The position numbers and the translations under genes are program-made. A stretch of 44,166 bases of DNA from Acetobacteraceae bacterium (lineage in GTDB: Bacteria > Pseudomonadota > Alphaproteobacteria > Acetobacterales > Acetobacteraceae), in assembly GCA_031291795.1 (NCBI GenBank), contig JARLIJ010000136.1, positions 1-44,166 of the forward strand, written 5' to 3'. Below are positions 1 through 44,166 of the stretch, in pieces. The notes under the pieces were generated by a model that had not been told where the DNA came from, searched no databases, and saw only the letters and a program-made list of their open reading frames with translations. Positions within the stretch are counted from its first letter, which is position 1. The number at the start of each line of letters is the position of its first letter.

Positions 1-2371
1 CGGTGAGGTTGTTGATGTCGCGCGGGCTAAGCCGGAACTGCGAGTCGGCCTGGGCGTAACTCTGGAACGTGCGGCCGAACTTGTTGAACTGGTCGACGTA
101 GCTGGAACCGAGATAGGTCGCCAGCGACTGGAACACCTGGCCGACCGAGACATGCAGCGTCTCGGCCTTCACGCGGTCCACCGTCAGGCTGAGCTGCGGC
201 ACCGAGGAGCGGAACGACGTGTTCAGCCGCGACAGCGCCGATTGCGAGGCCGCGTCGGCGATCAGCGTGCGCGTCATGCCCTGCAGCTTGCCGAAGTCAA
301 ACGTGCCGTCGCGCAGCTCGACCTGCATGGTGAAGCCGCCGGAGCTGCCGATGCCCTGGATGGCGGGCGGCACCAGGACGAAGCTCTGCGCCTCGCCCAC
401 CGATTGCAGGGCCTTGCTGATATTGGCGTAGATCGAGCGCAAGTCCTGGCCCGCGCCGCGCACGCCCCAGTCCTTCAGCACCACGTAGGCGACGCCGGCA
501 TTGGCCAGGGTGGCGTTGTTGTCGAGCACCGAGACGCCGGCGATGCCAATCACCTGGTCGACACCCGGCACCGCCTGGGCGAGCGCGTCGACCTTGTCCA
601 TGACGCCCTGAGTGCGGTCGAGCGAGGCGCCGTCCGGCAATTGCACGCCGATCAGCACGTAACCCTGGTCCTCCAGCGGCAGAAAGCCGGTGGGAATCTG
701 CATGTAGCCGTACAACGCACCGGCGACGAGCAGCAGTGCCACGATCACCATGGCGCCGCTATGGGCAACCATGCGGCCGATCAGGCCGGCATAGCGCAGC
801 TCGAACGGGTCGTAGATCCGGTTGAAGGCGCGGAAGAAGAAGTTGCGCTGCGCCGGCGGCACCGGCTGGCGCAGCCACATGGCGCACTGGGTCGGCTTCA
901 GGGTCGCGGCATTGATCGCGCTGATCAGCGCGGTCGCGGCGATCACCAGGGCGAACTGGGCATAGAGCCGGCCGGTCAGGCCCGGCAGGAAGGCCGCCGG
1001 GATGAACACCGACATCAATACCAGGGTGATGCCGATGATCGGACCGAACAGCTCGTCCATCGCCTTGATGGCGGAGTCGTGGCCGCTCATGCCGCGCTCG
1101 ATGTATTTGGCGGCGCCTTCCACCACCACGATCGCATCGTCGACCACGATGCCGATCGCCAGCACGATCGCGAACAGGGTGGAGAGGTTGATGGTGAAGC
1201 CCAAGGCGGCCATCGCGGCGAAGGCGCCGATGATCGTGACCGGCACGGTGGTCGCCGGGACCAGCGTGGCGCGCCAGTCCTGCAGGAAGACCAGGATGAC
1301 GATCAGCACCAGCACGCCGGCCTCGACCAGGGTCTTGTAGACCTCATCGATCGAGGCGGTGACGAACTTCGTGGTGTCGAACGGAATGCTGTACTGCATC
1401 CCCTGCGGGAACGCCTTCGCGAGGTCCTGCAGCTTGGCGGACACTTCCTTGGCGACCTGCAGCGCGTTGGCGCCAGGGGTCTGGAAGATCGCGATGCCCG
1501 CCGAAGGCTTGCCGTTCAGCGTGAACACCTGGCTGTAGGTCTGCGCGCCCAGCTCGACGCGGCCGACGTCACGCACCCGCGTAACCTGTGCGCCGGTGCC
1601 GGTGCCGGCCTTGACGATGATGGCAGCGAACGCGTCCGCATCGGCCAGCCGCCCGGCCACATTGATGGTGTACTGGAATCCGGTGGTCGATGGCGCCGGC
1701 GGCATGCCGACCTGGCCGGCGGTGACCTCCTGGCTCTGCTGCTGGATCGCCTGGATGACGTCGCTTGCCGCCAGCCCGCGCGCCTGCAGCTGGTTCGGGT
1801 CGAGCCACACGCGCATCGCGTATTGGCCGGCGCCGAACACGTTGACGTTGCCGACACCCGGCAGGCGCGACAATTCGTTCACCAGGTTGATGGTGGCGTA
1901 GTTGCTCAGGTACAGGCTGTCGTAGCGCCCGTTATCCGAACTCAGCGTCGCGATCTCCAGGATCGAGGTCGACTTCTTCTGGACCGTGACGCCCTGCGCC
2001 TGCACCGAGGTCGGCAGCGAGGCGAGCGCGGAGGACACCCGGTTCTGCACCAGCACCTGGGCGAAGTTCAGGTCGGTGCCGATCGCGAAGGTCACGGTCA
2101 GGGTGTAGCTGCCGTCGCTCGCCGCGGTGGACTGCATGTAGAGCATGTTCTCGACGCCATTCACCTGCTGCTCGATCGGCAGGGCGATGGTGTCGATGAC
2201 GGTCTGCGCGCTGGCACCGGGATAGCGCGTGGTGACCTGCACGGTGGGCGGCACCACGTCGGGGTACTGCGCGATCGGCAGGTCGAACAGCGCGACGCCG
2301 CCGATCAGCACCATGACGATCGCCAGGACGTTGGCGAGGACGGGCCGCTCGATGAAGAATTTCGATATCAT
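1..2371 (-). CDS. RND multidrug efflux permease (AcrB/MexB type), 3' end cut by the window
   Basis: This is the inner-membrane proton-driven pump of a tripartite RND efflux system. About 790 residues are visible from ATG 2371 and the reading frame stays open to the window edge, so roughly the last quarter is missing. The start MISKFFIERPVLANVLAIV is the standard first transmembrane segment of the HAE-1 family. The TM4 segment GIVVDDAIVVVE carries the conserved Asp-Asp pair of the proton relay, and periplasmic porter-domain sequence follows both hydrophobic blocks. It starts 18 bp after the adaptor gene, so the two are one operon. Substrate cannot be predicted. A long open frame on the opposite strand is a GC-rich shadow. 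Confidence 0.95.
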   Translation of the reverse strand, partial: MISKFFIERPVLANVLAIVMVLIGGVALFDLPIAQYPDVVPPTVQVTTRYPGASAQTVIDTIALPIEQQVNGVENMLYMQSTAASDGSYTLTVTFAIGTDLNFAQVLVQNRVSSALASLPTSVQAQGVTVQKKSTSILEIATLSSDNGRYDSLYLSNYATINLVNELSRLPGVGNVNVFGAGQYAMRVWLDPNQLQARGLAASDVIQAIQQQSQEVTAGQVGMPPAPSTTGFQYTINVAGRLADADAFAAIIVKAGTGTGAQVTRVRDVGRVELGAQTYSQVFTLNGKPSAGIAIFQTPGANALQVAKEVSAKLQDLAKAFPQGMQYSIPFDTTKFVTASIDEVYKTLVEAGVLVLIVILVFLQDWRATLVPATTVPVTIIGAFAAMAALGFTINLSTLFAIVLAIGIVVDDAIVVVEGAAKYIERGMSGHDSAIKAMDELFGPIIGITLVLMSVFIPAAFLPGLTGRLYAQFALVIAATALISAINAATLKPTQCAMWLRQPVPPAQRNFFFRAFNRIYDPFELRYAGLIGRMVAHSGAMVIVALLLVAGALYGYMQIPTGFLPLEDQGYVLIGVQLPDGASLDRTQGVMDKVDALAQAVPGVDQVIGIAGVSVLDNNATLANAGVAYVVLKDWGVRGAGQDLRSIYANISKALQSVGEAQSFVLVPPAIQGIGSSGGFTMQVELRDGTFDFGKLQGMTRTLIADAASQSALSRLNTSFRSSVPQLSLTVDRVKAETLHVSVGQVFQSLATYLGSSYVDQFNKFGRTFQSYAQADSQFRLSPRDINNLT

Positions 2372-2389
2372 GGCGCTGTGCCTCCGCCG

Positions 2390-3565
2390 TCAGTTCTTGG
2401 CGGCGTTGGTTGGCGCGGCGGCGGCGGTCTGCACGGTCGGATCGACCTTGGCCCCGGGGATCGCCCGCTGGATGCCGTCGACCACGACGCGGTCGTCCGC
2501 GGTGACACCCTTGTCGATCACTCGCATGGTGCCGACCAGCGCGCCGACATCGACATGGCGCTGCTCGACCACGTTGTCCTTGTTGACCACCAGCACGTAG
2601 CGGCCGCCCTGGTCGGCGCCCAGCGCGGTGTCGGGCACCAGCAGCGCGTTTGGCTGCTTGCCGAGCGGGACACGGACGCGGGTGAAGAAGCCGGGCAGCA
2701 GGATGTGTTCGGCATTCACGAACAGCCCGCGCCCCAGCAGCGTGCCGGTCGACGGATCGACCTCCGGTGCGAAGTAATCGATCGTCCCGGTATGCGGGTA
2801 CCCCTGCTCGGTTTGCAGCCCGACCTCGATCGGGATCTTGCCGAGTTCGGCGACGGTGATCCCCGCCTTCGCCATCGCGGCTCGGATGCGCTGGACGTCC
2901 TGCTCGCTGATCGTGAAGGTCACATGGATCGGGTCGATCTGGATGATGGTGGCGAGCTTGGTCGGCGTGGTGCCACCCACCAGGGCGCCGATCGACGGGA
3001 TATGCGCCGTCACGACGCCATCGAACGGCGCCAGCACGTGGGTATAGGAATAGTTGATCCCAGCAACCTGCGTGTTCGCCTGGGCATCCAGCAGGTTGGC
3101 CGCCAGGGCGTCGCGCTTGGCCAGGGCCTGCTCGACGACGGACTGGGAGGCGAAATCGTTCCGCCCCAGCGTGGACTGGCGGGTGTACTCGTCTTGCGCC
3201 TGCTTGAGCTGCGCCTGGGTGCTGGCTTCCTGCGCCTTCGCCTGGTTCAGCTTGGCGAGGTAGGGGGGCGGCTCGATGGTGAACAAGTTGCGCCCGCCTT
3301 TGACCGACTCACCGTCGGTGTAGGCGATCTCCTGCAGGAAGCCCTGGACGCGAGCCACCAGATCGACGGTGTTCACCGCTTCCACGGTGCCATTCACCTC
3401 CAGGTAGTCCGTCACCTCCTGGCGGGCCGGCGTCGCGACCGAGACCTTCGGCGGCGGCGGCGGCACGTATTTGTTCTGCTCCTTGCACCCTGCCAGCCCG
3501 GTCCCGGCCATCAGCAGCAGGCCGGTACGGAACACCCAGGCGCGATCGAAGATTGAAAGGAACAT
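2390..3565 (-). CDS. RND efflux periplasmic adaptor (membrane fusion protein), lipoprotein
   Basis: A 391-residue HlyD/AcrA-type adaptor that links the RND pump to an outer-membrane channel. The N-terminus has a hydrophobic segment followed by the lipobox LAGC near residue 27, so the mature protein is probably lipid-anchored in the inner membrane. The order seen is typical of the family: a first lipoyl half (near LVARVQGFLQEIAYTDGESV), an Ala/Gln-rich alpha-hairpin, a second lipoyl half (APFDGVVTAHIPSIG) and then beta-barrel and membrane-proximal segments. It is the first gene of the adaptor-pump pair. No TolC/OprM-type channel gene is seen in the window. Confidence 0.95.
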   Translation of the reverse strand: MFLSIFDRAWVFRTGLLLMAGTGLAGCKEQNKYVPPPPPKVSVATPARQEVTDYLEVNGTVEAVNTVDLVARVQGFLQEIAYTDGESVKGGRNLFTIEPPPYLAKLNQAKAQEASTQAQLKQAQDEYTRQSTLGRNDFASQSVVEQALAKRDALAANLLDAQANTQVAGINYSYTHVLAPFDGVVTAHIPSIGALVGGTTPTKLATIIQIDPIHVTFTISEQDVQRIRAAMAKAGITVAELGKIPIEVGLQTEQGYPHTGTIDYFAPEVDPSTGTLLGRGLFVNAEHILLPGFFTRVRVPLGKQPNALLVPDTALGADQGGRYVLVVNKDNVVEQRHVDVGALVGTMRVIDKGVTADDRVVVDGIQRAIPGAKVDPTVQTAAAAPTNAAKN

Positions 3566-3604
3566 GCGGGCCGCCTCAGATCGGTTTGTATTGCTCTTGA
3601 TTGG

Positions 3605-4315
3605 TCAGGAAGGCTTCTTGGCCGAAGGTTTCGCACCGGATTGCGCAACGACCCTCTCGATCGCACGGCCGAAATCCTCGGCCGCCTTGGTGACGGCGAG
3701 GTCTGCCGTGGTCATCGTGCCGGCGGAGGAGCGGATGTCGAACGCGGGCGGGCTGACCTTCGAGACGAAGCCGCCAAGCACCGCGCCGGTCGCGCCGTCG
3801 GTGAGCTTGCCGGCGATGGTGATGGAGCCGGTGAAGGTGGCGGGCAGGCCCGCGGCGCTGTTGACCAGGGTCATGCCGAGGCCGACCGGGGTCAGCCGCA
3901 CGAGGGAGCCCACCGAGTGGGTGCTGGACATACCGGCGAGCGTCAGTTGCAGCACGACGATGCCGGGCCCCGGCTGGGCCACCACCCGGCGATGCTGGCG
4001 CAGCGCCTTGCTGAACGCGGCGGTGAGGTCCTTGGCGACGGTGGCACGATCCTCGGGCGTGGCGTTGCCCCAGTCGGTGTCCGTTCCTTCGTAGACGATG
4101 GTCGGCAGCACGACGAAGCCGCGGTAGCGCGCCGTGTCCAGAGTGGGGCTGCGATAGACCAGCGTGTTGCTGCCGGCGTCGTTGGGGAACAACCCGTCGG
4201 TGTTCTGCGCCGGGGTCAGAGGCATCTGCCCGGTGACGCTGGGGGGCGCCTCCGGCTTGGTCGAACAGGCGGCCAGCGCGAAGGCCGCAACGAAAAAGGC
4301 GCAGAATGGTCGCAC
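3605..4315 (-). CDS. DUF3313-like lipoprotein
   Basis: A predicted secreted lipoprotein of about 236 residues. From GTG 4315 it begins with a compact type II signal ending LAAC, followed by a Pro-rich linker. The body, with the motif RYRGFVVLPTIVYEGTD and a later Gly/Thr/Ala-rich beta-type region, looks like the DUF3313 family of envelope lipoproteins, whose function is unknown. No ATG is available. GTG 4315 has a GGGGA stretch upstream and gives a normal signal length, while GTG 4339 would add eight residues. It sits 39 bp before the adaptor gene in the same direction, so it may be part of the efflux operon. The family call is from memory of sequence style. Confidence 0.7.
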   Translation of the reverse strand: MRPFCAFFVAAFALAACSTKPEAPPSVTGQMPLTPAQNTDGLFPNDAGSNTLVYRSPTLDTARYRGFVVLPTIVYEGTDTDWGNATPEDRATVAKDLTAAFSKALRQHRRVVAQPGPGIVVLQLTLAGMSSTHSVGSLVRLTPVGLGMTLVNSAAGLPATFTGSITIAGKLTDGATGAVLGGFVSKVSPPAFDIRSSAGTMTTADLAVTKAAEDFGRAIERVVAQSGAKPSAKKPS

Positions 4316-4469
4316 GACACAATTCCCCGCGACTGTCACGCTCGCGCTATATCATTGGTTTGGCGGGGTGAACACCTTCGCGGTGCGGCGAAATCGACCG
4401 ACCCGGCAGATTATCGATCGCGTGGGCGGAATGGTGAACCGTCGATGAAGGTTTCGTAAGCGGTCTGTG

Positions 4470-5330
4470 TCAGGCGGTGCTTCTTGTGTCGGACAGCCCG
4501 ATGGTGACCTGGACGTCGCGGGGCGACGCCGCATACGGGGCGGACGTGGCCAGCACGTCCGCACCCGCAGCGGCATAGGCGGCGGCGTTCGCCGCGCTGA
4601 CACCGCCCGCCGCGACGAGCAGTGGCCGGTGCGGCAGGGCGCCAAGCGCCGCCACCACATGCGCCACCGAATCGATTGGGAATTTCTCCAGTTGCAGGAT
4701 GTCGGCACCCGCATGGGCGAACGCCAGCGCCTCCGCCACGTCGGCGACCTCGACTGCCAGCTTGCGTTCGGGGGCGGCCGCCCGCAGGCGCGCCACCAGG
4801 GCGGCGGGGTCGAGGTCCGGCAGGAACGCGCGATGTTCGGCGAACAGCAGCACGGTGTCGGACAGGCCGGTGCGGTGCATGACGCCACCGCCGGAATGAA
4901 CCGCCTTGATCGAGAGCGTGCGGGTCAGCGGCACCGCCTTGCGCGTGCAGGCGACCACGATGGCGGGACGTTCGCTGCGCGCCGCCGCAATGATCGCGGC
5001 GACCGAGGTGGCGATGCCGGACGCCCACTCGACCAGGGTCTGCGCGGCCTTCCAGCCGGCGTGCAGGGTTGCGCCAGGACCGTGGGCCGTCAGCAGCGGC
5101 GCACCGGGCTGGACGGCCTGGCCACTGCGGGTGATCAGTTCCACCCGCGCACCGAGACGGGCAAGCAGGCGGGCGGCTTCCTCGGTGGCGCAGACGACCA
5201 TCGCGTGGCGCGCGGTGAAGCGCATCACGCCCGCCGCGGCAGTGATGCCCAGGGCCGCGGTGGTCAGGTCGCCGAAGCCGGCATCCTCGGCGATAAGGCG
5301 GTCGATATCGGCGTCGGGAACGTAGACCAT
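4470..5330 (-). CDS. modD: ModD, quinolinate-phosphoribosyltransferase-like protein of the nif/fix operon
   Basis: 286 residues, a NadC paralogue of the ModD type (named in Rhodobacter for a gene following the molybdate transport genes). Its biochemical role is not established. ATG 5330 overlaps the fixX stop (TGATG), so translation is coupled to fixABCX, and the longer upstream frame is rejected. It keeps the NadC TRK and HR motifs (ACTRKAVP, MHRTG). The NadC substrate-site block KDNH is replaced by FAEH, and the later LLDNM by LQLEK, so NAD synthesis is unlikely. The true nadC lies at 34385-35236. Position at the end of a NifA-controlled operon suggests a role in molybdenum handling; this is inference. 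No modABC genes are adjacent. Confidence 0.85.
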   Translation of the reverse strand: MVYVPDADIDRLIAEDAGFGDLTTAALGITAAAGVMRFTARHAMVVCATEEAARLLARLGARVELITRSGQAVQPGAPLLTAHGPGATLHAGWKAAQTLVEWASGIATSVAAIIAAARSERPAIVVACTRKAVPLTRTLSIKAVHSGGGVMHRTGLSDTVLLFAEHRAFLPDLDPAALVARLRAAAPERKLAVEVADVAEALAFAHAGADILQLEKFPIDSVAHVVAALGALPHRPLLVAAGGVSAANAAAYAAAGADVLATSAPYAASPRDVQVTIGLSDTRSTA

Positions 5331-5623
5331 CAGCCGAACTTGAACAGAACGCCGTAGCCGCCGCGGGGGTAGTTCCATTCCACCTCTCCGGTGGCGGCAC
5401 AGACGACGCGGCAGGTGCCGCATTCCATGCAGCCGTCGGCGACGATCTCCACCCTGCCCTGCTCGTTGAGGCTGTAGCAGCTTGCCGGGCAGGCGGTGAC
5501 AAGCGATTTCAGCGCCGGGGATGGAATGTCGTGGTCCCGCACCTTGATGTGCGGCTTGCCGGCATCGACGACATAGCGGTTCTGGTAGAGCTTCTCTTCG
5601 ATACGGGTGCCTTGCGTGCTCAT
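5330..5623 (-). CDS. fixX: FixX ferredoxin-like protein
   Basis: 97 residues, the ferredoxin-like subunit of the FixABCX electron-bifurcating complex, which transfers electrons from NADH to ferredoxin/flavodoxin for nitrogenase while reducing quinone. The C-terminal half carries the cluster motif C-x2-C-x2-C-x3-C (within [12 protein letters not shown]), and two further cysteines occur in ACPASCYS. This matches the FixX family, where one normal cluster motif is kept. It starts 12 bp after fixC and its stop overlaps the modD start by one base. Confidence 0.95.
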
Positions 5624-5635
5624 TGGGTCCTCCTG

Positions 5636-6946
5636 TCAGCGCCAGGCGCGGGCCAGCCGCAGGCCGTCGGCGACCAGCCCGACCAGCCCGCGCTGCTTGC
5701 GCACGGCCTTGAAGATTTCAGTTTCCTTGGAGCGCTTGGCCTTGCCGTCGACGCGCAGCCAGCTCTGCGCGACGCCGCTCAACATGCGGGGATACAGGTT
5801 CAGCAACTGACGGTTGTTGTGCAGCAGGCCCGGGATCTTCTGGTATTTGCGCATGTCCTTCAACACGAAGCTGGCTTCCAGGCGCTTGCGATACTCGGCC
5901 AGGTTGTCGAACGAGCACGGCTCGCGCCGGCGCTTCAGCCAGATGATCGTCTCGGCTGCGATCCGGCCAGAGGTCATTGCCAGGTTGGAACCCTCGCGAT
6001 GAACCGAGTTCACCAGATGTGCCGCGTCGCCCGTCACCACCCAGCCGCCGCCATAGATCGCCGGCATCGACCGGAAGCCGCCTTCGGGAATGAGGTGGGC
6101 GGCGTATTCCTTGACCTCCGCGCCGGCGATCAACGGCGCGATCGACGGGTGGGCCTTGAACTGATCGAGCAGCGAGTACGGCGTGACGCCGCTTTTGGCC
6201 AGGTCTTCGACGATGCAACCGATGCCCACCGAAATGGATTCGCGGTTGGTATAGAGGAAGCCGGTACCCACCATCCCCTTGCTGACCGCGCCCATCGCCT
6301 CGATCACCACACCGGCGTCGCCGCTGAGGTTGAAGCGGCTTTCCACGACTTCCTGCGGCAGGAAGTGCATTTCCTTGACCGCAAGCGCCACCGCCTGGGG
6401 CTTCAGTTCGTCGCGCAGGCCGGCACGCTGGCCGACCAGGCCGTTCACGCCTTCGGCCATCACCACCACGTCGGCCAGCAGCGGGCCGCCGTGGCGATCC
6501 GTCAGCACACCGATCACGTGGCCCTTGGTGTCCTTCACCAGTTCGGCGACGGTGGTTTCACATAGAACGATCCCGCCGGCCTCACGCACCTTGGAGCTGA
6601 ACCAGCGGTCGAACTGCGCGCGAATGATGGTGTAGCGGTTGGGCTTTTCCTCGTTGAAATCCTCCGACCGGTAATGCATGCCGGTGTGGGAGGTGTCGTC
6701 CATCATCCAGATGCGCTGCTCGATGACGTGGCGTTCCAGCGGTGCATCTTCGCGAAAGTCCGGGATGATCTTCTCCAGCGCATCGGCGTAGAGGATCGCG
6801 CCCTGGACGTTCTTCGAGCCGGGATATTCGCCGCGTTCGAGCTGCAGGACTTTCAGCCCCGCCTTGGCCATGGTGTAGGCGGCGGCGTTGCCGGCCGGAC
6901 CTGCACCGACGACGATCGCGTCGAAGCGTTCCTCGATGGTAGCCAT
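5636..6946 (-). CDS. fixC: FixC flavoprotein (ETF-quinone oxidoreductase type)
   Basis: 436 residues. FixC is the membrane-associated flavoprotein of FixABCX that passes electrons to quinone. The N-terminus has the FAD-binding Rossmann motif [17 protein letters not shown], and a second FAD-contact block ([10 protein letters not shown]) lies in the C-terminal half. Start ATG 6946 ([16 protein letters not shown]) gives the normal family length and lies 5 bp after the fixB stop. A longer in-frame extension runs back into fixB and is rejected. It ends 12 bp before fixX. Confidence 0.96.
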
Positions 6947-6951
6947 GTTCG

Positions 6952-8040
6952 TTACCCCGCCAGACGATTGACAGACAGGCGCTTCCGGAAGGCCTCGGTC
7001 AGCACCGGCAGCAGCAGAATCGCGTCGCCTACTATCCCGAGATGCGCGATGTCGAAGATCGGTGCGTTGCGATCCGTGTTGATCGCGATGATGGTGTCGG
7101 CCCCCTCGACGCCCACGCGGTGCTGGATCGCGCCGGAGATGCCGGCAGCGATGTAGAGCTTCGGGCGGATCGTCTTGCCGGTCTGGCCGATCTGCCGATC
7201 CGCCTCCATCCAGCCCTTCTGCACCAAAGGACGGGAGCCGCCCCATTCGCCGCCCAGCACCGCGGCAAGCTCCCGCACATGCTGGAGATTTTCCGGGGAG
7301 CGCAGGCCCATGCCGCCGGCGACCACGATGTCCGCATAGGCAAGCTCGGCTTTGTTGCTGTCGCGATCCGGCAGGAAGCGCAGCACCTTGGTGATGATGT
7401 CATCTTCGCGCAGGCCGGTGGCATGCTCGATGATGCGGCCCTGTTGGCCAGGCGCGCGCGGCGGCATCGCCATCACGCGGGGCCGGACGGTCGCCATCTG
7501 CGGACGGAAGTTCAGCGTGTGGATGGTGCAAAGCAACGAGCCGCCGAAGGTCGGGCGCGTCGCTGCAAGCGAGCGCTCGTCGTCGATCGCCAGCTCCGTG
7601 CAGTCGGCGGTCAGGCCTGTGAGCAAGGTCGTAGCGACGGCGCCGGCCAGGTCGCGGCCGAGAACCGTTGCACCCAGCAGGAAAATCTCCGGCTGGTAGG
7701 TGTTGACCAGGTCGGTCATCACCCGGGTGTACGGTTCGTTGCGGTAGTGCTCCAGGAGCGGATCGGCACAAACATAGACCAGGTCGGCCCCGTGCTCCCA
7801 CGCCTCGGTTGCCGCCACCTGCAATGCCGCGCGGTCGCCGCCCAGCAGGACACCGGCGAGCTCGGATCCCAGCTTGTCAGCAAGCTTGCGGCCCTCACCG
7901 AGGAGTTCTAGCGACACCGGGTGGATTTGCCCGTGCTCATATTCTATGAAGACCCAGACATGCTTATAAGCCTTGAACCGCTCGGGCAGTTCCTTCTTCA
8001 TGCCGGCTCGGCCGGCGGCCGGCGTGGGTGCGGTGCTCAT
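6952..8040 (-). CDS. fixB: FixB, electron transfer flavoprotein alpha-like subunit
   Basis: 362 residues, the alpha subunit of the ETF-like FixAB dimer, which binds FAD and performs electron bifurcation with FixA. The C-terminal FAD-binding block is visible ([20 protein letters not shown], then [18 protein letters not shown]), as is the SRPLV segment typical of ETF-alpha. The N-terminal 15 residues form a polar extension before the ETF core at VWVFIEYE. It lies 18 bp after fixA and 5 bp before fixC in one operon. Confidence 0.96.
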
Positions 8041-8058
8041 GACGCTGCGCTCTCCCGT

Positions 8059-8913
8059 TCAGTAGCCGGCTGCCATGCGCAGCAGGTCGTCTTCCAGCGA
8101 CGGCTGCACGGCGTAGAGCCGCGCGATCAGGTCCTCTACGATCGCTTCGTTGTCACGATCCTTCGTGTCGATCTGGATCGCCTTGGTCGCGCGGCCCTTC
8201 GGCGCAAACACGCGTTTCACCACCGTGGGGGAGCCGCGGAGACCGCAGTTCGTCATGTCAGTGATGCCGGCGGCCTGGGCGTTCCACACAACGAGTTCCG
8301 CACGCGCGCCACGCAGGACATCCCCGATCGAGCCGCGCCGCACCTCATTGGTGCCCTCGAGCATTGTGATCAGCGCTGGTATCCTGGTCTTGAGCTCCTG
8401 CACCCCGCCCTCGGCGCGGCGTGACACCGTGATCGTGCCCCCGGCCAGATCAAGGTCCTGGATCGAGGCGACATAGGTCAGTTGTTGCAGGCCCAGGCGG
8501 CACGCGATGCCAGGACCCACTTGCGCGGTGTCGCCGTCGATCGTTTGCTTGCCGGTGAAGACGATCTCCGGCGTGCCCCAGGTCTCGCCGATCTTGCGCA
8601 CCGCCTGGGCAAGCGCGTAACTGGTCGCGAGCGTGTCCGAACCGGCAAAGAAACGGTCTGTCAGCAGGACGCCGCGGTCAGCACCGATGCCGAGGGCCTT
8701 GCGCAAGCTGTCCTCGGCCATCGGCGGCCCCATGGTCAGGACCGTCACCTCGCCGCCGAAACGGTCGCGCAGGCGGAGTGCCTCCTCCAGCGCGAACAGG
8801 TCGTACGGGTTGATGATGGTGGGCACGCCCTGACGCATGATCGTGTTGGTGACAGGATGCACGCGGATCTGCGCGCTGTCCGGAACCTGCTTGATGCAAA
8901 CGACGATGTGCAT
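8059..8913 (-). CDS. fixA: FixA, electron transfer flavoprotein beta-like subunit
   Basis: 284 residues, the beta subunit of the FixAB bifurcating flavoprotein. The start MHIVVCIKQVPDSAQIRV is typical of ETF-beta proteins, and the segment GKQTIDGDTAQVGP is the conserved nucleotide-binding block. ATG 8913 is preferred because AAAGGAG lies five bases upstream; an in-frame GTG at 8919 overlaps that ribosome site. A sigma-54 promoter (8941-8956) and a NifA box (9010-9025) lie immediately upstream, so fixABCX-modD has its own nitrogen-fixation promoter even though nifW is co-directional 120 bp away. Confidence 0.96.
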   Translation of the reverse strand: MHIVVCIKQVPDSAQIRVHPVTNTIMRQGVPTIINPYDLFALEEALRLRDRFGGEVTVLTMGPPMAEDSLRKALGIGADRGVLLTDRFFAGSDTLATSYALAQAVRKIGETWGTPEIVFTGKQTIDGDTAQVGPGIACRLGLQQLTYVASIQDLDLAGGTITVSRRAEGGVQELKTRIPALITMLEGTNEVRRGSIGDVLRGARAELVVWNAQAAGITDMTNCGLRGSPTVVKRVFAPKGRATKAIQIDTKDRDNEAIVEDLIARLYAVQPSLEDDLLRMAAGY

Positions 8914-8940
8914 GGCCACTCCTTTCGGTAGTCCAGCTAT

Positions 8941-8956
8941 GGCAAGCGGCGTGCCA
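8941..8956 (-). promoter_or_regulatory. Sigma-54 (-24/-12) promoter of fixA
   Basis: On the minus strand the sequence reads TGGCACGCCGCTTGCC. The GG and GC pairs have canonical RpoN spacing, and the element ends 28 bases before the fixA ATG. With the NifA box upstream it marks an independent start for fixABCX-modD. Confidence 0.85.
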
Positions 8957-9009
8957 AGTAGGAAATGGTGGATTCGGGTAGGTTTGCAGGTTGATCGGAC
9001 AGTTTCGTC

Positions 9010-9025
9010 TGTCGCAAAACAGACA
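9010..9025. promoter_or_regulatory. NifA upstream activator site for fixA
   Basis: A perfect TGT-N10-ACA box (TGTCGCAAAACAGACA), within a slightly larger dyad TCTGT/ACAGA. It is centred about 69 bp upstream of the -24 element, a normal distance for NifA activation by DNA looping. It lies just beyond the nifW stop. Confidence 0.8.
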
Positions 9026-9031
9026 TGTCGG

Positions 9032-9364
9032 TCAGCTTTCGGCGTCGTCCATGATGTCGGACAGTGCGACGAAGGCGCCGCGCTGCGGGGACACCGCTTC
9101 CTTCAGCACCTTGAACACCCGCTGCTGCAGTGGCGAGGACTGCGTGAAATCCTCATAGGCTCGCTGCAACGTTACGCGACAGGCTTCCTCGGCCGCATCG
9201 TCGGTCATTGCGGCGAGGGTTTCCTCCGCCATGTATTGGCCCATGCGGCGGAGGATGTGCAGCCGCGCAACCTGCAGCACCACGGGGTCATAGGGAACCT
9301 GCAGCATGGCAAAGAAATCCTCGGCGGCGGACAGGCTTTGCATGCGATCCAACAGGCGGCTCAT
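9032..9364 (-). CDS. nifW: NifW, nitrogenase stabilising/protective protein
   Basis: 110 residues from ATG 9364. The sequence (LQSL-type start, [16 protein letters not shown], then [14 protein letters not shown]) matches NifW, a small protein that binds the MoFe protein and helps protect it or complete its maturation. The start overlaps the cysE stop as ATGA and is preceded by AAGGAG, so it is chosen over an in-frame start ten codons upstream. It is the last gene of the iscA-nifUS-cysE-nifW unit, before the separate fixA promoter. Confidence 0.92.
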
Positions 9365-10110
9365 GGCGCAGTCTCCTTGTCGCAATCGGGACATGACGGG
9401 GTAGTCGCTGGCAGGGCACGGCGCTGCAGGTTGGCGAGGCGGGCTTCCAGGAAGTCGATGCGGTCGATCAGCACGGACAGCGCCTCACCCACCGGATCGG
9501 GCATCAGGTGATGTTCCAGGTCGATGCGGCCATCGATCCGCCGACGTTCCTGCGGGTCGCGCACGATGCGACCGGGAATGCCGACGACGGTCATGCCGGG
9601 CGGCACTTCTTCGATGACCACGGAGTTCGCGCCGATCCGCGCATTGGCACCGATCCTGATGGGACCCAGTATCTTTGCACCGGCGCCGACGAGGACACCG
9701 CTGTCCAGCGTAGGGTGGCGCTTGCCGGGGGACCAGCTGGTGCCACCGAGTGTGACGCCGTGGTAGAGGGTGACGTCGTTGCCGATCTGGGCGGTTTCGC
9801 CGATCACCACGCCGGCGCCGTGGTCGATAAAGAGTCGCTGGCCGATCTGGGCGCCGGGATGGATGTCAACATTTGTAACGACACGCGCCCACCAGGACAG
9901 TACGCGCGCAGAGAACCGCCAGCCGCGACGCCAGAGCCGATGCGCCACGCGATGCATCAGCACCGCGTGGACGCCGGGATAGGTGATCAAGATCTCGACC
10001 GTATGGCGTGCCGCGGGATCACGCGCACGCACGCAACCGACATCCCCGCGCAAGCTGGCCCACAATCCGGGTGGTCGGTCCGCCTGCGCGTGCATGACCG
10101 CGGACAACAT
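9361..10110 (-). CDS. cysE: Serine O-acetyltransferase
   Basis: 249 residues. CysE acetylates serine with acetyl-CoA, the committed step of cysteine synthesis. In nif clusters it supplies the cysteine consumed by NifS. The N-terminal helical part is followed by a left-handed beta-helix with hexapeptide repeats, including [19 protein letters not shown] and [15 protein letters not shown], the latter carrying the acetyltransferase active-site region. ATG 10110 is 5 bp after the nifS stop, while the longer in-frame extension lies inside nifS. The start could instead be ATG 10095. The stop overlaps nifW. Confidence 0.94.
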
Positions 10111-10115
10111 CGTGG

Positions 10116-11312
10116 TCAGGCGTAGGTCGGTTCGAACGCTGCCTGCTGGCCCGCCTTCCAGAACGGCGAAAGCGCGCGCAGCTTCTCCACCACCGTCGGC
10201 ATCGCGTCCAGCACGCGATCCACATCGTCGTCGCTGCTTTCGCGCGAGAACGAGAACCGGATCGCGCCATGCGCCGCGGTGTACGGCACTTTCATGGCTC
10301 GCAGCACGTGGGACGGTTCCAACGACCCCGACGTGCAGGCCGAACCGGACGAGCACGCGATACCCGCCTTGTTCAGCAGAAGCAGGATGCCTTCGCCTTC
10401 GATGAACTCGAAGGCAATGTTGGCTGTGTTCGGCAGGCGGTTTTCCGTATCGCCGGTCACGAAGGCATTGCCGATGCGCTGCAGCAGGCCTTTCTCCAGG
10501 CGGTCGCGCAGCGCCTTCACGCGGGTCTGCTCGTCATGCATGTGTTCAAGCGCAAGTTCCGCCGCAACACCCAGGCCGATGATGCCGGGTGCATTTTCCG
10601 TGCTGGCGCGACGCCCGCGCTCCTGGTGTCCGCCGCGCAGCAGCGGACGCAACCGCACACCTCGGCGGACGTAGAGCGCGCCGATGCCTTTGGGAGCATG
10701 CAGCTTGTGGCCGGACAGCGACAGCAGGTCGATTTCCGAGGTCTTCAGGTCGATCGGCACCTTACCGACGGCTTGCACCGCATCGGTGTGGAACAACGCA
10801 CCGGCTTCATGCGCGAGGTCTGCGAGTTGCTCTACCGGGAAGATCGTGCCGGTTTCGTTATTGGCCCACATGATCGAGACAATGGCGGTTTTGGGACTGA
10901 GCGCCTTGCGGTAGGCATCTATGTCAAGGCGGCCGCGGCTGTCGACGGGTGTATAGAACACCTTGGTGCCGCGGGTCTTCTGCAGCCACTGGCAGAGCGC
11001 GAGAACGGCTGGGTGCTCGACCGTCGACGTCACGATTTCGTCACGGCCTGGCTGGGTTTCCAGCGCCGAAAGCAGCGCGGTGTTGTCCGATTCCGTACCG
11101 CTTCCGGTATAGACGATCTCGTGATCGAATTCGGTTCCGAGCAGCGCCTGGAGTTGCTGGCGGGCACGCTTCAGAGCGGCGCCAACCTCGGAGCCGAATG
11201 CGTGCATGGAGGAGGCGTTGCCGAACTGCTCCGTGAAGAACGGCAGCATGGCGCTGACGACTTTTGGATCGACCCGGGTCGTGGCATTGTTGTCGAGGTA
11301 AACCGGTCGCAT
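10116..11312 (-). CDS. nifS: NifS cysteine desulfurase
   Basis: 398 residues, a PLP-dependent class V aminotransferase-fold enzyme that releases sulfur from cysteine for Fe-S cluster assembly on NifU. Visible marks are the N-terminal [12 protein letters not shown], the PLP lysine in [12 protein letters not shown], and the catalytic cysteine region [17 protein letters not shown] of the NifS/IscS group I type. ATG 11312 has AAGGAGG upstream and follows nifU by 11 bp; the upstream in-frame extension overlaps nifU and is rejected. It is followed at once by cysE. Confidence 0.96.
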
Positions 11313-11323
11313 CGCAGCCTCCT

Positions 11324-12247
11324 TCAGTGGCCGGGGGGAACGGGAATAACGCGCAGCGGACGGCCCAGCTTGGTGGCCAGCCGCTCCTGGATCCCGCCGA
11401 TCGTAACGCTTGCCGCCTGGCACCCGACGCAGGCACCGGAGAGACGGACCATGACGCGGTCGCCATCTACGTCGACCAGTTCGCAGTCACCGCCGTCGGC
11501 TTTCAGGTAGGGACGCAGTTCCTCGATCGCGGCTTCGATGATGCGAATCCGCTGCAGCAATGTCATCTGGGGCTTGGCGGTGGTCAGCGGCGATGACTTC
11601 ACCCGCTCGCGACGCTGCGGAAGCGCTGCCCGGGCCGGATCAAAGGCGAGCGCGGCATCGATCTCACCGGCAGCAACCATGTCGGCGTTGACGCGGGCTA
11701 GCACCGATTCAACGCTCTCCACGCAGGTGCCGCAGCTTCCGGTCGCCTTGGTGAAGTGCGTCACCTGCTCCATCGTCGTCAGCTTGTTGACCCGGATGGC
11801 GCGCTCCACCATGCCTTCGTCCACGCCGAAGCACTTGCAGAGCAGCGCCCCTTCCTCGTGATCGTCTTCCCAGGTGTCGCCTTTGTAGTTTGCGATGGCC
11901 GCGCGCAGGGCTTCGTAACCCATGACCGAACAATGCATCTTCTCGGGTGGCAGCCCGCCAAGGAAGTCTGCGATGTCCTGGTTGGTCAGTTCCAGTGCTT
12001 CCGTCACTGTCTTCCCGATAATCAGTTCGGTGAGCGCAGACGACGACGCGATCGCCGATCCGCAGCCAAACGTCTGGAACTTTGCCGCGAGGATGATTTC
12101 GGTGTCCTGCTCTACCTTCAGCATCAGCCGGAGCGCGTCACCGCAGGAGATCGCGCCGACATCGCCGACGCCGTTGGCATCTTCCAGGACACCGGCGTTC
12201 TTCGGGTTGTAGAAGTATTCCTTGACCTTGTCGGTATAATCCCACAT
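11324..12247 (-). CDS. nifU: NifU Fe-S cluster scaffold
   Basis: 307 residues in the full three-domain NifU form. The N-terminal IscU-like scaffold has C35, C62 and C106. The central domain with a permanent [2Fe-2S] cluster has C137-x-C139 and C172-x2-C175 (LLCKCFG, GSCGTC). The C-terminal Nfu domain has C273-x2-C276 (GACVGC). It assembles transient [4Fe-4S] clusters with NifS and delivers them to NifH and to the NifB pathway. It lies 12 bp after the iscA-type gene and 11 bp before nifS. Confidence 0.97.
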
Positions 12248-12259
12248 GGCGCTGTTCCC

Positions 12260-12580
12260 TCAGCCGAACGACTTGCCGCAAGAGCACTTGGAGGCGGCAT
12301 TCGGGTTGTTGAACGTAAAGCCTGAATTCTCCAGGCCGACGACGAAGTCTACAGTCGTTCCCTTGATGTGAGGTTCGCTGGCAGCATCGACAAAGACCCG
12401 AACGTCGCCGTGCTCGATGATGACGTCGTCGGGCGCCGGATCACGCACCAGGCCCATCGAATATTTCAGGCCCGCGCAACCGCCGGACTGCACCATAATG
12501 CGCAACCCCTGAACATCGGACTGGGCGCCGCTCATCGCGGTGCGCACTGCGTTGATAGCGCTGTCTGTGAGATTGATCAT
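12260..12580 (-). CDS. IscA/HesB-type iron-sulfur carrier of the nif operon
   Basis: 106 residues with the A-type carrier layout: a conserved Cys in SGGCAGLKY and the C-terminal pair in CSCGKSFG. Such proteins accept Fe-S clusters from NifU/IscU-type scaffolds and hand them to targets; the nif-linked member is often called IscA-nif. ATG 12580 (MINLTD) is preferred, with an in-frame GTG one codon upstream as the alternative. It is the first gene after the sigma-54 promoter at 12616-12631 and heads the iscA-nifUS-cysE-nifW operon. Confidence 0.92.
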   Translation of the reverse strand: MINLTDSAINAVRTAMSGAQSDVQGLRIMVQSGGCAGLKYSMGLVRDPAPDDVIIEHGDVRVFVDAASEPHIKGTTVDFVVGLENSGFTFNNPNAASKCSCGKSFG

Positions 12581-12615
12581 CACGGCACCCCGTTTTTGCT
12601 GGTATGGCAGTACAC

Positions 12616-12631
12616 AGCAAAAGGTGTGCCA
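12616..12631 (-). promoter_or_regulatory. Sigma-54 promoter of the iscA-nifUS operon
   Basis: Minus-strand sequence TGGCACACCTTTTGCT matches the RpoN consensus with correct GG/GC spacing. It ends 35 bases before the iscA-type ATG. It is about as close to the consensus as the nifH promoter, so nifUS need not depend on read-through from nifQ. Confidence 0.9.
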
Positions 12632-12689
12632 ACAGAATATGGCTCAGAACCTGGAAGTTTTTGATAGTTGTGCGTCGGAGACACGACGA

Positions 12690-12705
12690 TGTTGCAACCC
12701 CGACA
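12690..12705. promoter_or_regulatory. NifA upstream activator site for iscA-nifUS
   Basis: A perfect TGT-N10-ACA box (TGTTGCAACCCCGACA), centred about 68 bp upstream of the -24 element of the iscA promoter and just downstream of the nifQ stop. Confidence 0.8.
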
Positions 12706-12722
12706 ATGCAAAGCCGACAGTG

Positions 12723-13340
12723 TCAGGCCGCAAGCTCGGCTGTGCGGCGAGTCTGGGCGAGCAGGCTCTCTCCGCCCTCCTCCCCGAAGCAATGGTCGAA
12801 ATCGTCACATTCCGCGCAACTCGGTGCCGCACACAGCAGGAAGCCGTCGTCGCGGCAAATCGTCCGGTAGAAGAATTTCTTCCACTTCATATCCGCCCGG
12901 TTGCGCTCCGCCAGCGGCTCGAAGTGACGCATTAGCATCCAGCCGAGTTCACGTCTGTTGCGAAACCCAAGATCCTGCCAGAGATGATTCGGCCGCATGC
13001 AACGCCGCGCCACCATGTCGGCAAGCCGACACTGAAACGGCGTGCCGTGCGTAGTACTGCGACGGAGGAGGTCCCGCAGACAGGCCTCATCATCGGCCGC
13101 CGCCGAACAGACCTGGCCACGCAGGCGTGCAAACATGGACGCGGCGTGCGGGAACAAGCCCGATGCCAGGTCGGCCAGAACGTCACCATCCAAGCCGACC
13201 GCATCGATCACGCGATGCCTGCCGGCTTCCGACTCCCATAGCGACAATGCCAGGATCGAGGCCGTCACATGTGCATCGAAACCATCGCAGCCCAGGTCGG
13301 GTTCGGCAGTCAGCCACGCGTAGATGTCGGTGGGCTGCAT
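12723..13340 (-). CDS. nifQ: NifQ, molybdenum donor for FeMo-cofactor synthesis
   Basis: 205 residues. NifQ is an Fe-S protein that carries a Mo-Fe-S cluster and provides molybdenum to the NifEN/NifH stage of FeMo-co assembly. The diagnostic C-terminal motif C-x4-C-x2-C-x5-C is present (CAAPSCAECDDFDHC). The middle part (RPNHLWQDLGFRNRRELGWMLMRHFEPLA) also matches the family. It is the last gene of the nifHDKENX operon, 12 bp after fdxB. No strong terminator follows it. Confidence 0.95.
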   Translation of the reverse strand: MQPTDIYAWLTAEPDLGCDGFDAHVTASILALSLWESEAGRHRVIDAVGLDGDVLADLASGLFPHAASMFARLRGQVCSAAADDEACLRDLLRRSTTHGTPFQCRLADMVARRCMRPNHLWQDLGFRNRRELGWMLMRHFEPLAERNRADMKWKKFFYRTICRDDGFLLCAAPSCAECDDFDHCFGEEGGESLLAQTRRTAELAA

Positions 13341-13352
13341 GGCGTGTCTCCT

Positions 13353-13637
13353 TCAGGCGGCTGGCCCGTGGCTCTGGGCATTGGTCGGGCAAACCCTGGC
13401 GCAGGCCGCACACCCGATGCAGGCGCCGATATCCTGCATGACCATCACCTTGCGCTCGATCTCATCGTCGTCGCTGTCAAGATCCACCACTTCGCCGTCG
13501 TCATCGATACCACGCAGCGTCATCACACCACGGCCGCAAACCTTGAAGCATCGGCCGCAGCCGATACAGGTCTTCGCATCGATGGCCAGCAGATATTGTG
13601 GCTGCCACTCTCGGCCATCTCGTGTTGCCTGGATCAT
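13353..13637 (-). CDS. fdxB: Nif-specific ferredoxin III (FdxB)
   Basis: 94 residues, a bacterial-type ferredoxin with two cluster motifs, C-x2-C-x2-C-x3-C (CIGCGRCFKVC) and C-x2-C-x2-C-x3-CP (CIGCAACARVCP). An acidic insertion of about 25 residues lies between them, as in the nif-specific ferredoxin III family. It is a candidate electron donor for nitrogenase or for cofactor synthesis. Its ATG overlaps the stop of the preceding small gene (ATGA), indicating coupled translation. nifQ follows 12 bp later. Confidence 0.93.
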   Translation of the reverse strand: MIQATRDGREWQPQYLLAIDAKTCIGCGRCFKVCGRGVMTLRGIDDDGEVVDLDSDDDEIERKVMVMQDIGACIGCAACARVCPTNAQSHGPAA

Positions 13638-13840
13638 GATGCCAACGCCTCCAATCGCTTCAATTCAGCGCGCTTCGCCGTAAGTTCCGCAAAAATGGCG
13701 TGCGCGCGAGAGGCGACTTCGGGAATGCGCTCCCAGTCCTTCGGCAGCTCTTCCGACAGATCATGCAGGTCCATCTTGGCCGAGGTCGCCTTGGACGACA
13801 GCTTCTTCAGTTCTGCTTTCAGTGTTTCGACGTCGCTCAT
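13634..13840 (-). CDS. Small Rop-like nif-associated protein (CCE_0567 type)
   Basis: 68 residues, almost entirely predicted helix, with the charged start SDVETLKAELKKLSSKATSAKMDLHDL and a second helix AHAIFAELTAKRAELKRLEAL. This is the helical-hairpin, Rop-like family found beside nifX and DUF269 genes; its function is unknown and a metal-binding role has been suggested. It lies 11 bp after the DUF269 gene and overlaps fdxB by four bases. Placement inside the nifENX transcript supports a role in cofactor handling, but that is inference. Confidence 0.88.
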   Translation of the reverse strand: MSDVETLKAELKKLSSKATSAKMDLHDLSEELPKDWERIPEVASRAHAIFAELTAKRAELKRLEALAS

Positions 13841-13851
13841 CGACTCGGTCC

Positions 13852-14310
13852 TTATTCGCGGGCCAGTTCAGGATGGGCCTCTATCATCGCGACGGCCTGG
13901 GCCGCGTGCTTCATGCCGTCGGCGGCAAGTGCGGACAGGTCCTCGAACCCGAAGCGATGCACATCACGCAGCGTCCGGGAAAATACAACCAGTCGTCCCG
14001 CAAGCAGGACGACGCGGCCGAACCCCTCATGGCTCATGTTCATCATAGGCGTCGCAATCACGCCAGTGGCGCGCTCGATCGCAAGGCCGACTGCCTGGTA
14101 GAAGGTCTCAACACGCCCGAGCGTATCCGGGTCCGGATCGCCAATGATCGGAATCAGGCGCCGCTCGGCTTTCGTAATAATGTATTCCTTCAGCAATGTT
14201 GTGTCAGACTTGCGATCCCAGGCCCCGAATGCATCTTCCGCCCGAATGCGGCCGACGAGGCATTGCAGGAACGGCGTCGTCATCGGATCGGCGGCGATCG
14301 TATCGCTCAC
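13852..14310 (-). CDS. NifX-associated protein (DUF269)
   Basis: 152 residues, matching the DUF269 family that nearly always follows nifX. Its function is unknown but its position implies a part in FeMo-co precursor handling. The conserved stretches seen are FLQCLVGRIRAEDAFGAWD and FGRVVLLAGRLVVFSRTLRDVHRFGF. The start is GTG 14310, with GAGGAG at a good distance and only 4 bp after the nifX stop. An in-frame ATG at 14283 (MTTPFLQ) is a weaker alternative. Confidence 0.93.
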   Translation of the reverse strand: MSDTIAADPMTTPFLQCLVGRIRAEDAFGAWDRKSDTTLLKEYIITKAERRLIPIIGDPDPDTLGRVETFYQAVGLAIERATGVIATPMMNMSHEGFGRVVLLAGRLVVFSRTLRDVHRFGFEDLSALAADGMKHAAQAVAMIEAHPELARE

Positions 14311-14314
14311 GGTG

Positions 14315-14788
14315 TTACTCCTCGTCCAGGAAATCCATGGAGCGCGTGGCCTTCGCGCCCATCACCTTGCGCAACCAGGGCGGCGGATTGCCGACCATCA
14401 TGGCTTGCACGCGGCTGATGATATCGTCGATCGGCTCCGGCTTTGACAACTTGACCGGATGAATGTGTGCACTAACGACTTTCGCTGCGGCCGGCCCACC
14501 GATTGCTAGCACGAACAGCAGATGACAGCCGGCCAGAGCCTCTACCTTGGGGCCAATCCGGTCATCGCCATCCTTGGCGTGCGAACCAGATTCATTTGAA
14601 ACCTCCCCGAAGCTCACAGCCTCGACGAAGCGGTGTTCCGTCGGCGTGATGTCGTACACGGCAAAACGACGGGCCGACCCAAAATGAGCATTCAGGCTCT
14701 TAAGATCCTGGGTGGCCACGGCGATACGCAGCCGCAACCCGGCAGCGGGCTCTCCAGGTTCAATGAGCTGCAGACGTTGCGCCAGCAT
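14315..14788 (-). CDS. nifX: NifX, FeMo-co precursor carrier
   Basis: 157 residues with one NifX/NifB C-terminal-type domain (LRIAVATQDLKSLNAHFGSARRFAVYDI), the fold that binds NifB-co and later FeMo-co precursors. It shuttles the precursor between NifB and NifEN. ATG 14788 has GAGGAG upstream and overlaps the end of nifN by 29 bp in another frame, so translation is likely coupled. The in-frame ATG ten codons upstream has no comparable ribosome site. Confidence 0.94.
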   Translation of the reverse strand: MLAQRLQLIEPGEPAAGLRLRIAVATQDLKSLNAHFGSARRFAVYDITPTEHRFVEAVSFGEVSNESGSHAKDGDDRIGPKVEALAGCHLLFVLAIGGPAAAKVVSAHIHPVKLSKPEPIDDIISRVQAMMVGNPPPWLRKVMGAKATRSMDFLDEE

Positions 14789-16148
14789 GGCGAATCTCCT
14801 CGATGATCGGCTTGGCATGCACGAAGTCCTCGGGCGCGTGGCTGTGCAGACCAGACAGCATGATGTTGGCGACTTCGAAGATCAGGTTGCGAGTACCACG
14901 ATACCCCACAGTGCAACGATGCATCGGGCCGAGACGATCGAACACCGGAAAGCCCGCGCGCAACAGTGGGATGCCGAGACGCTCGCTGGCCTGACGGCCG
15001 TGGCTGTGGGTAACAAGCAGGTCGGCCCCAGCCGCGGAAGCGCTATCCTCGAAGTCGAGCAGATCACCGACAACGACGCGCCCTGTCGGGACATTGGCCA
15101 ACAGCGGCGAGTTGGCGGTAGTCGACACAGCGGTTACAACGTCGGCGCCCATCGACGTGAAGAAACTCGCGAGACCGGTCAGAAGGTCTGGATCAGCACC
15201 GATCGCAATGCGCTTGCTCCCGAAATGGAAATGCCCATCGAGCATCGCGTCAAGCAGCTGGCTGCGCTGGCGACGCAACCGAGCGGGCGCGGTACGATCG
15301 GAGATTTCCGAGAGCAACGCAACGAAGTCGTCCGACGGTCCAAGGCCGGTCAGGGTCGGCAGCACCGTGGACGGTACGCCCGTTCGTGCTGCGAGGTGTT
15401 CGGCGGGCTCACGCATATGCTCGCCGATAGCGATGGTGTGACGCGCTCGGCCCATCCGCGAAATTGCGTCGACGGAGGTGCCGCCGAACGTCGTCGGAAT
15501 ATAGTGGTCGGGCACCGTACCATCCAGCGAGCCCGACACATCCGGCAGAACCACCGGAACCAGGCCGAAGGACTCAACGGTATCGACGATCCATTCAATG
15601 TCCCCGGGTGTCTGATGCACGCCAGGCAGGATGTTGACCTGCTGATACAACGGCACACTGGGACCATGCGGTTCCACGATCTCATCGACGATGGCAGTGA
15701 CAGCTTTCGACCAACCATCCTCCAACGCACCAGCAAAATCGGGTGTCTTCGCCAGCACAATCCGCACATTCTGAAGTTCCGGGCGTCGAGCAACAATCAG
15801 TTTCAGGTCGCCGGCAGTGTCTTCTCCCCGGGTTTCCATCAGGGCGGTCGTTGCGACCCCGATAAATCGGGGCTTCATGCGCTTGGTCAGGTTGAGAAGT
15901 GCCTCCTCCAGGTGCTCGGCGCCGCCCATGACCGTTGCAACCTCATCGATCGCCGTGGTCTGCATCGGGATCGCTTCCTTGGTGTGACGAACGGTCAACA
16001 CCAGGGCGAAGGACGTGCAGCCTTGCGATCCATGGAGCAGCGGCACGCAGCCGGCAATTCCCAGATACGCGAGCGCTGCCCCGAGTGGGGTGGAGGATTT
16101 CAGCGGGTTGGTAGCGAGGCTTTTCCGCGCGTGGATGATTTCGGCCAT
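14760..16148 (-). CDS. nifN: NifN, FeMo-co scaffold beta subunit
   Basis: 462 residues, homologous to NifK. With NifE it forms the tetramer on which the NifB product is matured by addition of Mo and homocitrate. The NifK-like start region SLATNPLKSSTPLGAALAYLGI is clear, with C34 and C44 (HGSQGCTSF) in P-cluster-equivalent positions. ATG 16148 lies 7 bp after nifE. A longer in-frame frame overlapping nifE is rejected. Its 3' end overlaps nifX. Confidence 0.96.
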   Translation of the reverse strand: MAEIIHARKSLATNPLKSSTPLGAALAYLGIAGCVPLLHGSQGCTSFALVLTVRHTKEAIPMQTTAIDEVATVMGGAEHLEEALLNLTKRMKPRFIGVATTALMETRGEDTAGDLKLIVARRPELQNVRIVLAKTPDFAGALEDGWSKAVTAIVDEIVEPHGPSVPLYQQVNILPGVHQTPGDIEWIVDTVESFGLVPVVLPDVSGSLDGTVPDHYIPTTFGGTSVDAISRMGRARHTIAIGEHMREPAEHLAARTGVPSTVLPTLTGLGPSDDFVALLSEISDRTAPARLRRQRSQLLDAMLDGHFHFGSKRIAIGADPDLLTGLASFFTSMGADVVTAVSTTANSPLLANVPTGRVVVGDLLDFEDSASAAGADLLVTHSHGRQASERLGIPLLRAGFPVFDRLGPMHRCTVGYRGTRNLIFEVANIMLSGLHSHAPEDFVHAKPIIEEIRHAGATSAAH

Positions 16149-16155
16149 GACACCC

Positions 16156-17589
16156 TCAGCAGGCAGTTTCCAGCAGAGTCGAGCGTTCCGTATCCCGATC
16201 GGTTGCTTCCCAGGGGGCCGGGCGACGCAGTTCCTGCCAGACAGGATTGACGATCGCCCTGTGCAGTTCGGATACCAGCTCCACCATTCCGTCGTAACCG
16301 GCATAGGCGTTGTGGCGTTCCTGGTTGATGTCGAGCCATGGCGTGCGCGCCTTAAGGGCCACGAACTGGGAGCGGCCGCCCGACAGCATGATGTCCGCAT
16401 CGCCACGCTTAAGTTGCGCGTACATCTCGCGTGGGGGAATGCTGTCGACCATGTGTGCGTCGCCGCCCATCAGCGCCTTGATCTTGTCCTTGTCATTGTC
16501 GGTCGATTTACGGACGGACGTGCTGACGATCTCCATGCCGATCTCTTGCAAGGCGGCGACGATCGACCAGGACTTTACGCCCCCGGTATAGAGCAAGACC
16601 CGCTTGCCCTTCAGGGCTGCTCGGTAAGGCTCGATGCGAGCCCAGGCGCGGGCTTCCTCAGCGGCGATCAGGTCTTCAGTGCGGGGGGTCAAGGACGTGT
16701 TGGCGCCGCGTTCCACCAGCATGCGCGCCATGATACGCAACGAATCGGAGGTGTCGCTGATTCCATAGAAGGAACCTTCGAAATAGGGAATGCCGAACCT
16801 CTCCTGCATCTTGCGTGCGACATTGATCAGAGCCGTGGAGCAGACCATCATGTTAAGGCGGACGCGATGCGAGGACGCGACCTCACGATACCGCGCATCG
16901 CCAGTCACGCATGAATGTACGCGAATACCGAGGTGATCGAGCAACGGCCGAACCTGCCACAGCTCACCCGACAGGTTGTATTCGCCCAGGATGTTGACGT
17001 CTGTGTCCGTGATGATGTCGGGCTCTATCGTTCCGATAACGTGATCGATAAGCGCTTCGCCCGCGAGCTTGTTGCCGAGGTTCTTGGACCCGGCGAAGCC
17101 GGGTGCGTTGATTGGAATGCAGGGGACCCCGAGCTTGGCGGTTGCGTGCTTGCAGACTGCCTCTATGTCATCGCCGATGACCGCCGGAACACAGGTGGCA
17201 TAGACGAACACGGCAGGCGGGTCATGGCGCGCGATCGCTTCCTTTATGGCGCGATACAACCGCTTCTCCCCGTTGCCCATGACAATATCCATTTCGGTCA
17301 TGTCGGTCGTGAAGCCGGTTCGGTAAAGGGTCGGCCCGGAGCTGGACGCGTGACGATTGTCCCAGCCATTGCCTTCACACGCGAGCGGGCCGTGCACCAG
17401 GTGTACGACGTCGGTCAGAGGCTGCAACGCTATCTTTGCCCCATCGAAGGCGCAGCCACCAGCCGCCGCTCCGGGCGTGAGCGGCTTGGAACACCCCTTC
17501 TTGCGCTCCTTGGCATCCTTCGCCTGGTTCTTGTCGCAGCCGGACTCGTTGAACACGTCGGCAATTCTGGCCTTCAATGCGTCGGTCAT
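16156..17589 (-). CDS. nifE: NifE, FeMo-co scaffold alpha subunit
   Basis: 477 residues, homologous to NifD and partner of NifN in the FeMo-co assembly scaffold. C46 (GGCAFDGAK), C71 (HGPLACEGN) and C133 (ATCVPAVIGDD) correspond to the NifD P-cluster cysteine positions and here would hold the [4Fe-4S] clusters of NifEN. The N-terminus carries a short Lys/Cys-rich stretch (KDAKERKKGCSKP) typical of NifE. ATG 17589 has GGGAGAG upstream. It follows nifK by 61 bp with no sigma-54 element visible, so it is probably read from nifH. Confidence 0.96.
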   Translation of the reverse strand: MTDALKARIADVFNESGCDKNQAKDAKERKKGCSKPLTPGAAAGGCAFDGAKIALQPLTDVVHLVHGPLACEGNGWDNRHASSSGPTLYRTGFTTDMTEMDIVMGNGEKRLYRAIKEAIARHDPPAVFVYATCVPAVIGDDIEAVCKHATAKLGVPCIPINAPGFAGSKNLGNKLAGEALIDHVIGTIEPDIITDTDVNILGEYNLSGELWQVRPLLDHLGIRVHSCVTGDARYREVASSHRVRLNMMVCSTALINVARKMQERFGIPYFEGSFYGISDTSDSLRIMARMLVERGANTSLTPRTEDLIAAEEARAWARIEPYRAALKGKRVLLYTGGVKSWSIVAALQEIGMEIVSTSVRKSTDNDKDKIKALMGGDAHMVDSIPPREMYAQLKRGDADIMLSGGRSQFVALKARTPWLDINQERHNAYAGYDGMVELVSELHRAIVNPVWQELRRPAPWEATDRDTERSTLLETAC

Positions 17590-17650
17590 GCGAACTCTCC
17601 CGGCAGGGGAAGCAGCTCGCGGGCAGCGATCGCCACCCGCCAGCAACGGG

Positions 17651-19186
17651 TCAGCGCGTCAGATCGTAGGAATAGTCGGTCACGCCCGGCTCGATCGTAT
17701 CATCGTCGAGCTTGTCGAGGATCTTGTCGAGCAGTGTCACCAGCACGCGCAGTCCGCCCTGATATCCCCAGACCGGAAAGCGATGATGGTGATGGCGGTC
17801 GAAGATAGGAAACGCCAAGCGGATCAGGGGCACGTTGCAGTCGCGCTCGAGATACTTGCCGTAGGAGTTGCCGATCAGCAAGTCGACCGGTTCGGTCGCG
17901 AGCAGCGAACGCATGTGCCAAAGATCCTTGCCAGGCCAGACCTGGCATTCGGCGCCGAACGGCGACGATGCGAATAACCCCCGCATCTGCTCCGCCCACG
18001 CCTTGCTCCCGTTGGTTGCCAGGCAGTGGCGCGGTTCGCCGCCGGTCTCCATGATGAAGCGGGCCATGCCATAGACGAAGTCTGGATCGCCGTAGATCGC
18101 ATAGGTCTTGCCGTGCAGCCAGCCCTGGCTGTCGGCCATCGCGTCAATCAGGCGACCACGTTCCTTCTCCAGCGAATCGGGGATCGGCTTGCCGCTGAGT
18201 TCGGAGATGGTCTGAAGCAGTTCGTCTGTACCGGCGACGCCCAGCGGATAGTGCAGGCTTGCAATCTTCTGGCCAAATGCTCCCGCGTATTCCAGGGTCT
18301 TTTGGCTGCAGTATTCCTGCAGTGACAGCGTCGCCTTGGCGTTGATCGCTTCGGCTGTCGCCGCCAGGGAAGTTCCACCGTCATACATGCGGAACTCCCC
18401 GTCCGACGGCGTATCAAACTGGTCGGCGACATCGGACAGGATCGTGTACTCGACGCCCATCTCATCGAGGATGCGCTTGAGCTCGCGGTTGTTGCCGACC
18501 GCGAAGCCGTCGAACCCGGGGATGATGTTGATAGCAGTTCCCGGCGCTGCCGTCTTGCCTTTCCAGAAGTTCTCCAGAATGCCCTTCAGCATGTTGTCGT
18601 AGCCGGTCACATGGCTTCCGACGAAAGCGGGAGTATGGGCAAACGGCACGTCGAAGTCTGCGGGAACAGACCCCTTCTGCTTTGCGGTCGAGATGAACGC
18701 CTGCAGGTCGTCCCCGATGACTTCCGCCATGCAGGTGGTGGAGACGGCGATCATCTTTGGGGAATACAGCGCGTAGGTGTTCGCCAAGCCGTCGATCATA
18801 TTCTGCAGGCCACCAAACACGGCGGCATCCTCGGTCATGGAGGATGAAACGATCGAGGACGGCTCTTTGAAGTGCCGGGAGAGATGGCTGCGGTAATACG
18901 CAACGCAGCCCTGGCTGCCGTGGACGAAGCTCAGCGTCTTCTCGAAGCCGGCGGCAACGAAAACGGCTCCGAGCGGCTGGCAGGCTTTCGCTGGATTGAC
19001 GGTCAGGGACTTGCGCGCGAGGTTCTTCTCACGATAGTCCCAGGACTTTGTCCAATCGGCGACCTTCTGGGTCTCCTCGTTGGACGGCATGCCCTCTTCC
19101 CGTCCCTTGCGTGCGAGCATTTCCCGATACTCCGGCTCGCGGAACAACGGGGCGTGGTCAAGGATTTTATCTGCACTCTGTGGCAT
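17651..19186 (-). CDS. nifK: NifK, nitrogenase MoFe protein beta subunit
   Basis: 511 residues. NifK with NifD forms the alpha2-beta2 MoFe protein that reduces N2. P-cluster cysteines are visible at C69 (KACQPLG), C94 ([13 protein letters not shown]) and C152 ([11 protein letters not shown]). The [13 protein letters not shown] block is fully typical of Mo nitrogenases, and the N-terminal arm of about 60 residues found in Mo-type NifK is present. It follows nifD by 24 bp. Confidence 0.98.
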
Positions 19187-19210
19187 CGGTCTGATCCTTT
19201 CACTCGCGGC

Positions 19211-20704
19211 TCAGGCCGCCTTCTTCCACGGTGCCTTGAACAAGCCCCAGACTGGATTGTTGATGGCGAGGTCCATGTCGCGGGCGAAGATCGCGAACCC
19301 GTCATAGCCATGGTACGGGCCCGAATAGTCCCATGAGTGCATCTGCCGGAAGGGGATCCCCATCTTCTGCACCGGATATTTCTCCTTGATGCCGGAGCCG
19401 ACGAGATCGGGGCGGATACCCTCGACGAACTTCTCCAGTTCGTAGGAAGTCACGTCGTCGTAGATCAGCGTGCCTTCCTTCACGTAATGACCGGTGCGCT
19501 GATAGTCGTCGCCATGACCGAACTCATAGCCAGTGCCCGCAATTTCCATGCCCAGGTCTTCGTAGGCGTTGACCACGTGCCGGGGACGCAGGCCGCCGAC
19601 ATACAGCATGACCTTCTTGCCCTTCAGGCGAGGCTTGAATTTTGCGATGACGGCGTCGACCAGCGGCTGGTACTTCGCGATAACCTTCTCCGCGTTCTCC
19701 TGGATCGTCGCATCGAAGAACGCGGCAATCTTGCGTAGGCCGGCAGCAATCTGCGTAGGGCCGAAGAAGTTGTATTCCAGCCACGGCATGCCGTACTTCT
19801 CTTCCATATGCCGGCAGATGTAGTTCATCGACCGATAGCAATGGATGAGGTTCAGCTTCGCCTTTGGCGCGCGTTCGATCTCGGCGAGCGTTGCATCGCC
19901 GGACCAGTTGCCGACGACCTTCAGGCCCATCTCTTCAAGCAGGATGCGGCTGGACCAGGCGTCGCCTCCGATGTTGTAATCGCCGATGACATTGACATCG
20001 TACGGGCCGGCCTCATGCTCGACTTCGCGCTTGTCGAACACCCAGTCTCGGATTGCATCATTGGCGATGTGGTGGCCAAGCGACTGGGAGACGCCGCGGA
20101 AGCCCTCGCAACGGACGGGGACGATGGTCCTGCCGGTTTCCTTGTGCTTCTTGCGTGACACCGCCTCGATATCATCGCCGATCAGGCCGATCGGGCATTC
20201 GGACTGGATGGAGATGCCCTTGGCCAGCGGGAAGAGTTCTCCGATCTCATCGATGACCTTCTCCAGCTTCTTGTCGCCGCCGAAGACGATGTCCTTCTCC
20301 TGGAAGTCCGACGTGAACTGCATCGTCACGAAGGTGTCCACACCCGTCTTGCCGATGTAGTAGTTCCGGCGCTGCGACCAGGAGTATTGACCACAGCCGA
20401 CCGGGCCGTGGCTGATGTGCACCATGTCCTTCACTGGCCCCCAGACCACGCCCTTCGATCCGGCATAAGCGCAACCGCGCACCGTCATCACGCCAGGAAT
20501 GGACTTGATGTTCGACTTGACGTCGCACTCGGTCAGCGCGGGAGCATCTTCCGCCTCGGCTGGCGCGTCCACGGCCTTCGCGGTCGACAGATGCTTCTGG
20601 CGCCGCTTGCGGCTTTTGTCGGGATACGCCGCGAGAACGTCAGCGATCAGGCGCTCGTGGAAATCACCGTCGTTCTGGTAGGCGGGCTCTTCATCATAGG
20701 TCAT
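19211..20704 (-). CDS. nifD: NifD, nitrogenase MoFe protein alpha subunit
   Basis: 497 residues, the subunit that holds the FeMo-cofactor. Cofactor ligands are C289 ([10 protein letters not shown]) and H456 ([12 protein letters not shown]). P-cluster cysteines are C78 ([10 protein letters not shown]), C104 ([10 protein letters not shown]) and C170 ([11 protein letters not shown]). The catalytically important His pair in [11 protein letters not shown] is present. All are Mo-type, not V or Fe-only. The N-terminal region contains an Ala/Glu/Pro-rich stretch near residues 41-58 that looks longer than in many relatives. It is separated from nifH by 64 bp containing a strong hairpin. Confidence 0.98.
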
Positions 20705-20735
20705 TTCGGCTCTCCTGATCGCCGGAAAGAAAGAT

Positions 20736-20762
20736 CGGCCGCCACGGAGACCGTGGCGGCCG
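20736..20762. other. Hairpin between nifH and nifD
   Basis: A 12-bp perfect GC-rich stem (cggccgccacgg / ccgtggcggccg) with a 3-base loop AGA, located after the nifH stop. There is no U-run, so it is more likely an RNA-stabilising or attenuating element that lets nifH transcripts exceed nifDK than a full terminator. The structure is read directly; the role is inference from other nifHDK operons. Confidence 0.75.
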
Positions 20763-20768
20763 GACTGG

Positions 20769-21776
<1,008 letters not shown>

Positions 21777-21810
21777 TCAGCGAACTTTGCGATTGGGCGG
21801 GCGACAGGAC

Positions 21811-21826
21811 TGTCTGGAGTACGACA
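21811..21826. promoter_or_regulatory. NifA upstream activator site for nifH
   Basis: A perfect TGT-N10-ACA box (TGTCTGGAGTACGACA), centred about 63 bp upstream of the -24 element, that is, near -88 from the likely start. No second perfect box was found in the 150 bp above it. Confidence 0.85.
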
Positions 21827-21880
21827 AGAACAAACAGGATTTGTCAGACGAACCGGACCGACACACGGCGCAAGAACGGC

Positions 21881-21911
21881 ATCGCCCGGCCGGGGGGCCC
21901 GGCCGGGCGAT
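21881..21911 (-). terminator. Strong hairpin after the nifB-to-SIR2 operon
   Basis: A perfect 14-bp GC-rich inverted repeat with a 3-base loop lies 19 bp after the stop of the SIR2-like gene and before the nifH control region. Only a weak U-rich tail (TTCTTG) follows on the minus strand. It would separate the nifB transcript from the nifH promoter. Confidence 0.7.
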
Positions 21912-21930
21912 CAACCGCCACACAAGGAGA

Positions 21931-22761
21931 CTACAGGTTGTCGGCCAACTCCATTGCGAACGCGGCAAGGTCGTGCTGGACTACAGACGCACCCAGTTCC
22001 TCCAGAAACTTCTGCTCGTTGCGAGACAGTTCAGAGTCCACGACGACGACATGGGCGCCCGCAGACCGCTTTGCAATCTGGCGCGCATAGGTGCGCAGCG
22101 TCTGGTCGTGGAACCGACACCCCAAGAACAGAAATCCACCCTCCGCTCGGCGTGTCTTCACCGTGTCGGGGATCGGTGTCTGAATGTCGATCTCCGTCAG
22201 CACCTCAACATAATCCGCATCGGAGATCAGAAAGTTCGGTGCCGGCGTTACGCAACCATGCGGTTTGTAGATCAACGTCGACCAAGCTTCGGCCTGGGCC
22301 ACGGCACATTCCGAGCCGGTCGAGTCATACGCTCGGTACCAGCGCGACTCACCGGGTTTCGCACGGGATGCAGCATGGATCTCGCCCCAACTCGAAGCGC
22401 CGACAAAAGCGGACCGCAGTGCGGCATCGTACCAGGTATCCACCACCAGCGCCGGCGCCACGCGGGCGATCGCCGCATGCAACGCCGTCAGCTGCACAGG
22501 AGAGGCAAACGCCGTCGCCATCAGTGTGTCCAACGTCGTTCGATGCTTGAAGCTCTCGATGAACTGTGCCGCCGCCCAGGCATTGCCGCGCGCACGACGC
22601 GGCAGGGCAACCTTCGAGCCCAGCCAGGCAGCCAGCGCCTCATAAGACGTCGGAATAGCCGTATCGGACAACGCCGCGATCCCCGGCCCGAGATACGGCA
22701 GCAACGAACCGTTCCGCAAACGAGCCGCAATGCCGGGCGCGGTATTGCTGAATTCGAGCAT
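21931..22761 (-). CDS. SIR2-like protein of the nifB operon
   Basis: 276 residues resembling the SIR2_2-type branch of NAD-linked SIR2-like proteins. The N-terminal RLRNGSLLPYLGPGIAALSD is like the nucleotide-binding start of these proteins, and the IYKPHGCVTPAPNFLISDADY segment resembles their K-x-HG catalytic block. Whether it deacylates, cleaves NAD or is inactive cannot be told. ATG 22761 has a perfect GAGGAG site and follows nifT by 4 bp; an in-frame start six codons earlier overlaps nifT. I recall similar genes in other nif clusters, but no known function. Confidence 0.75.
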   Translation of the reverse strand: MLEFSNTAPGIAARLRNGSLLPYLGPGIAALSDTAIPTSYEALAAWLGSKVALPRRARGNAWAAAQFIESFKHRTTLDTLMATAFASPVQLTALHAAIARVAPALVVDTWYDAALRSAFVGASSWGEIHAASRAKPGESRWYRAYDSTGSECAVAQAEAWSTLIYKPHGCVTPAPNFLISDADYVEVLTEIDIQTPIPDTVKTRRAEGGFLFLGCRFHDQTLRTYARQIAKRSAGAHVVVVDSELSRNEQKFLEELGASVVQHDLAAFAMELADNL

Positions 22762-22765
22762 GGAA

Positions 22766-22978
22766 TTACTCCTCGTCACCGCGCTTGCGCGCGTTCACCG
22801 TGATCGGCAGGCGAGGCGCCGGGTCCAGCGCCGGAAGGTCCAGCACCCAGCCGTTGCGCAACTTCACCCAGCCACCCCACAGCGCCTCGTGCTCGACCTC
22901 GACGATGGCCTCCTCAAGGTCCTTCTTCGGCACATAGGCCGACAGCACCTTGCCGGATTGTCGGATCATGACCTTCAT
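22766..22978 (-). CDS. nifT: NifT/FixU
   Basis: 70 residues matching the NifT/FixU family, a small beta-rich protein of unknown exact function encoded near nifB or nifHDK. Recognisable segments are MKVMIRQSGKVLSAYVPKKDLEE and LWGGWVKLRNGWVLDLP. The ATG overlaps the nifZ stop as ATGA, and the SIR2-like gene begins 4 bp after its own stop, so the three genes are tightly coupled. Confidence 0.93.
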   Translation of the reverse strand: MKVMIRQSGKVLSAYVPKKDLEEAIVEVEHEALWGGWVKLRNGWVLDLPALDPAPRLPITVNARKRGDEE

Positions 22979-23259
22979 GGCGCGGCATCCTTTGTTTCAA
23001 ACAATCCGAGTTCGCGCCCGCGCATGCCGACCACCGACCCGCGATCGATGAACTCCACCGCGTAGATGTAGTATCTTTGAAGGTACATCCCGATGTCGCG
23101 CACATAGCCGACATCGCCCTTCTTCACGACGATCTCGCCGATCTTGCGACCCGCCATGGTGCCGTCGTTCTTCACCTGTCGGTTCGCATAGACCTTGGTG
23201 CCGGCCCTGAACTGCGGCCGCTTGTAGACCTCGATCTCTTCCTCACGGCCCAGGCCCAT
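22975..23259 (-). CDS. nifZ: NifZ, MoFe protein maturation factor
   Basis: 94 residues matching NifZ, which assists formation of the second P-cluster of the MoFe protein. The family blocks FRAGTKVYANRQVKNDGT and GEIVVKKGDVGYVRDIGMYLQRYYIYAVEF are clear. GGGGGAGGGG lies just upstream of ATG 23259 as a ribosome site. Overlaps nifT by four bases. Confidence 0.93.
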   Translation of the reverse strand: MGLGREEEIEVYKRPQFRAGTKVYANRQVKNDGTMAGRKIGEIVVKKGDVGYVRDIGMYLQRYYIYAVEFIDRGSVVGMRGRELGLFETKDAAP

Positions 23260-23313
23260 CGGTCCCCTCCCCCTGCTTCGTTGAAGCCAAACGTGCCGCG
23301 ACGCGTTCGCGAA

Positions 23314-23439
23314 TTACTGCGCGCGGCGGTCGTGTACGCAGGTCTTGCCGCGTTCGCAGTCGGCTTGCGCGGCGTGGGCGCACGCCGCGCAATCGATTGC
23401 CTGCCCGATCCGGTTGGGCGTGTCCGCCGCCTCGGCCAC
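23314..23439 (-). CDS. Small four-cysteine ORF between fdxN and nifZ, possible LRV-type Fe-S domain remnant
   Basis: A frame of about 41 codons from GTG 23439, 5 bp after the fdxN stop, to TAA 23314. It encodes C-x2-C-x7-C-x5-C (CAACAHAAQADCERGKTC) followed by VHDRRAQ. From memory this resembles the N-terminal [4Fe-4S] module of LRV-type nif proteins (pattern C-x2-C-HA...C-x2-G-x2-CV-DR-A). Those continue with a basic helix and Leu-rich repeats, whereas here a stop follows at once. A one-base shift would continue as RAVIRERVAARL, hinting at truncation or frameshift. There is no clear ribosome site, so it could be a pseudogene or an untranslated remnant. Confidence 0.45.
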   Translation of the reverse strand: MAEAADTPNRIGQAIDCAACAHAAQADCERGKTCVHDRRAQ

Positions 23440-23444
23440 AAGGA

Positions 23445-23639
23445 TCAGGCCGGGATGCAGGTATCGGCCACCGGGCACACTGCGGCGCATTGCGGGGCCG
23501 GGAAATGGCTTTCGCATTCGGTGCACAATGTCGGGCTGATCACGTAGGTGCCGCGCTTGGTCGAGATTGCCGCATTCGGGCACTCGAACTCGCAGGCGCC
23601 ACACGCGGTGCACTGGGACGCAACGATCTTGTAGGCCAT
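23445..23639 (-). CDS. fdxN: 2[4Fe-4S] ferredoxin of the FdxN type
   Basis: 64 residues, a bacterial ferredoxin with C-x2-C-x2-C-x3-C ([11 protein letters not shown]) and the second motif C-x2-C-x8-C-x3-CP ([18 protein letters not shown]) typical of FdxN. FdxN proteins donate electrons to nitrogenase or serve NifB. It begins 18 bp after nifB, so it belongs to the nifB operon; the sequence ends at the usual family length. Longer antiparallel and shifted frames over it are shadows. Confidence 0.94.
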
Positions 23640-23657
23640 GTCAGTCTCTCCTTTTGG

Positions 23658-25133
23658 TCAGGCAGTCAGACGCTGCGCGGCGGGATGGGCCGCGGCGTAC
23701 CAGGCGGCGATCCCCGCCTCGATCCAGTCATAGGCATGCTCGTGGGACGCCTCGATGCCGGCCACGGCCAGGCTGTCCTTCGGACAGTCTCCAACCTTGG
23801 CGCACAGCACGACCTGCACGCCTTCCAGCGCGGCGATCACACCGTCCAGCGTGGCATCCTCACCCCAGCCGCCTTCGCAATATTGTTCCACCTTGCGATG
23901 ACCGATGAAGGCAATACCGGCAAATGAGACCTCGTAGACCTGGAATTCGGTCGCGTGACCGAAATGCTGGTTGATGCGCCCGCCGCCCTTCGTGGCAATC
24001 GCAACCAGCACCTTTTCGTCGGCCTCGGAGGCGGCAACCGTCTCGGCGGCTTCAGCCTTCTTGGCGACGTGCTCGCCGCGCTCCTCGGCCACCACCTCGC
24101 GATACGCCGCGCGCCTGGAGGGATCGTATTCCGCCACCTCCGGCAACTGGTCCATGGTGAATTCCTGTCCACGGTCCTCGCCCAGCAACCCCACCGCGTC
24201 GGCGCGGCATTGCCGGCAATGGCGCATCAGTTTCGTTCCGTCCGACAACTGGTCCTGCAGCGCCTTCAGCTCCATCGCGCGCGGGCCACGCTGGCCGGTC
24301 AGGCCAAAATGCGTGCCGTGGGCAGGATCGGAAATCAGCGGCATGATGTTGTGCAGGAACGCACCCTTGGCCTTCACCACCTTGTTCACCTCCACAAGGT
24401 GCTGGTCGTTGATCCCGGGGATCATCACGGAGTTGACCTTCACCAGGATGTTTCGTTCCGCCAGCATCTCCAGACCGAGCATCTGACGCTCGTGCAGGAT
24501 CTTGCTGGCTTCCAGGCCGATCCAGCGGCGGTGCTGGTAGAAGATCCAGGGATAGATGCCGACACCGATTTCCGGATCGACCATGTTGATGGTGATCGTG
24601 ACATGGTCGATGTTCATCCTGGCGATTTCATCGACATGGTCGGGCAGCGCCAGCCCGTTGGTCGACAGACACAGCTTGATATCGGGGATCTGAGCCGACA
24701 CCGCCTCGAACGTCGCCTGCGTCTTCTTCCAGTCGTAGCAGGCATCTCCCGGCCCGGCGATGCCCAGGACAGAGAGCTGCGGCACCTCATTGGCGACCGT
24801 GACGACCTTGCGCATTGCCTGGTCGGGCGTCAGCTTCTCCGACACCACACCGGGGCGGCTTTCGTTGGCGCAGTCATACTTTCGGTTGCAGTAGTTGCAC
24901 TGGATATTGCAGGCGGGCGCCACCGCGACATGCATGCGGGCAAAGTAATGATGCGCCTCTTCCGAATAACACGGGTGGTCCTTGACCTTCGCCCATACCA
25001 CGGGCGCCATGTCGGCCGGTCCGTCGGACGACCCGCAGCTGGACGACTCACACCCGCCGGATTCCAATGCGGCCCGCATGGCTTCGGCGCTGACTGGCGC
25101 GGTCAGGCTTTCGATGGAGATGATCTGGGCCAT
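23658..25133 (-). CDS. nifB: NifB, radical SAM enzyme for NifB-co synthesis
   Basis: 491 residues. NifB fuses two [4Fe-4S] units and inserts the central carbide to make NifB-co, the core of FeMo-co. The radical SAM motif is C75-x3-C79-x2-C82 ([14 protein letters not shown]). The C-terminal part, from about residue 370 ([29 protein letters not shown]), is a NifX-like domain, so this is the long two-domain form. ATG 25133 is chosen because the in-frame extension crosses the sigma-54 promoter. First gene of nifB-fdxN-nifZ-nifT-SIR2. Confidence 0.97.
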
Positions 25134-25171
25134 GTGCTGCTCCTTCCGCCGACGGGACGAAGGGCTGCATC

Positions 25172-25186
25172 GCAAACTGCGTGCCA
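25172..25186 (-). promoter_or_regulatory. Sigma-54 promoter of nifB
   Basis: Minus-strand TGGCACGCAGTTTGC matches the RpoN consensus and ends 38 bases before the nifB ATG. Confidence 0.9.
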
Positions 25187-25258
25187 GATGAAAACCGACA
25201 GAAACACAGCGATTTGCGCTACTACAACATACTGGCGGCGTGCCATGTCGGACAAGAG

Positions 25259-25274
25259 TGTCGCAACAGCGACG
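25259..25274. promoter_or_regulatory. Variant NifA site for nifB (TGT-N10-ACG)
   Basis: The sequence TGTCGCAACAGCGACG departs from TGT-N10-ACA in the last base only. It is centred about 80 bp above the -24 element. It agrees at 13 of 16 positions with the candidate box before nifV, which supports it being functional. No perfect box lies between it and nifA. Confidence 0.55.
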
Positions 25275-25293
25275 TTGCGAAGTCGGACGGGTG

Positions 25294-26976
25294 TCAGAAT
25301 TTCTTGATCGGGATGCTGTGCTTGCGCAGCGCGTAGCCAATCTGGCGCGGCGTCATGCTCAGCAGCCGCGCGGCCTTGGCCTGCACCCAGCCGGACCGCT
25401 CCATCGCCTCGACCAACTGCTCGTATTCCGACTGCCCGCCGGCGCCCGCGGCGTTGGGCACCTTGCAGGTCGCGGCCGATGCGCAGGTCGGTTCGGTCAA
25501 CGCCGGCGCTGCCACCGGCAGGACCGGCAATGCCTGCGCCGGGCGTGGCATCTGCTTCCACAAGACGGCCGACAGGCAGCCATCGTTATGGCAGGCGAAA
25601 TCACGTTCGGAGATCCGCTCTCCCTGCACCAACGTTGCGGTCCGCCGCACGCAGTTCTCCAGCTCCCTCACGTTGCCGGGGAAGTAGCACGACTGCAGCA
25701 CCGGCATGGCGGAGGGCGCCAGCATGACCCGTGTCTTGTTGTCGCTGTTGAACCGGCGGAGGAACTCCTGCGCCAGCAACGGGATGTCGCCCGGCCGATC
25801 GCGCAGCGGCGGCAGGAACAGGGGCACCACCGCCAGGCGATAATACAGGTCGGCGCGAAAGTTCCCCTTCGCGACGGCTTCTTCCAGGTTGCGGTTGGTG
25901 GCGCTCACCAGCCGCACGTCCACCTTCAGGGTACGCGTGCCGCCGACCCTCTCAAACTCACCTTCCTGCAGCACGCGCAACAGTTTCGCCTGGAACGTGG
26001 CGGAGATCTCACCGATCTCATCCAGGAACAACGTTCCGCCGTCGGCCAGTTCGAAGCGCCCCTTGCGCTGGGCGATCGCCCCGGTGAACGAACCCTTCTC
26101 GTGGCCGAACAACTCCGATTCCAGCACGCTCTCCGGCAAGGCCGCGCAGTTCAACTTGATGAAGGGCTTGGCGTGCCGCGGCGACGCCTCATGCAGGGCC
26201 TGGGCGAACAATTCCTTGCCGGTTCCCGACTCACCGCGCAGCAGCACGGGGGACGAGCTGCGCGCCACCAGGCGAAGCTTCTCCATCACCGCCTGCAACG
26301 CCGGGCTTTGGCCCACTATGCCGGACGCCGTGCCGTGGCGCGCGCCAGGCGCGAACTCATCGCGTTCCTTCTCCAGGCGCCGCTGGTCGTCCAGGATCCG
26401 CTCGCGGTCACGGATGACGAGCCGATGCAGCCGCACGGTCTGGGCGATCAGGTTCGCCACCATCTTGAGGAAGCGCACGTCCTCATCGGTACGGATATCG
26501 GCGACATTGAACCACGCCCGGTCGATGGTCATCACGCCAATCGGGCGGCCCCGGTCGCGAATCGGCACGCCCATGAAGGCGTAGTTCTTCCCGCCGTCGC
26601 CCCAGAGGCTGGTGTCCCATTGGCCAAAAGACGTATCTCGCGCGACGTTTTCGATGACCACGGGCATTTCGGTCACCACCATCTGCCCGACCGCCTTCTC
26701 CGGCAGGGCCGCGAAATACTGCCGGGCCGCGGCGTTGTCGTGGGTGGCGGAAAAGACCTCCTCAGGCTCCCCGTCCGCGTCGAGCAGCGCAATCACGCCG
26801 TTGCCCATGTCCAGGAAGCTGTGCAGGACATACAGCGTGCCGGTCAGGACCTCTTGCAGGCTTCCAGGCCCGCACAGCGATTTTGAAATCTCATAGATAC
26901 CCAGCAGCGCGAGGTCGGCGCGATACGGCAGTCGCTCGCTCGGCGCGGCGGCGGAAGCCTTATGTAGCAGCACCAT
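25294..26976 (-). CDS. nifA: NifA, sigma-54-dependent activator of nif genes
   Basis: 560 residues. An N-terminal GAF domain (about 25-170) is followed by an AAA+ domain with Walker A GESGTGKE and the sigma-54 contact loop GSFTGA, then a C-terminal helix-turn-helix ([26 protein letters not shown]). The four cysteines follow C-x11-C-x19-C-x4-C exactly, ending CHNDGC, the mark of oxygen-sensitive alphaproteobacterial NifA. ATG 26976 has GGGGG upstream; an in-frame TTG three codons earlier overlaps that site. It is divergent from the YqeB-like gene. No sigma-54 promoter was found for nifA itself. Confidence 0.97.
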
Positions 26977-27104
26977 CTGGTCCAACCCCCTTTGGTGTCG
27001 GCCTCCTCCACCCCGACAGGATCGGGCAGGTTATGGACAACGACAGCGTGGTTGCAATCCAAATCCGCAGTGCAGCACGCGATGCCAGCGGTTCGGGCGC
27101 ATTT

Positions 27105-27120
27105 TGTCCGGTTCACGACA
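27105..27120. promoter_or_regulatory. NifA upstream activator site between nifA and the YqeB-like gene
   Basis: A perfect TGT-N10-ACA box (TGTCCGGTTCACGACA), centred about 71 bp upstream of the rightward -24 element. It also lies about 137 bp upstream of the nifA start, so it could in principle affect both directions. Confidence 0.8.
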
Positions 27121-27182
27121 GCATTTGGTCGGTTTTGTCGGGAAGCACCGCGGTCGCCTGCGCATCCAGCGCCCCGTGCCGC

Positions 27183-27198
27183 TGGCCCATGTCTTGCA
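27183..27198 (+). promoter_or_regulatory. Sigma-54 promoter of the YqeB-like/NifO-like operon
   Basis: TGGCCCATGTCTTGCA has the required GG/GC spacing, with one mismatch (C for A) in the TGGCAC half. It ends 47 bases before the ATG at 27246 and has a perfect NifA box upstream, so nif control of this operon is likely. Confidence 0.75.
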
Positions 27199-27245
27199 GC
27201 ACGCCGAATTTGCACGACAAACGATCACTCCGCGGAGACAACGCC

Positions 27246-28103
27246 ATGCACGACCCTGGGCTGATGATCTCCGGCCATGATCCCAAGCCCGTCCTGGTCC
27301 TCGGCACCGACGATATTGCATCCGCCGTCGGCCACGCTCTCGCGCGTGGCGGGATTCGCACCGTTCTGGTGCGCGATCCGACGCTGCCGGTCCTGCGCCG
27401 GTCTATGTCGTTTGACGATGCTGTCGAGTATGGGTCCGTACTGCTCGACGGGATCGTTGCATGTGCCGCCGACCTGCCGCTGCTGCGTGGCGCCTGCGGA
27501 CTGCTGAGCGTCACGGCGCGACGGCCCGAGGAACTGCTTGATCCCGCCTTGATCGAGGGCGTCATCGATGCCCGCATGCGACGGCGGGATGAAAAGCACG
27601 ACCTGCGCGGCGCCCTTGGATTCGCGATCGGCCTCGGCCCGGGCTTCATCGCCGGCGGCAATGTCGACCTGGCGGTGGAAACCGCGCCCGAGGCAACCGG
27701 TCGCATTCTGCGCCGGGGCGAAACCATTCCGGCGCATGGGAAATCCGTCCCGATTGCCGGCGTGGGACGAGAACGTTTCGGCCGCGCCCCTCGCCCCGGC
27801 CTGTGGTGGACGCACCGCGCGATTGGGGAGGCCGTGGAGGCCGACGAGGTGGTCGGCCTGTGCGGTGGTGTGCAGGTGCGCGCGCCCCTCCGCGGATGCC
27901 TGCGCGGGCTGGTACGGCCCGGCAGCGAGGCCCATACCGGCATGCGGTTGCTCGAAGTCGACCCGCGCGGTCCCAAGGCGCGATACCAGGGCATCCCGCC
28001 GCGCGCGGCCGCGATCGCCGCGGCAACTTTGGCTGCATTGCGCGAACTGTGCGACTCGCCAAGGCCGGTGGCACAGGCGGAGACTGGCGCATGGCTCGCG
28101 TAA
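27246..28103 (+). CDS. YqeB-like molybdenum-hydroxylase accessory protein
   Basis: 285 residues resembling the YqeB/EF2563 family of accessory proteins for (selenium-dependent) molybdenum hydroxylases. A Rossmann-type start PVLVLGTDDIASAVGHALARGG is followed by the family-like RRSMSFDDAVEYGSVLLDGI. The later blocks DLRGALGFAIGLGPGFIAGGNVDLAVET and HTGMRLLEVDPRG also fit. No hydroxylase gene is near. Instead it is preceded by a sigma-54 promoter and NifA box and overlaps the NifO-like gene by 13 bp. A role in molybdenum or sulfur delivery during nitrogen fixation is inferred, not known. ATG 27246 has GGAG nine bases upstream. Confidence 0.72.
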   Translation: MHDPGLMISGHDPKPVLVLGTDDIASAVGHALARGGIRTVLVRDPTLPVLRRSMSFDDAVEYGSVLLDGIVACAADLPLLRGACGLLSVTARRPEELLDPALIEGVIDARMRRRDEKHDLRGALGFAIGLGPGFIAGGNVDLAVETAPEATGRILRRGETIPAHGKSVPIAGVGRERFGRAPRPGLWWTHRAIGEAVEADEVVGLCGGVQVRAPLRGCLRGLVRPGSEAHTGMRLLEVDPRGPKARYQGIPPRAAAIAAATLAALRELCDSPRPVAQAETGAWLA

Positions 28104-28534
28104 CGGTCTGGGGCAAGCCCGGCTGTGCCGGCAATGCACGGCAGGTCGCGTTGCTGCGTGCCTCGGGCCATGACGTGGCACTCCGGGACCTGCGCGCCGA
28201 ACCGTGGACGCCAGAGCGGCTGCGTCCGTTCTTCGGCGACCAACCCGTCCGGACCTGGTTCAACGCGTCCAACCCTCGGGTGAAGCGCGGCGAGATGAAG
28301 CCCGAGATGCTGTCTGAAGCGGACGCGCTGGCGATGATGATCGGCGAACCGCTGCTGATCCGGCGTCCCTTGCTGGAATGCAACGGAGTCCGGATGGCCG
28401 GGTTCGACCCGGATTTCATTGCCGGCTGGATCGGCCTGGCCACTGGCCTGCCGCCGGTCGGCGAAGGCTGCCCGCGCCCCGACATGCCGCCGTGTCAGGT
28501 CCCCGAGAACGCGACGACCGGCGCACCGCAGTAA
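28091..28534 (+). CDS. nifO: NifO-like nitrogenase-associated protein (ArsC/Spx fold)
   Basis: 147 residues with a thioredoxin-like ArsC-family layout: ARVTVWGKPGCAGNARQVALLRASGHDV, in which a single Cys-containing PGCAGN loop replaces the redox motif, then PVRTWFNASNPRVKRGEM and LLIRRPLLECNGVRMAGFD. This is the nitrogenase-associated ArsC-like group; in Azotobacter, nifO lies in the nifB-fdxN-nifO-nifQ operon and affects molybdenum use between nitrogenase and nitrate reductase. It overlaps the end of the YqeB-like gene by 13 bp, so translation is probably coupled. The C-terminal tail is Pro/Cys-rich. Confidence 0.82.
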   Translation: MARVTVWGKPGCAGNARQVALLRASGHDVALRDLRAEPWTPERLRPFFGDQPVRTWFNASNPRVKRGEMKPEMLSEADALAMMIGEPLLIRRPLLECNGVRMAGFDPDFIAGWIGLATGLPPVGEGCPRPDMPPCQVPENATTGAPQ

Positions 28535-28598
28535 GCCGCGTTCCGTTCTCGGCTCGGACCATGACGCAAGCCGTTACGGAGCGGTCTGCCTAAAGCGG

Positions 28599-28733
28599 TT
28601 TCACAGTAACTGGAAACACCCCATGCCGTCCTGGCCGGGCTTGTCCCGGCCATCTATCGCGGCACGGTGCTGGTACAGATGGCCGGGACAAGCCCGGCCA
28701 GGACGGAGGGAGGTGTTTCCAGTTACTGTGAAA
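28599..28733. repeat. 135-bp nested palindromic element (REP/MITE-like)
   Basis: Two nested pairs of arms are visible. The outer 22-bp arms are 28599-28620 and 28712-28733; the inner 30-bp arms are 28626-28655 and 28677-28706, around a 21-base centre. The inner arm, containing CTGGCCGGGCTTGTCCCGGC, resembles a repeat I recall as abundant in alphaproteobacterial genomes. It fills most of the gap between two convergent operons and ends 5 bp before the stop of the DUF2478 gene. It could act as a two-way terminator. Confidence 0.85.
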
Positions 28734-28738
28734 ATGCT

Positions 28739-29302
28739 CTATCGGCTCGTCTCGGCAGCAGCCCGCCGTTCGGCCCAGGTCGTGCGGCTGGGACAATGCC
28801 CCGCCGCCCACGCCAGGATCGCGTCTACCTGCGGCGCCAGCACCTCGCCTGGTCCCCCCAGGAAGGCGTTCCAGGCCGGCAACGTCGCAACGCGCATCGG
28901 TACCAGCAGGGGGATGCCGGCGATCAAGGCCTCGGCCATTTCGTGACGCAGGCCGCCGCCGGCCACTTCCTCCTTGCCGAACCGGCTGGCCAGCAGCAGG
29001 TCGGGACGATTTTCGACAGCCACGCGGAACGCCATCGTCGCGCGTGCCAGCGCGTCGGTGTCCAGGATGCAGCCCTGCACCCCGGGCCCGCGCGGGTCGT
29101 TCAACTGAATCGTTTCGTCATCCAGCAGGACCTGCAGCAGCATCTCGCGCTTGCATGCAGCGATCTGGGCGCCGAACCGCTGCAACAGCCCGCCGACCGT
29201 GCGGCCGGACTGTCGCAGCACCTGCACCGCGGCGGCAAGCGCGGCATCGGCGTCGTCGCCCGGCCCGTAGACCACTGCAGCGGTATGGAGTTGCGTCGCC
29301 AT
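28739..29302 (-). CDS. DUF2478-type protein in the nifV operon
   Basis: 187 residues resembling DUF2478 proteins, small soluble proteins that I associate with molybdenum-related gene neighbourhoods; no activity is established. The conserved-looking parts are LLLASRFGKEEVAGGGLRHEMAEALIAGIPLLVPM and a start AAVVYGPGDDADAALAAAVQVL that suggests a degenerate NTPase-like fold without a normal P-loop. It begins 4 bp after nifV and is therefore transcribed from the nifV sigma-54 promoter. Its stop abuts the palindromic element. Confidence 0.72.
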   Translation of the reverse strand: MATQLHTAAVVYGPGDDADAALAAAVQVLRQSGRTVGGLLQRFGAQIAACKREMLLQVLLDDETIQLNDPRGPGVQGCILDTDALARATMAFRVAVENRPDLLLASRFGKEEVAGGGLRHEMAEALIAGIPLLVPMRVATLPAWNAFLGGPGEVLAPQVDAILAWAAGHCPSRTTWAERRAAAETSR

Positions 29303-29306
29303 GTCG

Positions 29307-30431
29307 TTACTCTCCTGCCACGGCGAGCAGCGACCGCAGCTCCGCCTGGGTGACCGATCGTTTCACGCGTTCCGCATGGGCGCGCAGACGCACCAACAGG
29401 TCCGGCAGCGCGGCCGAGGGAATATCCATGCCCTGCAACGCCGCGCGCAGCGATGCGGAGCCGGAATGCTTGCCCAGCAGGATGCGCCGCTCCCGGCCGA
29501 ACAGGGCCGGATCGAGTGCCTCATAGGTGCCAGGATCGCGCAGCAGGCCGCTGACATGGATGCCGGATTCGTGGGTGAACGCGGTCTCACCCACGATCGG
29601 CTGGCCGGGCGGGATGGTGCGGCAGGCCGCCGAGGCGACGACTTCCGCCAGGTGGGACAGTTCCGCCATCACCACCTGCACGCGACCCATGGCCAAACGC
29701 GGGATCGCGGCTGCGACCTGTTCCAGCGCGGCGTTGCCGGCGCGCTCGCCCAGGCCGAGCACACAGACGCTTGCATGGGTTGCGCCGCCGCGGAGAGCAG
29801 CGAGCGTGTTGGCAGTGGCCAGGCCCAGATCGTCATGGCCGTAGAATTCCAGATCAAGGTCGGTGCGCGCGGACAGGCGGCGAAAGGTCGCTTCGGTTTC
29901 GAACGGATCGAGCACGCCCAGCGTATCGGCGAAGCGAAAGCGATAGGCGCCCGCCGACGCGATCCGGTCGATCACCTCTTGCAGGAAATCGGGGTCTGCG
30001 CGGCTGGCATCTTCGCCGCCGACCGAAACGGTCAGGCCACGATCGAGCGCCAGCGGCACGACGCGGGCAACGCGGTCCAGGACCTCCTGCCGGCCGCCGG
30101 GATATTTGGCGGCGATCTGCCGGTCGGATACCGAAACGGACAGGTTGGCGTAGCGCACACCGGCTTGCAGGGCCGCGGCGACATCCGCCTCGGTCATGCG
30201 GCACCAGGCGGCGACGCGGGCGTCGGGTGCCGCGGCAACGGCGGCGGCGATGGCGGCGATCTCCTCGGCGCCCATGGCGGGCGTGCCGGCTTCGATTTCG
30301 TCGATGCCCGCAGCCTGCAGGGCGGCGGCAATGGCGGCTTTCTCAGCGGCGGTGAAGGCGACGCCCGGCGTCTGCTCGCCGTCACGCAGGGTGGTGTCGT
30401 TGATGGAGAAACGCTGGCTGCTGTCCGACAC
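29307..30431 (-). CDS. nifV: NifV, homocitrate synthase
   Basis: 374 residues. NifV condenses acetyl-CoA with 2-oxoglutarate to homocitrate, the organic ligand of FeMo-co. The catalytic start INDTTLRDGEQTPGVAFTAAEK, the later GHDDLGLATANTLAAL and the metal-binding HESGIHVSG block are those of the isopropylmalate/homocitrate synthase family. It is nif-type by context: a sigma-54 promoter lies 34 bases upstream. Unlike clusters where nifV follows nifS, it has its own two-gene operon here. Confidence 0.95.
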   Translation of the reverse strand: MSDSSQRFSINDTTLRDGEQTPGVAFTAAEKAAIAAALQAAGIDEIEAGTPAMGAEEIAAIAAAVAAAPDARVAAWCRMTEADVAAALQAGVRYANLSVSVSDRQIAAKYPGGRQEVLDRVARVVPLALDRGLTVSVGGEDASRADPDFLQEVIDRIASAGAYRFRFADTLGVLDPFETEATFRRLSARTDLDLEFYGHDDLGLATANTLAALRGGATHASVCVLGLGERAGNAALEQVAAAIPRLAMGRVQVVMAELSHLAEVVASAACRTIPPGQPIVGETAFTHESGIHVSGLLRDPGTYEALDPALFGRERRILLGKHSGSASLRAALQGMDIPSAALPDLLVRLRAHAERVKRSVTQAELRSLLAVAGE

Positions 30432-30464
30432 GATCGGCCCTCCTGTGCTGGGCAGGAGGCTTTG

Positions 30465-30480
30465 TGCAAGTGCGATGCCA
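30465..30480 (-). promoter_or_regulatory. Sigma-54 promoter of nifV
   Basis: Minus-strand TGGCATCGCACTTGCA has correct -24/-12 spacing, with T for C at the sixth position. It ends 33 bases before the nifV ATG. Confidence 0.85.
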
Positions 30481-30541
30481 CGGCGGGTGTATGCGTGTTT
30501 TCAATAGGATGGCAGCGAAGTCTGTCGGGTTTCCGCCAACA

Positions 30542-30557
30542 TGTCGCATCGCCGACG
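30542..30557. promoter_or_regulatory. Variant NifA site for nifV (TGT-N10-ACG)
   Basis: TGTCGCATCGCCGACG is centred about 70 bp above the -24 element. It lacks the final A of the consensus, exactly as the nifB box does, and is otherwise very similar to it. Confidence 0.5.
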
Positions 30558-30698
30558 GGATGTGGATCACGACGTCGAGGCGGTCGGTGTCGGCAATGAC
30601 CCGGGCAATCCCCGCCGCGACGGCAGCCGTTGCCACCCCTGTGACAAGCGTCCCCTGCCGGCCTAGTCTGCCGCTGCCCAATGCGGAGGAAACAGACA

Positions 30699-31751
30699 AT
30701 GCAAGGCGTGGTCTTTACCGGCGACCGTGGTCTCGAACTGATGAACTTCCCCGATCCCACCCCCGGCGCCGGGGAGGTCGTGATCGAGATGAAGGCGTCC
30801 GGGATGTGCGGGTCCGACCTGCACCAGTATCGCCGCCCGAAGAACCAGGAGCGCAACGCGACGGGATTCACGCCCAACCCCAACCCGACCATCGGCGGCC
30901 ACGAGCCCTGCGGCATCGTTGCCGCGATCGGCCCCGACGTGCTGCCGACCGAGGCGCAGATCGGCCAACGCGTCATGGTCCACCATTACCAGGGTTGTAC
31001 CCAATGCAACCATTGCCGTTCGGGGTGGCAGCAGCTCTGCCAACAGGTGCCGGTGAAGGTCTACGGCAACAACGCCCATGGCGGCCACGCGCAATACCTG
31101 AAGGTGCCAGCCAATACGCTGGTGCCGCTGGCCGATGAGTTGACGTTCTCCGCCGGGGCTGCGATCTCCTGCGGGTCCGGCACCGCGTATGGCGCGCTGC
31201 GGCGGATGAACATCTCCGGCCGCGACACCATCGCGATCTATGGCCAGGGGCCGGTCGGGCTCGCCGCCACGCAGTTTGCCAAGGCGATGGGGGCGCGGGT
31301 GATCGCGTTGGACATCAGTGGCCAGCGATTGGAGCGCGCGAAGGAATTCGGCGCCGATGAGGTCGTGAACCCCGGCTCCAATGATCCGGTCGCGGCGATC
31401 AAGGACCTGACGCACGGGGTTTATGCCGACCTAACGCTCGACACGTCCTCCAACCCGGAGGCGCGGCTGAACGCCATCAAGTCGACCAAGGTGTGGGGCA
31501 CGATGTGCTTCGTCGGCGAAGGCGGCGACGTGAAGATCGACGTCAGCCCGCAGCTGCTGCGCCGCCAGTTGACGCTGATTGCGTCGTGGACATTCTCCAC
31601 CATCATCCAGGCCGAATGCGCGCAGTTCTGCATCGACCGCAAGGTGGACGTGGACAGACTGTTCACCCACAAATGGACGCTGCCGCAGGCCGCCGAGGCG
31701 TACAAGCTGTTCGACAAGCAGGCCGACGGGAAAGGCGTCTTCCTGATGTGA
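30699..31751 (+). CDS. Zinc-dependent alcohol dehydrogenase family protein (MDR)
   Basis: 350 residues, a medium-chain dehydrogenase. The catalytic zinc region shows MCGSDLHQY and GGHEPCG. The structural zinc lobe is CTQCNHCRSGWQQLC, with four cysteines. The NAD(P)-binding motif is IYGQGPVGLAATQFAKAMGARVIALD, where the acidic end suggests NAD. It resembles threonine/sorbitol-type dehydrogenases, but the substrate is unknown. ATG 30699 follows GGAGGAAA. The stop overlaps the start of the aldolase gene, so the two probably work on one pathway. It has no visible nif-type promoter. Confidence 0.9.
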   Translation: MQGVVFTGDRGLELMNFPDPTPGAGEVVIEMKASGMCGSDLHQYRRPKNQERNATGFTPNPNPTIGGHEPCGIVAAIGPDVLPTEAQIGQRVMVHHYQGCTQCNHCRSGWQQLCQQVPVKVYGNNAHGGHAQYLKVPANTLVPLADELTFSAGAAISCGSGTAYGALRRMNISGRDTIAIYGQGPVGLAATQFAKAMGARVIALDISGQRLERAKEFGADEVVNPGSNDPVAAIKDLTHGVYADLTLDTSSNPEARLNAIKSTKVWGTMCFVGEGGDVKIDVSPQLLRRQLTLIASWTFSTIIQAECAQFCIDRKVDVDRLFTHKWTLPQAAEAYKLFDKQADGKGVFLM

Positions 31752-32398
31752 CGTTGGAAACGATCCGCAACGGCGTCAGCGCGCTCTATGAGGAACTGGG
31801 TGCGCACGGGCTGATCCTGGGCAGCTCCGGCAATGTCAGCGGGCGCACCCGGGACGGCATGGCCATTACGCCATCCGGCGGGTCGCCGCCGTTGCGCACG
31901 CCCACGGACGTGGCGGTCATGGACCTGGACGGGGGGGTGGCCAACCAGGCCACCCCATCCAGCGAATGGCCGATGCATGCTGCGATCTACCGCGCGTTCC
32001 CCGACGCGCGGTTCATCGTGCATGCCCATTGCGATGCCTGCACGGCGCTGGCCTGCCTCGCGGAGTGCCTGCCGGCGTTCCACTACATGGTCGTACAGTT
32101 CGGCGGCGAGGACGTCCGTTGCGCGCCTTATGTCACGTTCGGCACGCCGGCACTGGCCGAGATCGCGGTGACGGCGCTGGCCGGACGCACCGCGTGCCTG
32201 CTGGCGAATCACGGGATGATCGTCCTGGGCCGCACCCAGCAGGAGGCGTTGGCGCATTCCCTGCTGCTGGAACAGCTTTGCCGGCAATATCTGCTGGCCC
32301 GCGCGGCCGGCACGCCCCGGTTGCTGACCACCGAGGAGATGGCTGCGGCCAAAGACCGTTTTCGGACGTACGGCCCACGCGCCAAAGCGGCGGGATAA
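31748..32398 (+). CDS. Class II aldolase / fuculose-phosphate aldolase family protein
   Basis: 216 residues from GTG 31748, which overlaps the dehydrogenase stop as GTGA. The family marks are LILGSSGNVSGRT, ITPSGGSPP, the catalytic Glu in SSEWPMHAAIYRAFPDA, the zinc histidines in VHAHCD, and LANHGMIVLG. Members cleave or epimerise sugar phosphates, or act on related hydroxy acids. Coupling with the dehydrogenase suggests catabolism of a sugar or polyol derivative. No sugar transporter is adjacent. A TTG two codons later is an alternative start. Confidence 0.88.
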   Translation: MTLETIRNGVSALYEELGAHGLILGSSGNVSGRTRDGMAITPSGGSPPLRTPTDVAVMDLDGGVANQATPSSEWPMHAAIYRAFPDARFIVHAHCDACTALACLAECLPAFHYMVVQFGGEDVRCAPYVTFGTPALAEIAVTALAGRTACLLANHGMIVLGRTQQEALAHSLLLEQLCRQYLLARAAGTPRLLTTEEMAAAKDRFRTYGPRAKAAG

Positions 32399-32458
32399 CA
32401 GGCAGGTCGCAGTCACGCAGCTGGGTTACCCCCGGCCGCGGTCCGACCGGGCACCGGC

Positions 32459-34315
32459 TCAGCCGGCCTCGACGATCTTCATGCGGAACAGTTGTGCCCA
32501 GCCGGCGATATCCTGCAGCATCGTGACCGCGGTGGCATAGAGCGTGGTGCCGAGTTCCTGCGAGGCCAGCGGGCGATCCAGCCGCACGGCATCGAGCTCC
32601 GCCATCGCGGCCTTCATCGCCGCTGCCATGCGGGCCGACTGGTGCGCCAGCAATTCGAATTCGGCGTACGCCCGAAGGCCGACGAAGGCGGCGGACAGTG
32701 CCGGGATCACGGCGCAGACCAACCCGACCAGGCCTTCCACCATGCGGTCCTCGATGGTCAGCAGCAGACCGATCTTCAGGGTCACGCCGATCAGCGTGAC
32801 GATGAAGTAGACCTTGCCCAACTCGCCCAGGCGGCGGGCCGCGCGCCGGCTGCGGATGCGGCGGCGTTCATGGTAGCCAAGTTGTTCTCTCATCAAACTG
32901 AGTCCGAGCCCGCGGGCGCGTGCCAGGGAGGCGGCGGTGACCGCGCCCTCCGGCAGCGGCGCGGCGCGGCGGGCAGCGGTGAAGTACCAGGCAACCCAGG
33001 CTTCGCGCGGCGCGGCTTCGGCGTGCGGATCGATGGCGCTCTCGGCGGCGAGGCGGTCGATCTCCCAGTTCGGCAACGACCAGCCGAACGGCGCCAAGGC
33101 TTGTTGCTTGCGGCAGAGTTCGGAGAGCAGGCGATAGGCGATCCAGCGTTCGTGCCAGCGCATCAGATGGTTGCCGATCACCAGCGCGGCGATGGCCATC
33201 AGCACCAGCCATTCCACCAGCGTGACAGGCAGGGCGATGGCCGGATGGGCCAGCCCGAGGACGGCGCAGACCACCGCGACGAAGGCGAGCACGACGATGC
33301 CCAGATAGGATGAACGGTAACGATCGCCGTGGGCCTGCGACCGGCGATCGGCCGGAGTGTAGAGGGTGTGCCAATAGGCCTCGACCGCGCCGATCGGCGG
33401 CAGCATCTGCGCTCCGTCATCCGGTGGTGGTGGCGCGATCCAGTCCATGAAGCGGTTGTAGCTCTGCCAGATCTTCCAGCCGGGCCGGTCATCTTCGGCC
33501 AGGTAGTCGCGCAGCGCATCGGGCTGGCGGCGGCACAGCGCGGCGCAGGCATCGACGATCCGCCCGATCCGGGATTCCGCTTCCAGTTCGGCCGACGGCG
33601 GCGGCAGGATGGCGCCACGCAGCAGGGCCTTCAGCGCCTGTTCGGCCGCCGGTCCGGCCGCGGCGTGCCATGGCTCGCGCATTTCCAATTCGGTACGCAG
33701 CAGGCGCGGCGGGTCCTGACCGTTGCTGGACAGCCACCAGACCGGCACCCCGGCACGTAGCGCGAAGCGGACGATATCGCCGGTGCCGCCGCGCCCGCGC
33801 GCCGGCTGGCCGTCCCATAGCGCGACCAGCAGGTCGGTGTTGCGCACGACGTAGCGGCCGACATTTTCGTAGGCGAGGTCGGCATCGTCGCCACGCGCGC
33901 CGTCGAGCTCGATCATCCGCGCGGCTTTGCCGAGCAGGGCGCGGAACACGCCGGCGCTGGCCGGGAAGTCGGCTTCGTATTGGCTGCGAGGGAACGGGAG
34001 CGGCGCTTCCAGCGTATAGCCAGCGGCAAGGGCAGATTCGGCCACGAGACGGTCGGCGCCCTCCGCGAGCGGGGAGAGCAGCCGGCAGGCGACCGGCCTG
34101 GTCGTGTCGTACACCGCGGCCGCGGCGTCGGACCGTGCGAGGGCGGTGATCTCCGCATGCACAAGGGCCAGCACGCGGGTGGTCGCGGCGCGCAGGGCCT
34201 CGATGGTATCAGGTGCAAGGGTCCGGCTGCCGGTCACACCGACGCGCCACGCGATGCCGGGGCGCGGCGGTGCGGTGCCTGCGGGCGGCGGTGTGGCGTC
34301 GCGGCTGGGGCGCAT
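32459..34315 (-). CDS. SLOG-like nucleotide-sensing domain fused to a four-TM module (SLATT-like)
   Basis: 618 residues. The N-terminal 200 residues look like a SLOG/Rossmann nucleotide-binding domain: GVTGSR (26-31), SPLAEGADRLVAE (81-93) and DLLVALWDGQ followed by GRGGTGDIV (161-182). Then come two TM segments (about 337-357, 361-381), a cytosolic stretch of about 110 residues, and two more TM segments (about 502-520, 527-547) with a helical C-terminus. SLOG and SLATT modules were predicted computationally to be sensor and membrane effector parts of nucleotide-dependent conflict systems. Assignment here is by eye. It lies 69 bp after nadC in the same direction. Confidence 0.65.
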   Translation of the reverse strand: MRPSRDATPPPAGTAPPRPGIAWRVGVTGSRTLAPDTIEALRAATTRVLALVHAEITALARSDAAAAVYDTTRPVACRLLSPLAEGADRLVAESALAAGYTLEAPLPFPRSQYEADFPASAGVFRALLGKAARMIELDGARGDDADLAYENVGRYVVRNTDLLVALWDGQPARGRGGTGDIVRFALRAGVPVWWLSSNGQDPPRLLRTELEMREPWHAAAGPAAEQALKALLRGAILPPPSAELEAESRIGRIVDACAALCRRQPDALRDYLAEDDRPGWKIWQSYNRFMDWIAPPPPDDGAQMLPPIGAVEAYWHTLYTPADRRSQAHGDRYRSSYLGIVVLAFVAVVCAVLGLAHPAIALPVTLVEWLVLMAIAALVIGNHLMRWHERWIAYRLLSELCRKQQALAPFGWSLPNWEIDRLAAESAIDPHAEAAPREAWVAWYFTAARRAAPLPEGAVTAASLARARGLGLSLMREQLGYHERRRIRSRRAARRLGELGKVYFIVTLIGVTLKIGLLLTIEDRMVEGLVGLVCAVIPALSAAFVGLRAYAEFELLAHQSARMAAAMKAAMAELDAVRLDRPLASQELGTTLYATAVTMLQDIAGWAQLFRMKIVEAG

Positions 34316-34384
34316 GTGGGCATTTAGCCCGGATCGCGCCGGCGATGCACGCTCGTTTCGGGTGCGCGCGCGGCGCGCCGGCTG

Positions 34385-35236
34385 CTAGCCCCGGTGGTCC
34401 AGCCCGATATCGAGCACCTGGGCGCTGTGGGTCAGCCAGCCCACCGACAGCAGGTCCACGCCGGACGCTGCGATGGCAGGCGCGGTGTCGGGGCGGATGC
34501 GGCCCGAGGCCTCGGTGATCGCCCGCCCGTCCACCATGGCGACGGCCTGGCGCAGCATGTCCGGTCCCATGTTGTCGAGCAGCACGGCATCGACACGCAA
34601 TGTCAGGGCTTCCTCGAGTTGGGCGAGGGTGTCGACTTCCAGCTCGATCTTCACCAGATGGCCGACGCCGGCGCGGGCACGCTCCACCGCGGGGCGCACG
34701 CCGCCGGCGATCGCCACGTGGTTGTCCTTTATCAGCACGGCATCGTCGAGGCCGAAGCGATGATTCGATCCGCCACCAACCCGGACGGCGTATTTCTGTG
34801 CCGCGCGCAGTCCCGGCATGGTCTTGCGGGTGCAGCAGACCTGGGCGCGCGTGCCGGCGATCGCGTCGGCGATGCCACGGGTGGCGGAGGCGACGCCGCT
34901 GAGGTGGCACAGGAAGTTCAGCGCGGTGCGTTCGGCCGTCAGGATGCCGCGGGCGGCCCCGCGCACGATCGCGATGGTGTCGCCGGGTGCGAGGCGGCTG
35001 CCGTCGGGCCGCTGGATGTCCACCGCGATGGTGGGATCGATCAGGCGGAACGCGGTCAAGGCGTAGTCCAGGCCTGCGACAACGCCGGCCTGGCGCGCGA
35101 CCATGGCGGTTTCGGTGGTCAGCGCCGCCGGCACGATGGCGTCGGTGGTCAGGTCGCCGGCGCGGCCGAGGTCCTCCAGCAGCGCCGCGCGCACCGAAGG
35201 TTCGACCATGATCAGGGGCAACGGTGGGATGGACAT
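34385..35236 (-). CDS. nadC: Nicotinate-nucleotide pyrophosphorylase (quinolinate phosphoribosyltransferase)
   Basis: 283 residues. NadC converts quinolinate and PRPP to nicotinate mononucleotide. Substrate and PRPP residues are intact: [36 protein letters not shown] and VLLDNM, unlike the ModD paralogue at 4470-5330. ATG 35236 ([10 protein letters not shown]) gives the normal length; the longer in-frame frame runs into nadA. It follows nadA, separated by 71 bp that include a hairpin. nadB is not in the window. Confidence 0.96.
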
Positions 35237-35272
35237 CGCGGAGTCCTTGTGTCGTGGTCTGGCATCTGTCTT

Positions 35273-35299
35273 CTCCCCCTCCCTCAAGGGGAGGGGGAG
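35273..35299. repeat. Hairpin between nadA and nadC
   Basis: An 11-bp perfect stem of alternating C-rich and G-rich arms (CTCCCCCTCCC / GGGAGGGGGAG) with a 5-base loop, after the nadA stop. It has no T-run. It may be a dispersed repeat or a transcript-processing element. Confidence 0.6.
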
Positions 35300-35307
35300 T
35301 TTCGCGG

Positions 35308-36285
35308 CTACACCGCCAGCATGCGTTCCACCGACCGGCGCGCCCGTTCTGCCAGCGCCGGATCGATCGTGACTTCGTTCGTCATCGTCTCCAGCGCGCG
35401 GCGGATGTTCGGCAGCGTGATACGCTTCATGTGCGGGCACAAATTGCACGGCCGCACGAAGTCCACGTCGGGGTGGTTGACCGACACGTTGTCGGCCATC
35501 GAGCATTCCGTGAGCAGCACGACCCGCGTCGGCTTCTCGCGCCCCACGAACGCAGACATGTCGGCGGTGGAGCCGGCGTAGTCGGCCTCGGCGACAACCT
35601 CGGGCGGGCATTCCGGATGGGCCAGGATGATCACGCCGGGGTGGTCGGCGCGGAGTGCGCGGACCTCGGCGGCGGTGAAGCGTTCATGCACCTCGCAATG
35701 GCCGGCCCAGGCGATGATCTTCACCGACGTCGTCTTCGCGACGTTCTGCGCCAGGTATTCGTCGGGCAGCATGATGACTTCCGGCACGCCCAGCGATTCC
35801 ACGATCTTCTTGGCGTTGGCGGACGTGCAGCAAATATCGGATTCCGCCTTCACGTCGGCCGAGGAATTGACGTAGGTCACCACCGGCACGCCGGGATGGC
35901 GGGCGCGCATCAACCGAACATCGGCGGCGGTGATCGACTCCGCCAGCGAGCAGCCGGCGCGCAGGTCCGGGATCAGCACGGTCTTGTCCGGGTTCAGCAG
36001 CTTGGCGGTCTCGGCCATGAAGTGCACGCCGGCCAGCACGATGGTGTCGGCGTCGACCTTCATCGCCTCGCGCGCCAGGGCCAGGCTGTCGCCCACGATA
36101 TCGGCGACACAGTGGTAGATCTCCGGCGTCTGGTAGTTGTGCGCCAGGATCACCGCATTGCGCTGGCGCTTGAGCGCCAGGATCGCGTCGATATCGTCGG
36201 CGAAGACGGGCCACTCGATCGGCGGGATGACCGACTTCACGCGCTGATAGAGCGGTGCGGTGCGTTCGAGCAGGGCGGTCGGCAT
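35308..36285 (-). CDS. nadA: Quinolinate synthase
   Basis: 325 residues. NadA condenses iminoaspartate with dihydroxyacetone phosphate to quinolinate, using a [4Fe-4S] cluster held by three cysteines. Family marks are [29 protein letters not shown], the [21 protein letters not shown] block, AHPECPPEV and the C-terminal [11 protein letters not shown]. Upstream lie two palindromes matching an NadQ-type operator (36306-36324 and 36334-36352), and the likely regulator NadQ is encoded at 42537-43454. First gene of nadA-nadC. Confidence 0.96.
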
Positions 36286-36305
36286 GGGCGATCCTCCTCC
36301 TGGAA

Positions 36306-36324
36306 TATGCTCTAGGTGAGCAAT
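36306..36324. promoter_or_regulatory. Candidate NadQ operator, site 1
   Basis: TATGCTCTAGGTGAGCAAT is a near-perfect dyad (TGCTC-N5-GAGCA core) 21 bp upstream of the nadA ATG. It shares the pattern TATGCT(C/A)-N5-GAGCA with site 2. The assignment to NadQ rests on context and on recall of NadQ-type palindromes. Confidence 0.65.
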
Positions 36325-36333
36325 TCGTGGTTA

Positions 36334-36352
36334 TATGCTATGAACGAGCATA
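36334..36352. promoter_or_regulatory. Candidate NadQ operator, site 2
   Basis: TATGCTATGAACGAGCATA is a dyad of the same 19-bp form as site 1, centred 28 bp further upstream of nadA. Two similar sites near a promoter suggest cooperative repression. Confidence 0.65.
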
Positions 36353-36701
36353 AGGATGTCAAGGGGAACGCCCGTCCGGCCTCCGCGACAGGCGGCTGTT
36401 TGACCGGTGCGCGGCTGCCCGCCTCAGTTTCCGAGGCATTCCACAAACAGGAGGCTGCAATGCCGCTACGGCTCGCCAGCGCGCAGGGTGCGCGGTCTCG
36501 GGACGACGGGCGTCACGGCACCCGCGCCGGTGCCGCCACCGCGGGGCCCTGGACATCCCCGCCCCCATCGAAGGACACCGTTCCCACGGTTCGGCTGGTG
36601 CGCGGGATGGATCGTTGCAAGCATTACGCGCCGCTGGTCCACATGCCTTTCCCCGCCGGCCCACCGGCGGGGTGTCGGACGGCAGCCTGGATGTGCAACG
36701 T
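36353..36701. other. Intergenic region between nadA control sites and the RidA gene
   Basis: About 350 bases with several open frames of low-complexity Pro/Arg/Ala composition and no recognisable product. Apart from the hairpin at 36651-36672 I see no gene or known RNA here. Confidence 0.5.
36651..36672 (-). terminator. Hairpin after the RidA gene
   Basis: A perfect 9-bp stem CCCCGCCGG / CCGGCGGGG with a 4-base loop, 29 bp beyond the RidA stop in the direction of transcription. There is no U-run, so it is a likely but not certain terminator of the ABC-amidohydrolase-RidA operon. Confidence 0.5.
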
Positions 36702-37100
36702 TCAGTCGCGATAGGCCACCAGGTCGACCTCCACCAGCGCGCCGCGCGCAAGGCCGGTGACGCCGACGCAGGTCCGGGCGGGACGCCGATCGGGCGGGAA
36801 GAACGCCTGGTAGGTCGCGTTCATCGCGGCATAGTCGCGGTCGAACGCCAGCAGGTAGACCCGCGCCTGCACGACATGGGACAGGTCGAATCCCAGCCCA
36901 TCCAGCACCAGCCTGAGGTTTTCCATCACGCGGGTGGTCTGCGCGGCGATCCCCTCCGGCAGCGGCGCGGCATCGTCATGCGGGTCGGTCGGCATCTGGC
37001 CGGTGACGAACAGCCACGGCCCGACGCGCACGGCGTGGCTGAACGGCGCGACCGGCGTCGGCGCGCCCGGCACCATCAGGAACCGTGGTTCAGTGCTCAT
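36702..37100 (-). CDS. RidA/YjgF-family protein
   Basis: 132 residues, a RidA-fold protein. Members hydrolyse reactive enamine/imine intermediates or act as specific deaminases in catabolic pathways. Typical segments are PFSHAVRVGPWLFVTGQMP, the conserved Arg in VVQARVYLLAFDRDYAAMN, and the C-terminal PARTCVGVTGLARGALVEVDLVAY. ATG 37100 overlaps the stop of the amidohydrolase gene as ATGA, so this member probably serves the same pathway rather than general imine clearance. Last gene of the ABC transporter operon. Confidence 0.92.
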   Translation of the reverse strand: MSTEPRFLMVPGAPTPVAPFSHAVRVGPWLFVTGQMPTDPHDDAAPLPEGIAAQTTRVMENLRLVLDGLGFDLSHVVQARVYLLAFDRDYAAMNATYQAFFPPDRRPARTCVGVTGLARGALVEVDLVAYRD

Positions 37101-38212
37101 GCCCGCCCCGCCTGGATACGCGCGCTGACGCCCAGCAGCGTATCGATCGTGCCGCCCAGGATGCGGTCCTTCTCGGCGGCGGTCAGGAAGCCGCAGTAGC
37201 GCCGCACGTAGTCGATGCTCTGGCGGTAGGTGCAGAAGCGCTCCACGTTCGGCATGTCCGATCCCCAGACGAGTTTCTCCGCGCCGAGCTTGTTGCGCAG
37301 GTCCTCGATCAGGCGCTGCGCCTCGGGATAGGGATAGTCCCATTTGTCGCCCCAGGTGATCGGGAACATCACCTCCACCAGCATGTTGTCGTGGCGGTAG
37401 GCGGCCAGGACCTCATCGGGGAATTCCCAGCTGCCGGACAGGCCGAAGGCACCGACCGGCGGGCCCATCACCAGCACCCATTTTATGGTGCGGTAGCGGT
37501 CCATCAGCCTGTGCAGGGCGACGATGCTGCGGACGTAGCTGGCGGTGGTGTAGTCGGGGATCGCGGTCGCCTCGAAGAACACCGGCAGGCCGGCTGCGTC
37601 CACCTTCGACCAGAACGCATCCATGCGCGGGTCATGGAATTCGATGTCGAAATCGTATCGCGCGAACGCATCCAGCGAGAAATAGACCGCGCGCAGCCCC
37701 AGCTGGCGGTGGGCGCGGTCGAACTCGCGCAGCGCGGCGTCGGTGTAGGCGCGCGGTTCGTCCACGTTGAGCATCGCGGTGAATTTGTCGGGATACTGGT
37801 TCTGCGCGAACGCGTTGTAGTCGTTCATCGCGCCGTAGCCCCAGCCGGTCTGCAACACCGCATGGTCCACCTGGGCGTAGGTCATCTGCGTCAGCATCAG
37901 TTCGGGCGGTGCGACGATCTGCTGCATGGCGACCGGCATGTACTGGGAATAGTAGTCCTCGCCGTCGATGGTGAAGTCGAGCCTGCCGTAGTTGCCGACC
38001 CGGAGGTCCACGTCCTGCAGGCCGCTCCAACCGTTCTCGCCGGGGCGGTACAGCACGCTGCCGGACACGCGCGCCCCGTCGCGGGCGCGATAGACGCAGG
38101 CGGAGGTGCGGGTCTGCACTTTCTGGATATAGGTCCGATGGATCTCGCGGGAGGGATGGCCGCACGGATCGGCCCAGTGCTGAAACACGTGGGCGTGGCA
38201 ATCGATGATCAT
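37097..38212 (-). CDS. Amidohydrolase-family (ACMSD-like) metal-dependent hydrolase or decarboxylase
   Basis: 371 residues with the amidohydrolase 2 layout: the N-terminal metal motif DCHAHVF (HxH) and the C-terminal metal Asp in LVWGSDMPNVERFCTYRQS, as in ACMSD-type decarboxylases and related hydrolases. Its substrate is unknown. The ATG overlaps the stop of the binding-protein gene by one base, and its own stop overlaps ridA. Being sandwiched between an ABC uptake system and a RidA protein suggests degradation of an imported nitrogen-containing compound. Confidence 0.88.
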   Translation of the reverse strand: MIIDCHAHVFQHWADPCGHPSREIHRTYIQKVQTRTSACVYRARDGARVSGSVLYRPGENGWSGLQDVDLRVGNYGRLDFTIDGEDYYSQYMPVAMQQIVAPPELMLTQMTYAQVDHAVLQTGWGYGAMNDYNAFAQNQYPDKFTAMLNVDEPRAYTDAALREFDRAHRQLGLRAVYFSLDAFARYDFDIEFHDPRMDAFWSKVDAAGLPVFFEATAIPDYTTASYVRSIVALHRLMDRYRTIKWVLVMGPPVGAFGLSGSWEFPDEVLAAYRHDNMLVEVMFPITWGDKWDYPYPEAQRLIEDLRNKLGAEKLVWGSDMPNVERFCTYRQSIDYVRRYCGFLTAAEKDRILGGTIDTLLGVSARIQAGRA

Positions 38213-39075
38213 CAGGCGAGTTCCTGCAGGTATTTGTCGAACAGTCGCTGCACCTCGCCGTTGGCGGTGATGTAGCTTGCCCAGCCATCCAGGAAGTTCT
38301 TCCAGGATGGGTCGCCGTGGCGCACCAGCCAGGTGTTCGGCCGCTTGTCGAACGGATGGGCCACATCGACGATATGCGCCCAGCTCGCGTTACGCTTCGC
38401 CAGCACCATGATGTCACTGTCGCCGCTGACATAGACCGTGGCGCGCCCGGTGCGGACCGGCTCCGCGGCCATCGCCTGCTGGCCGGACACGGACATGAAC
38501 TTCGCCTTGGGGAAAAGCTGCGGCATGCGTTGTTCCTCGCTGGCGCCGGCATTGACCGAGAAGGTCACGTCCGGGCTGTTGAGGTCGGCAATGGTCTTGT
38601 ATTTGTCGGCGTCCTCGTTGCGCACGATCGCCAGGCTGCCCTTGGCCCAGAGCGGACCGATGAACTCGCTCGTCAGGGCCCGCGGCACGGTGTAGACGGC
38701 GGACGAGCCGAACAGGTCGAAATCGGCCCGGCGCAGGCCGACGGTGGCGTTGGCGAACGTCACCTCATGCCACTCGACGGTCATTTCCAGGTCGTGCGCC
38801 AGCGCATCGACCAGATCCTTGTAGACCCCGCGCAACTCCCCGGACTTCGCATCCTTGAAGAACCACAGCGGGGTCTGCGCGTAGCCGACCTGCAGCGCAT
38901 TGCCCTTCTTCGCCTTGGCCAGCACCGAGTTCGGATCGATGCCGGTATCGAGCAACTGGGCCGCGGCCGGTTTCGGGGCGGCGACCATGGCGGCCATGGC
39001 GCCCACCCCGATGGCGCCCACTGCCATGGCGCCCGTCAGGATCGATCGTTTGCCCAGGTCGGGGATGTCGGTCAT
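38212..39075 (-). CDS. Family 3 (polar amino-acid type) ABC transporter substrate-binding protein
   Basis: 287 residues. The N-terminus GKRSILTGAMAVGAIG is a long Ala-rich signal, Tat-like but with Lys-Arg in place of the twin Arg, and cleavage is likely near PKPAAAQ. The mature part follows the SBP family 3 pattern (LQVGYAQTPLWFFKDAKSGELRGVYKDLVDALA, then FANATVGLRRADFDLFGSSAVYT). It captures a small amino-acid-like or carboxylated ligand in the periplasm. It lies 25 bp after the second permease and is coupled to the amidohydrolase. Confidence 0.92.
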   Translation of the reverse strand: MTDIPDLGKRSILTGAMAVGAIGVGAMAAMVAAPKPAAAQLLDTGIDPNSVLAKAKKGNALQVGYAQTPLWFFKDAKSGELRGVYKDLVDALAHDLEMTVEWHEVTFANATVGLRRADFDLFGSSAVYTVPRALTSEFIGPLWAKGSLAIVRNEDADKYKTIADLNSPDVTFSVNAGASEEQRMPQLFPKAKFMSVSGQQAMAAEPVRTGRATVYVSGDSDIMVLAKRNASWAHIVDVAHPFDKRPNTWLVRHGDPSWKNFLDGWASYITANGEVQRLFDKYLQELA

Positions 39076-39100
39076 GCAAGGTCTCCTGTGTTCGTTTGGG

Positions 39101-39772
39101 TCATACGGCCAGCCCGAAGCGCGCGCGGAAGCGATCGGATATCCGGTTCGCCGCCAGCGAGATCAGGAAGATCAGCAGGAAATACAGGAACGCCGTCGAG
39201 GTCAGCACCTCGATCGGCTCGAACCACTCGTTGACGATCTTCAGCGCCGCATACATCAGGTCCGGGATCGCGATCACCGAGACCAGGGTCGACGACTTGA
39301 TCACCACCGCCATCTGGCTGATCAGTGCCGGCGCCATCACCAGGGCGACCTGCGGCGCCACGATGCGGCGCACGATCTGCAGCGAACTCATGCCGACGGC
39401 GCGTCCGGCTTCCAGCTGGCCGCGCGGCAATCCCTCGATCCCGGCGCGGATGGTTTCCGCCAGATACGCACTGGTCTGCAACGCGAGTGCGATGACGCCC
39501 GCGCCCATCGCCGTGGTGGGGAACCCGAACAGGTCGGGCCATACGTAGTTGACCCATAGCAGCTGGACCAGCACCGGCGTGGCACGGAAGAACTCCACAT
39601 AGGCGGTGCCGATCGCGCGCGGGATGCGGCCGGTGACGCGCAACAGGCTGACGGCGATGGCCAGGACGACGCCCAGCACGAACGCCTGCACGCAGACCTG
39701 CAGCGTGACCAGCAGGCCCTGGCCCAGCAGCCCCGCGTTCAGCACGACGTAGCGATAGAAATTGTCCAGCAT
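39101..39772 (-). CDS. Polar amino-acid type ABC transporter permease (second)
   Basis: 223 residues, an inner-membrane permease of the HisM/GlnP type. The ATPase-contact loop EAGRAVGMSSLQIVRRIVAPQVA is clear, and FFRATPVLVQLLWVNYVWP is the usual motif following the first TM segments. The ATG overlaps the stop of the first permease as TGATG. The two permeases would form a heterodimer with the ATPase encoded upstream. Confidence 0.94.
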   Translation of the reverse strand: MLDNFYRYVVLNAGLLGQGLLVTLQVCVQAFVLGVVLAIAVSLLRVTGRIPRAIGTAYVEFFRATPVLVQLLWVNYVWPDLFGFPTTAMGAGVIALALQTSAYLAETIRAGIEGLPRGQLEAGRAVGMSSLQIVRRIVAPQVALVMAPALISQMAVVIKSSTLVSVIAIPDLMYAALKIVNEWFEPIEVLTSTAFLYFLLIFLISLAANRISDRFRARFGLAV

Positions 39773-40473
39773 CAGGCCCAGCCTCGCCGGTGCCAGTTGC
39801 GGGTCAGTGCCTGGATGGTTTGCGACGCAACGATGATGATCGCGCAGTACAGCAGCGCGGCACCGGTGTAGAGCGGCAGCGGCCGCATCTCCTCCACATT
39901 GATCATCGAGACCTGGTACATGATGTCCTCGACCGAGATCAGCGACACGATGGAAGTCGCCTTGAACAGCGACACGTACTGGTTCAGCGCGTCCGGCAGC
40001 ATCCGGCGCAGTGCCTGCGGAAAGACGATCCGGCGCAGGATGTCGAAGTGGGAAATCCCCAGTGCCAGCGCGGCTTCCCGGTGGCCGCGCGGGACCGCCA
40101 GCAACCCGGCGCGCACCGTCTCCGCCATGAAGCCGCTATAGGCGAAGCCCAGCGCCAGGATCGCCGCCGGCACCGGCCCGATCGCCAGCTTGTGCGCCAG
40201 CATGCGGCTCAGGATCAGCGGCAGCACATAATACGCCCACACCAGCAGCACGTATTCCGGCGTATTGCGGAACAGCTCGGCATACAGCGTCGACACGCCG
40301 CGCAGCAGCCGGTTGCGGCTGGTGCGAGCCACGCCGATCGCCACGGCCAGCACCGAGGCCAGCATTGCGCTCGCCACGAAGATTCCAATATTCACGACCA
40401 ACCCGGCCAGCAGCGTGGCGCGGTAGTCCCAGAACAGCGCCGGATCGAGCGATTGGCCCAATCGTGCGAACAT
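39772..40473 (-). CDS. Polar amino-acid type ABC transporter permease (first)
   Basis: 233 residues, partner permease of the same ABC importer. Contact loop REAALALGISHFDILRRIVFPQALRRMLP and the family motif ELFRNTPEYVLLVWAYYVLP are present. It lies 2 bp after the ATPase gene and overlaps the next permease by one base, a tightly packed operon. Confidence 0.94.
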   Translation of the reverse strand: MFARLGQSLDPALFWDYRATLLAGLVVNIGIFVASAMLASVLAVAIGVARTSRNRLLRGVSTLYAELFRNTPEYVLLVWAYYVLPLILSRMLAHKLAIGPVPAAILALGFAYSGFMAETVRAGLLAVPRGHREAALALGISHFDILRRIVFPQALRRMLPDALNQYVSLFKATSIVSLISVEDIMYQVSMINVEEMRPLPLYTGAALLYCAIIIVASQTIQALTRNWHRRGWA

Positions 40474-40475
40474 CG

Positions 40476-41216
40476 CTAGGCGCGCACGGAGGAAAGGAAC
40501 TGGCGGCAGCGCGGCGAGACGGGTGCGCCGAACACCTGGGCGGGCGGGCCGTCTTCCTCGACCTGGCCCATGTGCAGGAACACCACGCGGTCCGACACCT
40601 CCCGCGCGAAGGCCATTTCATGCGTAACGACCACCATGGTGGTGCCGTCGCGTGCCAGGTCGCGCATCACGGCCAGCACCTCGTTGGTAAGTTCGGGATC
40701 GAGCGAGGAGGTTGCCTCGTCGAACAGCATCACCTTGGGTTCCATCGCCAGTGCGCGGGCGATCGCGACACGCTGCTGCTGGCCGCCCGACAGCCGCGCG
40801 GGATATTCGTCCTGCTTGTCCAGCAGGTTCACCTTGGCGAGGAAGCGGCGCCCGAGCGCCACGGCTTCGGGGCGGGGCATTCGTTTCACCCGCAACGGGG
40901 CCTCGATCACGTTGCCCAGCACGGTCATGTGCGGCCACAGGTTGAACTGCTGGAAGACCATGCCGAGGCGCGCGCGCAGGCCGGCGATGTCGTCGGTGAT
41001 GGGCACGCCATCGACATAGATCTCGCCGGAGGTCGGCTGTTCCAGATGGTTGAGGCAACGCAGGAACGTGCTCTTGCCGGAGCCGCTGGCGCCGATCAGC
41101 GTCACCACGGCGCCTTGCGCAATATCCAGGCTGATGCCGCGCAGGACCTCCAGCGGGCCGAAGGATTTGTGCAAATTGCGCACGCTCAGCGCTGGCGTGG
41201 CCGGCGGGTCGGTCAT
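40476..41216 (-). CDS. Polar amino-acid type ABC transporter ATP-binding protein
   Basis: 246 residues, the ATPase of the importer (GlnQ/HisP type). Walker A GASGSGKST, Q-loop MVFQQFNLWPHM, signature LSGGQQQRVAIARAL and Walker B VMLFDEATSSLDPE are complete. First gene of the leftward six-gene operon ATPase-permease-permease-SBP-amidohydrolase-RidA, divergent from a LysR regulator across 328 bp. Confidence 0.96.
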   Translation of the reverse strand: MTDPPATPALSVRNLHKSFGPLEVLRGISLDIAQGAVVTLIGASGSGKSTFLRCLNHLEQPTSGEIYVDGVPITDDIAGLRARLGMVFQQFNLWPHMTVLGNVIEAPLRVKRMPRPEAVALGRRFLAKVNLLDKQDEYPARLSGGQQQRVAIARALAMEPKVMLFDEATSSLDPELTNEVLAVMRDLARDGTTMVVVTHEMAFAREVSDRVVFLHMGQVEEDGPPAQVFGAPVSPRCRQFLSSVRA

Positions 41217-41544
41217 GACTTCATGGTCCGCGCAGCGATGTTTTCATGCTGCGAGATTAATCGGGTTCATGCTGTCGCCCAAGCCGCGTGAGGCGGTACC
41301 CTGGTGCCGCCCGCGCCCCGGCGCATACACCGGCCTCGTCCAGGGTGCCGGAATGGCGGCATCCCGCCCGACCAAGCCCCTGACGACATAGGGCGATCGT
41401 GCCCTGCCGCCGCCCTGCCGCCGATCACCACGGCGACCCAGCATGTGCAACATTGCTGCATACCATGCACCGGATTTATGATACGGCCGCCCGCCGCGAA
41501 GCATTTCGCAGCAATCGCCGCTCGATCGATCAGGGCCTGCCCGC
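41217..41544. promoter_or_regulatory. Divergent control region of the ABC operon and the lysR gene
   Basis: This 328-base gap should hold both promoters. Around 41446-41467 the half-site TGCA occurs three times, including the imperfect dyad TGCAACATTGCTGCA (41446-41460), a candidate LysR-type binding site. No sigma-54 element was seen. Elsewhere I see no gene. Confidence 0.45.
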
Positions 41545-42510
41545 GTGACGACCAAACTCGGCTTCGACCTGCACATGCTGGAAATCTTCGCTGCCGTCTG
41601 CGAAGCGCGCAGCATGACGCGCGCGGCGCGGCAACTCGGCCTGACCCAGCCGGCGATCTCGCACGCCATGCGGCAGCTGGAGGCCGCGATCGGCGTCGCG
41701 CTGATCGATCGCAGCCATCGTCCCCTGACGCCCACGACCAGCGGCTACTGGCTGGCGAGCGCTGCCGCCGAGATCCTGCGCGACGTGCAGCGGCTGCCGG
41801 CGGCGCTGCAGCGCCTCGACACCGGCCTCGCGGTGCGCCTGCGGGTCGGGATCGTCGACTCCCTCGCGGTGCCATTCGTGCCCATGCTGGTCCGTCGGCT
41901 GCAGCCGACCATCCAGTACCTGTCGATCGTGTCCGGGCTTTCGCGGGCATTGTGGCAGGGGCTGGTGGACCACAGCCTCGACCTCATCATCACCAACGAG
42001 CCGCGGCCGGGGATGGATGGCATGGTGAGCCACCGCCTGCTGAGCGAGCCTTATGTCGTGGCGGTGCCGCGTTCCATTGCGATGGACGAACGGGCTGTCA
42101 CGCTCGCGGCGCTGGCACGGGCGCATCCGCTGATCCGCTGGAATGCGCAGTCCAACATCGCGAACGACATCGAGACGCAGCTGCGCCGGATGCAGGTGGA
42201 CGCGCCGCATCGTTTCGAGTTCGACCAGCCCGCCACGATCCTGAGCATGGTGGCCGAGGGCTTCGGCTGGGCGATCGTGACCCCGCTGTCGATCTTCGGC
42301 CTGGCGCCGCTGCTGTCGCGGGTCCGCATCCTGCCGTTCCCCGGCCCGGCATTCTCCCGCCGGCTCGAACTGTTCGCCCGCCGCGGGGAGGTCGACACGC
42401 TGGCGGCACGGATCGCGGAACTCTCGCGGGGGATCCTGCGCGAACGGTACCTGCCGCAGGTCCGCAAGGCGGTGCCCTGGCTGGCGTCGGAGTTCGCGGT
42501 GGAGGCCTGA
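41545..42510 (+). CDS. LysR-family transcriptional regulator
   Basis: 321 residues. The N-terminal winged helix is standard (MLEIFAAVCEARSMTRAARQLGLTQPAISHAMRQLEAAIG), followed by a periplasmic-binding-like effector domain from about residue 95. GTG 41545 puts the usual short leader FDLHMLEIF before the helix; ATG 41575 would cut it. Divergent from the ABC-amidohydrolase-RidA operon, which it probably controls, as is usual for this family. Confidence 0.92.
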   Translation: MTTKLGFDLHMLEIFAAVCEARSMTRAARQLGLTQPAISHAMRQLEAAIGVALIDRSHRPLTPTTSGYWLASAAAEILRDVQRLPAALQRLDTGLAVRLRVGIVDSLAVPFVPMLVRRLQPTIQYLSIVSGLSRALWQGLVDHSLDLIITNEPRPGMDGMVSHRLLSEPYVVAVPRSIAMDERAVTLAALARAHPLIRWNAQSNIANDIETQLRRMQVDAPHRFEFDQPATILSMVAEGFGWAIVTPLSIFGLAPLLSRVRILPFPGPAFSRRLELFARRGEVDTLAARIAELSRGILRERYLPQVRKAVPWLASEFAVEA

Positions 42511-42536
42511 CCGCCCCCGCTCCGCTGGTTGGCCGT

Positions 42537-43454
42537 TCAGCGCACCAGCGGCAGCTTGCTGCCGGCGGCGGCGCGTTCGGCCACCACCTCGCGGCGGAAC
42601 CGGAACAGTTTGGCGGGCCGCCCGCCGGTCTCGGTCGCGACGCCGCCGGTTTCCTCCACCAGGTTCTGCTGTTCCACCAGGCGGCGGAAATTCTGCTTGT
42701 GCAGGCGCCGCCCCGCCAGCGCTTCCACCGCGGCCTGCAGGCGGCCCAGCGTGAAAGTCAGCGGCATCAGCTCGAACACCACCGGGCGGTATTTGATCTT
42801 GCCGCGCAGCCGCGCGATGCCGGTGGCGAGGATACGGCGATGGTCGTGCGCCATCGGCTCGCCGGCCGCGACCGCGCCGCCTGCTTCGGGCACCAGTTCG
42901 GCTTCCCACAGCGTCTCGTAGCGCTGCAGCGTCAGTTCCTCGTTCCAGGCATTGGCGTCGAGGCCGAAATTGATCGCGACCCGGTTACGCCGCTGCCAGC
43001 GCAACATCGCGTCCGGCGCCGCCTCCGCCCAGCTTCCCAGGGCCGCGATGAGCGCGGGCGACAGCGTGGCATCCGGATCACGCCGGTCCTCCCAGGGGAA
43101 ATAGCGGTACCAGTCCTGCCAGGAGACGCCCCGCCCGTGCGATGCGCGGCTCTCCCGCGTCAGGCCCAGGTAGCTGATGGACACCACGCGCTCCCCCGCC
43201 TCGGCGCCACGGTCACGGTCGGCGAAGGTGTAGAGCTGCTCGACATAGCCCAGGGGATGATGGGTCTGATGCTCGACCCAGGCGCGCAGGCTGGCCTGGA
43301 GGGAGCGGTGGCCGGACTCGAACGGGCCGGAGGGCAGCGCGCGTCCGGCCTCGATGGTCAGCACGCGCGGCTCCCCCTCCGTCGCCGCGACGACGACGGC
43401 GATCAGGTCGGCGGTGACGCGGGCGGCGGCTTGTTCCGCGTTGGGCAAGGGCAT
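42537..43454 (-). CDS. nadQ: NadQ-type regulator of NAD biosynthesis
   Basis: 305 residues resembling NadQ, an alphaproteobacterial regulator with an N-terminal Nudix-like sensor domain and a C-terminal winged helix. The N-terminal part contains SLQASLRAWVEHQTHHPLGYVEQLYTFADRDR, similar to the start of NrtR-like Nudix regulators but without a clear catalytic Nudix box. The C-terminal GRLQAAVEALAGRRLHKQNFRRLVEQQNLVEETG fits the DNA-binding part. It probably represses nadA-nadC via the two palindromes at 36306-36352. No copy of that palindrome was seen before nadQ itself. Confidence 0.8.
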   Translation of the reverse strand: MPLPNAEQAAARVTADLIAVVVAATEGEPRVLTIEAGRALPSGPFESGHRSLQASLRAWVEHQTHHPLGYVEQLYTFADRDRGAEAGERVVSISYLGLTRESRASHGRGVSWQDWYRYFPWEDRRDPDATLSPALIAALGSWAEAAPDAMLRWQRRNRVAINFGLDANAWNEELTLQRYETLWEAELVPEAGGAVAAGEPMAHDHRRILATGIARLRGKIKYRPVVFELMPLTFTLGRLQAAVEALAGRRLHKQNFRRLVEQQNLVEETGGVATETGGRPAKLFRFRREVVAERAAAGSKLPLVR

Positions 43455-43548
43455 GTGTCGTCATCGCATGGCAGGCGGGTGGTTCGCTACCGCCCGCCTG
43501 TGGAAGATATGGGAACACCGTGCTTTCTGGGCGCGGCGGGCCGCGGCA

Positions 43549-43896
43549 TCAGTAGCCCGAATAGCCGGGATAGGCAGGGGCGCTGTAGTAGGCCGGCGGC
43601 GGCGCATAGACCACCGGCGGGGGCGCGGCGTAGTACGGCTGCTGCTGCGAGGCGATCACGCCGCCCAGCAGCGCGCCGACACCCAGGCCGATCACCGCAC
43701 CGGCGATCACGCCACCGTTGTCGTCGTGCCGGTCATAGCCGCGGTCGCCGCGCCAGCCGCGGTCGCCGTGCCAATCGCGGTTGCCGTGCCATTCGCCGTG
43801 GTCGTCACGACCATGCCAATCGGCATGGGCTGCCGGCGCGGCCAGCAACCCGGCCGCGATGGGCGCGGCAATCAACAGGGTTTTCCAGGTCCGCAT
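43549..43896 (-). CDS. Small secreted His/Asp/Gly-rich protein
   Basis: 115 residues, function unknown. A clear signal peptide (MRTWKTLLIAAPIAAGLLAAPAAHA) is followed by a low-complexity segment of repeated HG/DW/RGD units (residues 26-60). Next comes a Gly/Ala-rich hydrophobic stretch (GGVIAGAVIGLGVGALLGGVIA) like the glycine-zipper segments of envelope proteins, and a Pro/Tyr-rich tail ending GYSGY. The His/Asp-rich part could bind metal ions; that is inference. Confidence 0.8.
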   Translation of the reverse strand: MRTWKTLLIAAPIAAGLLAAPAAHADWHGRDDHGEWHGNRDWHGDRGWRGDRGYDRHDDNGGVIAGAVIGLGVGALLGGVIASQQQPYYAAPPPVVYAPPPAYYSAPAYPGYSGY

Positions 43897-44166
43897 GGCT
43901 CAAATCCTTCTCACGGAGGGTTCCGTGATTTTGAACATGGGATGCGGGTTTGTCCGGATTGGGGCGGAAGGGTGATTTCATCGCGACATGCCGCGAGCGT
44001 GCTTTTCCGGCCCCCAAACGGCTGCCGCCAACCCAGGGCGATCGCATATGGCGATTTGGGGCAGTCGTGGCGTGGCCGTGCCAGGTCGGGTTGAAAGAAG
44101 GGAGGAAGATTTTAACACAGATTTAGATGATGAAGGGCGCAGATTACGCGGAAAGAAGCAAGAGGC
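43897..44166. other. Non-coding window end
   Basis: 270 bases without a convincing gene. The last 70 bases are distinctly more AT-rich than the rest of the window. No repeat, tRNA or promoter was recognised. Confidence 0.5.

Follow-up and report, generated by a model that had tools for sequence, protein, structure and literature searches.

What does a YqeB-like gene do in a nitrogenase gene cluster? The question is raised by a contig of an Acetobacteraceae bacterium (GCA_031291795.1, JARLIJ010000136.1), of which a stretch of 44,166 nucleotides, here called the window, was analysed. A YqeB-like gene in the nif cluster of the window follows a NifA-type promoter, and overlaps a nifO gene. An earlier note had read the two genes as a NifA-controlled module that handles molybdenum or its sulfur ligand for FeMo-co synthesis. 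Sequence comparison indicates that the YqeB-like gene is a real, recurrent and NifA-linked accessory gene in part of the alphaproteobacterial diazotrophs, and its function is most likely molybdenum supply. The relatives were found by a scan of one genome per species, which gave 227. The analysis used the best 80 (L077-L156); as near-identical strains are among these, counts over them are not independent. The relevant features of the window are as follows.

27105-27120, + strand: NifA upstream activator box TGT-N10-ACA, TGTCCGGTTCACGACA (motif search; aligned in L077-L079)
27183-27198, + strand: sigma-54 -24/-12 promoter TGGCCC-N5-TTGCA, TGGCCCATGTCTTGCA, pointing at the YqeB-like gene (motif search; aligned in L077-L079)
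27246-28103, + strand: YqeB-like protein, 285 aa, with a Rossmann-like N-terminal part and a predicted biotinyl/lipoyl-like C-terminal domain, about 165-241 (TIGR03309, 121.8 bits, cut-off 220; model; PDB comparison)
28091-28534, + strand: NifO, ArsC/Spx-like nitrogenase-associated protein, 147 aa (TIGR01616, 154.2 bits, over the cut-off of 109)
25294-26985, - strand: NifA, divergent neighbour, TTG start as listed (TIGR01817, 718.8 bits)
28739-29302, - strand: DUF2478 protein (PF10649, 151.7 bits; in 11 of the best 80 of 227 loci)
29307-30431, - strand: NifV homocitrate synthase (TIGR02660, 477.6 bits)
12723-13340, - strand: NifQ (PF04891, E 5.6e-51)
4470-5423, - strand: ModD, 3' of fixABC in the same nif cluster (TIGR01334, 285.2 bits, over the cut-off of 178.85)

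The coordinates bear out the 13-bp overlap of the YqeB-like and nifO genes (28091-28103), and the TIGR01616 match ('nitrogenase-associated protein') agrees with the earlier NifO-like call. GGAG precedes the ATG at 27246, as read directly from the sequence. Profile search showed that NifX and NifZ are also encoded in the cluster.

Other features of the locus were observed as well. The nif cluster also contains a gene for a PF13289 SIR2-like protein (21931-22779, - strand), placed between those for NifH and NifZ; relatives of this protein lie close to the YqeB-like gene in 14 of the best 80 loci. A 75-nt inverted repeat (28591-28741; arms 85% complementary, with 1 nt between) separates nifO from the DUF2478 gene. 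Both arms contain TTTCACAGTAACTGGAAACACC. The repeat may be small and mobile, or may be a terminator, and 20 bases of it were found again in three loci of other genomes (L095, L188, and L201). The window's genome also has a second nif cluster (G000:C54, L169 1-18042), with modD, fixCBA, nifW, nifS, nifU, hesB, nifQ ... nifD. Its DNA is about 87-92% identical to that of the window over two long stretches, and it is cut by the contig end. This cluster may be a duplicate, or may come from a second strain in the bin.

A sister clade of the true YqeB proteins

Profile search showed that TIGR03309 (YqeB) is the single NCBIfam match of the 27246-28103 product, with residues 16-265 aligned on profile positions 1-253 of 256 (E 3.4e-35). 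The curated equivalog cut-off of 220 bits was missed at 121.8 bits, although the match is full-length. Six other members of the clade scored 100-187 bits, versus 321-417 bits for E. coli YqeB and three further true YqeBs (L044, L045, and L046). No Pfam family was found for the window protein at E 1. XdhC_C was matched by only 2 of 72 aligned proteins (best E 0.0017), which does not place the clade in the XdhC/CoxI family. The RGHxLG motif, defined in this analysis from true YqeBs and not from the literature, is present in 4/4 true YqeBs and in 0/83 clade rows. In the phylogenetic tree, the 83 clade rows split from E. coli YqeB and the three other true YqeBs (branch 1.78, SH-aLRT 100). The window protein and the YqeB/EF2563 family share full-length homology and, in the two true YqeBs compared, the residues R51-R52, D108, R121, G131, and E145-T146. 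The clade differs from true YqeB in its separate position, its scores below the equivalog cut-off, the absence of RGHxLG, its NifA-type promoter, and its occurrence without SelD and, in some genomes, without molybdenum hydroxylases. The sequence evidence thus places it as the sister clade of true YqeB. The YqeB/EF2563-like identity proposed earlier stands as homology, whereas YqeB proper is rejected. The gene is neither YqeB nor a new kind of system; it is a variant of the YqeB kind. Haft and Self tied TIGR03309 to selD genomes and described a sharp score drop before homologues largely from selD-less species (PMC2276186, in the part available). The nif-type clade is very likely part of this lower-scoring set.

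The structure model of the window protein (pLDDT 89, pTM 0.88) suggests that residues about 165-241 adopt a biotinyl/lipoyl carrier fold. The modifiable lysine of such carrier domains lies in an AMKM-type hairpin. The window protein has no lysine at 195 to 216, the stretch before and through an A213-P214 motif, with the place of the hairpin judged from sequence. Three arginines (R51, R52, and R121) are invariant in 70 aligned clade members, and four others (R177, R220, R224, and R241) are nearly invariant.

SelD was found over its cut-off in 22 of the 58 genomes carrying the clade. In the window's genome, which is 69% complete, the SelD-like match is partial and reaches 116 bits (cut-off 125), and SelD passes the cut-off in the three nearest Rhodopila relatives. 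Selenium independence therefore holds at the clade level, not for the window's own cell. Among 29 SelD-less genomes with a nif setting, 24 contain molybdenum hydroxylases, and a PF02738 search at E 1e-8 found none in five: G541 and G626 (99% complete), and G644, G650, and G659 (completeness not given). Thus, a clade member can serve in cells without either known partner of YqeB. The earlier note had also stated that no molybdenum hydroxylase is nearby. This is true of the window's contig, which has no PF02738 match, but not of the rest of the genome, where 13 matches fall in 12 open frames. As the protein is not YqeB proper, no missing hydroxylase needs to be explained.

Predicted NifA control and distribution

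The perfect TGT-N10-ACA box and the -24/-12 promoter described in the earlier note are both present, although the gap between them is 62 bp edge to edge (78 bp start to start), and not 71 bp. The -24/-12 element has one mismatch to TGGCAC-N5-TTGCW. Neither motif alone is above chance in the window: 7 perfect boxes were found versus 4.81 expected, a number reached by 24 of 100 shuffles, and 27 -24/-12 sites with at most 2 mismatches versus 22.45 expected. The case for the promoter is therefore comparative. Both elements align with those of three Rhodopila genomes (L077-L079), and both were also read by eye in L029. A promoter pair was defined as TGT-N10-ACA lying 30-200 bp upstream of a -24/-12 element that scores at least 12.5 of 15 points, at most 400 bp before the gene; this threshold was chosen after a first look at the data. 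Such a pair precedes the YqeB-like gene in 52 of the best 80 loci (nif 19/35, nif and mod 8/10, mod only 20/25, neither 5/10). As controls, pairs were found at 1.65% of 20,000 random positions, before 10 of 625 unlabelled neighbour genes, and before 31 of 210 panel genes. Where nif neighbours are lacking (35 of the best 80 loci), the pair was found in 20 of the 23 nifD-bearing genomes versus 5 of the 12 without a nifD match (p 0.015). Most YqeB-like members of nif-bearing genomes have the NifA box and the sigma-54 promoter, and these include copies more than 10 kb from any nif gene. The pair is absent at six Azospirillaceae loci (L098, L100, L107, L131, L136, and L153), three of which sit just downstream of nifO. 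By comparison with relatives, the predicted pair before the YqeB-like gene exceeds chance. The NifA/sigma-54 control claimed earlier is supported as a prediction, with the activator box and the -24/-12 element in the right order and conserved in relatives.

Similar sites have been reported under other gene names. In the part of Tsoy 2016 available (PMC4999443), NifA sites were placed before modABC, modD, and an 'xdhC' in Alphaproteobacteria, and the link of this 'xdhC' to nitrogen fixation was called unknown. For Bradyrhizobium DOA9, the portion available of a 2026 paper gives an RpoN site TGGCCCGGCTCTTGC at -60 of 'xdhC/coxF' (PMC13207237). The sites are presented as predictions in these portions of both papers. 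The letters of TGGCCCGGCTCTTGC, the DOA9 -24/-12 element, are identical to those before the YqeB-like gene in L149 and L150. The 'xdhC' and 'xdhC/coxF' of these sources are probably the YqeB-like gene under another name, and NifA control as such is therefore not new. In a search of open-licence papers, no mention of a YqeB-family gene as part of a nif cluster was found. The search also found no report of the gene's place in a sister clade of YqeB, of its link to Mo/W transport operons, of its independence of SelD and hydroxylases, or of its coupling to NifO.

The distribution of the gene was compared with that of NifD. Among 347 genomes of the window's family, the YqeB-like protein query matched 16, and NifD matched 17 at E 1e-60 (16 over the cut-off). 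The YqeB-like gene occurs in 8 of the 17 genomes with a NifD match versus 8 of the 330 others (p 5e-8). In a class-wide draw, NifD was found in 9 of 289 genomes, and the YqeB-like gene in 1 of these 9, which is the window's own genome; the three remaining matches come from genomes without NifD and, scoring over the cut-off, are true YqeBs. The gene was thus not found in 9 of the 17 nifD genomes of the family, nor in 8 of the 9 of the class-wide draw; nitrogenase as such can therefore do without it. As most diazotrophs of that draw lack it, the gene is an auxiliary one, perhaps for low molybdenum. The best 80 of the 227 relatives are mostly from Alphaproteobacteria (Acetobacteraceae, Xanthobacteraceae, Bradyrhizobium, Methylocystaceae, Azospirillaceae, and others), together with three Thermomicrobia and one Variovorax bin. 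The family is represented in named strains of Xanthobacter, Azorhizobium, Bradyrhizobium, Methylocystis, and Nitrospirillum.

Neighbourhoods of the relatives

The neighbourhoods, within about 10 kb, were surveyed in tblastn searches that used nif, fix, and mod proteins as a panel. Among the best 80 of the 227 loci, a nif gene lies near 45, a modA/modD/modE-like gene near 35, and either near 70 (35 nif, 10 nif and mod, 25 mod only, and 10 neither). In 40 random 20-kb regions of three genomes, nif genes were found in 2 and mod genes in 1. The mod region coincides with one of the nif regions (L198), and is itself a YqeB-like locus; the second nif region is a nifA match. A panel match to nifA may be another activator; with nifA left out, the counts are 36 of the best 80 loci versus 1 of the 40 random regions, and nifA alone among the counted genes accounts for 9 of the 45 nif loci. 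A modA or modD match of at least 80 bits is found in 21 of the best 80 loci versus 0/40 random regions. The ModE-like part is the weakest of the neighbourhood evidence. In the best 80 loci, 11 of the 25 mod-only loci owe their class to a ModE-type helix-turn-helix gene only, and no ModE-like match reaches 80 bits; in three ModE-like genes tested, the ModE repressor domain TIGR00637 matched below its cut-off. The ModA, ModD, and NifO of L032, which are panel proteins or were found there, are over their cut-offs.

Several plasmids link the family to transport operons. In both Burkholderia vietnamiensis, where it is annotated shorter, and Paraburkholderia aromaticivorans, the YqeB-like gene comes after the gene for an ABC transporter ATPase; the transporter is annotated for tungstate/molybdate in the former and is similarly arranged in the latter. 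In Thermomicrobium roseum, the YqeB-like gene overlaps the permease gene after modA, and this ModA passes its cut-off. Scores below the respective cut-offs were found for the Burkholderia ModE-like and WtpA-like proteins. No nif gene is annotated in the stretches shown of these three plasmids. Two YqeB-like copies were found in each of three Rhodopila bins, one in the nif cluster (L077-L079) and the other (L095, L092, and L094) beside a DUF2478 gene and a ModE-like gene. DUF2478 relatives also adjoin mod-linked copies, and TauE/SafE transporters (sulfite-exporter family) lie beside several members. In L109 and L118, a chromate transporter gene is followed by the YqeB-like gene; the transporter was tested in L034, where it has the same place. 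This branch suggests a wider oxyanion role.

Some further arrangements were noted. In the L109, L118 (L034) branch, the YqeB-like gene is preceded by the chromate transporter gene and by one judged by eye to be rhodanese-like, and is followed by an MFS transporter gene. Two YqeB-like copies occur within one locus in L101, L127, and L135, and a ModE-like gene lies between the copies in L101 and L135. One genome with a nif-linked YqeB-like gene also encodes two NifD paralogues (G428:C1 332668-333990 and 5357472-5358794). They score 369 and 335 bits, under the NifD cut-off, and are possible alternative (V or Fe) nitrogenases.

The pairing with NifO recurs in several lineages and is not fixed. The window's NifO is a plain member of its family (TIGR01616). 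Among the best 80 loci, nifO is present in 16 and directly adjacent on the same strand in 9, in either gene order (L077-L079, overlapping; L107, L116, L134, L136, L153, and L155). Glutaredoxin (17), ModD (16), and ModE-like (19) neighbours are as frequent in these 80 loci, so the two-protein module is weaker than had been claimed: the adjacency recurs, but it is one of several arrangements. In the part of PMC5249018 available, which cites Gutierrez 1997, NifO is said to bear on the distribution of molybdenum between nitrogenase and nitrate reductase in A. vinelandii, and the operon is given as nifB-fdxN-nifO-nifQ, in contrast to the window, where nifO overlaps the YqeB-like gene.

Molybdenum supply and rival readings

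The YqeB-like gene probably encodes a small cytoplasmic molybdenum-handling protein, induced by NifA and acting between molybdenum uptake and FeMo-co synthesis (probability about 0.6). This role is proposed because most near relatives are found in nif clusters or next to genes that are ModE-like or serve Mo/W uptake. The molybdenum role suggested by the earlier note is thereby supported, and more strongly than in that note, by relatives that adjoin Mo/W transport genes. In the proposed mechanism, the protein would be made when NifA switches on nitrogenase. It would take up molybdate, or a thio or reduced form, after import, and either hold it or hand it to FeMo-co assembly. NifQ is the molybdenum donor for FeMo-co in other diazotrophs. 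The protein might act, most plausibly, upstream of or at NifQ, though this is a guess; both ModD and NifQ are encoded in the window's own cluster. The N-terminal Rossmann-like part may bind a nucleotide or a partner, while the biotinyl-like domain, without a modifiable lysine, may be a cargo or docking domain. The seven conserved arginines are candidate oxyanion ligands. The neighbouring NifO, ModD, glutaredoxin, and rhodanese proteins may act in the same supply step.

Other readings of the gene were weighed against this one. It is unlikely that the sulfur ligand is handled and not molybdenum itself, with a thiomolybdate or persulfide species made or protected for NifQ or the Mo site. The glutaredoxin (17) and rhodanese/ankyrin (6) neighbours in the best 80 loci, the adjoining TauE/SafE transporters, and the match of NifO to the ArsC family would be consistent with it; in C. 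difficile, the purine growth defect seen on loss of selD also follows from loss of the true yqeB, according to the available part of PMC11448449. However, no cysteine column is conserved in the clade; at the best one, 51 of 70 members have Cys, and the window protein has Val. It is quite unlikely that the protein matures a molybdenum hydroxylase (xanthine dehydrogenase type) induced during nitrogen fixation, in the manner of true YqeB or XdhC. The five hydroxylase-less genomes among the 29, the missing RGHxLG motif, and the hydroxylase-free contig of the window argue against this function, despite the full-length TIGR03309 homology, the annotation of some relatives as 'xanthine dehydrogenase' or maturation factor, and the hydroxylases found in the 24 other genomes and in the window's own.

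A molybdenum sensor or regulator, tying nif or mod expression to molybdenum status together with ModE-like proteins, is very unlikely. ModE-type helix-turn-helix genes occur in 19 of the best 80 loci, and one group of such genes lies at a median of 0.9 kb from the YqeB-like gene, centre to centre, in 18 loci; yet 61 of the 80 loci have no ModE-like match, and Pfam search found no DNA-binding or signalling domain in the window protein. The gene might also be a passenger of nif clusters with no role in nitrogen fixation, as its absence from many nifD genomes of the family and the class-wide draw would allow. This is highly improbable, since the linkage recurs in different families and different positions, and NifA/sigma-54 promoters are found even at copies over 10 kb from a nif gene. 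A broader proposal, rather doubtful at present, is that the clade consists of general group-6 oxyanion carriers (molybdate, tungstate, and perhaps chromate). The nif branch would then load molybdenum into NifQ (or an equivalent) for FeMo-co, with NifO as a partner, and the selenium-cofactor YqeB would be an offshoot carrying an activated molybdenum or selenium species.

For molybdenum supply, the preferred reading, the known systems are NifQ, an Fe-S molybdoprotein, and the storage protein MoSto (PMC11605450 and PMC6448029, in the parts available). The supply in Azotobacter vinelandii by NifQ and MoSto concerns the same step as that proposed for the YqeB-like protein, whereas these proteins belong to different families. 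A figure legend of a 2024 paper draws an unknown protein that would swap Fe for Mo in the NifQ cluster (PMC11605450). The molybdenum route from the uptake system to NifQ thus still has a missing player, and the YqeB-like family is a candidate for it by location and regulation. The findings also tie YqeB, a little understood selenium-cofactor protein, to a broader molybdenum-linked family. They might have a bearing on moving nitrogenase into new hosts, where molybdenum supply counts.
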